This document shows, piece by piece, positions 1 through 36,488 of a DNA stretch of 36,488 bases. Where the stretch lies: positions 1-36,488 of the IMG/VR virus record IMGVR_UViG_3300027833_001206. The stretch is one strand, 5' to 3'. How positions within the stretch are numbered: the first letter of the stretch is position 1; each line of letters starts with the position of its first letter. The position numbers were made by a program, and so were the translations under genes. The notes beneath the pieces were generated by a model. That model did not search any database. It was not told the origin of the DNA and saw nothing but the letters and a program-made list of their open reading frames with translations. The DNA is from a virus.

Positions 1-120
1 TTAAAACTAATGGAATATCGTAGTTACTGTATGAGTATTAAACAGTTAAGAGATATGGGCATGAATGATAAAGCCAATGAAATCTCAGAATTCAAACACA
101 ACATGTACAAAACAAGTTAG
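1..120 (+). CDS. C-terminal end of an unrecognised protein (5' partial)
   Basis: An open frame runs from the first base to a TAG at 118-120 and gives 39 residues of a charged C-terminal tail ending in YKTS. The start lies outside the window. Eight bases separate it from the pseudoazurin start, so the two genes are probably co-transcribed. Internal ATGs exist but none has a clear ribosome-binding site, so I read it as a truncated gene rather than a small complete one. No family recognised. Confidence 0.5.
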   Translation, partial: LKLMEYRSYCMSIKQLRDMGMNDKANEISEFKHNMYKTS

Positions 121-128
121 GATATAAT

Positions 129-569
129 ATGAAAACACTTTATTTTTACGCAGTAATTTTTGCAACTATCTTTGGAGCCACATCATTGATGGCCTCAGAC
201 ATTTCCGTTGATATGCTAAACAAGCGTGACGATGGTGCAAAAATGGTTTACAGTGAAGACATCTCACGCATTGAAGTTGGAGATACAATCACTTGGCTAC
301 CAACATCAAAAGGTCATAACGTAGAATTTATTGCAGGTCCAGACGGTTGGGACGCCCCAAAGAAATCAAAACTATCAAAAGAATACACATATACATTTGA
401 TACGCCAGGCGTATATCTATATCAGTGTACACCACATAAGTCAATGGGCATGATTGCAATCGTTGTTGTTGGTACACCTACTTACAGCGAAGCCGAAGAC
501 ACTTTGAAAGATGCCAAAGTAAAAGGCAAATCAGCGAAAAAGCTTAAAGCTTTGTTAGAAGAACTATGA
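129..569 (+). CDS. Pseudoazurin-like type 1 blue-copper protein (exported)
   Basis: This is a 146-residue cupredoxin. Residues 1-22 form a Sec signal peptide with a likely cut after SLMA. The mature part has the pseudoazurin layout: GHNVEF with copper ligand His63, then a C-terminal loop with Cys100, His103 and Met108 (CTPHxxMGM, the pseudoazurin Cys-to-Met spacing of eight). Pseudoazurins are periplasmic one-electron carriers between the cytochrome bc1 or quinol pool and terminal reductases or oxidases, common in alphaproteobacteria. The last 30 residues form an added lysine/glutamate-rich helix, as in some bacterial homologues. The start is preceded by AGGATATAAT. All ligands are intact, so a working copper site is expected. 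The family is clear. Its role in infection is inference. Confidence 0.88.
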   Translation: MKTLYFYAVIFATIFGATSLMASDISVDMLNKRDDGAKMVYSEDISRIEVGDTITWLPTSKGHNVEFIAGPDGWDAPKKSKLSKEYTYTFDTPGVYLYQCTPHKSMGMIAIVVVGTPTYSEAEDTLKDAKVKGKSAKKLKALLEEL

Positions 570-628
570 TCGACCCAGATCACACCTATGTAAAGCCTAA
601 AGGTGAGAAGAAAAAGGGCGGTAAATAA
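566..628 (+). CDS. Possible 20-residue basic micropeptide
   Basis: A short frame opens at an ATG that overlaps the pseudoazurin stop in the ATGA arrangement common across this genome. It runs 20 codons to TAA and ends in a lysine/glycine-rich tail (KGEKKKGGK). Translational coupling to the upstream gene is plausible. There is no recognisable family, and at this length chance cannot be excluded. Confidence 0.28.
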   Translation: MIDPDHTYVKPKGEKKKGGK

Positions 629-632
629 TCTG

Positions 633-640
633 CATAAATA
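633..640 (+). promoter_or_regulatory. Late-promoter-like octamer CATAAATA
   Basis: CATAAATA differs at one base from the T4-type late octamer TATAAATA found intact eight times here. It lies about 50 bases before the methyltransferase at 689 and immediately before a hairpin (644-668), the same promoter-hairpin order seen at 16927-16960. Inferred to drive the cassette 689-3250. Confidence 0.45.
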
Positions 641-643
641 AAG

Positions 644-668
644 AGGTAGGCGAAAGTCTACCTTTTTT
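644..668 (+). terminator. Rho-independent terminator
   Basis: The stem AGGTAG / CTACCT is extended by a G-T pair, closes a CGAAAG loop and is followed by six T residues. It lies after the pseudoazurin gene and before the surface-modification cassette, so it should end transcription from upstream. Confidence 0.75.
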
Positions 669-688
669 CGTTTAAATGGAGATATATT

Positions 689-1252
689 ATGGGAAGAATT
701 AGAGATCGCGGTAATGATGGTGGTGATGTTTACAGATGGCAAACATTAGCTAGATTTGTAAATACAAACGGATGGAAACGTGGAGCAGAGCTTGGCATTC
801 ACGATGGTGTTAATTATAGATACCTTATTAACAATTGTCCTAACCTACATCTAATCGGTGTGGACTTATACGAAGCACAACCAGAGAATAACGGACCTGA
901 GAAATGGACGCCAGGAGAAAATGGGCATCCGTGGAAGCATGAAGATTACTACGACAATATGTTGTCTTTCTCAGTAGAAAATCCTGACAGAACTATGATT
1001 ATTAAAGACTACACCACAGAAGCGGCTAAGATGGTTCCTGATGGTACACTAGACTTTGTGTTCATTGATGCTGATCATGGTTATGAAGGTTGCCTACGAG
1101 ACATTAAAGCTTGGGATCAAAAGGTACGCAAAGGTGGCGTTGTGTTTGGTCATGACATACACTTCCCAACAGTAACACAAGCAGTCACAGAATTTTATGG
1201 TGAAAACTCATGGAACGTCGAAGATGACTTTATTTGGTGGGTGCAGAAGTGA
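689..1252 (+). CDS. Class I SAM-dependent methyltransferase
   Basis: This 187-residue protein resembles the Methyltransf_24 type of SAM enzyme. Residues 33-39 (AELGIHD) match motif I, the glycine-rich SAM loop. Further on, a hydrophobic strand ends in FIDADHGYEG, the motif around the catalytic/metal region of these O-methyltransferases, and GHD follows in the next strand. The start has a strong site (GGAGATATATTATG). It overlaps the next gene by four bases and opens a cassette with two glycosyltransferases and a sulfotransferase, so a sugar or glycan hydroxyl is a likely acceptor. The acceptor cannot be read from sequence. A second methyltransferase of similar layout lies at 18012. Confidence 0.72.
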   Translation: MGRIRDRGNDGGDVYRWQTLARFVNTNGWKRGAELGIHDGVNYRYLINNCPNLHLIGVDLYEAQPENNGPEKWTPGENGHPWKHEDYYDNMLSFSVENPDRTMIIKDYTTEAAKMVPDGTLDFVFIDADHGYEGCLRDIKAWDQKVRKGGVVFGHDIHFPTVTQAVTEFYGENSWNVEDDFIWWVQK

Positions 1253-1896
1253 TAGAGAAGAAACTAAGTCAGATATGGATAGGTCCCAAACCAGCACCAC
1301 TTACTTGGATGCACACTTGGAGAGACAAACATCCTGATTGGAAGTATTCTATATTCGATGACACTATGCTGAAGTCTCGCAAATGGAAGAACCAACATCT
1401 TATCGAACACTATTACAACACAGGTAAGTGGCCAGGCGTGTCTGATTTGATTAGATACGAACTATTATATGAGCAAGGTGGGTTTTGGCCTGAGGCTGAT
1501 ATGACTTGCTTGGAGAACACAGAAGAGTTGTTTACTTCACCAGAAAACCATGCATATTCTTGTTATGAAAACGAAAGAGGAAGACACAACTTCATTCAAC
1601 CCATTATGGCATGTAATCCAGAGAACGAATTTGTTAAGCACGTTATAGATACACTACATATATTAACTCCACAAGAGTTAAGCCCAGAGCCGTTTAGATC
1701 AACTGGCAATTTGTTTTTGTCACGTCACGTTCCTCATTGGATGCATCAACTTACCGTATGGCCTAGTCACTACTTTATCCCACTATTTTATATTGGTGGT
1801 GCTAAGAGGTATGACGGAACTGATAAGGTGTATGCTGATCATAAATGGGGATCGACAGGACACGCAAACAGCATAACATATGATAAGGGTATATAA
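1249..1896 (+). CDS. Glycosyltransferase of the DXD sugar-binding (OCH1/capsular) type
   Basis: The 215-residue product starts with KKLSQIWIGPKPAP and WMHTWRDKHPDW, the N-terminal signature of Gly_transf_sug / OCH1-like GT32 enzymes. It then has DLIRYELLYEQGGFW, the helix and glycine pair before the metal motif. The usual YxDxD is here PEADM, so one acidic position is shifted or changed; activity is likely but not certain. I prefer the GTG at 1249, which overlaps the upstream TGA as GTGA. An upstream TTG at 1234 is also in frame. The stop overlaps the next start by one base (TAATG). Predicted to add a hexose or hexosamine to a surface glycan. Confidence 0.7.
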   Translation: MIEKKLSQIWIGPKPAPLTWMHTWRDKHPDWKYSIFDDTMLKSRKWKNQHLIEHYYNTGKWPGVSDLIRYELLYEQGGFWPEADMTCLENTEELFTSPENHAYSCYENERGRHNFIQPIMACNPENEFVKHVIDTLHILTPQELSPEPFRSTGNLFLSRHVPHWMHQLTVWPSHYFIPLFYIGGAKRYDGTDKVYADHKWGSTGHANSITYDKGI

Positions 1897-2570
1897 TGTA
1901 CGTAAGCCACAAATACAAATTAATCTTTCTAAGAACACCAAAGACTGCAAGTAGTAGTCTGTCTGAATTCTTCATTAAGAATATTCCTGACCCTGATGCA
2001 ATCTACACGCCAGTAGAAGACTCTAACATCCCACCAACTTTGAGTAAAGAAGTTATCAACAAATACAAAATTAATTTTGCATACTATCATTTCACACTAC
2101 AAGACTTGGTAGAAAATGGTATCATAACAAAACAGCAAGCACTTGAGTATAGATCAATTGCAGTTGTTCGTGACCCTATTGATAGACAGAAAAGCTTTTA
2201 CTATTTCTACAAGAAATGGAAAAGCGTGGGTACGCCCCCATCCATCGAACAGTACAATGCATGGACATCATCAAAAGGTTCTTTCTTGGGGGAGCCAAAC
2301 TCTGCTATTCTACAAAGTGACATACTTAAGTTAGATGGGGAAATTCGTGGAGAATATTGGTTGTATGAGAACATCGCAAATGATCTAAGTCATATGATGC
2401 GCGAACTTAACCTACAGGTAACACATCCATTGCCCAACCACAAAAATGATTTCAGAACAAATCGAGACAATGAGATCACATTTGACAAGAAAGCTATGGA
2501 TAAGCTACATGAAACCTTTGGCGCTGACGTACAATTGTACGTCAAAACAGCAGAGGAAACTTTCGTATGA
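1896..2570 (+). CDS. Sulfotransferase-family protein
   Basis: The 224-residue protein opens with a strand followed by RTPKTASSSL (residues 13-22), the 5'-phosphosulfate-binding loop of carbohydrate sulfotransferases, which use PAPS as donor. Residues 88-100 (SIAVVRDPIDRQKS) match the 3'-phosphate-binding strand, VVRDPxxR. Length and layout fit the small Sulfotransfer_2-like bacterial and phage forms. It sits between two glycosyltransferases, and its stop overlaps the next start as ATGA, so a glycan is the likely acceptor. The family call is strong. The exact substrate is unknown. Confidence 0.75.
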   Translation: MYVSHKYKLIFLRTPKTASSSLSEFFIKNIPDPDAIYTPVEDSNIPPTLSKEVINKYKINFAYYHFTLQDLVENGIITKQQALEYRSIAVVRDPIDRQKSFYYFYKKWKSVGTPPSIEQYNAWTSSKGSFLGEPNSAILQSDILKLDGEIRGEYWLYENIANDLSHMMRELNLQVTHPLPNHKNDFRTNRDNEITFDKKAMDKLHETFGADVQLYVKTAEETFV

Positions 2571-3250
2571 AGGCTCACATCTTAAAGATTGATAAGAAGT
2601 TGTCGCATGATTATGCAAAGACTTGCGCAGATTCATGTGATAAAGTTGGGCTACCTTGGTCATACCACATAGGTTATACCAATCAAACTGGTAAGATGGC
2701 GTTCGCTAATCTAAACATACCTAGTTTGCCAACAGAACCTTATAGTTACATTCCAGAACCAACCCAAGGACAGAAGGCTATGTGTTGTACTGCTGGTCAC
2801 ATTGCCATATGGCAGAAGATCGCAAACGGTACTGATAACGTTGGGGTTGTGTTGGAACATGACGCTATAATGCTACAACCAATAACAATAGAGATACCAG
2901 AGAATACCATTGTGGTTCTTGGGTATAAGCTAAATGATCCGTCAAGATATGATCATGTCGCTGCTGGTGTTCCTAATGAACTAATTAGGCTTGATGGTCA
3001 TGAGGGCGCACACGCATATGCTATGACTAAAAGAACTGCTAAGTTTCTAGTGGATGAGCTACATACACAGGGATTGCGGAGTGCAGTTGATAATGACTAC
3101 TTTATTCGTGGTCAGCGTCGAACTGCTATGCCACTTCATATAGCTTCCCCAACTCCTACCATTGGATGGCTAAGAGAATCGACTATTTGGGGTGTTTCTG
3201 CAAATAAAAACTACGATTTCATACCTTCCTTTCTTAAAAATTATAAATAA
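2567..3250 (+). CDS. Family 25-like glycosyltransferase (LPS-type)
   Basis: This 227-residue protein resembles GT25 enzymes of lipooligosaccharide synthesis. It has a short N-terminal strand (HILKID), a helix near residue 75 (TAGHIAIWQKIA) and then GVVLEHDAIM, which matches the family's LEDDA metal/donor motif with one Asp replaced by His. A later AVDNDYFIRG segment fits the acceptor region. It is the last gene of the four-gene cassette that starts at 689. A late promoter overlaps its stop codon, so the next transcription unit begins here. The acceptor is unknown. The His substitution could alter metal use. Confidence 0.6.
   Translation: MKAHILKIDKKLSHDYAKTCADSCDKVGLPWSYHIGYTNQTGKMAFANLNIPSLPTEPYSYIPEPTQGQKAMCCTAGHIAIWQKIANGTDNVGVVLEHDAIMLQPITIEIPENTIVVLGYKLNDPSRYDHVAAGVPNELIRLDGHEGAHAYAMTKRTAKFLVDELHTQGLRSAVDNDYFIRGQRRTAMPLHIASPTPTIGWLRESTIWGVSANKNYDFIPSFLKNYK
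3242..3249 (+). promoter_or_regulatory. T4-type late promoter TATAAATA
   Basis: Exact TATAAATA octamer overlapping the end of the GT25-like gene, 18 bases before the basic protein at 3268. In T4 this sequence is read by RNA polymerase with the phage late sigma factor gp55 and the gp33/gp45 co-activators. Confidence 0.75.
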
Positions 3251-3267
3251 AAGAAAAATCAACATAA

Positions 3268-4416
3268 ATGGATTCTGATATGCAAGAAGCTAAAGACAAG
3301 AAAAAGATCGATATTAAAGGCAAAGAGTTTGATTCCAAGAATTTGGTTGATACGGAGCCTACGCTTGATGAAGAACAAGAAGAAAACTCTCTAATCGAAG
3401 CTGTTTGCGACGAAGAACTCCAAGAAGTTATGAATAGAATGCAACGCCGAAAGGCTGGCATCTCCGCTAGAAAAAATAAACATAAGATGAAACGTGGTCG
3501 TGAAAAGGCTATGCGCAAAACAGCTACTATGGAAGTGTTGAAGAAACGCGCTCGTAAAGCCGCTATCCAAAAATTGAAGGCAAAGTTCTCTAAGAACAGA
3601 CGTTATGCTGAATTGGGTGCTGGTGAGAAAGAAGTGATTGATAAAAGAATTGCTAAAATTGCAAAAAGCAGAATTGAGATGATGGCTAAGAAATTAATCC
3701 CAGGCATCAAAATCAAAGAAAGACAGCGCAAAATGAATAATGGTGTAAGAGAAGACGTCAACGAGAATATCTGCGAATCATGCGGTTGTGATATGAAGAT
3801 GCCAAAGAAAGAAGATTGCAATTGTGGTTGTAATACTCAAAATGAGGCTTTGGGAGAAGCATCATTCAAAGATCAGAAGGTTATGAAAAGACCACACATG
3901 CTATTGTCAGCAGACAAGAAACCAAAATTAGATGCTCGTTTCCGTATGTTTAAGAAAAAGCCCATGGAAGAGTCTACAATGGTTGACGAACTCCTTGAGA
4001 TTGCAGAGCTAATGGAAGCTACAGAAGCATTAGATATCGAAGAGATGGATGTTTCCGTCAAGTCTATTACGAAGTCTGGTTTTGGCAAGCTTAAGAAAGC
4101 TAATAACTACAGCAAGCTTAAATCTGACATCCAAGCAATGAAAGATCGTTTAAAAAAGCATAAGGGTATGAAACCTCTTAAGGCTGGTTACGAGTCTGTT
4201 GAAGAAGAAAAAGATAGTCTTGCCACACTTGCTAATAAAGAGCAAGACGAAAAGAAGAAAAAGGGTGAGATTAAAAGAGTACCTAAAAAAGATGAAGATG
4301 AACAGAAAAAAGACCTAGATGCGGCTTTTGAATCGTTCATCGAAAGCTGTGGTGCTGGAGAAGAGGGTACACCAGAACTTACTAAGAAGCTAAAGAAAGA
4401 CACACCAGATGCGTAA
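3268..4416 (+). CDS. Large lysine-rich protein with cysteine cluster, likely virion/internal head protein
   Basis: A 382-residue, very basic and acidic mixed-charge protein. Residues 60-155 carry a helical, Lys/Arg-rich segment (MKRGREKAMRK, then VLKKRARKAAIQKLKAKF and VIDKRIAKIAKSRIEMMAKKLIP) that I recognise, from memory only, as a conserved block in T4-like marine phage proteins near virion genes. Residues 169-188 hold six cysteines (CESCGC and CNCGC), a possible metal site. The C-terminal third is rich in Glu, Asp and Lys and probably disordered. A late promoter lies just upstream and small virion-type genes follow with overlaps. A DNA-associated capsid role is inference. Confidence 0.5.
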   Translation: MDSDMQEAKDKKKIDIKGKEFDSKNLVDTEPTLDEEQEENSLIEAVCDEELQEVMNRMQRRKAGISARKNKHKMKRGREKAMRKTATMEVLKKRARKAAIQKLKAKFSKNRRYAELGAGEKEVIDKRIAKIAKSRIEMMAKKLIPGIKIKERQRKMNNGVREDVNENICESCGCDMKMPKKEDCNCGCNTQNEALGEASFKDQKVMKRPHMLLSADKKPKLDARFRMFKKKPMEESTMVDELLEIAELMEATEALDIEEMDVSVKSITKSGFGKLKKANNYSKLKSDIQAMKDRLKKHKGMKPLKAGYESVEEEKDSLATLANKEQDEKKKKGEIKRVPKKDEDEQKKDLDAAFESFIESCGAGEEGTPELTKKLKKDTPDA

Positions 4417-4636
4417 TTTTAAAACATTCCTAGAAGCTAAAGACCCAGGTGAATATGATCAAGAAGGTGGCATGGCTAAAACTCAATTGAAGACTGCTAT
4501 CGATGCTTCACAAGATATGATTTCTATGCTTGGCGATGATGACAATATGCCAGAGTGGGCGCAGAATAAAATCACAAAGGCGGTAGATTATTTGGATTCT
4601 GTGCGTGATTATATGAAGGGTTCTGACGATGGCTGA
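4409..4636 (+). CDS. Small acidic protein with capsid-targeting-like N-terminus
   Basis: A 75-residue protein starting MRNFKTFLEA, which resembles the capsid-targeting peptide of T4 internal proteins (pattern M-K-x-[FY]-x-x-[FY]-[ILM]-x-E). The rest is a helical acidic domain with a DDDNMPEW turn and a final helix (AVDYLDSVRDYM). Its start overlaps the previous stop by eight bases and its end overlaps the next gene by eight bases, so it belongs to a late translationally coupled set. Its enzymatic role, if any, is unknown. The proteolytic site is imperfect, because Ala rather than Glu falls at the expected P1 position. Confidence 0.55.
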   Translation: MRNFKTFLEAKDPGEYDQEGGMAKTQLKTAIDASQDMISMLGDDDNMPEWAQNKITKAVDYLDSVRDYMKGSDDG

Positions 4637-4916
4637 TAAAGACCCAAGATTGGCTAGGGCAGGTGTTTCTGGTTTTAACAAACCAAAAGGTACTCCAAGC
4701 CATTCTAAAAAGTCTCATATCGTTGTTGCTAAAGATGGTGATAAGGTAAAAACTATTCGATTTGGCGAACAAGGTGCTTCTACTGCTGGTGATCCTAAAA
4801 AAGGTGAATCTGACAATATGAAAGCTAAAAGAAAGTCTTTTAAAGCACGTCACGGTAAAAATATTGCTAAGGGCAAGATGTCAGCCGCGTATTGGGCTGA
4901 TAAGGTCAAGTGGTAA
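4629..4916 (+). CDS. Conserved small basic phage protein (KSHIVVAKDGDKVKTIRFG type)
   Basis: A 95-residue basic protein with the conserved blocks RAGVSGFNKPKGTPSH, KSHIVVAKDGDKVKTIRFG and a C-terminal FKARHGKNIAKGKMSAAYWA. From memory this matches a small family found in marine myoviruses and some large DNA viruses, possibly annotated as DUF5872. No catalytic motif is visible. The high content of Lys and Arg and the position in the virion block suggest a nucleic-acid-associated or structural role. Start overlaps the preceding gene. Confidence 0.6.
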   Translation: MADKDPRLARAGVSGFNKPKGTPSHSKKSHIVVAKDGDKVKTIRFGEQGASTAGDPKKGESDNMKAKRKSFKARHGKNIAKGKMSAAYWADKVKW

Positions 4917-4944
4917 CAAAATTCACCAAGTGGTAACATAATTC
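4907..4944 (+). repeat. Tandem direct repeat, 18 bp with one mismatch
   Basis: The 18 bases at 4907-4924 that contain the last codons and stop of the previous gene are repeated at 4927-4944 after a two-base spacer, with one A-to-T difference. The second copy ends two bases before a late promoter. It looks like a small duplication of the gene end. Confidence 0.7.
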
Positions 4945-4945
4945 T

Positions 4946-4953
4946 TATAAATA
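4946..4953 (+). promoter_or_regulatory. T4-type late promoter TATAAATA
   Basis: Exact octamer 35 bases before the start at 4989, in an A/T-rich intergenic strip. It should transcribe the run of virion-type genes from 4989 onward. Confidence 0.75.
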
Positions 4954-4988
4954 ATAGTAATCTTAACACAAAAACCAAAGGGAACGTC

Positions 4989-5639
4989 ATGAAAAGTTTC
5001 AGAAGATACATGTCAGAGGGTCTTGACCCAGTGAATAAGAAAGCTCTGAAGGGCAAGCACAAGGATCGTAAAGACGGAGACATCGATAATGATGGAGACG
5101 TTGACTCATCTGACCAATACCTACATAAGCGCAGAAAAGCTATTGCTAAAGCTACGACTAACGAAGAAGCTGAAGAAATCGAAGAAGGCGAGTCTGGACT
5201 GTGGGCTAACATCAACAAGAAACGTGAACGTATTAAAAACGGTTCTGGTGAAAAGATGCGAAAGCCAGGATCAGATGGCGCTCCTACTGACCAAGATTTT
5301 AAAGATGCGGCTGAATCAGTCGAAGAAGGAACTATTACATGTCCTAAATGCAACGGCAAGGGCTGTGAACATTGTGATGGAAAAGGCACTCATACTGATG
5401 ACCAACAAATCGATGAATTTGTAGGTAAAGCCATTGGTGGCGCAGTGAAGATGATTGCTAAAGGTGTACGGAACACAGTTACCGATAAGCAAGGCAACGT
5501 CAGAGGGACGAAAGCGGCTAGGGCTGACTCTGCGGAAGCTAAAGCTAACAAGGCAGAGAAAAAGTTGAAAGACGCTAAACGCATTAAAGACGCACAAGCA
5601 AGACTTGCCACTGCTAGAAAAAAAGCACAAGAAAAATAA
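4989..5639 (+). CDS. Putative internal head protein with capsid-targeting-like N-terminus, EF-loop and CxxC zinc motif
   Basis: A 216-residue mosaic protein. Residues 1-10 (MKSFRRYMSE) resemble a T4 capsid-targeting peptide with an M-x-E cleavage site. Residues 31-42 are a calcium-type EF loop (Asp at 31, 33, 35, 37, 39 and 42, Gly at 36). Residues 70-97 hold a GLWANI / SGEKMRKPG block that I recall as frequent in marine phages. Cys118, Cys121, Cys126 and Cys129 form a DnaJ-like zinc knuckle. The C-terminus is a long Ala/Lys helix. It follows a late promoter directly. Function unknown. Packaged and injected protein is an inference. Confidence 0.5.
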   Translation: MKSFRRYMSEGLDPVNKKALKGKHKDRKDGDIDNDGDVDSSDQYLHKRRKAIAKATTNEEAEEIEEGESGLWANINKKRERIKNGSGEKMRKPGSDGAPTDQDFKDAAESVEEGTITCPKCNGKGCEHCDGKGTHTDDQQIDEFVGKAIGGAVKMIAKGVRNTVTDKQGNVRGTKAARADSAEAKANKAEKKLKDAKRIKDAQARLATARKKAQEK

Positions 5640-5675
5640 CTAAATATCACAAAGTACCTTTAAAGGAGAATTAAA

Positions 5676-5978
5676 ATGGCACTATGGGGAAAAACAGACG
5701 CACTAGCTTCCGTACCGACTTGGTTGGAAGATGCGGCGGCTAACACAAACAAATCAAACGACAGAGATAACGCAATCTTTGTTGACCTTACAGAGGCTGG
5801 TATTGCTGGCAACCGTGCAAAAGGTATCACTGGCCCAGGTTGGTGGACATACTGGACTGCTGGTGGACGTCATCACGCTGAATGCCTAGTACCAATGAAA
5901 GTATCTGCTGTAGATGCAGGTGACTTGGGTGTTACTGGTGATACAGCAGTTGAAGATGCTATCGTAGCTGACGCATAA
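5676..5978 (+). CDS. Small conserved virion-type protein (MALWG family)
   Basis: A 100-residue protein beginning MALWGKTDALASVP and containing GITGPGWWTYWT and GGRHHAECLVPM, followed by an acidic tail. From memory this resembles small structural-type proteins of marine T4-like phages that share the MALWG start and the RHHAECL block. No enzyme motif is visible. It has a strong ribosome site (AAAGGAG) and sits between head-associated genes, which supports a virion role. Confidence 0.55.
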   Translation: MALWGKTDALASVPTWLEDAAANTNKSNDRDNAIFVDLTEAGIAGNRAKGITGPGWWTYWTAGGRHHAECLVPMKVSAVDAGDLGVTGDTAVEDAIVADA

Positions 5979-5994
5979 GAGCAGTATATAGATT

Positions 5995-6369
5995 ATGATA
6001 TTAACAGAATCAACCTTTCTGTTGTTTGCCTCAAAATATTACGACAATCCTAATTGTGCTGATATTGTAGAGTTTGACGAAGATTTGAAAAGATTTCAGT
6101 ACCTACGGAAGTTATTTGGTAGGTACAGACAAGATAATGACTTAAAAGAAAGGTTGATTCTGAATCATCTTATTGTAATTTACAATATATTTGGTCCAGA
6201 AGCTACTAACATGTTGTTTATGAAACTTCATGATTACCACGAATACCTAAAGCCTTTCGTGGAGTATCTTAACTTCATGCCACAGTATATTACTTACGAA
6301 GATGTGGTTATACATAAAGATAACATAAATGCAGACGAAACAATAAGCGAACTGCTTAAAGGAATATGA
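5995..6369 (+). CDS. Conserved T4-like phage protein of the virion block (DUF7207-like)
   Basis: A 124-residue, mainly helical protein starting MILTESTFLLFASKYYDNPNC, with DLKRFQYLRKLFGRY and LKERLILNHLIVIYNIFG. From memory this is one of the well-conserved small genes of cyanophage and pelagiphage myoviruses lying next to the larger gene seen here at 6373. No catalytic motif. Its job in the particle is not known to me. Three bases separate it from the next gene. Confidence 0.6.
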   Translation: MILTESTFLLFASKYYDNPNCADIVEFDEDLKRFQYLRKLFGRYRQDNDLKERLILNHLIVIYNIFGPEATNMLFMKLHDYHEYLKPFVEYLNFMPQYITYEDVVIHKDNINADETISELLKGI

Positions 6370-6372
6370 TAA

Positions 6373-7074
6373 ATGGTAGTTGATCTATTTTTAGTATATC
6401 AATTTGTAAGACGTCTTGCTACCCCCTTTGAAAAATGGGATGCATTTGAGCAAGGTATCATTGATAAAGATGGTAAAGTATTAATCAAACGTAAGAAATT
6501 CACCACAAAGGCTCAATCGAAGTCTTGGGGTGTTTTTGATATTATGGTTGCTAATCTAAAGAAGCTACTTGCCAAAGTACCTGGTGGTAGTTCACGTCTT
6601 GCATCATATGCGGCGGCACTATACCTAATCAAAGAACATCAACACTTTACAGACGAGTCATTACTTAGTGAAGATATGACTGATGAGCAAATAGATGAAT
6701 CGTTATCTTTATTTAATGACTCATATGTCAATTATATCATGATGGCTGAAGCTGTCAACCCTCAAGATGAAGCATTTGGTAGGGCAAGACTTAGACAGAA
6801 CTTGGCTAAGGTGGGACATGATGTAAATAAAGTTCATTCTCAAAACGTAAAAGATGCTGAAGCGGCAAAGAAAAGACGTCAAGCGGCATCTAAAGATTTA
6901 AGTTCCTACAGAGATAAGAATGGTTTGAAAGAAGAACCAGCAAATAATGTCGGTAGTGGAAACATTGCAGGCATGGATGGTGGTCACATGTCCAAGGCAC
7001 AACAAAAGGCGTGGACTGCTAAAAACAAGTCAAAGAAGAAATCATTTAAAGATATAATGAAGGATAAAACATGA
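6373..7074 (+). CDS. Conserved virion-associated protein of marine T4-like phages
   Basis: A 233-residue protein with an N-terminal VDLFLVYQFVRRLATPFEKW block, then DKDGKVLIKRKKF, VFDIMVANLKKLLAKVPGGSSRL and a helix AAALYLIKEHQHF. The C-terminal half is basic and low in complexity, with VGSGNIAGMDGG and a lysine tail. I recognise the N-terminal half as conserved next to the 5995-type gene in marine myoviruses and believe it to be virion-associated, without experimental memory of function. Its stop overlaps the endolysin start (ATGA). Confidence 0.55.
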   Translation: MVVDLFLVYQFVRRLATPFEKWDAFEQGIIDKDGKVLIKRKKFTTKAQSKSWGVFDIMVANLKKLLAKVPGGSSRLASYAAALYLIKEHQHFTDESLLSEDMTDEQIDESLSLFNDSYVNYIMMAEAVNPQDEAFGRARLRQNLAKVGHDVNKVHSQNVKDAEAAKKRRQAASKDLSSYRDKNGLKEEPANNVGSGNIAGMDGGHMSKAQQKAWTAKNKSKKKSFKDIMKDKT

Positions 7075-7928
7075 TTACACTAGAACAATTCAGCGCAATG
7101 ATCCCTAGCAACAAAGACCCAAAACCTTGGTACGATGCCGCTATTCCTATGTTTGAAGAATACGAGATCAATACCGTTAATAGAATTGCTGGCTTCATGG
7201 CTCAAACTTCACATGAGTCGAGAGACTTCACAGCATTAGTAGAAAACCTCAACTATAGCGAAAAGGCATTAAATTCAGTCTTTGGTCGCTATTTTGGAAC
7301 AGGTAAAGGCAAAAGGAATGCTAAAGATTATGCAAGAAACCAAGAAAAAATCGCAAACTACGTCTACCAAGATGAATTTAGATCAAAGCGAGGAGCTTTG
7401 GGAAACATTAATGCCGGCGATGGCTGGTTATTTCGAGGCAGAGGTATTAAGCAACTCACCGGGCGTAACAACTACGCCGCATTCGGAAAAAGTGTCGGTA
7501 TGTCAGCCGAGGAAGCTTCTGGATATGTAGCTACTGAAAAAGGTGCTATGGAAAGTGCATGTTGGTTCTGGAAAACTAACAAGCTACAGAAGTGGGCTGA
7601 TAAGGGCGACAATAAAGGCTTGACAAAGGCTATCAATGGTGGTACAATCGGCTTAGCTGATAGAAATGCTAGATGGGATAACTGTTTGGCTGTCTTAGGT
7701 GGTAAAATGCCTACTAAGAAAGCATCTAAAGCATCTAGCGGCACACGCACACTTCGCAAAGGTATGAAGGGCGATGACGTAGCTAAGATGCAAAAAGCAT
7801 TGGGTATTACAGCCGATGGTGACTTTGGTTTCGGTACACAGACTAGTGTAAAGAAATGGCAGAAATTGAATGGTTTGGTGGCAGATGGTATCGTAGGACC
7901 TGCAACCCAAGCTAAAATGTTTAAATAA
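7071..7928 (+). CDS. Endolysin: GH19 chitinase-like lysozyme with C-terminal peptidoglycan-binding domain
   Basis: A 285-residue lysin. Residues about 1-210 are a glycoside hydrolase 19 (class I chitinase-like) domain. MAQTSHES holds the catalytic acid Glu49, followed by ENLNYSEKAL, GRGIKQLTGRNNY and the substrate-cleft region near AINGG. Residues about 226-285 are a PG_binding_1 repeat (LRKGMKGDDVAKMQKALG, then DGIVGPATQ). Phage GH19 enzymes cut the glycan strands of peptidoglycan at the end of infection. There is no signal peptide, so a holin is needed for release. It lies before the spanin pair, forming a lysis region. Confidence 0.9.
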   Translation: MITLEQFSAMIPSNKDPKPWYDAAIPMFEEYEINTVNRIAGFMAQTSHESRDFTALVENLNYSEKALNSVFGRYFGTGKGKRNAKDYARNQEKIANYVYQDEFRSKRGALGNINAGDGWLFRGRGIKQLTGRNNYAAFGKSVGMSAEEASGYVATEKGAMESACWFWKTNKLQKWADKGDNKGLTKAINGGTIGLADRNARWDNCLAVLGGKMPTKKASKASSGTRTLRKGMKGDDVAKMQKALGITADGDFGFGTQTSVKKWQKLNGLVADGIVGPATQAKMFK

Positions 7929-7936
7929 TATAAATA
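7929..7936 (+). promoter_or_regulatory. T4-type late promoter TATAAATA
   Basis: Exact octamer directly after the endolysin stop and 30 bases before the gp67-like gene, which has an AAGGAG site. Confidence 0.75.
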
Positions 7937-7966
7937 GAAGATAAATCAATAAAAAAGGAGATAGAA

Positions 7967-8260
7967 ATGTCTTTAGAAAAAATCGTACAAACTGCATTGG
8001 CAGAGCAACCAATCGAAATGAAAGAAGCATTTGACGAAGCAATGAAAGAACGCATTGCGGCGGCTTTGGAAGAAAAGTACAAAAAGATGGCTGAAAAGTC
8101 TGACGATTCTGATGACTCTGATGAAGATGATGACGAAGACGAAGATGATGAAGAAGAAATGGAAGAAGGTAAACTTCCACCAGCACTTCAAGCGGCTATC
8201 GATAAGAAAAACGGCAAGAAAAAAGATGACGATGATGAGGATGATGCTGAAGACGAATAG
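7967..8260 (+). CDS. Acidic prohead-core-like protein (gp67-like)
   Basis: A 97-residue protein: residues 1-45 form amphipathic helices (KIVQTALAEQP, EAFDEAMKERIAAALEEKY) and residues 46-97 are almost wholly Asp, Glu, Ser and Lys. This helix-plus-acidic-tail layout matches T4 gp67 (PIP), a small prohead core protein later degraded by the head protease, and its marine counterparts. LPPALQAAIDKKNGKK near the end is a common phage motif. The low complexity weakens homology arguments. A late promoter just upstream supports a head role. Confidence 0.5.
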   Translation: MSLEKIVQTALAEQPIEMKEAFDEAMKERIAAALEEKYKKMAEKSDDSDDSDEDDDEDEDDEEEMEEGKLPPALQAAIDKKNGKKKDDDDEDDAEDE

Positions 8261-8277
8261 TCTTTAGTGGTTTTATT

Positions 8278-8802
8278 ATGCCATCTTTTGTATACTTTGG
8301 AATAATTCTTATAGCCTTGGGTGGTGCGGGTAGTGTTTACTACAAGTCCACCCAAGCTACTATTATGGAATTGACACAGTATAACGCTACCCTGACTGCA
8401 CAGGTAGATCAAATAGCAGAAGTAAACGAAAAGAACCTTGCGACTATTGCTAGTATGCAAGAAAACTTTGAGAGGCAACGTCAGCAATATGATGCGCTTC
8501 AACAATCTTTCACCGAAATTAGAAATCAAAAGAACGAACTACAACAACGTTTGGGATCACACGATCTAGGCGCACTTGCTGTGGCTAAACCTGGCCTTGT
8601 TGGTAGGGTTGTTAATAATGCTTCGCAAAAAACGTTTCGCTGTTTTGAATTAGAATCAGGTGCAGAGCTAACAGATAATGAAAGGAATGCTAAAAATGCA
8701 AAAGCGTTTAATAGCGAGTGTCCTTGGATTTACGATGATCTTGTCTCTAGGGGCTTGCTCAGCACGGAATCCAGTGGAACCCCCACCACGAGTGATAACT
8801 GA
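8278..8802 (+). CDS. i-spanin-like (Rz-type) inner-membrane lysis protein
   Basis: A 174-residue protein with one N-terminal membrane segment (residues about 4-22, YFGIILIALGGAGSVYY). A long coiled coil follows to about residue 95, then a periplasmic domain ending in a Ser/Thr-rich tail. This N-in single-pass plus coiled-coil form is that of i-spanins, which span the periplasm to contact an outer-membrane lipoprotein and fuse the membranes after the endolysin has acted. The next gene is a lipoprotein overlapping it in another frame, the classic Rz/Rz1 layout. Confidence 0.72.
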   Translation: MPSFVYFGIILIALGGAGSVYYKSTQATIMELTQYNATLTAQVDQIAEVNEKNLATIASMQENFERQRQQYDALQQSFTEIRNQKNELQQRLGSHDLGALAVAKPGLVGRVVNNASQKTFRCFELESGAELTDNERNAKNAKAFNSECPWIYDDLVSRGLLSTESSGTPTTSDN

Positions 8803-9058
8803 GACTGAGTACGTACAGCCCAGTAAACCAATAGTACCCACAATCAATCCGCTTAGTATGCGAGAAATTGAGTTTATTATTGTCACACCAGAAAATGTAG
8901 AACAAGTGTTTGAAGACATTAAGTCTGATGACATAGTTATATTTGGTGTCACAGATAAAGGTTACGAAGACATTGCCTTAAATCTTGCTGATCTACGTGC
9001 ATATATTCAACAACAGAAAAAAATAATTGGTATTTATGAGTCTCAATATGACGAATAG
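8696..9058 (+). CDS. o-spanin-like (Rz1-type) outer-membrane lipoprotein
   Basis: I start this at the ATG at 8696, giving 120 residues. It is preceded by AAAGGA at a good distance, and an in-frame ATG at 8678 is less likely. The signal MQKRLIASVLGFTMILSLGAC ends in a lipobox with the lipidated Cys at position 21. A proline-rich stretch follows (VEPPP, SKPIVPT), then a folded domain with IVIFGVTDKGYE and LADLRAYIQQQKK, seen in two-component o-spanins of large phages. It overlaps the i-spanin gene by 107 bases in another frame. Together they should disrupt the outer membrane. Confidence 0.72.
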   Translation: MQKRLIASVLGFTMILSLGACSARNPVEPPPRVITETEYVQPSKPIVPTINPLSMREIEFIIVTPENVEQVFEDIKSDDIVIFGVTDKGYEDIALNLADLRAYIQQQKKIIGIYESQYDE

Positions 9059-9097
9059 TGTCGTTATGACATAGTAGGTATTCGATAATTTTAGTTC

Positions 9098-9125
9098 AAT
9101 AACAACATACGTCCTATTTGTTATT
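9098..9125 (+). repeat. 8-bp inverted repeat beside a late promoter
   Basis: AATAACAA (9098-9105) and TTGTTATT (9118-9125) are perfect complements with a 12-base loop. The right arm ends in the first base of the late promoter. It has no G/C-rich stem or long T run, so it is at best a weak terminator; it could be a protein site. Confidence 0.5.
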
Positions 9126-9132
9126 ATAAATA
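9125..9132 (+). promoter_or_regulatory. T4-type late promoter TATAAATA with a long leader
   Basis: Exact octamer in the largest gap of the window (9059-9231), about 100 bases before the next start at 9232. That leader is longer than at other late promoters. Apart from the inverted repeat just upstream, I see no gene in the gap. Confidence 0.7.
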
Positions 9133-9231
9133 TAAGGGAATACATTATTACCATCGTGATTTGTCATATATATCTATCCTGGAGTTCGCCACTAGCCTCC
9201 GTCATCAAAAGGCATAAGGAAAGTAAATACA

Positions 9232-9723
9232 TTGACGAACAATACAAATTGGGAAACTGATATTCGCTTAATACAAAGCGACATCAAACAAATAAACAAG
9301 TTTTTTGGTAAAGTTGAGAAATCAATTGACCAAATGGCAGAACTGTCGAAAAATGTTGCGGTGCAGGCTGAAGTGATGGATTTCACAAAAGAAAAGCTTG
9401 AAATCGTAGAGAAACTGTGTGAAGAAACTAAAAGAATAGACGAAGTTAGGATGAATGTCTTGGCAGATCGTTTAGAAGAGTATAGACGTTCTTCACGAGA
9501 GGATCACCAAAAATTAGCAGATCACAACGCAACTAAGCGAACTGGGACAACCAAAGAGATACTAGATCGACTAGATTCAATAGAACTTAGTCTTCACCAA
9601 CGCATTAACGAACAGACCAAGAAAATCAATGTCTTGGAAAATTGGCGCTATTACATGATGGGCATGGGTGGTATTCTGTTGTTGTTGGTAGCAAGAATTA
9701 ATTGGCCTAGTCTTTTTGGTTGA
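9232..9723 (+). CDS. Coiled-coil protein with C-terminal membrane anchor
   Basis: A 163-residue protein with heptad-like charged helices over residues 5-140 and one C-terminal membrane segment (about 142-158, MMGMGGILLLLVARI). The start is a TTG at 9232, preceded by AAGGAAAG. The N-terminal DIRLIQSDIKQINKFFGKVE block resembles a small conserved gene of marine T4-like phages, from memory. The proximity to the spanins and endolysin makes a holin or lysis-control role thinkable, but a single C-terminal anchor with a long cytoplasmic coil is not a classic holin. Confidence 0.6.
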   Translation: MTNNTNWETDIRLIQSDIKQINKFFGKVEKSIDQMAELSKNVAVQAEVMDFTKEKLEIVEKLCEETKRIDEVRMNVLADRLEEYRRSSREDHQKLADHNATKRTGTTKEILDRLDSIELSLHQRINEQTKKINVLENWRYYMMGMGGILLLLVARINWPSLFG

Positions 9724-9747
9724 CAAACCGTTCTATTCGTGTATAAT
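9720..9747 (+). promoter_or_regulatory. Sigma70-type promoter for the replication/nucleotide block
   Basis: Consensus TTGACA (9720-9725) and TATAAT (9742-9747) with a 16-base spacer. The start point should fall near 9754, 25 bases before the primase start. A perfect host-type promoter fits early expression of the DNA genes that follow. Confidence 0.85.
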
Positions 9748-9779
9748 TAGATACAGTGGAATAGTAGGAATTTTATATA

Positions 9780-10796
9780 ATGGTAGATTTTGTAGACATA
9801 CAATACGCACAGATGTTATCTGGACGTCTTGATAATTATCGCGTAAGACAGACTACACCATACAGAATAAACTTTCGTTGTCCTATCTGTGGCGACTCTA
9901 AGAAGAAGCGTTCTTTATCACGTGCTTGGTTGTTGGAACGCGACAACAAATTTACATTCTATTGCCATAACTGTAATGCATCGTCAGGCTTCGCCCACTT
10001 CTTGAAGGGGCAAGACCAACAGTTGTATAATGACTACATTGCTGAAAAGTTTGTTTCGAAAGCAAATAATAGTGTCAAAACAACTAATGATGATCAGTGG
10101 AAGTCGTCAGCGCCTGTATTCAAGAAGAAGTACGTAAACCCTCTCGCAAAGATCAAGAAAGTCAGCGCACTCAAGCATGACCATCCAGTCAAGCGTTATA
10201 TTGAGAAGCGTAAGATACCTACAAATCATCATTATCGCCTGTACTATGCGCAGAAGTTCCAAGCTTGGATCAATGAGGTTGTCCCAAACAAGTTCCCTAA
10301 TATAATCAAAGACGAGCCACGTCTTGTAATACCGTTTTTAGATGAAGACGGTAAATGCTTTGGCGTGTCTGCACGTTCGTTTGATCCCAACTCAACCCTT
10401 CGTTACATAATCATCATGTTCGAAGAGAAACCAAAGATATTCGGTTTGGATAAGGTTGACATGACGCAACCTTACTATATAGTAGAGGGAGCCATTGATA
10501 GCATGTTCTTATCCAATGCTATCGCTATGAATGGTGCTGAGGGTAATGGCAATTCGGCAAACGCTAACGCAGTGTATGTATTCGATGCAGAGCCACGTAA
10601 TAAGGAGATAGTCGCTCGTATGGAGAAAGTGATCAAGAATGGTCACAAACTCTGCATATGGCCTAGTGACGTCCCAGCAAAAGATATTAACGACATGTAC
10701 CTCAATGGGGTTGCAGATGTCGAGAAACTAATTGAAGAGAACACATACCAAGGATTGGTAGCAGAACTAAAACTTTCAGCATGGAGAAAAATGTGA
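9780..10796 (+). CDS. DNA primase (T4 gp61-like, DnaG family)
   Basis: A 338-residue primase. Residues 34-65 are the zinc-binding domain (Cys34, Cys37, Cys62 and Cys65, with CPICGDS and CHNCN). The Toprim core follows, with YIVEGAIDSMF (Glu236, Gly237, Asp240) and YVFDAEPRN (Asp269), the acidic metal-binding residues of DnaG-type primases. It makes RNA primers for lagging-strand synthesis and in T4 works with the gp41 helicase. Its length is close to T4 gp61 (342). The stop overlaps the DHFR start. Confidence 0.9.
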   Translation: MVDFVDIQYAQMLSGRLDNYRVRQTTPYRINFRCPICGDSKKKRSLSRAWLLERDNKFTFYCHNCNASSGFAHFLKGQDQQLYNDYIAEKFVSKANNSVKTTNDDQWKSSAPVFKKKYVNPLAKIKKVSALKHDHPVKRYIEKRKIPTNHHYRLYYAQKFQAWINEVVPNKFPNIIKDEPRLVIPFLDEDGKCFGVSARSFDPNSTLRYIIIMFEEKPKIFGLDKVDMTQPYYIVEGAIDSMFLSNAIAMNGAEGNGNSANANAVYVFDAEPRNKEIVARMEKVIKNGHKLCIWPSDVPAKDINDMYLNGVADVEKLIEENTYQGLVAELKLSAWRKM

Positions 10797-11287
10797 CAGT
10801 TAACGTAATTTTAGCAACAGACATAAATTTTGGTATTGGGTATGAAGGTGATATGCCTTGGCCTCATAACAAAGAAGATATGGCTTGGTTCAAACAGAAC
10901 ACAAATGAAGATATCGTTGTGATGGGTAGGAAGACTTGGGACTCTATTGGTCGAAAGAAACTTCCCAACAGAACAAACATTGTCATCACATCAAAAGAAC
11001 TAGAAGGCGCAGATCATGTGTTTTCTGGTGACATGGGGGATATCATTGAGAAAGTTAAGGGGCTTTATCTGGCAGATAGAGACATTTGGATTATGGGTGG
11101 GGCAGAGATATATGACCAAGCAATTCCTTATGCGGATAAACTCTACTTGACAACGTTCAATAATAATTATATATGTGACACATTCGTAGAAGAAAATATT
11201 ATTGTCAAATTCCCTTATGTAGAATATTGGTCTGAGACACTTGATGACATTAGTTTTCAAATTAGGAGCAAACATAAAGATGCATGA
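10793..11287 (+). CDS. frd: Dihydrofolate reductase
   Basis: About 164 residues. It has the DHFR fold signatures: NVILATDINFGIGYEGDMPW (substrate loop), HNKEDMAWFKQNT with the conserved acidic residue, VVMGRKTWDSIG (NADPH loop) and LPNRTNIVITS, then WIMGGAEIYDQAI. It reduces dihydrofolate to tetrahydrofolate, which the adjacent thymidylate synthase consumes. I prefer the GTG at 10793, which overlaps the primase stop; an ATG at 10781 is also in frame. The symbol follows the T4 name. The stop overlaps the next gene. Confidence 0.92.
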   Translation: MTVNVILATDINFGIGYEGDMPWPHNKEDMAWFKQNTNEDIVVMGRKTWDSIGRKKLPNRTNIVITSKELEGADHVFSGDMGDIIEKVKGLYLADRDIWIMGGAEIYDQAIPYADKLYLTTFNNNYICDTFVEENIIVKFPYVEYWSETLDDISFQIRSKHKDA

Positions 11288-12164
11288 TTATAGCAGACTA
11301 CTAAGAATTATTATGGAACAAGGGCGTGACGTGGCTGATAGGACAGGCACAGGCACACGTTCTATTTTTGGTCATCAAATGAGGTTTAACCTAGAAGATG
11401 GCTTCCCTGCGGTCACTACTAAGCGCTTAGCATGGAAGTCAGTGGTAGCGGAGCTACTATGGTTCCTTGAAGGTACTACAGATGAGCGTAGACTAGCTGA
11501 ATTGACCTTTGGTAAGGATCGTGAACACCTTGAAGACAAGACTACTATATGGACTGCTAATGCAGATAAGCAAGGCGTTGAATTGGGATATGAGAACCAC
11601 AAGTTATATAAAGAACTGGGACCTGTTTATGGCGCTCAGTGGCGAGACTTCAACGGCTTTGATCAACTTACGTATATCATTGATGAGATTAACCACAATC
11701 CCGATAGCAGACGTATCATTCTTAATGCTTGGAATCCCGCTGATATTGAAGAGATGGCACTACCACCTTGTCACGTAATGTCTCAGTTTAGAGTGTATGA
11801 TGGCAAGCTAAGCTGTCAGTTGTATCAACGTAGTGCTGATGCGTTTCTTGGTGTACCGTTTAATATCGCTTCATACGCCTTGTTGACCCACATAATCGCA
11901 AGGCATTGTAATCTTGGCGTTGGAGAGTTTGTACATACTCTTGGTGATGCTCACATTTACAATGACCACTTTGAACAAGTAGAAGAGCAACTAGGGCGCA
12001 GTGAATATAATTTGCCCCAACTTGAGATTGACGATAAATTTAACTTGGACTGTATCATGGACATTACCGATGCTTGGGCTGAGTTCGGACTTAATGACGC
12101 AGATAAAATAAAATTGACAAATTATATGCATCATGATACAATAAAAGCCAAGATGTCAGTTTAA
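11280..12164 (+). CDS. td: Thymidylate synthase (ThyA type)
   Basis: A 294-residue enzyme that methylates dUMP to dTMP using methylenetetrahydrofolate. It has the phosphate-binding RTGTGTRSIFG, the catalytic loop ALPPCHVMSQF with Cys164, RSADAFLGVPFNIASY with Asn195 and HTLGDAHIY. Asn195 is the base-selecting residue; dCMP hydroxymethylases have Asp there, so this is not a hydroxymethylase for cytosine. I chose the ATG at 11280 because AGGAG lies 11 bases upstream and it overlaps the DHFR stop. An upstream TTG at 11241 would add a poor leader. Unlike T4 td it has no intron. Confidence 0.95.
   Translation: MHDYSRLLRIIMEQGRDVADRTGTGTRSIFGHQMRFNLEDGFPAVTTKRLAWKSVVAELLWFLEGTTDERRLAELTFGKDREHLEDKTTIWTANADKQGVELGYENHKLYKELGPVYGAQWRDFNGFDQLTYIIDEINHNPDSRRIILNAWNPADIEEMALPPCHVMSQFRVYDGKLSCQLYQRSADAFLGVPFNIASYALLTHIIARHCNLGVGEFVHTLGDAHIYNDHFEQVEEQLGRSEYNLPQLEIDDKFNLDCIMDITDAWAEFGLNDADKIKLTNYMHHDTIKAKMSV
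12114..12142 (+). promoter_or_regulatory. Sigma70-type promoter inside the 3' end of thymidylate synthase
   Basis: TTGACA (12114-12119) and TACAAT (12137-12142) with a 17-base spacer. Transcription would begin near 12150, giving nrdB a leader of about 135 bases in addition to the shorter late transcript. Confidence 0.7.
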
Positions 12165-12169
12165 GGCGT

Positions 12170-12177
12170 TATAAATA
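12170..12177 (+). promoter_or_regulatory. T4-type late promoter TATAAATA
   Basis: Exact octamer in the 119-base gap before nrdB. Together with the sigma70-type site at 12114 it would keep ribonucleotide reductase expressed both early and late. Confidence 0.7.
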
Positions 12178-12186
12178 GATAACCAA

Positions 12187-12264
12187 GACAGCACACCTAT
12201 AGCTGTTTGATTCCCATAGAACACTACATATGCTCCTATTTTAGGTGTAGATGCTGTTGTCACC
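12187..12264 (+). promoter_or_regulatory. Structured leader upstream of nrdB
   Basis: ACAGCA (12188-12193) pairs with TGCTGT (12252-12257), and CACCT (12194-12198) pairs with AGGTG (12243-12247). This gives an 11-bp stem with a four-base bulge and a loop of about 44 bases. A competing stem can form between GGTG (12245-12248) and CACC (12261-12264). Both arms lie downstream of the two nrdB promoters, so the structure would be in the mRNA. It matches no riboswitch class that I can recognise. Confidence 0.45.
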
Positions 12265-12283
12265 AAACTAAAGAGGCCGATGA

Positions 12284-13552
12284 ATGTTAAATACCACAGA
12301 AATTAGAACAGTTAATTACGTAACTAAACGTGACGGAACCACCAAAGAATTTGATAGCACAAAGATTAACGTTGCCGTTGAAAAGGCAATGAAAAGTATT
12401 AGCATGCGCAGTAAGTATCTTGCAAGCGAAGTGACAGAAGAAACAGTAGATATGATCAACAATGATGCAACTGATGTTATCGTTGATGTTGATACAGTAC
12501 ACAGAACAGTAGAGAACGTTATGATGGATAAAGGTCTACATGACCTTGCTCGTGAATACATTGTATTTCGTTATAACAACAAACCAGACATCTTTCGTAA
12601 GAGAACAAGTCTGAAACCATATGAGTACCCACAACTTGTAGAGTATACTGATGCCATCCGTCATTCATATTGGGTACACACTGAGTTTAACTATTCATCT
12701 GACATTCAAGACATGAAAGTGAAAATGAAACCGCAAGAAGTAGAGATTGTGAAGAAAGCTATGTTGGCTATCTCACAGATCGAAGTTGCTGTTAAAACAT
12801 TTTGGTCTAAGATTGGTGATCGTTTCCCTAAGCCAGAAGTGGCGGCTGTTGGTATTACATTTGGTGAATCAGAAGTACGTCATGCTGATGCGTATTCTAA
12901 CTTGATTGAGATTATGGGTCTTAATGAAGAGTTTGAGAAAGTCGTAGAAGTACCTGCAATGAAAAAGCGTATTGCATATCTTGAGCAATCCATTGGTACA
13001 CCAGCAGATGATAAAGACTATTTCCACAAGATCATTCTATTCTCTATGTTTGTCGAGAATGTTTCCTTGTTTAGTCAGTTCCTTATCATGATGGCATTTA
13101 ACAAACACAAGAATGTTCTTAAGGGTATTTCTAATGCCGTAGAAGCAACATCGAAAGAAGAAGATATTCACGCTCGTTTCGGGTTCGAACTTGTGAATAT
13201 TATTCGTGAAGAGAACCCCGAATGGTTTGACAAAGATAGCAACGCTGAGGTAAATCGTCTTTGCCGTGATGCGTTCAAAGCTGAGTCTGCTATTGTTGAT
13301 TGGATTTATGATGATTATGATTTAGACTTCCTACCTAAAGCAACAGTCAAGGAATTTCTTAAGCATCGTTTCAATCAGTCACTAAAGGCTATTGACATGA
13401 AACCTCTATACGAAGTAGATGAGGAAGCAGTAAGAAGCACAGATTGGTTTGTCGAAGAAATCCTAAGTACAAAGAACGTAGACTTTTTCGTTAAACGATC
13501 AACCGCATATTCAAAGAAAACCAAAGCCTTCACTGAAGACGATTTATTTTAA
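12284..13552 (+). CDS. nrdB: Ribonucleotide reductase small subunit with N-terminal ATP-cone (ATP-cone-NrdB)
   Basis: A 422-residue fusion. Residues about 10-100 are an ATP-cone, the allosteric nucleotide-binding domain (VTKRDGTTKEFD and VDVDTVHRTVENVM). Residues about 110-400 are the class I radical-generating subunit, with metal ligands Asp140, Glu197, His200, Glu258, Glu293 and His296 and the radical-site Tyr204 in ESEVRHADAY. The ATP-cone is normally on NrdA. Here NrdA lacks it, so dATP/ATP activity control has moved to the small subunit, an arrangement known in a minority of bacteria. It supplies dNTPs with NrdA. The 14-base gap to nrdA shows one operon, in the order B then A. Confidence 0.9.
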   Translation: MLNTTEIRTVNYVTKRDGTTKEFDSTKINVAVEKAMKSISMRSKYLASEVTEETVDMINNDATDVIVDVDTVHRTVENVMMDKGLHDLAREYIVFRYNNKPDIFRKRTSLKPYEYPQLVEYTDAIRHSYWVHTEFNYSSDIQDMKVKMKPQEVEIVKKAMLAISQIEVAVKTFWSKIGDRFPKPEVAAVGITFGESEVRHADAYSNLIEIMGLNEEFEKVVEVPAMKKRIAYLEQSIGTPADDKDYFHKIILFSMFVENVSLFSQFLIMMAFNKHKNVLKGISNAVEATSKEEDIHARFGFELVNIIREENPEWFDKDSNAEVNRLCRDAFKAESAIVDWIYDDYDLDFLPKATVKEFLKHRFNQSLKAIDMKPLYEVDEEAVRSTDWFVEEILSTKNVDFFVKRSTAYSKKTKAFTEDDLF

Positions 13553-13566
13553 TAGGAAAGAAACTA

Positions 13567-15264
13567 ATGAGAAAATACAAAAAGAACTACTGGTTAAATG
13601 ATGACTCGCGTACATTCCTGTCGAGAGGGTACTTGACTAACAACGAAAAACCAGAAGATCGTATCCGTGATATTGCAGATAAGGCTGAATGGTATCTCAA
13701 AGATATGGCAACCACTAAAGCAAGAAAAGCAAAATACGATGGCTTTGCTGACAAATTCTATGATTATATGAGTCGTGGATTTTATTCTTTGGCAAGTCCT
13801 ATCTGGGCTAACTATGGTAAAGATCGTGGCCTACCTGTGTCATGCTTTGGCTCGTTTATTGATGACAGTATGCAAGCTATCCTATTTGGTCATGCCGAAA
13901 ATGGTATGCTAATGAAAAATGGTGGTGGTACTTCTGGTTACTTTGGTGCTGTTCGTGGACGTGGTGCGCCTATCACTGACAGTGGAGACTCTTCTGGTTC
14001 TGTACACTTCATGCAGATGTATGACACATTAGCTTCAGTAGTATCACAGGGTTCTGTTCGTCGTGGTTTCTTTGCGGCGTATCAAGACATCGAACATCCT
14101 GATGCTGATGAATTTCTTGACATTGGTACTGAAGGCAACCCTATCCAAGGGCTTACAACGGGCATCACAGTGAGCAACAAGTTCATTGATGAGATGAAGT
14201 CAGGTGACCCTGATAAGCGCCGTTTGTGGGCTAAGGTACTACAGCGCCGTTCTGAGATTGGCTATCCTTACATCTTGTTCTCTGACAATGTAAATGATGG
14301 ACGTCCACAAGTCTACAAAGACAAGGATATGCGTGTTCATGCTTCTAACATGTGCGCTGAGATTGCTCTACCATCTTCACATGAAGAAACATTTACTTGT
14401 GTACTATCGTCTCTTAATGTTCTGCATTGGGATGCAATCAAAGATACAGATGCTATTGAAGTTCTTACTATGTTCCTTGACACAGTTTGTGAAGAGTTTA
14501 TTCGTAAGACTGAAGGTCAAATTTACATGAAACGTGCGCGTGACTTCGCTAAGAACCACCGTGCATTAGGTGCTGGTATCTTGGGTTGGCACTCATATCT
14601 ACAGTCCAATATGATTTCTTTTGAGTCTAAAGAGGCGGCACAAATTAATCTTGAAATCGCAAAGACAATGCAAGAGAGATCATATGCGGCTTCGCGTGAG
14701 ATGGCTAAGACTTTGGGTGAACCATCATTGCTAGAGGGTTACGGTATGCGTAACACGACAACAATGGCTATTGCACCTACTAAGTCATCAAGCTTTATTC
14801 TAGGTCAAGTATCACAGTCTATTGAACCTGAGTTCTCTAATGCCTATGTGAAAGACCTTGCTAAGATGAAAGTTACTATTCGTAACCCATACCTTACAGA
14901 ATTGCTCGTGGCTAAGGATCAAGACAATGTTGATGTTTGGGAATCGATCAAGAACCGTGATGGATCAGTTCAACACCTTGAGTTTTTGACTGAAGACGAA
15001 CGTGCTGTATTCAAGACATTCTCTGAGATCAGTCCAACTACAATCATCGATCAAGCGGCTATTCGTCAGGAATATATTGACCAAAGCCAAAGCTTGAACT
15101 TGATGCTTGATCCAGATATGACAGTTAAGGATATTAACGCATTGTATCTGTATGCAAATGAGATGGGTGTTAAGAGCTTGTACTATGCGTTCTCAATGTC
15201 AGCGGCTCAGTCGTTAACACGTAAGCGCGTAATGTCAGCAGATTGTGCCGCCTGTGAAGCGTAA
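13567..15264 (+). CDS. nrdA: Ribonucleotide reductase large subunit without ATP-cone
   Basis: A 565-residue catalytic subunit, shorter than usual because the N-terminal ATP-cone is absent. Active-site residues are present: Cys93 (VSCFGSF) and Cys278 as the reducing pair, Asn261, Cys263 and Glu265 (NMCAEIALP) as the thiyl-radical centre, Tyr539 and Tyr540 (SLYYAF) on the radical path, and the C-terminal Cys560/Cys563 shuttle. It reduces ribonucleoside diphosphates to dNDPs. The glutaredoxin at 26649 could recycle the shuttle cysteines. Its last codons overlap the start of 5-aminolevulinate synthase, tying the two translationally. Confidence 0.95.
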
Positions 15265-16459
15265 CAGACACTACTCAGATTACTTTACCCAAACACTTGA
15301 TGATTTCAAGGGTGATGGTCGTTATAGAATTTTTAACGATATACTAAGGGAGCGTGGGAATTTTCCACGTTCCATTTGGTACGGTAAATACGCACCAAAG
15401 AATATAGTTAATTGGTGTTCAAATGATTATTTGGGCATGGGTCAAAACCAATACGTAATTGATGCGATGCATACAGCATTAGATCAAACAGGTGCTGGTT
15501 CTGGTGGTACACGTAACATTGGTGGTACTTCACACTACCACGTTACATTAGAGCGTGTATTAGCTGGGTTACACCAAAAGCAAGCGTCTCTGTTGTTTAC
15601 GAGTGCATATGTAGCAAATGAGTGGTCGCTTGTTGCTATTTCTCGTATTCTGCCTAATGTATGTTTCATATCTGATGAGAAGAACCACAACTCTTTGATT
15701 ATGGGCGTGAAGCACAGTAGGGCTAATAAACGTATCTTTAAGCATAATGATATGGATGACTTGGAGACACATCTAAAGGCGGCTGTAGAAGCTAACGAGA
15801 TGCCTGTAATCTTGTTTGAGTCTGTGTATAGTATGGATGGTGACGTCTCTCCTATCGCAGATATATGTGACTTAGCAGACAAATACGAAGCCTTTACCTT
15901 CATTGATGAGGTTCATGCTGTTGGTCTTTATGGTGATACTGGTGCAGGTTATTGCGAGAAGCTAGGTCTTTCAGATCGTATCGACATTATTAACGGCACA
16001 CTAGGCAAAGCGTTTGGTGTTCAAGGTGGTTATATTGCAGGTAAGAGAAATGTTGTTGACGCAATCAGATCGGTTGCTGCTGGATTTATTTTCACAACAA
16101 GTATGTCACCTGTATTATGTGCTGGTGTTCTTGCATCTGTTACATACCTAAAAGATCACAATAGTGTTAGGGATAAACACCAAGAAAGAACTGCCAAGTT
16201 AAAAGAGATGTTGGTTGATGCTGGTATGGATATCCATCCTAATGCCTGTACACACATCATCCCTGTTATGGTAAATGATGCGTTCAAGTGTAAACTAGCA
16301 AGTGATAGGCTATTAAATGAATTCGGTATATACATTCAACCGATTAACTCTCCAACAGTGGCAGTGGGAACTGAACGTTTACGTATTGCCCCTACTCCAT
16401 TCCATACCGATATAATGATGGTGGAATTAGTCGAAGCATTAAAAGAGGTATTGAAATGA
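15254..16459 (+). CDS. hemA: 5-aminolevulinate synthase (Shemin/C4 pathway), auxiliary metabolic gene
   Basis: A full-length (401 residue) PLP enzyme of the alpha-oxoamine synthase family. Features are [17 protein letters not shown] at the N-terminus, [30 protein letters not shown], the PLP-binding [11 protein letters not shown] (Asp218, His221) and the Schiff-base lysine in TLGKAFG (Lys252). The N-terminus and GTRNI glycine-rich segment favour ALAS over the relatives KBL and BioF. ALAS joins glycine and succinyl-CoA to make the first haem precursor and is typical of alphaproteobacteria. Start is GTG at 15254 (another GTG at 15245) inside the end of nrdA. No disabling change is visible. I recall reports of phage ALAS genes in aquatic viromes. 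Confidence 0.9.
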
Positions 16460-16926
16460 ATCAACTTGAGTTTAATTTCTTTGCACCTCGTAAGAAAGAG
16501 AATATTATGAAAAAGATTATGAAACCATTTTGGTTTGTTCTAGGCATCATCTTAGTGGGCGTTGCCTACTTGGGTGTTATCGTCCCAGGATTACCGTGGA
16601 GTACGCCAATCCTTGGTGCTACATTCTGCTTTGCTAAGTCTAGTGATAGATTCCACAATTGGATTTTAAACCACAAGACTTTCGGACCTTTTATTAAGAA
16701 TTGGTCTAAGTATCGTGTATATCCAACGAAAGCAAAGTACCTTATGGTGGCAGTAATGTCATCCTCTCTGGCGTTTCTGTGGTTCACTACAGGCAACCCA
16801 AAGGCGGTACTATACTTAGCCATTACTATGGCATTGATCGTGTTTTGGGCTTGGAGATACCCTGGTTCACAAGCTGAGGCTGAAAAGCGAATTAAACTAG
16901 GCAAGAAAATCGGTTGGCTAAAATAG
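16456..16926 (+). CDS. DUF454 (YbaN-like) inner-membrane protein
   Basis: A 156-residue protein with three to four membrane segments, starting in an ATGA overlap with the ALAS stop. It has the DUF454 hallmarks: [24 protein letters not shown], then [18 protein letters not shown]. The family (E. coli YbaN) has no established biochemical role. An alternative start at 16507 would drop the first 17 residues. The coupling to ALAS hints at a shared tetrapyrrole, metal or membrane function, but that rests only on position. This gene is the last before a late promoter and hairpin. Confidence 0.8.
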
Positions 16927-16934
16927 TATAAATA
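16927..16934 (+). promoter_or_regulatory. T4-type late promoter TATAAATA
   Basis: Exact octamer at the end of the DUF454 gene, about 60 bases before the second glycan cassette (16993-20352), for which it is the only promoter I can see. Confidence 0.75.
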
Positions 16935-16936
16935 AA

Positions 16937-16960
16937 AGCATCCCCACATAAGGGGGTGCT
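16937..16960 (+). terminator. Strong hairpin immediately after the late promoter
   Basis: AGCATCCCC and GGGGGTGCT form a nine-pair stem (one G-T pair) with a six-base loop. No T run follows directly, so termination would be partial. For transcripts started at the late promoter it would lie at the extreme 5' end and might protect the mRNA. The same order occurs at 633-668. Confidence 0.55.
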
Positions 16961-16992
16961 AATTACACAATGTTTTTGATGGAGAGTATATA

Positions 16993-18015
16993 ATGAAAAG
17001 AGTTCTAGTAACTGGTGGCGCAGGTTTTATTGCACACCATACAATTTCAGAAATTTTAAGAAGAACCGATTGGGAAATTGTTTCGCTAGATCGTCTTGAT
17101 TATAGTGGGAACTTGAACCGTCTACACGATGTTCTGTCAGACCTTACTGACGCACAGCGAAAGAGATTTAGGGTAGTATACCATGATCTAAAAGCTGAAT
17201 TAAATCCTATGATCACAGCAGATATTGGACGTATTGATTACGTAATTCACATGGCGGCTGGTTCGCACGTAGATCGCTCTATTGACCATCCTATGGAATT
17301 TGTGATGGACAACGTGGTAGGAACATGCAACCTTCTAAACTATGCTAGACAACTAGACAGTCTTGAGCGGTTGATTTACTTCTCGACTGATGAGGTATTC
17401 GGTCCTGCACCAGAAGGTGTCAAGTATAAAGAGTATGATCGTTACAACTGTACTAACCCATACTCTGCTTCAAAAGCTGGTGGTGAAGAACTTGCTGTAG
17501 CTTTCGAGAACTCTTATGACATGCCAATCTACATTACACATACAATGAACGTATTTGGGGAGCGTCAGCATCCTGAGAAGTTTATCCCTATGTGTATCAG
17601 AAACATTCGTGACGGTAAGTCAGTCACAGTACACTCTAACTCTGAGAAAACAAAAGCTGGCAGTCGCCATTACATTCACGCGAATGACGTAGCAGATGCT
17701 ACCTTGACACTAATCCAATCAGATTTTCAACGCAACAATGATGGTACTGGTATCAGATCACAGAAGTTCAACATTGTAGGTGCAGAGGAATTAGACAACC
17801 TTGAGGTTGCTAAGATTATCGCTGAGGCACAAGGCAAAGAATTAAAATACGAAATGGTTGATTTCCATTCATCACGCCCAGGTCATGATTTGCGTTATGC
17901 TATGTGTGGCGAAAGAATGAAAGATCAACTGAACTGGGAGCCAAAGCCAGTGCGTGAGCGCCTAGCAGAGGTTACTGAATGGACATTGAACAATACAAGG
18001 TGGTTAGACATATGA
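16993..18015 (+). CDS. NAD-dependent sugar epimerase/dehydratase (RmlB-like extended SDR)
   Basis: A 340-residue extended short-chain dehydrogenase. It has the Rossmann motif GGAGFIA (8-14), the substrate and cofactor segment MAAGSHVDRSI, the catalytic FSTDEVFG (Ser, Thr, Asp, Glu as in dTDP-glucose 4,6-dehydratase) and NPYSASKAGGE with the Tyr-Lys pair. The TDE triad favours a 4,6-dehydratase over a simple epimerase. It would make a deoxy-sugar nucleotide for the glycosyltransferases nearby. The nucleotide (dTDP or other) cannot be fixed from sequence. It overlaps the methyltransferase start (ATGA). Confidence 0.82.
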   Translation: MKRVLVTGGAGFIAHHTISEILRRTDWEIVSLDRLDYSGNLNRLHDVLSDLTDAQRKRFRVVYHDLKAELNPMITADIGRIDYVIHMAAGSHVDRSIDHPMEFVMDNVVGTCNLLNYARQLDSLERLIYFSTDEVFGPAPEGVKYKEYDRYNCTNPYSASKAGGEELAVAFENSYDMPIYITHTMNVFGERQHPEKFIPMCIRNIRDGKSVTVHSNSEKTKAGSRHYIHANDVADATLTLIQSDFQRNNDGTGIRSQKFNIVGAEELDNLEVAKIIAEAQGKELKYEMVDFHSSRPGHDLRYAMCGERMKDQLNWEPKPVRERLAEVTEWTLNNTRWLDI

Positions 18016-18590
18016 GTTTCGTACAATACATAGAAGGCGAGTACAACAACGCCAAGAACACATTTTCCGACATCAATGAGCATATTGAATTGCTTTATAC
18101 GTTGGGAATGGAATGTGAACATATCACTGAAATGGGAGTACGTGATGGTCAAAGTAGTCGAGCATTTCTTAATACGAATGCCGCTCTAAGATCATATGAC
18201 ATGGAACTAGATGAAGAAGTGATGGATTTGTTTAAAAGAGCCAAGACTGTTGGTAAAGACGTGAAGTACATGGAAGCAAACGTTTTGAAAATAGAAATTG
18301 AAGAAACAGATTTGCTATTCATTGATACTTGGCACTCTGGCTCACAACTGAAACGTGAGCTTAAGATGCACGGAGACAAAGCAAAGAAGTTCCTTGCCTT
18401 CCACGATACCCACACTTATGGGTGTAGAGATGAAAAGCAGAACTGGCGAGACTTCAAAGATAAAAGACCGATGGCTGGTGAAGGGCTTCTTGCATCTATT
18501 ATTCATTTTGTTATGGAAAACCCTCAGTGGAAATTTAAAGAGTTTAGAACAAACAACAACGGCTTGACCGTGCTAGAAAGGACTAAGTAA
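18012..18590 (+). CDS. SAM-methyltransferase-like protein
   Basis: A 192-residue protein, started at the ATG at 18012 that overlaps the previous stop. Residues 37-47 (ITEMGVRDGQS) fit motif I, and LLFIDTWHSGSQL followed by FHDTHTYG resembles the FIDADH and GHD motifs of the methyltransferase at 689. The family is Methyltransf_24 or cephalosporin-hydroxylase-like. The two are not close copies. The target is unknown. Its placement between a sugar dehydratase and a glycosyltransferase-sulfotransferase supports a sugar acceptor. The next gene starts on the last base of its stop (TAATG). Confidence 0.65.
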   Translation: MSFVQYIEGEYNNAKNTFSDINEHIELLYTLGMECEHITEMGVRDGQSSRAFLNTNAALRSYDMELDEEVMDLFKRAKTVGKDVKYMEANVLKIEIEETDLLFIDTWHSGSQLKRELKMHGDKAKKFLAFHDTHTYGCRDEKQNWRDFKDKRPMAGEGLLASIIHFVMENPQWKFKEFRTNNNGLTVLERTK

Positions 18591-20122
18591 TGATTGTCGA
18601 TTGCTTCCCATTCTTTGCCCCTTATGGTGAAGAACTACTAAAACTAAGAGTGAACCTCTTGAAGGATGTTGTTGATAAGTTCATCATTGTGGAATCAAAC
18701 AAGACACACAGTGGTAAACCAGTCGAACGTAAGTTTCTTGACATTGCACTCAAGCAAGGGTTGCCAATGGAAAAGATTATCTACATTGAACACGATATTC
18801 CAGAGACAGAAGAACTAGAGATTAAAAAGGTTGACAAGATCAATGCTGGTGTGAACAAGGGCAATGAAGAATCCTTGTACGCACGAGTTCGTGAACGTCT
18901 TCAAAAAGATGCTGTCATGGAAGCAATGAATCAGTTTAATGATAATGATGTGTTTATCTATGGTGATGCAGATGAAATCATTAAGCCTGAGAACGTCAAA
19001 TGGGTTGCAAGAATGTGTGTTAATCACCAAGAAATTATTCTTAAAATTCCACTGGCGTACCTACAAGGACGTGCAGACCTAAGAGCATTTAATGAAGATG
19101 GCAGTCATGTTGTTTGGTGGAAGGCTATGTTCTTTGCGACTAAGGCTCAGATCATGAAAACATCTGTCAATAGGATTAGATGTGGCGCTATCGATTGGCC
19201 TATCCGTTGGCCTACTCATAACAACAAAGTAATCCAAGACATGGGTTGGCACTTTGCGTGGATGGGTAATGCAAAGCAACGTCAAGCAAAAGCAGACTCG
19301 TTTGCCCATGCACACGACTCTTTTGAGTGGATGGCAGATGGTGCTAGTGGATACTCTGAGTACAATAAGCTTGGTGACACTCTGATGGAAGAAGGACGCG
19401 CACCTGATGGTAATGTAAATCATCATCTAAAGAGGTTCCCTGTAGAGCAACTACCAAAATTGATCTTTGAAGATGAAGAGATTAAAGAATTTCTATTACC
19501 TTCAGTGAAAATGGATGAAGATTACCAATTCAGTGCTTGTAATTGTTTTTGGTGTCAGAAGCTTCAGTTCCCATTACTATATAACCTTGATGGTGAACGT
19601 AATTGGTTTGAAGTACCAAGAAGCTGTAGCGTAACAATCAAAGAAACATTCCCTGATCGTAGACAAATCATGCGTGACACAGATGATTACGATGAGTTGA
19701 GAGGAAAACCAATTATGGTATTCTCTGATCCAGTCGAACGCTTTGAGTCTTGTATCAATGCTTATTTGGTTGAAAAACAACGCTACTATCACTATGGCGA
19801 AGATATGTTCGCATCGTTTGGTGTTGATCTGAAAACTTGTACTAAGCAAGAAAAGATTGACTATTTCTTTGCAAACTTCAACAAATTGTCTTCACATCAT
19901 CAGCTACACCATTTCCACCCACAGGCATGGTTTGTTGATCAAGATAAATTTAAGAAGTTTACGGTTGTTGACAAACATGATGTTTCGGAAACATTTAAGG
20001 TTAGCCACAAGCTAAACCAAACAAAGAAAGAAATCTTGAAGGATGACTTATCAGATGAACAGTTGGCGTTCGTGAAGAAAATCTACCAAGAAGACTACGA
20101 CTTCTACAAAAAGCACAAATGA
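18590..20122 (+). CDS. Two-domain GT17-like glycosyltransferase fused to a sulfotransferase-like domain
   Basis: A 510-residue protein with two apparent domains. Residues 1-about 290 resemble family 17 (GnT-III-like) glycosyltransferases: MIVDCFPFFAPYGEELLKLR, FIIVESNKTHSGKP and the donor-metal motif GDADEI (125-130). Residues about 335-510 have a sulfotransferase pattern: EVPRSCSVTIKETF (341-354) in place of the PAPS phosphosulfate loop, VFSDPVERFES (377-387) for the 3'-phosphate strand and a C-terminal IYQEDYDFYK helix as in carbohydrate sulfotransferases. The two domains would add a sugar and then sulfate it. The PAPS loop is not canonical (Arg-Ser-Cys instead of Lys-Thr-Gly), so activity needs testing. 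Confidence 0.7.
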   Translation: MIVDCFPFFAPYGEELLKLRVNLLKDVVDKFIIVESNKTHSGKPVERKFLDIALKQGLPMEKIIYIEHDIPETEELEIKKVDKINAGVNKGNEESLYARVRERLQKDAVMEAMNQFNDNDVFIYGDADEIIKPENVKWVARMCVNHQEIILKIPLAYLQGRADLRAFNEDGSHVVWWKAMFFATKAQIMKTSVNRIRCGAIDWPIRWPTHNNKVIQDMGWHFAWMGNAKQRQAKADSFAHAHDSFEWMADGASGYSEYNKLGDTLMEEGRAPDGNVNHHLKRFPVEQLPKLIFEDEEIKEFLLPSVKMDEDYQFSACNCFWCQKLQFPLLYNLDGERNWFEVPRSCSVTIKETFPDRRQIMRDTDDYDELRGKPIMVFSDPVERFESCINAYLVEKQRYYHYGEDMFASFGVDLKTCTKQEKIDYFFANFNKLSSHHQLHHFHPQAWFVDQDKFKKFTVVDKHDVSETFKVSHKLNQTKKEILKDDLSDEQLAFVKKIYQEDYDFYKKHK

Positions 20123-20352
20123 TACGCAAACCTAACATAGATGCATTATGGGCTGAAATTGAAGCATTAAAATCTGACAAGACAAATTTGTATGATGAAA
20201 TTGATGCTTTGAAAACCCAGAACATGATGCTACTAGAATCTTTAGATGCTATCACACAAGACGATACCTTTTGGTCAGAGGAAGCTTTGAAATCAGGTAT
20301 CGTCTTTAAACTAAAGAATGTATTGACTCAAATAAAGAATAATTATTCTTGA
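20119..20352 (+). CDS. Small coiled-coil protein
   Basis: A 77-residue protein overlapping the fusion gene by four bases. Residues about 8-45 show leucine/isoleucine heptads (ALWAEIEALKSDKTNLYDEI, then DALKTQNMMLLESLDAI), predicting a parallel coiled coil. A second helix follows. There is no enzyme motif. A partner or oligomerisation role for the upstream enzymes is possible but unproven. A sigma70-type promoter overlaps its stop. Confidence 0.6.
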   Translation: MIRKPNIDALWAEIEALKSDKTNLYDEIDALKTQNMMLLESLDAITQDDTFWSEEALKSGIVFKLKNVLTQIKNNYS

Positions 20353-20377
20353 CAGAAGTAACGAATCATCATATAAG
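20349..20377 (+). promoter_or_regulatory. Sigma70-type promoter
   Basis: TTGACA (20349-20354) and TATAAG (20372-20377) with a 17-base spacer, about 30 bases before the SleB-like gene at 20413. It starts a unit independent of the late cassette upstream. Confidence 0.75.
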
Positions 20378-20412
20378 TGCCTTAGATATAAAAAATTGAG
20401 GCATAAATTACA

Positions 20413-20964
20413 ATGAAAACTATCTATAAAAACACAATCGCAGTAGCAATCAATACAGTAGTATTTGCCGCTATGATATACGCAGGAACTGTTGCACAAG
20501 CACATGAAAATGATAAAATCACACAGGCTATCATAGAGTCATATCAAGCTAAAGAAGCTGAGCAACAAGAATCAGAATTGGAATGTCTAGCACTTAACAT
20601 CTACTTCGAAACACACGCATCTAGTTTGGTTGATGCTATGAGTGTTAGTGACGTTGTTCTTAACCGTGTGGTTAGTACACGATACCCAAACACAGTTTGC
20701 GAAGTTGTACACCAAGGTTACAGAGTAGGTAGCAAGTCTTGTCAGTTCTCATGGTATTGCGATGGCAAGCATGACGAACCATACGATGAAGATTCTTGGG
20801 AAAAGTCTCGTAAGTATGCTCATGATATCTACATGAACGCTAACTTTCGTGGCATGACTGAGGGCGCTACACACTACCACGCTCATTGGATGACAGCTTA
20901 TTGGGCATCATCTTTGAACCGTATCGCTCGTATCGGAAGCCATGTATTTTACATTGAAAAGTAA
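20413..20964 (+). CDS. SleB-like cell-wall hydrolase (Hydrolase_2), exported
   Basis: A 183-residue protein with a signal peptide (residues 1-30, ending TVAQA) and a Hydrolase_2/SleB domain. ECLALNIYFETHAS holds the conserved acidic residue Glu66, followed by VSDVVLNRVVSTRYPNTVCEVVHQ, then CQFSWYCDGK and GATHYHAHW. SleB-type enzymes are lytic transglycosylases that cut peptidoglycan. With its own early-type promoter and a signal peptide it is separate from the endolysin at 7071. It may act in the periplasm during infection or lysis. T4-like marine phages often carry a hydrolase of this type. Confidence 0.82.
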   Translation: MKTIYKNTIAVAINTVVFAAMIYAGTVAQAHENDKITQAIIESYQAKEAEQQESELECLALNIYFETHASSLVDAMSVSDVVLNRVVSTRYPNTVCEVVHQGYRVGSKSCQFSWYCDGKHDEPYDEDSWEKSRKYAHDIYMNANFRGMTEGATHYHAHWMTAYWASSLNRIARIGSHVFYIEK

Positions 20965-20974
20965 GGAAAGATGA

Positions 20975-21301
20975 ATGACAAAAGATAATGAACTTTACGT
21001 AGTGACTACCGTAGTTTCTACACACCGTATGAGATATGCAATTCCAATTAGCACTATTAGTCTCGAAGGTGACATGCCGTTGCCTACTGATCAAGCCATC
21101 AATTACATTCAAGACAGTGTGACCATGGAAGAAGTTGAAGAGTTCTCCCAACATTGGATGGGTGAGAGTATCGTTGATACCTTTGTTCTCGACAAAGAGC
21201 GTGTTCTTAATCTGTATAAACGTGACAATCCACATGTGGTAGAGGACATGTCGGATCAAAAAATACTTGATCGTATTGCCGATTGGAAGATTAAGAAATG
21301 A
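20975..21301 (+). CDS. Conserved small phage protein, function unknown
   Basis: A 108-residue protein with an N-terminal beta-rich part (ELYVVTTVVSTHRMRYAIPIS) and helical, acidic C-terminal half (MEEVEEFSQHWMGES). Its stop overlaps the UDP-sugar dehydrogenase start. From memory, similar VVTTVxxHRMRYA proteins occur in marine T4-like phages. No functional motif is visible. Confidence 0.55.
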   Translation: MTKDNELYVVTTVVSTHRMRYAIPISTISLEGDMPLPTDQAINYIQDSVTMEEVEEFSQHWMGESIVDTFVLDKERVLNLYKRDNPHVVEDMSDQKILDRIADWKIKK

Positions 21302-22044
21302 ATATCCTAATTTGTGGATATGGTTTTGTGGGGATGGCGCATGCGTTGTCCCTACAGCCGCATTACATTACTCATATATATGATCCTATGAAAGGATATG
21401 AAAAGTGGGTTGATTGCGATGCGGCAATCATAGCTGTATCTACACCTGAGAATGAAGATGGCTCGTGTAATATGAGTAATGTGTATCAAGTTATTGAGCG
21501 CATTAAAGATGACGTTCCAATATTAATAAAGTCAACAATTAGCCTTGAAGGTTGGGAACTCATCAAACGTGCCTACCCAAAAAGACAGATTACATTCTCA
21601 CCAGAATACTTACGTGCCAACCACGCAATGGAAGACTTTAAAAATCAAAAGTCAGTTTCTATCGGTGGTGGCGATACCACTTATTGGTTGCGTATCTTAT
21701 CTACATTGAGCATTCCTGTAGAAATAAAGAATCCTGAGATTTTAATTTTGACTAAGTATTTCCGCAACTCGTACTTAGCAATGAAGGTTGCGTTCTTTAA
21801 CCAGATGTATGATATGGCTTCCGAAGTTGGTTTGGAGCCTCACGAACTATTGCAGAGTGTTTCAGATGATCCTAGAATTGGTAAGAGCCACACATATGTA
21901 CATGAAGATGATCGTGGTTACGGTGGTCACTGCTTCCCTAAGGATGTGTCTGCACTACTAAATACAGCACACACAAAAGGTGTGGATTTAACTATTCTAT
22001 CAGAAGCTATGCAATATAATGAGAGGTTGAGAGATGAAGGTTAA
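21298..22044 (+). CDS. Short UDP-glucose/GDP-mannose dehydrogenase-family protein
   Basis: A 248-residue protein with the NAD-binding GYGFVG (7-12), VSTPENEDG, the middle-domain helix ILTKYFRNSYLAMKVAFFN and the catalytic GYGGHCFPKD (Cys212, Lys215). UDP-glucose dehydrogenases are normally about 390-450 residues. This one ends soon after the catalytic Cys and so lacks the C-terminal UDP-binding domain. The stop is clean and overlaps the next gene, so this is not an obvious frameshift. All catalytic residues are kept. It may use another subunit or substrate for binding, as judged from the shared short form in marine phages that I recall. Confidence 0.78.
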   Translation: MNILICGYGFVGMAHALSLQPHYITHIYDPMKGYEKWVDCDAAIIAVSTPENEDGSCNMSNVYQVIERIKDDVPILIKSTISLEGWELIKRAYPKRQITFSPEYLRANHAMEDFKNQKSVSIGGGDTTYWLRILSTLSIPVEIKNPEILILTKYFRNSYLAMKVAFFNQMYDMASEVGLEPHELLQSVSDDPRIGKSHTYVHEDDRGYGGHCFPKDVSALLNTAHTKGVDLTILSEAMQYNERLRDEG

Positions 22045-22459
22045 AATTAGCGGTTATCCAAGCTATAACTACTGGTTAGATAGATTGTTTGGGTGGAACC
22101 CCAAGCAAAAGATAAGTGTTCGTATTGATAAACATGATACGTGGAGTATGGATCATACACTTGCTCATATTATCTTGCCTATGCTAGTACAACTAAAAGA
22201 AAATAATCACGGCTTTCCTGCTAACTTAGAAGAACAGGAGTGGGATGACATCATGGATGAAATGATTTGGGCGTTTGAACAAAAGTGTCGTGATACCTGG
22301 GAAGGTGACTTTTACGGCGACTATGTTGAAGATCAAAAGAATGGGTCGATGGTTGGTAGTTTTGAATGGATTGACCATGAAGGAATGAAAGCACATCAAG
22401 AACGCATGAGTAATGGCTTTATGTTGTTTGGTAAATACTACGAAAATTTATGGGATTGA
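22034..22459 (+). CDS. Conserved phage protein with WSMDHTLAHIILPML motif
   Basis: A 141-residue protein containing IRIDxxDTWSMDHTLA-like and LAHIILPMLVQLKE segments and WDDIMDEMIWAFEQK. I recognise this as a family common in marine myoviruses with unknown function. It is mostly helical and acidic, and has no signal peptide. It overlaps the dehydrogenase gene upstream by 11 bases. Confidence 0.6.
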   Translation: MKVKISGYPSYNYWLDRLFGWNPKQKISVRIDKHDTWSMDHTLAHIILPMLVQLKENNHGFPANLEEQEWDDIMDEMIWAFEQKCRDTWEGDFYGDYVEDQKNGSMVGSFEWIDHEGMKAHQERMSNGFMLFGKYYENLWD

Positions 22460-22461
22460 AA

Positions 22462-22875
22462 ATGAAAGTAGGAATAACGTTTAGCACATTTGATTTGCTA
22501 CATGCAGGTCATATACAGATGCTTCGTGAAGCTAAGGATCATTGCGACTATCTCATCTGTGGTTTGCAGATGGACCCTACCCAAGATCGTCCTGATAAGA
22601 ACAGTCCAGTACAGACCATTGTTGAGCGTTACAGCCAACTTAAGGGTGTCAAGTACGTTGATGAGATTATCCCATATGGATCAGAAGCAGACGTTGAAGA
22701 TATCTTGACAATGTACCAACTTCATGTTAGAATATTAGGAGAAGAATACAGAGATAAAGAGTTTACTGGCAAAGATATTTGCCGTAGACGTGATATTGAT
22801 TTATATTTTAATAAGCGCGATCATAGATTTAGTTCTAGTGATCTACGCAAAAGAGTTTGTGAAAGGAATGAATGA
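22462..22875 (+). CDS. Cytidylyltransferase-like nucleotidyltransferase (TagD/RfaE C-terminal type)
   Basis: A 137-residue nucleotidyltransferase. It opens with VGITFSTFDLLHAGHIQM, with HAGH at 14-17 (HxGH, the CTP/ATP-binding signature), then YLICGLQMDP, ERYSQLKGVKYVDEIIPYG, and FSSSDLRKRV corresponding to the ISSTxIR motif. The family makes CDP-glycerol, CDP- or ADP-activated sugars. I start at 22462; an in-frame ATG at 22450 overlaps the previous gene. It could activate a sugar or alcohol for the phage glycan genes nearby. Confidence 0.8.
   Translation: MKVGITFSTFDLLHAGHIQMLREAKDHCDYLICGLQMDPTQDRPDKNSPVQTIVERYSQLKGVKYVDEIIPYGSEADVEDILTMYQLHVRILGEEYRDKEFTGKDICRRRDIDLYFNKRDHRFSSSDLRKRVCERNE
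22705..22733 (+). promoter_or_regulatory. Possible sigma70-type promoter inside the cytidylyltransferase gene
   Basis: TTGACA (22705-22710) and TAGAAT (22728-22733) with a 17-base spacer. It could serve the small genes from 22872 onward, but it is within coding sequence and may be chance. Confidence 0.35.
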
Positions 22876-23054
22876 TGACAGAAGGTCCGTTTAAAAATGC
22901 ATTTGATGCAGATGTTAATGGTGTAATCAGACGTGAGATCATAACATACCGTATGCGTGATGGTATTATGATTAAAGAAGAAGCAGTTCGTGATTACTAC
23001 AAAAGTGGAGATTATCATGATTCACAATCAACAGCACCGTTGGTAGCGCGATGA
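22872..23054 (+). CDS. Small conserved phage protein (EGPFKNAFDADVNG type)
   Basis: A 60-residue protein with TEGPFKNAFDADVNGVIRRE, ITYRMRDGIMIKE and a C-terminal DYHDSQSTAPLV. From memory this compact conserved protein accompanies marine T4-like phage accessory genes. No function can be inferred. It overlaps genes on both sides by four bases. Confidence 0.6.
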   Translation: MMTEGPFKNAFDADVNGVIRREIITYRMRDGIMIKEEAVRDYYKSGDYHDSQSTAPLVAR

Positions 23055-23299
23055 ATAGTGTAAAAGGCGTAGCTGGCGTAAAGGGCGTAGCTGGCGTAAA
23101 GGGCGTTGCTGGATTAGGGTTACCTATGAGAGGTATTCATGACACTACGGAAGTTCGTGAAACTGATGGTGAAATGGAAATTTTCTTGCATGATTTAGCT
23201 CGTAAAGAAAATAGCGACTTTATTAGAAAGATTGCAGATAGATTTGCTATGTTGACTGCAAAGGCGCATAATCGTAAACATTGGACAGGAACAGAATAG
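23051..23299 (+). CDS. Small protein with N-terminal VKGVAG repeats
   Basis: An 82-residue protein whose residues 4-21 are three copies of VKGVAG, encoded by 18-bp DNA repeats. The rest (DDxx-rich helices, EIFLHDLARKEN and FIRKIADRFAMLTAKAH) is helical and basic. The downstream part probably forms the conserved fold, with the repeat an added glycine-rich extension. No family recognised. An ATGA overlap joins it to the previous gene. Confidence 0.6.
   Translation: MNSVKGVAGVKGVAGVKGVAGLGLPMRGIHDTTEVRETDGEMEIFLHDLARKENSDFIRKIADRFAMLTAKAHNRKHWTGTE
23060..23113 (+). repeat. Three tandem 18-bp repeats
   Basis: Three in-frame copies (23060-23077, 23078-23095, 23096-23113) encoding VKGVAG. They differ at only a few bases, so they likely arose by replication slippage and could vary in number among relatives. 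Confidence 0.8.
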
Positions 23300-23307
23300 G
23301 AAAAATT

Positions 23308-23487
23308 ATGTTTAAACTTTTTACAAAAACTCAAGAAGAAGAACCAATGGAATATGAGGCTGATGTTTTCGTAACCCCAATTAAAGAACAGGTTACAGAA
23401 ATCTCACCATTGTGGGAAGAAGTGTTTGAGCGTATGGATGCAATCGAAGCTAAGATCGATTTGCTTTTAGATAATCAGAACTTCTAA
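23308..23487 (+). CDS. Small acidic protein, function unknown
   Basis: A 59-residue protein started at the ATG at 23308 (GGAAAAATT upstream); an earlier in-frame start at 23281 would overlap the previous gene. It is acidic, with a C-terminal heptad-like helix (WEEVFERMDAIEAKIDLLLD). It precedes the carbamoyltransferase gene with no gap. No family recognised. Confidence 0.5.
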   Translation: MFKLFTKTQEEEPMEYEADVFVTPIKEQVTEISPLWEEVFERMDAIEAKIDLLLDNQNF

Positions 23488-24843
23488 ATGATCATTGGGA
23501 TAAGCGAAGGCTTTCATGATGCAAGCGTAAGTGTAGTTGATGGGGGTAATATCCTTTCAGCTACACATGCTGAGCGCTATAGTCGTAAGAAGAATGATCG
23601 TTGGACGCACCCATCACAATACCCTAAAGATGTTGATGCAACCGTGGCGTTCTATGAAAAGCCTTGGCTTAAGAAAACACGACAGCTATACTCTGGACAG
23701 GGATGGAAACCATGTCGTACTGATTATGACGTTTCCTTTTACCACCATCAATCACATGCGGCGGCAGGTTTCTACACGTCTAAGTTCGACACATGTAATA
23801 TCTTAGTGATCGATGCTATTGGAGAATGGGATACTGTTTCTGTTTGGAATGCTTGGATGGTTAATGACATCCCCAAGATGAAGAAGATCAAAAGCTTTAA
23901 ATACCCACACTCTATTGGATTGTTTTATTCTGCTATTACTAAGCACATAGGATTGAAGCCACAGGAAGATGAATACATTACAATGGGAATGGCGGCATAC
24001 GGCGAACCAACTCATGTAGATGACTTAAAAAATTACTTGCACTACTATAATTGCCATAAAGGGTTGCCTAAACTTCCTCATTATTGGATGGATGTGGATA
24101 TTGCGGCATCAGCACAAAAGCTTGTTGAAAATACGATAGTTGATTTAGTGAACAAATACTGCCCACATGAAAACCTAATCATGATGGGTGGTGTTGCAAT
24201 GAATTGCGTTGCCAACACTAAGGTAGCGGAACTTGGAAAAAACATCTGGATTATGCCAAGCCCAGGTGATGCAGGATCGTCGTTGGGTGCGGCGGCATTG
24301 GCATACGGTAAGAAGTTAAATTGGGTAGACCCATACCTTGGAACGGAGATTAAAAATGAAATCAAAATTAAAAATGTTATTAAAACTCTTCTCAGTGATG
24401 GGTATTGTGGTACTGCAAATGGTCGTGCTGAGTTTGGCGCTCGTTCCCTTGGTAATCGTAGCCTTATTGCTGACCCTAGACTCGACATTAAAGACACTAT
24501 TAACGAAGTTAAGCGTAGACAAAAATTTCGACCCTTTGCACCTTCTATCTTGGAAGAATTTGCTGATGAATATTTCGAAGGACAGATGAATGAGTACATG
24601 CAGTTTGTCGCTAAGGCAAAGCATGATCATAAGTCAGTAACCCATGTAGATGGGACTGCACGAGTACAGATCGTAAGAAAAGACTGTAAATCTGTTTTGA
24701 GAACAATACTTGAGGAATGGCATAGTAAGACTGGTTGTCCAATGCTTTTGAATACAAGCCTAAATATAAAAGGTCAGCCAATGGTTGATACGTGGGAACA
24801 TGCTCTTGAGTTTCAAAGGAAATATAATGTCAAAGTCTTCTAA
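23488..24843 (+). CDS. Carbamoyltransferase (NodU/CmcH/TobZ family)
   Basis: A 451-residue enzyme. The N-terminal Kae1-like domain has the metal-binding HHQSHAA motif (His86, His87, His90), MGGVAMNCVAN and PSPGDAGSSLGAA. The C-terminal carbamoyl-transferring part has GRAEFGARSLGNRS, RQKFRPFAPSIL and LLNTSLNIKGQPM. It is shorter than typical family members (about 550-600). It transfers a carbamoyl group from carbamoyl phosphate through carbamoyl-AMP to an acceptor hydroxyl on sugars, antibiotics or modified nucleobases. The sugar genes nearby favour a glycan target. A hydroxymethyl-base target is possible, but no hydroxymethylase is visible in the window. Confidence 0.85.
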   Translation: MIIGISEGFHDASVSVVDGGNILSATHAERYSRKKNDRWTHPSQYPKDVDATVAFYEKPWLKKTRQLYSGQGWKPCRTDYDVSFYHHQSHAAAGFYTSKFDTCNILVIDAIGEWDTVSVWNAWMVNDIPKMKKIKSFKYPHSIGLFYSAITKHIGLKPQEDEYITMGMAAYGEPTHVDDLKNYLHYYNCHKGLPKLPHYWMDVDIAASAQKLVENTIVDLVNKYCPHENLIMMGGVAMNCVANTKVAELGKNIWIMPSPGDAGSSLGAAALAYGKKLNWVDPYLGTEIKNEIKIKNVIKTLLSDGYCGTANGRAEFGARSLGNRSLIADPRLDIKDTINEVKRRQKFRPFAPSILEEFADEYFEGQMNEYMQFVAKAKHDHKSVTHVDGTARVQIVRKDCKSVLRTILEEWHSKTGCPMLLNTSLNIKGQPMVDTWEHALEFQRKYNVKVF

Positions 24844-25633
24844 GTATATTTTAGCTGCTGGGTGTAGCTTTACTGACCCTTATTTTAAGTCTATTCCTCA
24901 CCCAGATATGGATACATCCTTTCCTAAATGGCCTGAGGTATTGGGAGAGTATCTCGATTTAGATGTGGTAAATATTGGACGTTGTGGTGTTGGGAACGAT
25001 CAAATTTGCCGTAAGGTAATAACACACATACTAAAGAACCAAGAAAAAATAGAGTTAGTCGTGATAGGATGGACAGAAATACAACGATTTCACATTTATA
25101 ATGAATTAAATCTTAATCCACATAACTATTTTTTAAACCCTGAGCGTGAACTGCCTTTTCACTCGGAACCCGCTAAACCGCTTTACCATTATTTGTATAA
25201 AAAATACTTGATAGATCACTACTACAACCCAGGGCATGAAAATCTATTCATTTGGCAGGTAAAGGATTGGTTTGACCAAATGTTTCAAGTACAAGAAATA
25301 TGTAAAAAGTTAAATATTAAGTTTATAATGTCAAGCCTATGTGGCTCTGTAGAAATAGAAAGATATATGAAAGCATTAGATGCAGTCGAGGGACGTTTCA
25401 CCTTTACTTCTGTCCAATGGGCATTGATGTTTGGTAACACTGAAGGATTATACGATTTAGACAACAATCATTATTGGGGATACCCATTCATACAAGCAAT
25501 GGGTGGCAAAGGTATGGATCAAAATATACCAAAGTCACATAGAATATCAGATTTAGACATGCACCCTAATGAATTAGGACACGAATTAATAGCGAGAAGA
25601 TACTATGAACAGTATGCAAAAGTTTATTCTTAA
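24827..25633 (+). CDS. SGNH/GDSL hydrolase-like protein
   Basis: A 268-residue protein started at the ATG at 24827 (AAAGGAAATATA before it), overlapping the carbamoyltransferase by 17 bases. The SGNH block I is ILAAGCSFTDP near the start with the nucleophile Ser, and the C-terminal block V is DLDMHPNELGHELIA with the Asp-His pair. A GVGNDQ segment may be the block III glycine/asparagine. Family members are esterases, often for O-acetyl groups on sugars. Phage genomes often pair such genes with sugar-modifying enzymes. The substrate is unknown. Confidence 0.68.
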   Translation: MSKSSKYILAAGCSFTDPYFKSIPHPDMDTSFPKWPEVLGEYLDLDVVNIGRCGVGNDQICRKVITHILKNQEKIELVVIGWTEIQRFHIYNELNLNPHNYFLNPERELPFHSEPAKPLYHYLYKKYLIDHYYNPGHENLFIWQVKDWFDQMFQVQEICKKLNIKFIMSSLCGSVEIERYMKALDAVEGRFTFTSVQWALMFGNTEGLYDLDNNHYWGYPFIQAMGGKGMDQNIPKSHRISDLDMHPNELGHELIARRYYEQYAKVYS

Positions 25634-25713
25634 ATTAAAATTTAAACTGATGATTCTTAAGATGAGAATAAAACCACAAAAAACAGAAGCAGATAACCAC
25701 AAAGGATACATTT

Positions 25714-26421
25714 ATGAAGAAGACGAAGATTAAATATGTGTTTGACGTAGACGGTACATTGACTCCTAGTAGGGGAAGAATGAACAAACACTTTGCAGTG
25801 TGGTTTAGTAAATTTTGCGAACATAATGATGTATACTTAGTTACTGGTAGTGATAAACCTAAGACTGTAGAACAAGTTGGTGCATACATCTATCATGCAT
25901 GTAAACGAGTGTATAATTGTTCTGGTAATGACGTATATGAGCGTGACCAAAACTTGAGAAGAAACGAATGGAAGTTACCAGAACTAGCAAGAACATTCCT
26001 TATTAGCTGTGAATACGAAAGTGGTTTTGGTTTGCGTACAGGAAGACATATTGAAGAACGTCCTGGATGTGTAAACTTTAGTGTAGTTGGCAGAAATGCT
26101 ACTAAGAAGAATCGTGCTGAGTATGTCTTGTGGGACAAGAAAATTGATGAACGTTCCAATATAGCAAACGCATTTAACATGATGTTCCCAGACCTACAAG
26201 CTAACGTTGGTGGAGAGACTGGAATAGATATAGCTCCAAAAGGTGCAGACAAATCACAAATTCTAACTGACTTCAAAGGTGCTGAAGTCTATTTCTTTGG
26301 AGATGCAATGGATGAGGGTGGTAACGATTATGCTTTGAAAATTGCGAATAAATACGGTAAGAACTTTACAGTCAAAGACTGGAAGGACACATGGGATAAA
26401 CTTAAAGAATTAGGAGAGTAA
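25714..26421 (+). CDS. Eukaryotic-type phosphomannomutase-like HAD protein
   Basis: A 235-residue HAD-superfamily protein with FDVDGTLTPSRGR (the nucleophile Asp and phosphoryl-binding motif), LVTGSDKPK, RPGCVNFSVVGRNA (the substrate-binding segment of PMM), GGETGIDIAPKGADKSQIL and FFGDAMDEGGND with acidic metal ligands. The cap with RPGxxNxSxxGR is characteristic of eukaryotic-type phosphomannomutases (PF03332), which interconvert mannose-6- and mannose-1-phosphate on the way to GDP-mannose. Few bacteria have this version. It would feed mannose or GDP-sugar supply to phage or host glycans. Confidence 0.72.
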   Translation: MKKTKIKYVFDVDGTLTPSRGRMNKHFAVWFSKFCEHNDVYLVTGSDKPKTVEQVGAYIYHACKRVYNCSGNDVYERDQNLRRNEWKLPELARTFLISCEYESGFGLRTGRHIEERPGCVNFSVVGRNATKKNRAEYVLWDKKIDERSNIANAFNMMFPDLQANVGGETGIDIAPKGADKSQILTDFKGAEVYFFGDAMDEGGNDYALKIANKYGKNFTVKDWKDTWDKLKELGE

Positions 26422-26422
26422 T

Positions 26423-26656
26423 ATGTTTACGATTGAAATGGATTGGGACGAAACTGCATTGACCATACTAGATTCGACAGGAAACCACGAAGATGTTCAA
26501 TTCCTGATTTATGATGATGTTGCTTATATTCGTCAGTGGGATCAAGATGGTGGCGGCTATTCTCTTATCGAAATGTCACCAGAACAATTTAATGAAATGA
26601 ATGCGGCAATGCACTTACCAGAAGGTGCTTATTTAATGGGGTCAAACGATGATTGA
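26423..26656 (+). CDS. Conserved small acidic phage protein
   Basis: A 77-residue protein with FTIEMDWDETALTILDSTG, DVQFLIYDDVAYIRQWDQD and LPEGAYLMG. I recognise a similar arrangement in marine T4-like phages, where the protein is of unknown function. It is predicted to be a beta-rich fold. It overlaps the glutaredoxin start by eight bases. Confidence 0.6.
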   Translation: MFTIEMDWDETALTILDSTGNHEDVQFLIYDDVAYIRQWDQDGGGYSLIEMSPEQFNEMNAAMHLPEGAYLMGSNDD

Positions 26657-26903
26657 TATTTACGGAACACCAACATGTTCATTCTGTGTTAGGGCTAAGA
26701 AACTATGTGAGCGTATGGGACTTAAGTACGAATACAAAGATATTACCTACACCAAGTATAGAGATGAACTTGACAATTTGCTCACTGAAGGGTATAATAC
26801 TGTACCACAAATATTCCGTTATGGAAAACTTATTGGTGGGTATAGCGAATTAGCCAAAGAACTTGAAGACACTTCTGGTGGATTTGGTGATGGAAAACTA
26901 TAA
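26649..26903 (+). CDS. nrdC: Glutaredoxin
   Basis: An 84-residue thioredoxin-fold protein with the redox motif CSFC (Cys10, Cys13) in GTPTCSFCVRAKKL, followed by the cis-proline region YNTVPQIF and GGYSEL, the glutathione-contact glycines. It reduces disulphides with glutathione and can supply electrons to the class I ribonucleotide reductase encoded at 12284-15264. T4 nrdC has this role. The symbol is a functional analogy only. The start overlaps the previous gene. Confidence 0.9.
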   Translation: MIDIYGTPTCSFCVRAKKLCERMGLKYEYKDITYTKYRDELDNLLTEGYNTVPQIFRYGKLIGGYSELAKELEDTSGGFGDGKL

Positions 26904-26915
26904 AGGAGATATATT

Positions 26916-27146
26916 ATGAAAACAACTATGGTTGATCCACCAAGTGGATGGAAGTATGGCTTCCCAAAAGCGTTACCAAATCCTCTGCCCCAACCTTGGA
27001 GCCTAACCCTTTGGTTGATTTCTGAAGGTTACCCAGAGATTGAACTGGCGAAGTATGGCGATTTCTTTCAATACGTTAGAATGTGGGAAGTAGACAACGA
27101 AGACCCAAATGACGTAGATAAAGTAGCAGGGCGTGGTTATGATTAA
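26916..27146 (+). CDS. Small conserved phage protein (VDPPSGWKYGFPK type)
   Basis: A 76-residue protein with VDPPSGWKYGFPKALP and a helix SLTLWLISEGYPEIELAKYG. Similar short proteins with the DPPSGWKYGFPK start are common in marine myoviruses from memory. It has a strong site (AAAGGAGATATATT) and overlaps the next gene by eight bases. Function unknown. Confidence 0.6.
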   Translation: MKTTMVDPPSGWKYGFPKALPNPLPQPWSLTLWLISEGYPEIELAKYGDFFQYVRMWEVDNEDPNDVDKVAGRGYD

Positions 27147-27303
27147 TCTTGATGATGTAACTCGCGTAGAGGTTATTGATAACAACGGAAGATCATACAC
27201 AAAACATAATGTTGAGCGTGTATGGCTTTCGTTGCAAGATGATAATCGAACTTTGAAAGTCATGGTAACCTTCGAGGATGAAGAGGAGATTCGCATTGAT
27301 TGA
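27139..27303 (+). CDS. Small conserved phage protein (54 residues)
   Basis: ATG at 27139 overlaps the previous stop and the frame runs 54 codons to TGA at 27301-27303. The product starts MINLDDVTRVEVIDNNGRSY, continues VERVWLSLQDDNRTLKVMVTF and ends in an acidic tail. This beta-rich pattern resembles small phage proteins that I have seen annotated as hypothetical. Tight overlaps on both sides support it as a real gene. Confidence 0.65.
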   Translation: MINLDDVTRVEVIDNNGRSYTKHNVERVWLSLQDDNRTLKVMVTFEDEEEIRID

Positions 27304-27508
27304 GGTATGGACATTAGTATTAATAAGTCTCATGTTTAATGGAGAATACCACGAACCCACAGTAGAAGGTCATTGGACTTATGATACTATGATAGAGTGC
27401 TTTGAAGCACGATCTGTACTTGGGTTGCAGATCAGTGGAGAGCATGGAACATTTCCTAAAGGTAGCCAAGCAGTCTGTATTCCAAGGGTTGTTGAACCAA
27501 CATTATAA
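27296..27508 (+). CDS. Small protein with N-terminal hydrophobic segment
   Basis: Seventy residues from a TTG at 27296, which overlaps the previous TGA and has AGGAG eight to nine bases upstream. A longer in-frame ATG at 27278 lacks such a site. The N-terminus (VWTLVLISLMF) could be a short membrane segment or uncleaved signal. The rest has two Cys and ends in VCIPRVVEPTL. No family recognised. A late promoter overlaps its end. Confidence 0.5.
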   Translation: MIEVWTLVLISLMFNGEYHEPTVEGHWTYDTMIECFEARSVLGLQISGEHGTFPKGSQAVCIPRVVEPTL

Positions 27509-27511
27509 ATA
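27504..27511 (+). promoter_or_regulatory. T4-type late promoter TATAAATA
   Basis: Exact octamer 27 bases before the GIY-YIG-like gene at 27539, which has GGAGTTTATATTATG. Confidence 0.72.
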
Positions 27512-27538
27512 ACTTCATAACATCATGGAGTTTATATT

Positions 27539-27961
27539 ATGTGGCACTACAAAGGCAAAGAGTTTACGTCTGAGATGATTGGGGAATACATTGGTTTCGT
27601 GTACCTTATCACAGACAAGTCTAACGACAAAAAATACGTTGGAAAGAAACTACTGAGGTCTGTTCGTAAGTTGCCACCTCTCAAGGGGTACAAGCGAAAG
27701 CGTACTGTTATAAAAGAGTCGGATTGGAAAACCTATTACGGTTCTTCTGAGGCTGTACAGCTTATGCTTGAAGAAAAAGGTGCTGATAATTTCCATAGAG
27801 AGATACTAACTCTATGCATGAAAAAAGGCGAACTTGGCTACCTTGAAGCCAAATACCAGTTTGAGCATGACGTACTACTGCGTGATGACTATTACAACGG
27901 TATCATTAACTGCAAAATTCATAGAAGCCACGTAAAAGACTTGACATTTCTAATAGAATAG
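27539..27961 (+). CDS. GIY-YIG-like nuclease domain protein
   Basis: A 140-residue protein whose N-terminus has GFVYLITDKSNDKKYVGKK, a GIY-YIG-type first motif (the two tyrosine strands). DWKTYYGSS and an acidic helix (NFHREILTLC, then LGYLEAKYQFEHD) follow in the places of the family's later motifs, with an invariant-type Glu. The single domain lacks a DNA-binding tail of Seg-type homing endonucleases. From memory, such proteins in T4-like phages are called putative endonucleases. Homing or DNA processing are both possible. Confidence 0.6.
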   Translation: MWHYKGKEFTSEMIGEYIGFVYLITDKSNDKKYVGKKLLRSVRKLPPLKGYKRKRTVIKESDWKTYYGSSEAVQLMLEEKGADNFHREILTLCMKKGELGYLEAKYQFEHDVLLRDDYYNGIINCKIHRSHVKDLTFLIE

Positions 27962-27969
27962 TGTATCCT
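27941..27969 (+). promoter_or_regulatory. Sigma70-type promoter
   Basis: TTGACA (27941-27946) and TATCCT (27964-27969) with a 17-base spacer. It is inside the 3' end of the GIY-YIG gene and points to the start at 27997. It carries an operator-like inverted repeat. Confidence 0.7.
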
Positions 27970-27977
27970 ATTAGAAA
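27947..27977 (+). repeat. Perfect 10-bp inverted repeat overlapping a promoter
   Basis: TTTCTAATAG (27947-27956) and CTATTAGAAA (27968-27977) are exact complements separated by 11 bases. The left arm begins right after the -35 box and the right arm overlaps the end of the -10 box and the start point. This is the geometry of a repressor-binding operator. Confidence 0.72.
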
Positions 27978-27996
27978 TTCTAGGAGTCGTGGTGAT

Positions 27997-28209
27997 ATGA
28001 AAATACAAAGAAAAAGTGCCTACAGCGGCAAAGTTCGTTCTAAAGATATACCAGTAGCCCCAGATGATTGGGCTTTGTATGAAACAGGAATGGTTTGTAT
28101 TAGCGAAGCCATGCCATATCTATCAGATAGAGATCGTGAGTTTATCTTATCTGGCATAGTAGAGGGTGAATGGGAAGAAGCATTTAAAGCAGAAAGTGAT
28201 ATTGCATGA
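27997..28209 (+). CDS. Small conserved phage protein (KxxYSGKVRSKDI type)
   Basis: Seventy residues from the ATG at 27997, which has AGGAG ten bases upstream and is downstream of the promoter at 27941. The alternative GTG at 27961 would lie before the transcription start. The protein has YSGKVRSKDIPV and a helix LSDRDREFILSGIVEGEWEEAF. The family is common in marine T4-like phages from memory. Function unknown. The stop overlaps the dNMP kinase. Confidence 0.62.
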   Translation: MKIQRKSAYSGKVRSKDIPVAPDDWALYETGMVCISEAMPYLSDRDREFILSGIVEGEWEEAFKAESDIA

Positions 28210-28841
28210 TTATATTATTCAACGGTCCTCCAGCATCAGGTAAAGATTGCGCGGCTGATCTTTTCAAAACCAAGGGGTACAAACATCTTTCATTCAAGTA
28301 CCAATTGTTTAAAGAAACCTTTAAGTATTTTGATGTGAGTGAAGATTGGTTCATGACTGATTATGACAATCGTGACGTAAAAGAAAGAGCATCTGTTCAT
28401 CTTGGGGGTTTCTCTCGACGTGAGGCTATGATCCATGTATCAGAAAATGTTATCAAACCAAAACGTGGACTAGATTACTTTGGTAAAATGGTAGCAGAAG
28501 AGATAGACCCAAATAAAGATTATGTTATATCTGATGGTGGGTTCTCACATGAGTTGTTTCCTATCATAAATAAAATTGGAGCTAAGAATTTCGTACTTGT
28601 ACAGCTTGTACGTGATGGGTGTGATTATTCAACAGATAGCCGTAGATACTTTAATGGTAATATCGTGCGTGAATATGTCATTTCATCAAGAACTGAGATT
28701 GACACTAAATACATGCAAGACTACAAGTTCGACGTAAGGACACACAGAATACACAATAATGGAACTATTGCAGACTTGCATAACGCTCTAAACGCAATAC
28801 ATAAAGAGGAAACGAATGTCAAAGTCAAAGAAAGAGCATAG
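28206..28841 (+). CDS. Deoxynucleoside monophosphate kinase-like protein
   Basis: A 211-residue P-loop kinase with LFNGPPASGKDCAADLF at the N-terminus (Walker A), FKYQLFKETFKYF, an LGGFSRREAMIHVSE helix, a GLDYFGKMVAEEI segment and an ISDGGFSHEL stretch. It matches phage dNMP kinases (T4 gene 1 type), which phosphorylate dTMP, dGMP and modified dCMP. It would complete the dNTP pathway begun by NrdAB and thymidylate synthase. The substrate range is not readable. Its end overlaps the next gene by 26 bases in another frame. Confidence 0.75.
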   Translation: MIILFNGPPASGKDCAADLFKTKGYKHLSFKYQLFKETFKYFDVSEDWFMTDYDNRDVKERASVHLGGFSRREAMIHVSENVIKPKRGLDYFGKMVAEEIDPNKDYVISDGGFSHELFPIINKIGAKNFVLVQLVRDGCDYSTDSRRYFNGNIVREYVISSRTEIDTKYMQDYKFDVRTHRIHNNGTIADLHNALNAIHKEETNVKVKERA

Positions 28842-29073
28842 TGCTGAGCCAAAGGCAATAACAAAGGATTCACAATCGATGTTCTATGAGAATCCATACG
28901 ATGTTGAAACTTTTTTTGAAGGAATGGAAATAGCAGGGCGATATGATAAAGAACTACTCTATGTAGATCGTTTCATTGCCAACCTAAGACTAGACCCACT
29001 CCAAGATGCGGCTGACGTGGTTTTTAAAGTTCTAAGCAAAGACTTAGGTTTGGTTAAATTCGTACCTAAGTAG
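28816..29073 (+). CDS. Small conserved phage protein
   Basis: An 85-residue protein starting inside the dNMP kinase frame, preceded by AGGAAACG. The N-terminus is Lys/Ser-rich. A helical domain follows with ENPYDVETFFEGMEIAG, DKELLYVDRF and LRLDPLQDAADVVFKVLSK. I recall a small T4-like marine family with this kind of C-terminal region, without a function. Confidence 0.58.
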   Translation: MSKSKKEHSAEPKAITKDSQSMFYENPYDVETFFEGMEIAGRYDKELLYVDRFIANLRLDPLQDAADVVFKVLSKDLGLVKFVPK

Positions 29074-29099
29074 TAAGTGACAAATAAGGAATATATATT

Positions 29100-29369
29100 A
29101 TGGGAATTGAACAATCATATAAAGATGGCATCATTGCCAATCTAAAAGAAAGAACTTGCGAAGTAACTTTCACTAAGCAAAATGGTGATGTTCGTGTAAT
29201 GCAGTGTACACTGATGGAAAGTGTACTGCCAATCGCAAAAAAAGAAGAACCCCTTACACAGAAAAAAGTTCGCGCCGTGAGCGAAGAAGTTTGCGTGGTG
29301 TATGATGTGAAAGCCCCAGGTTGGCGTTCATTTCGTTGGGATTCTGTAACTGATTTTAAACTATTGTAA
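29100..29369 (+). CDS. DUF2693-like small protein
   Basis: An 89-residue, beta-rich protein with NLKERTCEVTFTKQNGDVRV, MQCTLMESVLPI and, after a charged loop, VYDVKAPGWRSFRWDSV. The TFTKxNGxxRVMxCTL and GWRSFRxDS signatures match the DUF2693 family of small phage proteins, as far as memory goes. Function unknown. It has a strong ribosome site (AAGGAATATATATT). Confidence 0.65.
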   Translation: MGIEQSYKDGIIANLKERTCEVTFTKQNGDVRVMQCTLMESVLPIAKKEEPLTQKKVRAVSEEVCVVYDVKAPGWRSFRWDSVTDFKLL

Positions 29370-29384
29370 TTCGGAGAATTAATA

Positions 29385-30344
29385 ATGAGCATGATTCATA
29401 AAGGACATATTGTCGAAAGCGAACAATCTAAGAACGCTAACGGTGGTACAGAGATGATGCGTAAGCGTCTATTAGACAACGTGGACTTTGACCTGTTGAG
29501 TGATGTAGCTATTCACTTTTCAAGACCAAGACACGTACCAGCAGATGTCAATAAGAATATTCTATACTGCCATGATCTAGCACAAGACCCAGAAAATGCG
29601 GTATTGCGCAATGAAAAGTGGAAACAGTTTGACCATTTTGTGTTTGTTTCGCAGTGGCAACGTGATCAATATATTGCGATGTATGGACTTCCACACTCTA
29701 AGTGTTCTATCATTCAGAACGCCGTAGAGACTGCCTACGAGCCAAGAGAGAAACCGACTGAACAAATTCGGTTTATTTACCATACAACGCCTCACAGGGG
29801 CTTAGAATTGCTCTATCCAGTATTTGACGCACTGACTAAGGTGCATGATAATATTCACCTAGACGTTTTCTCTTCTTTTTCTATCTATGGATGGGAACAG
29901 AGAGACGAACCATACCGTGAATTGTTTATGGAATTGACAGATCATCCCAACATTACCTACCATGGCGCACAGCCTAATGAGGTAGTTATGGAAGCGTTGG
30001 AAAATGCACACATCTTCTTGTATCCATGTATTTGGCAAGAGACGTCGTGCATTGCAATGATCGAAGCTATCCGTTCTAGTGTACTTTGCATTCACCCCAA
30101 CATTGGTGCTTTGGGTGAGACAAGTGCTAACGCAACTATTCAATACAACTACAACGAAGATAAGTCTGCACATGCTAATATTGCTTACGCATATGCTAAG
30201 CAAGTTCTTGACATCCAAAAAGATGATCCAAACTTTCTTACTAAGATGACAACAAGCGATAGAGCGCAGTTGTATCCTCATAGTATTGATATATTTAAGA
30301 GCAACTGGACAAAGTTGTTGCTAGAATTGAGAGCTAATGGCTGA
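29385..30344 (+). CDS. GT4-type glycosyltransferase
   Basis: A 319-residue GT-B glycosyltransferase. The N-terminal half has FVFVSQWQRDQYIAMYG and IIQNAVE (acceptor-side domain). The C-terminal half has IRFIYHTTPHRGLELL (a Rossmann strand), ITYHGAQP and the donor-binding YPCIWQETSCIAMIEAI, with the E-x7-E-like pattern of retaining family 4 enzymes. The substrate is unknown. It lies outside the two late cassettes and has its own GGAG site. It shares the sequence layout of GTs often found in pelagic phage genomes. Confidence 0.8.
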   Translation: MSMIHKGHIVESEQSKNANGGTEMMRKRLLDNVDFDLLSDVAIHFSRPRHVPADVNKNILYCHDLAQDPENAVLRNEKWKQFDHFVFVSQWQRDQYIAMYGLPHSKCSIIQNAVETAYEPREKPTEQIRFIYHTTPHRGLELLYPVFDALTKVHDNIHLDVFSSFSIYGWEQRDEPYRELFMELTDHPNITYHGAQPNEVVMEALENAHIFLYPCIWQETSCIAMIEAIRSSVLCIHPNIGALGETSANATIQYNYNEDKSAHANIAYAYAKQVLDIQKDDPNFLTKMTTSDRAQLYPHSIDIFKSNWTKLLLELRANG

Positions 30345-30690
30345 TATTATAGAGTTTCCCAAGCAAAAAAGGCTTGGGACGCCACCCCAAAATGAAGATG
30401 AACTTGAAGAACAAGTAGCAGACTTCAGATATGGGTTGGCTGATCAAGTTTCAGAACTGATATGGCAAAGTGTATTAACTGAACTTATTAGAAGTGGATG
30501 TGATTTTGGTGATGATCCATCAGAATACTTCCCTTCTATAGTTCTTGTTTTGGAAACAATTAAATCACTACATCTACTGAGCCAAGGATTGCACCATCCA
30601 CTACAAGACTTTGCGAATGATGCGATAGATTTAGACGAATATCACGAAGAGGTAGATAAAATACTTGACAATGAGGAAGATATAGATTAG
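30337..30690 (+). CDS. Conserved acidic phage protein
   Basis: A 117-residue protein starting MADIIEFPKQKRLGTPP with a helical middle (LADQVSELIWQSVLTELIR) and an acidic tail. The DIIEFP start followed by a short helical domain is familiar from T4-like marine genomes, where it is hypothetical. It overlaps the glycosyltransferase by eight bases. The promoter for RNase H overlaps its end. Confidence 0.6.
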   Translation: MADIIEFPKQKRLGTPPQNEDELEEQVADFRYGLADQVSELIWQSVLTELIRSGCDFGDDPSEYFPSIVLVLETIKSLHLLSQGLHHPLQDFANDAIDLDEYHEEVDKILDNEEDID

Positions 30691-30693
30691 AAT
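30665..30693 (+). promoter_or_regulatory. Sigma70-type promoter for RNase H
   Basis: TTGACA (30665-30670) and TAGAAT (30688-30693) with a 17-base spacer. The start point would be near 30700, about 22 bases before the RNase H gene. Confidence 0.7.
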
Positions 30694-30722
30694 GATCTAT
30701 AAACAAAACAAAGAGAAATATA

Positions 30723-31583
30723 ATGGCAATACTAATGGACTTCAATCAGGTTATCCTTGCTTCGCTTTTTCAAGCAGTAGGTAACCATACGAACATAGAC
30801 ATTGATGAAAACGTCATTCGTCATATGTTCTTGAACTCAGTACGGATGAACCGAAAGAAATTTCATAACGATTATGGTGAGATAATTATTTGTGCTGATG
30901 GCAAAAACACATGGAGACGCGAGGCGTATCCGTACTATAAAGCTAATCGCAAGAAGACACGAGACAAGTCTGATCTTGATTGGAATAATGTTTTTAATAT
31001 TATGAACGTTATCCGTGATGAGATGCGAGAATTCTTTCCGTATAAGGTAATCCATATTGATCACTGTGAAGCAGATGACATCATTGGTACTATTATTCAC
31101 AATGAAGGTACGACGATGAACACAGGCGCTGAAAAGTACCTTGTACTGTCTGCCGATAAAGACTTTATTCAACTACAGACGTATGCGAATGTTGATCAAT
31201 ATGATCCTATCCGTAAGCGTTGGTTGAGTGACAATAACCCCACGCAGTTCCTTGAGGAACATATCATCAAAGGTGATAGCGGTGATGGTGTACCTAATAT
31301 CCTATCGCCTGACAATTGTTTGGCTGTTGGAGAACGACAGAAGCCTATGACACAGAAGCGTATGGCTTTATATAAAGGCACTAGTGAGAATATGGATGAG
31401 GAAACTATCGCAAGATACAATCGGAACAAAAAGATGATTGACTTGAATGAAGTACCTCAGAACTATAAAGATATGATCATGGCTGAATATAACAAAGAGG
31501 AAACCGTTGGACGATCACAGTTGTTCAGCTTCTTTATTACCAAGAAACTAAAAAACTTAGTTTCAGATATACAGGACTTTTAA
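30723..31583 (+). CDS. rnh: T4-type RNase H / 5'-3' exonuclease
   Basis: A 286-residue FEN-family nuclease. Acidic and basic motifs in order are ILMDFNQ (Asp), CADGKNTWRREAYPYYKANR, HCEADDIIG and LSADKDFIQL. A helix-hairpin-like GDSGDGVPNI follows. This is the T4 RNase H pattern, an enzyme that removes RNA primers and adjacent DNA on the lagging strand. Length is close to T4 rnh (305). It works with primase (9780) and follows its own early-type promoter. Confidence 0.88.
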   Translation: MAILMDFNQVILASLFQAVGNHTNIDIDENVIRHMFLNSVRMNRKKFHNDYGEIIICADGKNTWRREAYPYYKANRKKTRDKSDLDWNNVFNIMNVIRDEMREFFPYKVIHIDHCEADDIIGTIIHNEGTTMNTGAEKYLVLSADKDFIQLQTYANVDQYDPIRKRWLSDNNPTQFLEEHIIKGDSGDGVPNILSPDNCLAVGERQKPMTQKRMALYKGTSENMDEETIARYNRNKKMIDLNEVPQNYKDMIMAEYNKEETVGRSQLFSFFITKKLKNLVSDIQDF

Positions 31584-31584
31584 A

Positions 31585-32013
31585 ATGGCAGTAAGACGAT
31601 CTATTTCAGAAATCGTAAATCATGTACAAACACTCGACTCTAAGAGCGAAAAGATCGCATGGTTGCGCGAAAATGACAGCCAACCGTTGCGAGTTGTGCT
31701 AAAGAATATATATGATGTAGGGGTAAAGTTTTTAATACCAGACACACCCCCACCGTGGAAACATAATGAGTACGAAGATGAAGCAAAAGCCCTTCTATTC
31801 CAAGAAGCGCGTAGACTTCGTATCTTTGTAGAAGGTGGTGGTTATGACACTCTGAAGCCAATGAAACGTGAACAGTTGTTCATCAGCTTATTGGAAGACA
31901 TTGATAATGACGATGCTAATTTATTGGCAAACCATATGATATCGCATAAGTCTGTTAAAGGTCTTACAAAGAAAACATTAATGGAAGCATTTCCAGAACT
32001 AATCGAAGAGTAA
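31585..32013 (+). CDS. Conserved phage protein next to RNase H (DUF6433-like)
   Basis: A 142-residue protein with an ISEIVNHVQTLDSKSEKIAWL helix, PLRVVLKNIYDVGVKFLIPD, and KSVKGLTKKTLMEAFPELI. It lies one base after RNase H. I recognise it as a family conserved beside rnh in marine T4-like genomes (possibly DUF6433). The helical KGLTKKT tail may bind DNA or a replication partner, but that is inference. Confidence 0.6.
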   Translation: MAVRRSISEIVNHVQTLDSKSEKIAWLRENDSQPLRVVLKNIYDVGVKFLIPDTPPPWKHNEYEDEAKALLFQEARRLRIFVEGGGYDTLKPMKREQLFISLLEDIDNDDANLLANHMISHKSVKGLTKKTLMEAFPELIEE

Positions 32014-32019
32014 AAGAAT

Positions 32020-32184
32020 ATGGCTAAAAGTTTTAAGAAGTTCCGTGAAGATTACGACGAAGAATGGGGATCAGGCGATGATGCTGTCGATGACAAAGAG
32101 TATCGGATGAAACAACGCCGTGATCGAAAGCGCATGAAGCGTGAAGAGAAACAAGCAAACTTCTCTGATAAAAAAGACGATTAA
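32020..32184 (+). CDS. Small highly charged protein (54 residues)
   Basis: ATG at 32020 to TAA at 32184, six bases after the previous stop and 14 bases before the next gene. The product starts MAKSFKKFREDYDEEWG and is followed by a basic helix (QRRDRKRMKREEKQ). It is short and charged, but the packed position and clean frame support it as a gene. The N-terminus is only loosely like the capsid-targeting peptides at 4409 and 4989. Function unknown. Confidence 0.6.
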   Translation: MAKSFKKFREDYDEEWGSGDDAVDDKEYRMKQRRDRKRMKREEKQANFSDKKDD

Positions 32185-32198
32185 GAAAGATATATATT

Positions 32199-32786
32199 AT
32201 GATGATGAATGAAAAAGTAATAATGGTAGACTGTGATGGTGTACTACTCGAATGGACATACAGCTTCTTTAGATGGATGGAGAAACAGGGCTACAAGCCT
32301 GTAGACCCAACCATCTCGACATACTGCATGGGTGCTACGTTTGGCATCACACCAGAGAAAGCACATGGACTAATTGAGTATTTCAACCAGTCAGCGGCTG
32401 TTGGATGGCTGACACCATTCCGTGATGCTGTTAAGTATGTGCGCAAATTAAACCAAGATCATGGATATGTATTCCATGTAATCACATCTCTATCAGATGA
32501 CATCTATGCAGGTAAGCTACGAAAGAAAAACCTTGAAGCTGTATTTGGTCGAAAGATTTTCGAAGAAATCATCTGCCTACCGTGTGGTGCTGACAAGGAT
32601 GAGGCTCTTGAACCATATCGTGATAGTGGATGTATCTGGGTTGAAGATAAACCAGAGAATGCCGTACTTGGTGTAGAGATGGGGTTGAACTCATATCTCC
32701 TAACCTCAAACCACAGCAAAGATTTTTCTCACCCAAATGTAACAAATATTAAAAATTGGCGTGGTTTGTACGACTCAATTGTATAA
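32199..32786 (+). CDS. HAD-family phosphatase, 5'(3')-deoxyribonucleotidase-like
   Basis: A 195-residue HAD hydrolase with MVDCDGVLLEW (nucleophile motif DCDG), VITSLSDD (motif II Thr/Ser), then a lysine region (AGKLRKKNLE) and IWVEDKPENAVLG (motif IV Asp). The layout resembles NT5C-type deoxyribonucleotidases and other small phage phosphatases. Possible roles are nucleotide balance or sugar phosphate removal. The start follows the GATATATATTATG pattern common in this genome. Confidence 0.72.
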   Translation: MMMNEKVIMVDCDGVLLEWTYSFFRWMEKQGYKPVDPTISTYCMGATFGITPEKAHGLIEYFNQSAAVGWLTPFRDAVKYVRKLNQDHGYVFHVITSLSDDIYAGKLRKKNLEAVFGRKIFEEIICLPCGADKDEALEPYRDSGCIWVEDKPENAVLGVEMGLNSYLLTSNHSKDFSHPNVTNIKNWRGLYDSIV

Positions 32787-32789
32787 ATA
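32782..32789 (+). promoter_or_regulatory. T4-type late promoter TATAAATA
   Basis: Exact octamer overlapping the phosphatase stop, 26 bases before the gene at 32816, with an AAGGAG site in between. It would give the block 32816-34178, which includes the PAAR spike gene, late expression. Confidence 0.72.
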
Positions 32790-32815
32790 CATGTATGGAA
32801 AAGTAAGGAGCGTTA

Positions 32816-33052
32816 ATGCCTACCTATAGTTTTGAAAACAAAGAAACACATGAACAGTTTGAAGAGAGTATGCCTTGGGCAGACTTAGAGCATTACCTAG
32901 AGACTAATCCTAAAATCAAACAAATTTTTACAAAGTTTCCGGGGTTCGTTGACCCGTACCGTCTTGGGCGAATGAAGCCCGATGAGGGATTTCGTGATGT
33001 ACTTAGAAACGTTAAACATCATCATAAAAAAGATAACATCAACACATTCTAA
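32816..33052 (+). CDS. FmdB-like small phage protein without zinc cysteines
   Basis: A 78-residue protein beginning MPTYSFENKETHEQFEESM, the beta-strand start of FmdB-type zinc-ribbon proteins, but with no cysteines. The second half has PDEGFRDVLRNVKHHHKKDN, a conserved tail in marine T4-like phages as I recall. The loss of zinc ligands is normal for this phage group. Function unknown. Confidence 0.6.
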   Translation: MPTYSFENKETHEQFEESMPWADLEHYLETNPKIKQIFTKFPGFVDPYRLGRMKPDEGFRDVLRNVKHHHKKDNINTF

Positions 33053-33084
33053 TAAAAATTGTTGGGTTATCGCTAGGAGGTTTC

Positions 33085-33834
33085 ATGACAAAACAGCGCA
33101 GATTATCTCGCAAAGAAAAGCGTAGACTAGACAGAGACAGTGATCATTTAGTAAGCATTTTAAACCAAAAGTTCGCAATGCGCCAAATTTCACCACTAAC
33201 CGTCTCTCAATCTGACTTATTCAACTCTTATAAAGAAGGAAAAAATCTCGCCGCTATAGGTACGGCAGGCACAGGTAAAACGATGTGCGGCCTATATCTA
33301 GCAATGTCAGACGTCATGACAAAAAAAGAATATGAAAAGATCGTGATCATTAGATCAGCAGTACAAACAAGAGAACAGGGATTTATGCCTGGTTCTCAAG
33401 CAGAAAAGGCGGCTGTATTTGAAGCCCCATACCAAGACATCGCAAATGATTTATTCGGAAGGAAAGATGCATACCAAATTCTAAAGCAAAAGGGGATGAT
33501 TGAGTTTATGACATCTTCGTTTGTTCGTGGATTGACCTTTGACAACGCAATTATCCTAGTTGATGAGTGCCAGTCCATGACATACCACGAATTGGATACG
33601 ATCATTACACGTGTTGGTGAATCGTCAAAAATTATCTTCTGTGGAGACACAAGACAAGATGACTTGGCAACCAACCGTAACAGGGCAGATATTTCTGGTC
33701 TTGGTGATTTTATGAAGGTTCTTAAAGACATTCCGTCATTCAAAACAGTTGAATTTACAGTAGATGATATTGTTCGATCTGGTTTGGTGAAAGAATATAT
33801 CATCGCCAAAGAAAAGATATTGGAAGCCGCATAA
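33085..33834 (+). CDS. phoH: PhoH-like ATPase
   Basis: A 249-residue P-loop ATPase with an N-terminal basic helix (RRLSRKEKRRLDRD), a Q-motif-like SPLTVSQSD, Walker A GTAGTGKT, IIRSAVQTREQGFMPG, Walker B IILVDECQS, FCGDTRQDDL and a final sensor region. PhoH proteins are widespread in marine T4-like phages. In bacteria they are linked to phosphate stress and RNA metabolism, and their phage role is not settled. Strong site AGGAGG upstream. The stop overlaps the PAAR gene (TAATG). Confidence 0.92.
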   Translation: MTKQRRLSRKEKRRLDRDSDHLVSILNQKFAMRQISPLTVSQSDLFNSYKEGKNLAAIGTAGTGKTMCGLYLAMSDVMTKKEYEKIVIIRSAVQTREQGFMPGSQAEKAAVFEAPYQDIANDLFGRKDAYQILKQKGMIEFMTSSFVRGLTFDNAIILVDECQSMTYHELDTIITRVGESSKIIFCGDTRQDDLATNRNRADISGLGDFMKVLKDIPSFKTVEFTVDDIVRSGLVKEYIIAKEKILEAA

Positions 33835-34178
33835 TGCCAGAAGCCGCTAGAGGAGATGCAGTAGAGACTGTAGATACAGTACACGTAGCCGTTGGGGATG
33901 CAAACCCTAACGATGGTATCGCTTGTGATGCGGCTCCGACTACGACATCTACTAATGTTTGTAGTGGCAAAGTTTTTGCAGAAGGTACTGGCGTTGTTCG
34001 AAAGGATGACGCCGTTACCGCCCACACATTCCCCGGATGCGCAACTCACACTCCAGGATTATCATCTTACAGTGGCAAAGTTTTTATCGAAGGTAAAGGT
34101 GCTGGACGTAAGGGCGATACTTATCAATGTGGCGCAGAAATCACATCTGGATCAGGTAAAGTATTTTTAGGTGGATAA
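33834..34178 (+). CDS. PAAR-domain spike-tip protein
   Basis: A 114-residue protein with PAAR-type repeats: PEAARGDAVETVDTVHVAVG, SGKVFAEGTGVVRKDDAV, SGKVFIEGKGAGRKGD and SGKVFLGG. His and Cys residues near AHTFPGCATH and YQCGA fit the zinc-binding tip. In T4 the PAAR protein gp5.4 caps the tail spike. It is a virion gene next to PhoH, downstream of a late promoter at 32782. The repeats are clear. Confidence 0.82.
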   Translation: MPEAARGDAVETVDTVHVAVGDANPNDGIACDAAPTTTSTNVCSGKVFAEGTGVVRKDDAVTAHTFPGCATHTPGLSSYSGKVFIEGKGAGRKGDTYQCGAEITSGSGKVFLGG

Positions 34179-34186
34179 ATAATTTT

Positions 34187-34206
34187 TTCTGTGGTATAAT
34201 ACAGAA
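34187..34206 (+). promoter_or_regulatory. Extended -10 promoter within a palindrome
   Basis: TGG followed by TATAAT (34192-34200) is an extended -10 site with no good -35. It lies between TTCTGT (34187-34192) and ACAGAA (34201-34206), a perfect 6-bp inverted repeat. A weak late-like GATAAATA is at 34174. It would start transcription of the nuclease at 34225 and may be regulated by a protein that binds the palindrome. Confidence 0.55.
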
Positions 34207-34224
34207 TCAATAGAAAGTTATATT

Positions 34225-34893
34225 ATGTTTAATCATGTGAAGCACGACGTAGAACTGCCTACGTTGACTAGAAAAACGACTGAGGGTGGACGAAGATACT
34301 TCACCCCAGAAGGTAACGCATACCCATCAATAACTACCGTGTTAGGTATATTGAGCAAACAGGGTATCCTTGAATGGCGCAAGAAGGTTGGCGAAGTAGA
34401 AGCCAATAAGATATCCCAACAAGCATCTGTAAGAGGTACGGCAGTCCACAAGTTGGCTGAGGACTATCTAAACAACGATCCAAATTGGAAAGAAGGCGCA
34501 ATGCCAACTAACCTATTCTCGTTTGAAGACATCAAGAAAATCATGGATAAGCGCTTGGATAACATCTGGATGCAAGAGGTGTTCTTGTATAGTGATCGTT
34601 TAAAGACTGCTGGACAGGTTGACTGTATTGCAGAGTTCGATGGGCAGTTGTCTATTATTGATTTCAAAACATCTCGAAAACCAAAGAAAGAAGAATGGAT
34701 TACAAGTTACTTCATTCAAGCATCTTTCTACGCCGCCGCTTTCTATGAGAGGACAGGTATACCTATTAAACAGGGCGTAATTCTCATTACTGTGGATCAT
34801 CATGAGCCTCAAGTATTCAAGATAAATACATACGATTATTTGGAACACTTCTTAAATGTACGCAAAGAGTACAAAAAACAAAAAGGAATATGA
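34225..34893 (+). CDS. PD-(D/E)XK nuclease (Cas4/RecB-like)
   Basis: A 222-residue nuclease. It has ITTVLGILSKQGI, the helix RGTAVHKLAEDYL with the conserved His, GQVDCIAEFDGQLSIIDFKTSRK, which contains the Asp and D-F-K catalytic core, and the downstream QASFYAAAFYE helix (QxxxY motif). The layout fits the PD-(D/E)XK exonucleases of marine phages, used for recombination or DNA end processing. It does not need to be part of a CRISPR system. Its start is preceded by AGAAAGTTATATT. Confidence 0.8.
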   Translation: MFNHVKHDVELPTLTRKTTEGGRRYFTPEGNAYPSITTVLGILSKQGILEWRKKVGEVEANKISQQASVRGTAVHKLAEDYLNNDPNWKEGAMPTNLFSFEDIKKIMDKRLDNIWMQEVFLYSDRLKTAGQVDCIAEFDGQLSIIDFKTSRKPKKEEWITSYFIQASFYAAAFYERTGIPIKQGVILITVDHHEPQVFKINTYDYLEHFLNVRKEYKKQKGI

Positions 34894-34894
34894 T

Positions 34895-35092
34895 ATGAGA
34901 GAGAAAATGATTAATGCTATGATCCAACATGCGATTGGACATATCGAAAAGCACAAAATGAATGTAGAAGTATATCTAGCCAACCCAGCGGGTATTGGTG
35001 AACATCCTGATGTATTTGAAGCCATGGAACAAGAGATTATGGAAATTGCCAAGTACCAAGATGTGTTAGATATGCTAGAAAAACATTTTTAA
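34895..35092 (+). CDS. Small conserved helical phage protein
   Basis: Sixty-five residues from the ATG at 34895 with an AAAGGA site upstream; an in-frame ATG at 34856 inside the nuclease gene is less likely. The helices IQHAIGHIEKHKMNVEVYL, PAGIGEHPDVFEAM and EIMEIAKYQDVLDMLEKH match a small family of marine T4-like phages from memory. Function unknown. Confidence 0.6.
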   Translation: MREKMINAMIQHAIGHIEKHKMNVEVYLANPAGIGEHPDVFEAMEQEIMEIAKYQDVLDMLEKHF

Positions 35093-35095
35093 AAC

Positions 35096-35163
35096 AAAGT
35101 TGTTGACAACGTTTGATAGATTCGCTATAAATTAAGAGTAAGTTAAGAATCAAACGAAAGAGA
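35096..35163 (+). repeat. First copy of a duplicated 68-bp promoter/leader
   Basis: The 68 bases match 35836-35903 except for three substitutions, all near the -10 and start point. Each copy holds a sigma70-type promoter, the inverted repeat CGTTTGAT / ATCAAACG around the start point, and a GAAAGAGA ribosome site, and ends just before a gene. Confidence 0.85.
35103..35131 (+). promoter_or_regulatory. Sigma70-type promoter in repeat copy 1
   Basis: TTGACA (35103-35108) and TATAAA (35126-35131) with a 17-base spacer. The -35 lies in GTTGACAAC, an interrupted palindrome. It drives the gene at 35171. Confidence 0.8.
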
Positions 35164-35170
35164 GAATGAC

Positions 35171-35503
35171 ATGACTGCTTTTACAAATGAAAACCTAGAC
35201 TTCCACGGTGGCTACTTGATGTTTCGTGGCGCTTATGAAGGTCAGCCAGTTTATGAAAACAAGCCAAACATACACCCTTCGAATGTTGGTCGTCGTATTG
35301 ACTTGTTCATCGCTCGTTTTAAATACAGTGGTACTCCTATCACTAAAGCAAAATTTGTTAAAGAGTTGAAGGCAAATTGGACTGTTGAAGAATACGCCGC
35401 TAAACGTGCCGAAGGTTTGACACCACACGCTATCATCGAAACCAAAAACCCAACATGGTCTAAGGACATCATTGCTAAGTGGAAAGCTAAGAAAGGAATG
35501 TAA
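35171..35503 (+). CDS. Small phage protein, function unknown
   Basis: A 110-residue protein with NENLDFHGGYLMFRGAYEG, RFKYSGTPITKAKFVKELK and a C-terminal basic helix. It has the first of two duplicated promoters upstream. From memory, a family with HGGYLMFRG and ARFKYxG occurs in phages, without known function. The stop overlaps the next gene by one base. Confidence 0.55.
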   Translation: MTAFTNENLDFHGGYLMFRGAYEGQPVYENKPNIHPSNVGRRIDLFIARFKYSGTPITKAKFVKELKANWTVEEYAAKRAEGLTPHAIIETKNPTWSKDIIAKWKAKKGM

Positions 35504-35826
35504 TGCGTTACATCATCATTGACCCAGACGAAGGAATTTTTCTGGGTACAAGAAAAGATGAAGAAATGGGTGGGATGGGAATGTTGTTCTCATCTCACAA
35601 TTTTTTATACATCACCAGAGCAACTTGTTGGAAGACTAGGCAAGAAGCCACATCTTACATGTACAGACACATTAAACGTCATCTGGAACATTGTTTCGTG
35701 GCAGAGATCGATAGCGATACCAAAGAACAATTCGTTAGTATTCCAGATATATGTAGGTCTGGTTTTGGTGGTTATGCTTGGGACATGATAGATGTCATGC
35801 CCACACCAAGCCAAGAACTTCATTAA
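35503..35826 (+). CDS. Small phage protein, function unknown
   Basis: A 107-residue protein starting MRYIIIDPDEGIFLGTRKDE, with a hydrophobic middle and an acidic later part. The start is on the last base of the preceding stop codon (TAATG), so it is coupled. No motif recognised. It probably shares the first repeat promoter with its neighbour. Confidence 0.5.
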   Translation: MRYIIIDPDEGIFLGTRKDEEMGGMGMLFSSHNFLYITRATCWKTRQEATSYMYRHIKRHLEHCFVAEIDSDTKEQFVSIPDICRSGFGGYAWDMIDVMPTPSQELH

Positions 35827-35835
35827 AAGTTGAAA

Positions 35836-35903
35836 AAAGTTGTTGACAACGTTTGATAGATTCGTTACAAAGTAAGAGTAAGTTAAGAATCAAACGAAAG
35901 AGA
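35836..35903 (+). repeat. Second copy of the duplicated 68-bp promoter/leader
   Basis: Aligns with 35096-35163 at 740 bases distance with three mismatches: the base before the -10, one inside the -10 (TATAAA to TACAAA) and one just after it. The inverted repeat (35850-35857 and 35889-35896) and the -35 are unchanged, so binding sites are kept while promoter strength may differ. Confidence 0.85.
35843..35871 (+). promoter_or_regulatory. Sigma70-type promoter in repeat copy 2
   Basis: TTGACA (35843-35848) and TACAAA (35866-35871) with a 17-base spacer. The -10 is weaker than in copy 1. It drives the gene at 35909. Confidence 0.7.
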
Positions 35904-35908
35904 AAAAA

Positions 35909-36163
35909 ATGTCAATTAATTATGTTTCAGCCGATAATAGTGGTCTTGTTTTTAGCATTGAATGTGCAGACCAAGGTTCAATAGAGTGTAGAGCCGACAC
36001 TGTAGAAGACGGTGTGTATTGGGTCAATAAGTACGGCATCGACAACAATGAATTGTACTTCTCTTCTTCAATGGACTTTGCGACTGAAGAAATGTTTGAA
36101 ACAGACATGGGCGCTAAAATCATGTTTGAAGAAATTGTTGCTCAATCACAAAATTATAGTTGA
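35909..36163 (+). CDS. Small acidic phage protein, function unknown
   Basis: An 84-residue, beta-rich acidic protein (NSGLVFSIECADQGSIECRA, VEDGVYWVNKYG). It has the second copy of the duplicated promoter upstream. No family recognised. Its single gene unit, between two promoters, suggests separate early expression. Confidence 0.5.
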   Translation: MSINYVSADNSGLVFSIECADQGSIECRADTVEDGVYWVNKYGIDNNELYFSSSMDFATEEMFETDMGAKIMFEEIVAQSQNYS

Positions 36164-36187
36164 CATCTACAAAAACTATGTTACATT
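36160..36187 (+). promoter_or_regulatory. Sigma70-type promoter for the DUF932 gene
   Basis: TTGACA (36160-36165) and TACATT (36182-36187) with a 16-base spacer, about 45 bases before the start at 36234. It shares no long homology with the two repeat copies. Confidence 0.65.
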
Positions 36188-36233
36188 AATATATGTAATG
36201 AAAACAAACTTAAAACCTTGAAAGGGTTATATC

Positions 36234-36488
36234 ATGGCACACGAACTTGAAATGATTAACGGCGAAGCACAAATGGCGTATCGCGCAAGCAACGGTCTTC
36301 CTTGGCATGGACTAGGAACACCAGTAGGTGATGACATGTCACCACAAGAGATGATGGAAGCCGCCAATCTTAATTGGGGCGTAGAGAAGGTTAATACCTA
36401 CTTCCGCTTCAAAGGTGACAACATCGCTACAGGTCAACAAGCACTAGTACGTGAGACAGACGGTAAAGTTCTAACACAAGTAGGTAAG
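36234..36488 (+). CDS. DUF932 phage/plasmid-like protein, N-terminal part (3' partial)
   Basis: Eighty-five codons from the ATG at 36234 run to the end of the window. The N-terminus has MAHELEMINGEAQMAYRASN, then LPWHGLGTPVG and EMMEAANLNWGVEKV. This is the start of the phage/plasmid-like DUF932 family (TIGR03299). Its members are common in phages and of unknown function. The site before the start is AAAGGG. The rest of the protein lies outside the window. Confidence 0.75.
   Translation, partial: MAHELEMINGEAQMAYRASNGLPWHGLGTPVGDDMSPQEMMEAANLNWGVEKVNTYFRFKGDNIATGQQALVRETDGKVLTQVGK

Follow-up and report, generated by a model that had tools for sequence, protein, structure and literature searches.

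A pseudoazurin-type cupredoxin of T4-like marine phages and the respiration-like genes found beside it

Introduction

The takeover of electron transport by phages is, to our knowledge, well documented for cyanobacterial photosynthesis only. A known carrier is the plastocyanin PetE of T4-like cyanophages (phrog_515), which is at times found in a cassette with PTOX and is hypothesized to maintain electron flow (PMC3037559). A PetE-family plastocyanin gene is also located on integrated elements of Thaumarchaeota (PMC6563490). For ocean viruses, genes of complexes IV and V were proposed from viromes by Hurwitz 2013 and Roux 2013, and these studies of oxidative-phosphorylation genes warned of cellular contamination (PMC4053976, PMC3877843). 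A viral 5-aminolevulinate synthase has been characterized and was proposed to sustain haem-dependent respiration (PMC11480375).

The locus analyzed here lies at the extreme end of a 36.5-kb virus record, hereafter the window, that is, the whole stretch of DNA that was examined. Like cyanophage PetE, its product is a predicted type-1 copper electron carrier borne by a T4-like phage and sometimes accompanied by a terminal oxidase, and cyanophage plastocyanin is the closest functional parallel of the phage pseudoazurin. Unlike PetE, which has photosynthetic partners and cyanobacterial hosts, the protein is of the pseudoazurin type and only 26–29% identical to it. With the bacterial pseudoazurins (TIGR02375; structures from Achromobacter, Alcaligenes, and Paracoccus) it shares the fold, the C-x2-H-x4-M spacing, the C-terminal helices, and three lysines near the copper site, but it differs in its lineage motif MLNKRDDGAKMVYSEDI, its near-neutral net charge, a score 10 bits below the family cut-off, and its being phage-encoded. 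The cupredoxins of marine Alphaproteobacteria (Rhodobacteraceae, SAR11, HIMB59, and SAR116) belong to the same subclade as the phage protein, but their genes stand alone or beside genes of the PQQ methanol-dehydrogenase type and show no coupling to oxidase-subunit-IV-like genes. The Thaumarchaeota PetE is likewise a cupredoxin on a mobile element, but on archaeal integrated elements and not in lytic T4-like phages. The virome proposals of 2013 were drawn from reads or short contigs and concern other subunits, with pseudoazurin and a conserved coupled cassette absent. The characterized viral 5-aminolevulinate synthase is the same enzyme as in the window, and the accessible portion of that report mentions no cupredoxin cassette alongside it (PMC11480375).

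Since virome data had already prompted such proposals, the idea of phage oxidative phosphorylation is not wholly new, and the novelty appears to lie in the named parts and their coupling. Within the open-access literature, a scope that leaves most subscription papers and all preprints outside and in which absence is not proof, no description of a phage pseudoazurin was found, in agreement with the original prediction, and the coupled set of genes described below is unnamed.

Results

The Cupredoxin Gene and Its Product

The open reading frame at 129–569 on the plus strand encodes 146 amino acids, with its ATG at 129, its stop at 567–569, and the frame intact. The type-1 copper ligands His...Cys-x2-His-x4-Met are present as H63, C100, H103, and M108. 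Residues 1–22 form a predicted signal peptide, judged by eye with an AxA-type rule. By a simple pattern rule, all full-length distinct phage cupredoxins (66/66) keep the four ligands and an AxA-like cleavage site, and a hydrophobic N-terminus is seen in every one of them.

The Pfam Copper-bind model matches the protein with 7.1e-16. The top NCBIfam model is TIGR02375, pseudoazurin (1.3e-28), which gives 99.1 bits versus 49.3 for amicyanin, 43.2 for halocyanin, and 36.8 for plastocyanin (TIGR02656). Membership in plastocyanin was rejected on this last score and on the low identity to cyanophage PetE. The curated cut-off of TIGR02375 (109.85) is not reached, the shortfall being about 10 bits. 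Bacterial representatives of the subclade do not attain it either (106.4 and 100 bits), and the low score is therefore a property of the subclade. Because the cut-off is missed, the protein is called "pseudoazurin-type", that is, a representative of a divergent subclade and not a certified member of TIGR02375.

The closest solved structures by search are pseudoazurins (2e-24). An AlphaFold2 model built from 39 phage sequences (pLDDT 86.6) matches pseudoazurin structures first (TM 0.83–0.90 on the target), and its top solved matches are all pseudoazurins. In the model, the strands of a beta-sandwich span residues 24–114, and two helices follow at the C-terminus (119–126 and 134–145). The four ligands and the lysines K32, K61, and K79 around the copper site are invariant in family A1. 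A search of BFVD gave no good-quality viral pseudoazurin-like structure match. The frame is thus read, from sequence and model, as an intact, predicted exported pseudoazurin-type cupredoxin with a predicted copper site. In this respect the original prediction of an exported protein with these four ligands was confirmed in every position.

Other Elements and Genes of the Window

Informative upstream genes are absent from the window, since the contig starts 128 nt before the cupredoxin gene. The positions 1–120 (plus strand) hold the 3′ part of p44, a conserved phage gene of 44 amino acids whose first codons are lost at the contig end and which stops 8 nt before the cupredoxin gene. In four related phage contigs (L001, L002, L018, and L053) p44 is complete, with an equal 8-nt spacing. 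An AGGA at 119–122 (plus strand), 6 nt before the ATG, is a probable ribosome-binding site. A motif like (A/I)xxLxxxGxxxxA is common to two small families encoded before the cupredoxin (window 1–120 and L001 5940–6125).

Downstream, a frame of 20 codons (566–628, plus strand) has its ATG overlapping the cupredoxin stop (ATGA); it could represent a small, coupled gene or have arisen by chance. It is followed by a hairpin at 640–667 (plus strand) with a 12-bp stem, a 4-nt loop, and a U-run (–15.4 kcal/mol, z –4.9), which is a probable transcription terminator closing the operon. A scan for sigma-70 promoters around the cupredoxin gene gave no signal above chance, and a tRNA scan of the whole window found none.

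A T4-type DNA primase (g61) at 9780–10796 (plus strand) marks the contig as that of a T4-like phage. Phage-type small and large subunits of ribonucleotide reductase are encoded at 12284–15264 (plus strand), and exonuclease and PhoH genes are likewise present. At 15245–16459 (plus strand) lies a gene for 5-aminolevulinate synthase (AlaS/HemA), which reaches 554 bits with TIGR01821 (cut-off 338.55); this enzyme carries out the first step of haem synthesis. A phosphomannomutase of the HAD (eukaryotic) type is found at 25714–26421 among sulfotransferase, glycosyltransferase, and carbamoyltransferase genes.

Distribution in Viral Contigs

As had been proposed with the original prediction, viral contigs were searched for the gene and its synteny. 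The sequence search revealed a relative in at least 335 stretches, with identities up to 97% and contigs of up to 113 kb, and the profile search in 366 stretches. Many of these copies are located in the middle of contigs, with phage synteny. In L001, L002, L053, and L087 the neighbors of the cupredoxin are the same as in the window, and the first three agree with one another in p44 and in the methyltransferase gene downstream. Two contigs that are listed as bacterial genome contigs (L083 and L087) bear genes of phages: in L087 the gene order is that of the window, and L083 encodes a DoxX-like protein of phage type.

A viral contig of 83.6 kb carries a cupredoxin of 80% identity together with a T4-type gp23 major capsid gene, for which the nearest cultured capsid is that of the Methylophilales phage Melnitz (66%). 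This identity is too distant for a host to be named from it, and such a naming was rejected. No relative was found in an isolated phage, and in the collection of annotated phage records the only cupredoxin homologue is the cyanophage plastocyanin mentioned above.

The dN/dS of the phage cupredoxin family has a median of about 0.09 and ranges from 0.02 to 0.12 against the window copy. The gene is under purifying selection and truly phage-borne. It is not a product of chance, since it is kept in hundreds of viral contigs with its ligands and AxA site complete and a low dN/dS. The claim of a phage-encoded exported pseudoazurin is therefore supported by the ligands, the fold, the signal by rule, the viral contigs, and the gp23 contig.

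Genes Adjoining the Cupredoxin in Relatives

Small frames near the cupredoxin were clustered across 80 phage loci. Family A2 consists of proteins of about 70 amino acids with one membrane helix, of which 13 of 17 match PF07835 (subunit IV of aa3 cytochrome c oxidase; best 1e-5). When one member (L004) was tested alone, it scored 16.3 versus a Pfam cut-off of 22. Compared by profiles with the host subunit IV, drawn from 11 Rhodobacteraceae genomes, the family gave a 96.1% probability (E 3.6e-9) over 30 columns. As A2 is short and divergent, with one singly tested member under the Pfam cut-off, it is labeled "COX4-like" only. The gene is present in at least 512 viral stretches. In loci L311–L389 it is often found away from any cupredoxin. 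The helix terminates in a lipobox-like VASC or VFAC, which is followed by a conserved CNxGVE...YNGEQY tail that the host subunit IV does not have. Against solved structures A2 gave no useful match and A3 no match.

The second partner is a DoxX-like membrane protein of 137 amino acids. All 13 members match PF07681 (best 3.4e-8), and L019 scores 23.5 versus a cut-off of 23.6. A fold search with the DoxX model returned only generic helical bundles, among them DsbB, VKOR-like, and GGCX chains at a Z that helical bundles reach by chance.

Among 69 distinct phage cupredoxins, 41 have a partner gene within 50 nt (COX4-like in 24, DoxX-like in 27, and alternative oxidase in 2), and in 28 none of the four tested partners lies within this distance. 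In 33 cases the cupredoxin overlaps a COX4-like or DoxX-like gene by 4 or 1 nt at start and stop, in both gene orders; such overlaps are typical for translationally coupled genes. The alternative oxidase (PF01786, 1.9e-79) is found upstream of the cupredoxin in L045, with a spacing of 12 nt, and in L077. It occurs in at least 134 viral stretches (L390–L469 among them), on contigs as long as 251 kb. In the collection of annotated phages, only Phage C48C1 has such a gene (OQ984149.1, 26237–26818), labeled there as a hypothetical protein.

Two further neighbors were observed. A protein of 262 amino acids with a signal peptide and the look of an outer-membrane barrel lies near the cupredoxin in 34 phage loci (e.g., L007, 8296–9090); it has no Pfam match and is possibly a phage porin. 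In L030 (5799–6233), a phage gene of the SufE type for Fe–S assembly (2.6e-28) adjoins the cupredoxin.

An ATP-Synthase-c-Like Gene in the Lineage of the Window

In the four contigs with a complete p44, a gene for a small membrane protein comes first and is followed by those for an ATP-synthase-c-like protein, a membrane protein of 73 amino acids, p44, and the cupredoxin. In the lineage of the window, the c-like gene lies 379 nt before the cupredoxin. Because the window begins inside p44, this gene is, judging from the relatives, expected just off the contig end.

The c-like protein matches PF00137 with 3.5e-11 (43.6 bits, cut-off 24), and its top solved match is 5dn6, the 77-amino-acid F0 c subunit of an ATP synthase (1.1e-15). 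Such genes were found in 75 viral contigs (L001 6125–6349 and L224–L297), and no phage record in the annotated collection has one. Wherever the contig extends far enough, the next gene encodes a membrane protein of 73 amino acids without an assignment. All aligned phage c subunits retain the Glu of FAEALG, which carries the proton. In these, the cytoplasmic loop RNP of the host (R-N/Q-P) is replaced by one of the MPKK or MPHR type. The RNP loop of subunit c contacts F1. As the R-N/Q-P loop is missing, the protein is called "AtpE-like" and is a candidate, not an established, exchangeable c subunit.

The cupredoxin and the c-like gene occur together on contigs of 77 and 113 kb. Two long contigs carry cupredoxin, COX4-like, and c-like genes; the DoxX-like gene is also present on one of these, and in L273 all four genes are located inside 2.7 kb.

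Phylogeny and Putative Hosts

The bacterial relatives of the cupredoxin belong to marine Alphaproteobacteria, namely Rhodobacteraceae, SAR11, HIMB59, and SAR116, with 43–67% identity over the best segment. The tree places 80 phage sequences in one group (SH-aLRT 85), beside a sequence of Rhodobacteraceae; it is built on few columns, and many of its forks lack resolution. Phage L025 groups with Rhodobacteraceae of the Ascidiaceihabitans type, and phages L074 and L080 branch lower; these placements make multiple acquisitions possible.

The cupredoxin is 63–68% identical to that of Rhodobacteraceae, the other groups being mostly lower. The c-like protein is 64–71% identical to Rhodobacteraceae versus 38–48% to the tested genomes of SAR11, Rhizobiales, HIMB59, and SAR116. 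By similarity rather than isolation, the hosts are likely marine Rhodobacteraceae. Pelagibacter is less likely, with 45% for AtpE versus the higher values above, though its cupredoxin reaches 60%. In the sampled genomes, the cupredoxin query was matched by 84 of 296 Rhodobacteraceae (many of the matches weak) and 34 of 147 Pelagibacteraceae. The usual carrier in Rhodobacteraceae is cytochrome c. With this carrier usual and so few genomes matched, the native partner of a cupredoxin may be missing in some hosts. The nearest bacterial copies (Rhodobacteraceae L082 and L084–L086) are solitary among apparently unrelated genes.

In bacteria of the HIMB59 type, 14 loci have the homologue adjoining PQQ synthesis genes and a MoxJ-like/cytochrome/PQQ methanol-dehydrogenase-family cluster, which suggests that this cupredoxin acts in PQQ-dependent methanol oxidation. 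Across the HIMB59-type loci (L110–L128), the homologue is seen between pqqE and that cluster.

Discussion

We consider it reasonably probable that the cupredoxin carries electrons in the periplasm and belongs to a phage set by which host oxidative phosphorylation is kept up or retuned, as the heterotroph counterpart of cyanophage petE/PTOX. Phages with pseudoazurin beside respiration-like genes probably keep or rewire host respiration during infection. A more far-reaching proposal, which we hold tentatively and rate somewhat below even chances, is that T4-like phages infecting marine heterotrophs have a modular kit for oxidative phosphorylation, with which the respiratory chain of the host is physically rebuilt and retuned in the course of infection. 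Equally tentative is its composition, which would comprise pseudoazurin, COX4-like and DoxX-like proteins, a loop-altered ATP-synthase c subunit, haem synthesis, and sometimes alternative oxidase.

In the role as carrier, the cupredoxin would be expressed during infection by a T4-like phage of marine Rhodobacteraceae as a periplasmic type-1 copper protein. Electrons would then pass from the bc1 complex (or a periplasmic dehydrogenase) to the phage cupredoxin and on to a terminal oxidase, with donor, acceptor, and benefit all putative. Host transcription is presumably off during infection and host respiratory parts may run down, for which reason the phage would provide such parts itself. These would be small and exchangeable, that is, the carrier, an oxidase small subunit, a c-ring subunit, and a haem precursor. 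Proton pumping and ATP synthesis would thereby continue, or be retuned, up to lysis. The partners are seen in the relatives; the window itself has the cupredoxin, the piece of p44, and AlaS. We know of no essential function of oxidase subunit IV, so that the COX4-like gene does not prove a part in oxidase function.

Electron flow from bc1 to an oxidase, as originally predicted, is supported indirectly by the gene neighbors in relatives. The further suggestion that copper replaces an iron-dependent cytochrome found no support, and the haem-synthesis enzyme that this phage contig also encodes speaks against a role in iron sparing alone.

The carrier might serve a special periplasmic enzyme and not an oxidase, either Cu nitrite reductase (NirK) or a lanthanide methanol dehydrogenase chain, which we judge unlikely. 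A pseudoazurin of SAR11 from the Benguela upwelling is located between nirK and cbb3 oxidase genes (PMC12816887), nirK has been described in a virus (PMC8115048), and the 14 HIMB59-type loci associate the homologue with methanol-dehydrogenase-family genes. The phage copies, however, have no adjoining nirK or dehydrogenase gene, their neighbors indicate oxidase and ATP synthase, and their closest bacterial counterparts in Rhodobacteraceae stand alone.

To a different effect we assign a similarly small chance, namely that the set of carrier, oxidase-subunit mimic, alternative oxidase, and altered c subunit retunes or drains respiration, and does not sustain it, through altered coupling, relief of over-reduction, or a proton-motive force lowered in time for lysis. 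The phage c subunits, which keep the Glu but have MPKK or MPHR in place of the RNP loop, would suit this, as would the nonpumping alternative oxidase that adjoins the cupredoxin in some phages. On the contrary, plain collapse of the membrane potential is the job of a holin and makes a high-fidelity electron carrier unnecessary, and a copper site so strongly conserved suits productive transfer.

Still less probable is that the protein buffers periplasmic copper or protects from oxidative stress in place of electron transport. Cupredoxins bind copper tightly, and DoxX proteins are linked to oxidative-stress complexes in other bacteria. However, the four invariant ligands together with K32, K61, and K79 exceed the needs of storage, and neither a copper chaperone nor a copper exporter was observed next to the phage cupredoxin.

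An assembly chimera or a mis-binned bacterial gene, which the original prediction had named as a refutation and which the position at the very end of the contig might suggest, was rejected as next to impossible, since the 335–366 viral stretches hold many copies in mid-contig with phage synteny, and p44 and the methyltransferase recur alike in L001, L002, and L053.

With the carrier role as the preferred reading, the finding would extend a known phage activity, the maintenance of electron transport, from photosynthesis to aerobic respiration; the protein alone would join cyanophage plastocyanin. The same logic would hold here for phages infecting abundant marine heterotrophs; several respiratory parts are encoded jointly and conserved across many viral contigs. 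It becomes a testable question whether subunits encoded by lytic phages sustain, redirect, or uncouple the respiration of the host, and the named genes can now be searched for in ocean transcriptomes.

Follow-up and report, generated by a model that had tools for sequence, protein, structure and literature searches.

A conserved, probable late-type glycan-tailoring operon encoding a GT17–sulfotransferase-fold fusion in an uncultured group of T4-like ocean viruses

A viral genome segment that carries two sets of late-type genes for sugar chemistry raises the question of what these sets make, and whether they make it together. In the window analysed here (the whole stretch of 36,488 nucleotides of IMG/VR record IMGVR_UViG_3300027833_001206), the second set, cassette 2, occupies positions 16927-20352 of the plus strand and consists of a late promoter and a hairpin, followed by four coupled genes whose reading frames overlap, in order, through ATGA, TAATG and ATGA. 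A first-pass annotation had named a promoter, a hairpin, a sugar enzyme, a methyltransferase, a glycosyltransferase and a sulfotransferase in this region; all of them were located where it had placed them, the GT17 glycosyltransferase by Pfam and the sulfotransferase part by structure prediction. It also had the cassette ending in a GT17-sulfotransferase fusion. The fusion is present, but it is followed by an open reading frame for a 77-residue protein that had not been named. None of the cassette proteins contains a membrane segment, and no tRNA was found within the window.

Conservation and transcriptional signals of cassette 2

The fusion was found in 58 other viral loci, nearly all with the same gene order. 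The dehydratase and methyltransferase genes lie upstream in nearly all of these loci where the contig allows (locus L021 lacks the methyltransferase), and the flanking genes vary from locus to locus while the internal order is nearly constant. Sugar genes of marine phages are commonly regarded as variable cargo; the near-constancy of this four-gene unit throughout an uncultured clade, amid changing neighbours, suggests an important late function. Together, these data identify cassette 2 as a real, conserved glycan-tailoring operon of late type in an uncultured group of T4-like ocean viruses. Separate-gene forms of the C-terminal domain and GT17 proteins without it also occur, and the tree gave no resolution as to the origin of the fused and split forms, its long branches meeting one another. 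A bacterial source of the fusion was considered and set aside, as it was found in just three bacterial contigs, from one Rhodobacteraceae bin, which are probably co-binned phage.

The promoter and 5' hairpin are supported by motif scanning, folding energy and the relatives. A T4-type late promoter, TATAAATA, lies at 16927-16934 (+), and of 34 distinct relatives, 32 have a NATAAATA motif upstream of the dehydratase gene. The window contains eight copies of TATAAATA on the plus strand, against 1.7 expected, and none on the minus strand. The leader hairpin (16937-16960, +), AGCATCCCC-(6 nt)-GGGGGTGCT, has a 9-bp stem and a folding energy of -17.0 kcal/mol; a stem of at least 7 bp was present in 16 of 17 relatives with a long leader (4.3 expected), with compensatory changes in one subgroup of relatives. 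The conserved 'ATGTTnTTGATGA' stretch was considered as a possible leader peptide, an idea that was discarded because its frames differ between relatives.

T4 puts glucose on the hydroxymethylcytosine of its DNA, and the presence of a ThyA homologue and glycosyltransferases close together in a T4-like phage would fit an operon that hypermodifies phage DNA in the same fashion. We consider this very improbable, however, in view of the late-type promoter, the several relatives that keep the operon without a ThyA gene, and the lack of any base-modifying enzyme linked to the operon.

The encoded proteins

The first gene (16993-18015, +) encodes a dTDP-glucose 4,6-dehydratase-like enzyme (phrog_540, 'nucleotide-sugar epimerase'; TIGR01181, E=1.8e-72). 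As its TIGR01181 score of 244 bits is under the curated cut-off of 365, we refer to it as RmlB-like and not as RmlB. Its best PDB match was the dTDP-glucose 4,6-dehydratase 8du1 (E=4e-48), and it keeps the catalytic 4,6-dehydratase motifs TDE and YSASK (YxxxK) as well as GGAGFI (the Rossmann glycine motif). No RmlC-type gene (rhamnose epimerase, PF00908) was matched in eight relatives, which are mostly fragments.

The second gene (18012-18590, +) encodes a class I methyltransferase-like protein. A mechanical start at 17979, further upstream, is probably wrong, because most relatives have a start equivalent to 18012. Its profile matches were weak but consistent: among 30 relatives, 25 matched Methyltransf_24, the best with E=3e-4 (0.032 for the window member), and 4 matched RMNT_CmcI. 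No related solved structure was found. In other viruses, relatives occur as fusions with GT2 or with cytidylyltransferase plus mannose-P isomerase domains, or adjoin FkbM or TylF methyltransferases; in loci L177-L179 the relative lies directly 3' of the same dehydratase.

The third gene (18590-20122, +) encodes the fusion, of 510 residues. The first-pass annotation had allowed that its domains might align to unrelated families, yet the alignments are to GT17 and to sulfotransferases. The N-terminal GT17-like domain (18590-19501, +) matches PF04724 with E=4e-8 and passes its gathering cut-off (33.1 vs 26 bits). It gave matches to GT-A folds, and both aspartates of its DxD motif (DAD, residues 126-128), D126 and D128, are invariant.

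The C-terminal domain (19505-20119, +) was modelled by AlphaFold2 with a pLDDT of 92.7, and all 50 structural matches listed were sulfotransferases or close relatives, although the best Z score was a middling 7.0 over 152 residues. Its best match in BFVD had E=4e-6. Foldseek against the PDB gave nothing below E=0.07 for this domain, and GT-A folds filled the list when the whole fusion was the query; sequence searches of the PDB returned chance matches only. Sulfotransfer_2 (PF03567-like) was weakly matched by 7 of 20 members (best E=1.1e-4), and the window's own domain scored 11 bits against a Pfam gathering score of 22; we therefore call it sulfotransferase-fold rather than a PF03567 member.

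The domain has the PRSCS (residues 343-347) and SDPVER (379-384) segments and Ser387. In all 30 C-domains the P, R and S of PxxRxxS, the 3'-phosphate site and Sulfotransfer_2 phosphate-binding consensus, are invariant. Several histidines are invariant too, and this conservation suggests selection for a function. In the same 30 domains, the position of the catalytic PSB lysine is occupied by arginine, and the arginine of the RDP motif is replaced by Ser, Thr or Ala; the cassette 1 sulfotransferase keeps both features in 14 of 14 relatives, its PK and R[DN]P motifs being canonical, and a profile comparison with its family gave a probability of just 2.9%. These substitutions would suit a domain that does not work as a sulfotransferase but has an altered donor or no catalytic role, and serves to position the acceptor or the 77-residue partner. 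The invariant residues argue against that reading, as does the mycobacterial Stf0, which carries arginine at the PSB lysine position (PMC11625862), and we regard it as unlikely; on account of Stf0, the notion of a plainly dead enzyme was dropped altogether. Sulfotransferase activity is thus predicted as plausible, by analogy with the arginine of Stf0 but with the RDP arginine missing. An APS-kinase-like P-loop kinase was found in 5 of 25 contigs, scoring under the curated NCBIfam cut-offs, and no PAPS-supply gene is certain among these 25.

The last gene (20119-20352, +) encodes the 77-residue protein, coiled-coil-like by eye, and follows the sulfotransferase-fold domain. All fusion contigs that extend far enough contain it, and it lies beside three of six standalone C-domains but is absent from contigs with GT17 only. 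The gene tracks the C-domain rather than GT17.

Relation to cassette 1 and proposed function

Cassette 1 (689-3250) has the order MT-GT32-ST-GT25: a methyltransferase (689-1252, +; Methyltransf_24, E=5e-15), a glycosyltransferase (1234-1896, +; Gly_transf_sug, E=5e-8), a sulfotransferase (1896-2570, +; Sulfotransfer_2, E=4e-10) and a second glycosyltransferase (2567-3250, +; GT25, E=1e-5). A late-promoter-like CATAAATA at 633-640 (+), conserved in relatives, precedes it, followed by a terminator-like hairpin with a T-run (643-664, +; -15.6 kcal/mol), which most relatives keep and L069 lacks. Cassette 2 had been described as repeating the pattern of cassette 1. The general logic, the promoter and the hairpin are indeed similar; cassette 1 has no nucleotide-sugar enzyme, however, and the two are therefore alike in logic without being a repeat.

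Both cassettes do co-occur in relatives: of the 19 contigs with at least 17.5 kb of upstream sequence, 18 contained the cassette 1 GT25, and the cassette 1 sulfotransferase was present in 13 of 16 informative contigs. Co-occurrence is no proof of joint function, because both lie within one syntenic backbone of this phage clade, and the suggestion of a single dedicated system is further weakened by the three informative contigs that lack the cassette 1 sulfotransferase. The cassettes might instead be independent genes of a conserved backbone with unrelated products, for which we put the chances a little short of even. Synteny alone would explain their co-occurrence, neither their methyltransferases nor their sulfotransferases are detectably close, and the content of cassette 1 is variable while that of cassette 2 is nearly fixed. 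On the other hand, both combine their chemistries alike, and they share a layout that sets them apart from the window's remaining late promoters: among eleven late-promoter-like sites scanned, only those at 633 and 16927, both preceding sugar cassettes, have a strong hairpin immediately 3'. The methylated, sulfated glycan suggested as the product of the cassettes is a predicted one, as would be its placement on fibres or capsid.

For cassette 2, we propose a late-expressed cytoplasmic operon whose dehydratase, methyltransferase, GT17 and sulfotransferase-fold steps tailor a glycan on a phage structural protein, a reading with about even chances of being correct. The dehydratase would convert host dTDP-glucose to a 4-keto-6-deoxy sugar nucleotide, the methyltransferase may O-methylate the sugar, the GT17 domain would transfer it, and the sulfotransferase-fold domain could sulfate the product or acceptor with host PAPS, possibly in partnership with the 77-residue protein. 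A phage structural protein is the most likely acceptor, given the late-type promoter and the lack of any match to a flippase (PF01943) or initiating sugar transferase (PF02397) in eight relatives, mostly fragments, the largest of 221 kb.

The same two absences tell against an operon that acts late in infection on the host surface, be it on LPS or some other envelope glycan, and alters the receptor to keep sister phages or released progeny from adsorbing to infected cells or debris, although host assembly genes could provide those steps. Late timing would also leave little time for replacing surface glycans. The GT17 of cyanophage S-B05 lies within an LPS-type sugar cluster, and the window has UDP-glucose dehydrogenase-like, heptose-type cytidylyltransferase-like and carbamoyltransferase genes, which favour a host-surface role; on balance we find it somewhat unlikely. 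Returning to a virion acceptor, its boldest version, in which one bifunctional phage polypeptide transfers and sulfates a 6-deoxy (methylated) sugar, with a dedicated small partner, and coats marine T4-like virions in sulfated glycan, seems to us quite unlikely as a whole. Were the fusion active, it would be a compact glycosyltransferase-sulfotransferase, and the coating of virions or hosts with sulfated sugars by phages would become directly testable.

Comparison with known systems

The promoter and hairpin arrangement has precedents. PeSLs of T4-like phages, as cited in PMC4503421, likewise place a promoter and a stem-loop at the border of a gene module, with early promoters where cassette 2 has a late one. 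T4 gene e has a late promoter adjoining a leader stem-loop (PMC3014915), as in cassette 2, but the hairpin of cassette 2, unlike that of gene e, leaves the ribosome site uncovered.

With PAPS-dependent polysaccharide sulfotransferases (Sulfotransfer_2; 2-OST, NDST1 and the phage P-SSM7 enzyme) the C-domain has the fold and PxxRxxS in common; it differs from them in the arginine replacing the catalytic lysine, the missing RDP arginine, the GT17 fusion and the sub-cut-off Pfam score. From the GT17 family (MGAT3-type, PF04724), whose gathering cut-off its N-terminal domain exceeds, the fusion differs in being phage-borne, in lacking a membrane anchor and in its C-terminal sulfotransferase-fold extension.

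No annotated phage record matched the cassette 2 methyltransferase, none significantly matched the C-domain, and we found nothing specific in the literature on phage sulfotransferase cassettes. To call this an undescribed system, as had been suggested, would nevertheless be too strong, as T4-like cyanophages (Kyanoviridae) carry related sugar clusters. In one of them, Synechococcus phage S-B05, a GT17 protein related to the fusion lies within about 10 kb together with TagD, a dTDP-glucose 4,6-dehydratase, a rhamnose epimerase and an O-methyltransferase; the cyanophage GT17 aligns only to the N-terminal 58% of the fusion, with 24-25% identity. Synechococcus phage S-SM2 has, within a sugar cluster, a dehydratase 71.5% identical to that of cassette 2. 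Cassette 2 is thus a new arrangement within an already known kind of viral sugar-gene cluster.

Organization and predicted chemistry of cassette 2

The window carries, over its 36,488 bases of a viral IMG/VR record, T4-type replication genes (primase, RNR, ThyA, RNase H and PhoH), and the nearest relatives of its primase are those of cyanophages (44% identity). Cassette 2 begins with the late-promoter motif TATAAATA (16927), and a leader hairpin with a 9-bp stem (16937-16960) lies between this motif and the first ORF. The encoded products are a dTDP-glucose 4,6-dehydratase-like protein (16993-18015), a class I methyltransferase-like protein (18012-18590), a GT17 fused to a sulfotransferase-fold domain (18590-20122) and a 77-residue protein (20119-20352). 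Since stop and start codons overlap at the junctions (ATGA, TAATG and ATGA), these genes look translationally coupled.

The first product matched dTDP-glucose 4,6-dehydratases of the PDB over its full length (8du1, E=4e-48), and TIGR01181 with E=2e-72, yet under the model's cut-off. As it also retains the TDE, YSASK and GGAGFI motifs, the name dehydratase fits better than the epimerase of phage annotations. The assignment of the second product as a putative class I methyltransferase-like protein is consistent with profile searches of its relatives, which matched, with modest scores, Methyltransf_24 (25 of 30) or the rhamnosyl O-methyltransferase/CmcI family (4 of 30). In other viruses these relatives have glycan-type surroundings: some form fusions with GT2, or with a cytidylyltransferase plus a mannose-phosphate isomerase domain (as in the viral ORFs L171:2245-3540 and L175:2236-3576), some adjoin methyltransferases of the FkbM or TylF type, and one lies directly 3' of the same dehydratase type in three contigs. 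The N-terminus of the fusion is a GT17 (E=4e-8) with a GT-A fold. Late in infection, the phage would probably make a 4-keto-6-deoxy sugar nucleotide, which would probably be methylated and then transferred by the GT17, with sulfation of the product or acceptor as the probable last step.

No membrane segment was found in any cassette protein, and eight relatives, most of them fragments, yielded no flippase, initiating transferase or RmlC; together, these results favour an acceptor in the cytoplasm, for example a virion protein, although an LPS pathway completed by host enzymes could also accommodate them. Five of 25 related contigs contain an APS kinase-like small P-loop kinase (L200:311-736, L201:214-657), a candidate that might supply PAPS; it scored under the curated NCBIfam cut-offs and resembles other kinases equally. 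Further sugar-type genes lie downstream (21298-26421), encoding a short UDP-glucose dehydrogenase-like and a cytidylyltransferase-like protein, a NodU-like carbamoyltransferase, an SGNH-like protein and a phosphomannomutase-like HAD protein.

The C-domain and the 77-residue protein

The full-length fusion protein gave no sulfotransferase match at E<0.1, and 7 of 20 relatives matched Sulfotransfer_2 (best 1.1e-4). With an AlphaFold2 model of the C-domain (pLDDT 92.7), Foldseek alone found no significant match in the PDB; it did match viral sulfotransferase models (P-SSM7, E=4e-6), and in a second structural alignment all matches listed were sulfotransferases (2-OST, Z 7.0; NDST1, Z 6.9). The ranges aligned with NDST1 begin at residue 29 of the model and residue 604 of the chain; these starts, rather than a residue-level alignment, would put Arg39 of the C-domain (Arg344 of the protein) near the catalytic Lys614 of NDST1. 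All 30 relatives have Arg at this position, retain the PxxRxxS motif and replace the Arg of the RDP motif by Ser, Thr or Ala. The defining PSB residue of sulfotransferases is Lys, or Arg in mycobacterial Stf0, and PxxRxxS is the phosphate site of Sulfotransfer_2 (review, PMC11625862). We therefore use the term sulfotransferase-fold domain; its activity is probable rather than certain.

A scan of viral contigs yielded 63 relatives, 58 with the fusion (a few cut at contig ends). The order ALAS, DUF454, dehydratase, methyltransferase, fusion is kept in almost all fusion contigs, where the contig allows, and the genes flanking this block vary; one contig (L021) has cassette 2 without the methyltransferase. 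The ALAS gene (15245-16459), just 5' of cassette 2, is complete and nearly as conserved (TIGR01821, 554 bits against a 338-bit cut-off); phage alaS was already known (Wegner et al. 2024, PMC11480375). Between it and cassette 2, the DUF454 membrane protein gene (16456-16926) is fixed in nearly all relatives.

GT17 occurs without the C-domain in four contigs (L061-L064) and the C-domain as a standalone gene in six (L134, L141, L142, L144-L146), so the two are separable modules. Wherever a fusion contig extends far enough, the 77-residue ORF is found 3' of the C-domain, in four contigs after a 0.7-1.4 kb gap. It also occurs with three of the six standalone C-domains, and the GT17-only contigs lack it. 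As it tracks the C-domain, fused or separate, in what are few independent events, we propose that its product, which gave no convincing family match, is a partner of this domain.

Relation to cassette 1 and shared promoter layout

The first-pass annotation would have been refuted if the two cassettes never co-occurred in relatives. They do co-occur: the cassette 1 (689-3250) GT25 is present in 18 of the 25 contigs tested, and by coordinates the other seven are too short upstream (19.4-kb L062 being the one borderline case). The cassette 1 sulfotransferase is present in 13 of 16 informative contigs, being missing from G008, G023 and the 221-kb contig G001, and MT-GT32-ST-GT25 is complete in seven contigs and partial in six. 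Because both cassettes belong to a shared syntenic backbone, co-occurrence is weak evidence for joint function. The cassette 1 sulfotransferase has the canonical motifs, PK and R[DN]P being kept in 14 of 14 relatives, and its family and that of the C-domain were not alignable in a profile comparison. Upstream of cassette 1 lies a gene for a plastocyanin/azurin-type copper-binding protein (129-569).

Cassette 1 shares the promoter and hairpin layout of cassette 2, and in most relatives a terminator-like T-run is also present. The motif NATAAATA precedes the dehydratase gene in 32 of 34 distinct relatives, whose leaders are either short (44-58 nt, without hairpin) or long (66-94 nt). A stem of at least 7 bp is present in 16 of the 17 long leaders, against 4.3 in mononucleotide shuffles. 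In one subgroup of seven, 3 of 9 stem pairs changed on both sides with every cell paired, an apparent covariation that, from few sequences, carries modest weight. Hairpins under -8 kcal/mol occur in relatives at 56% of pre-dehydratase sites and at 36% of other late-type sites (p=0.02), a small difference. T4 gene e is controlled by a late promoter that adjoins a stem-loop in the leader (PMC3014915); promoter/stem-loop elements at module borders (PeSLs) are known in T4-like phages, as cited in PMC4503421.

Host and known relatives

ALAS belongs to the Shemin pathway of alphaproteobacteria (PMC11480375), and its presence in the phage points to an alphaproteobacterial host, as does the binning of three relatives with a Rhodobacteraceae genome, neither being proof. 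Annotated phage records gave no significant sequence match to the cassette 2 methyltransferase, the C-domain or the cassette 1 sulfotransferase. The dehydratase of cyanophage S-SM2 is 71.5% identical to that of cassette 2, and the cluster of cyanophage S-B05, akin to cassette 2, has a GT17 near a dTDP-glucose 4,6-dehydratase and an O-methyltransferase; related sugar clusters are thus already known in cyanophages.
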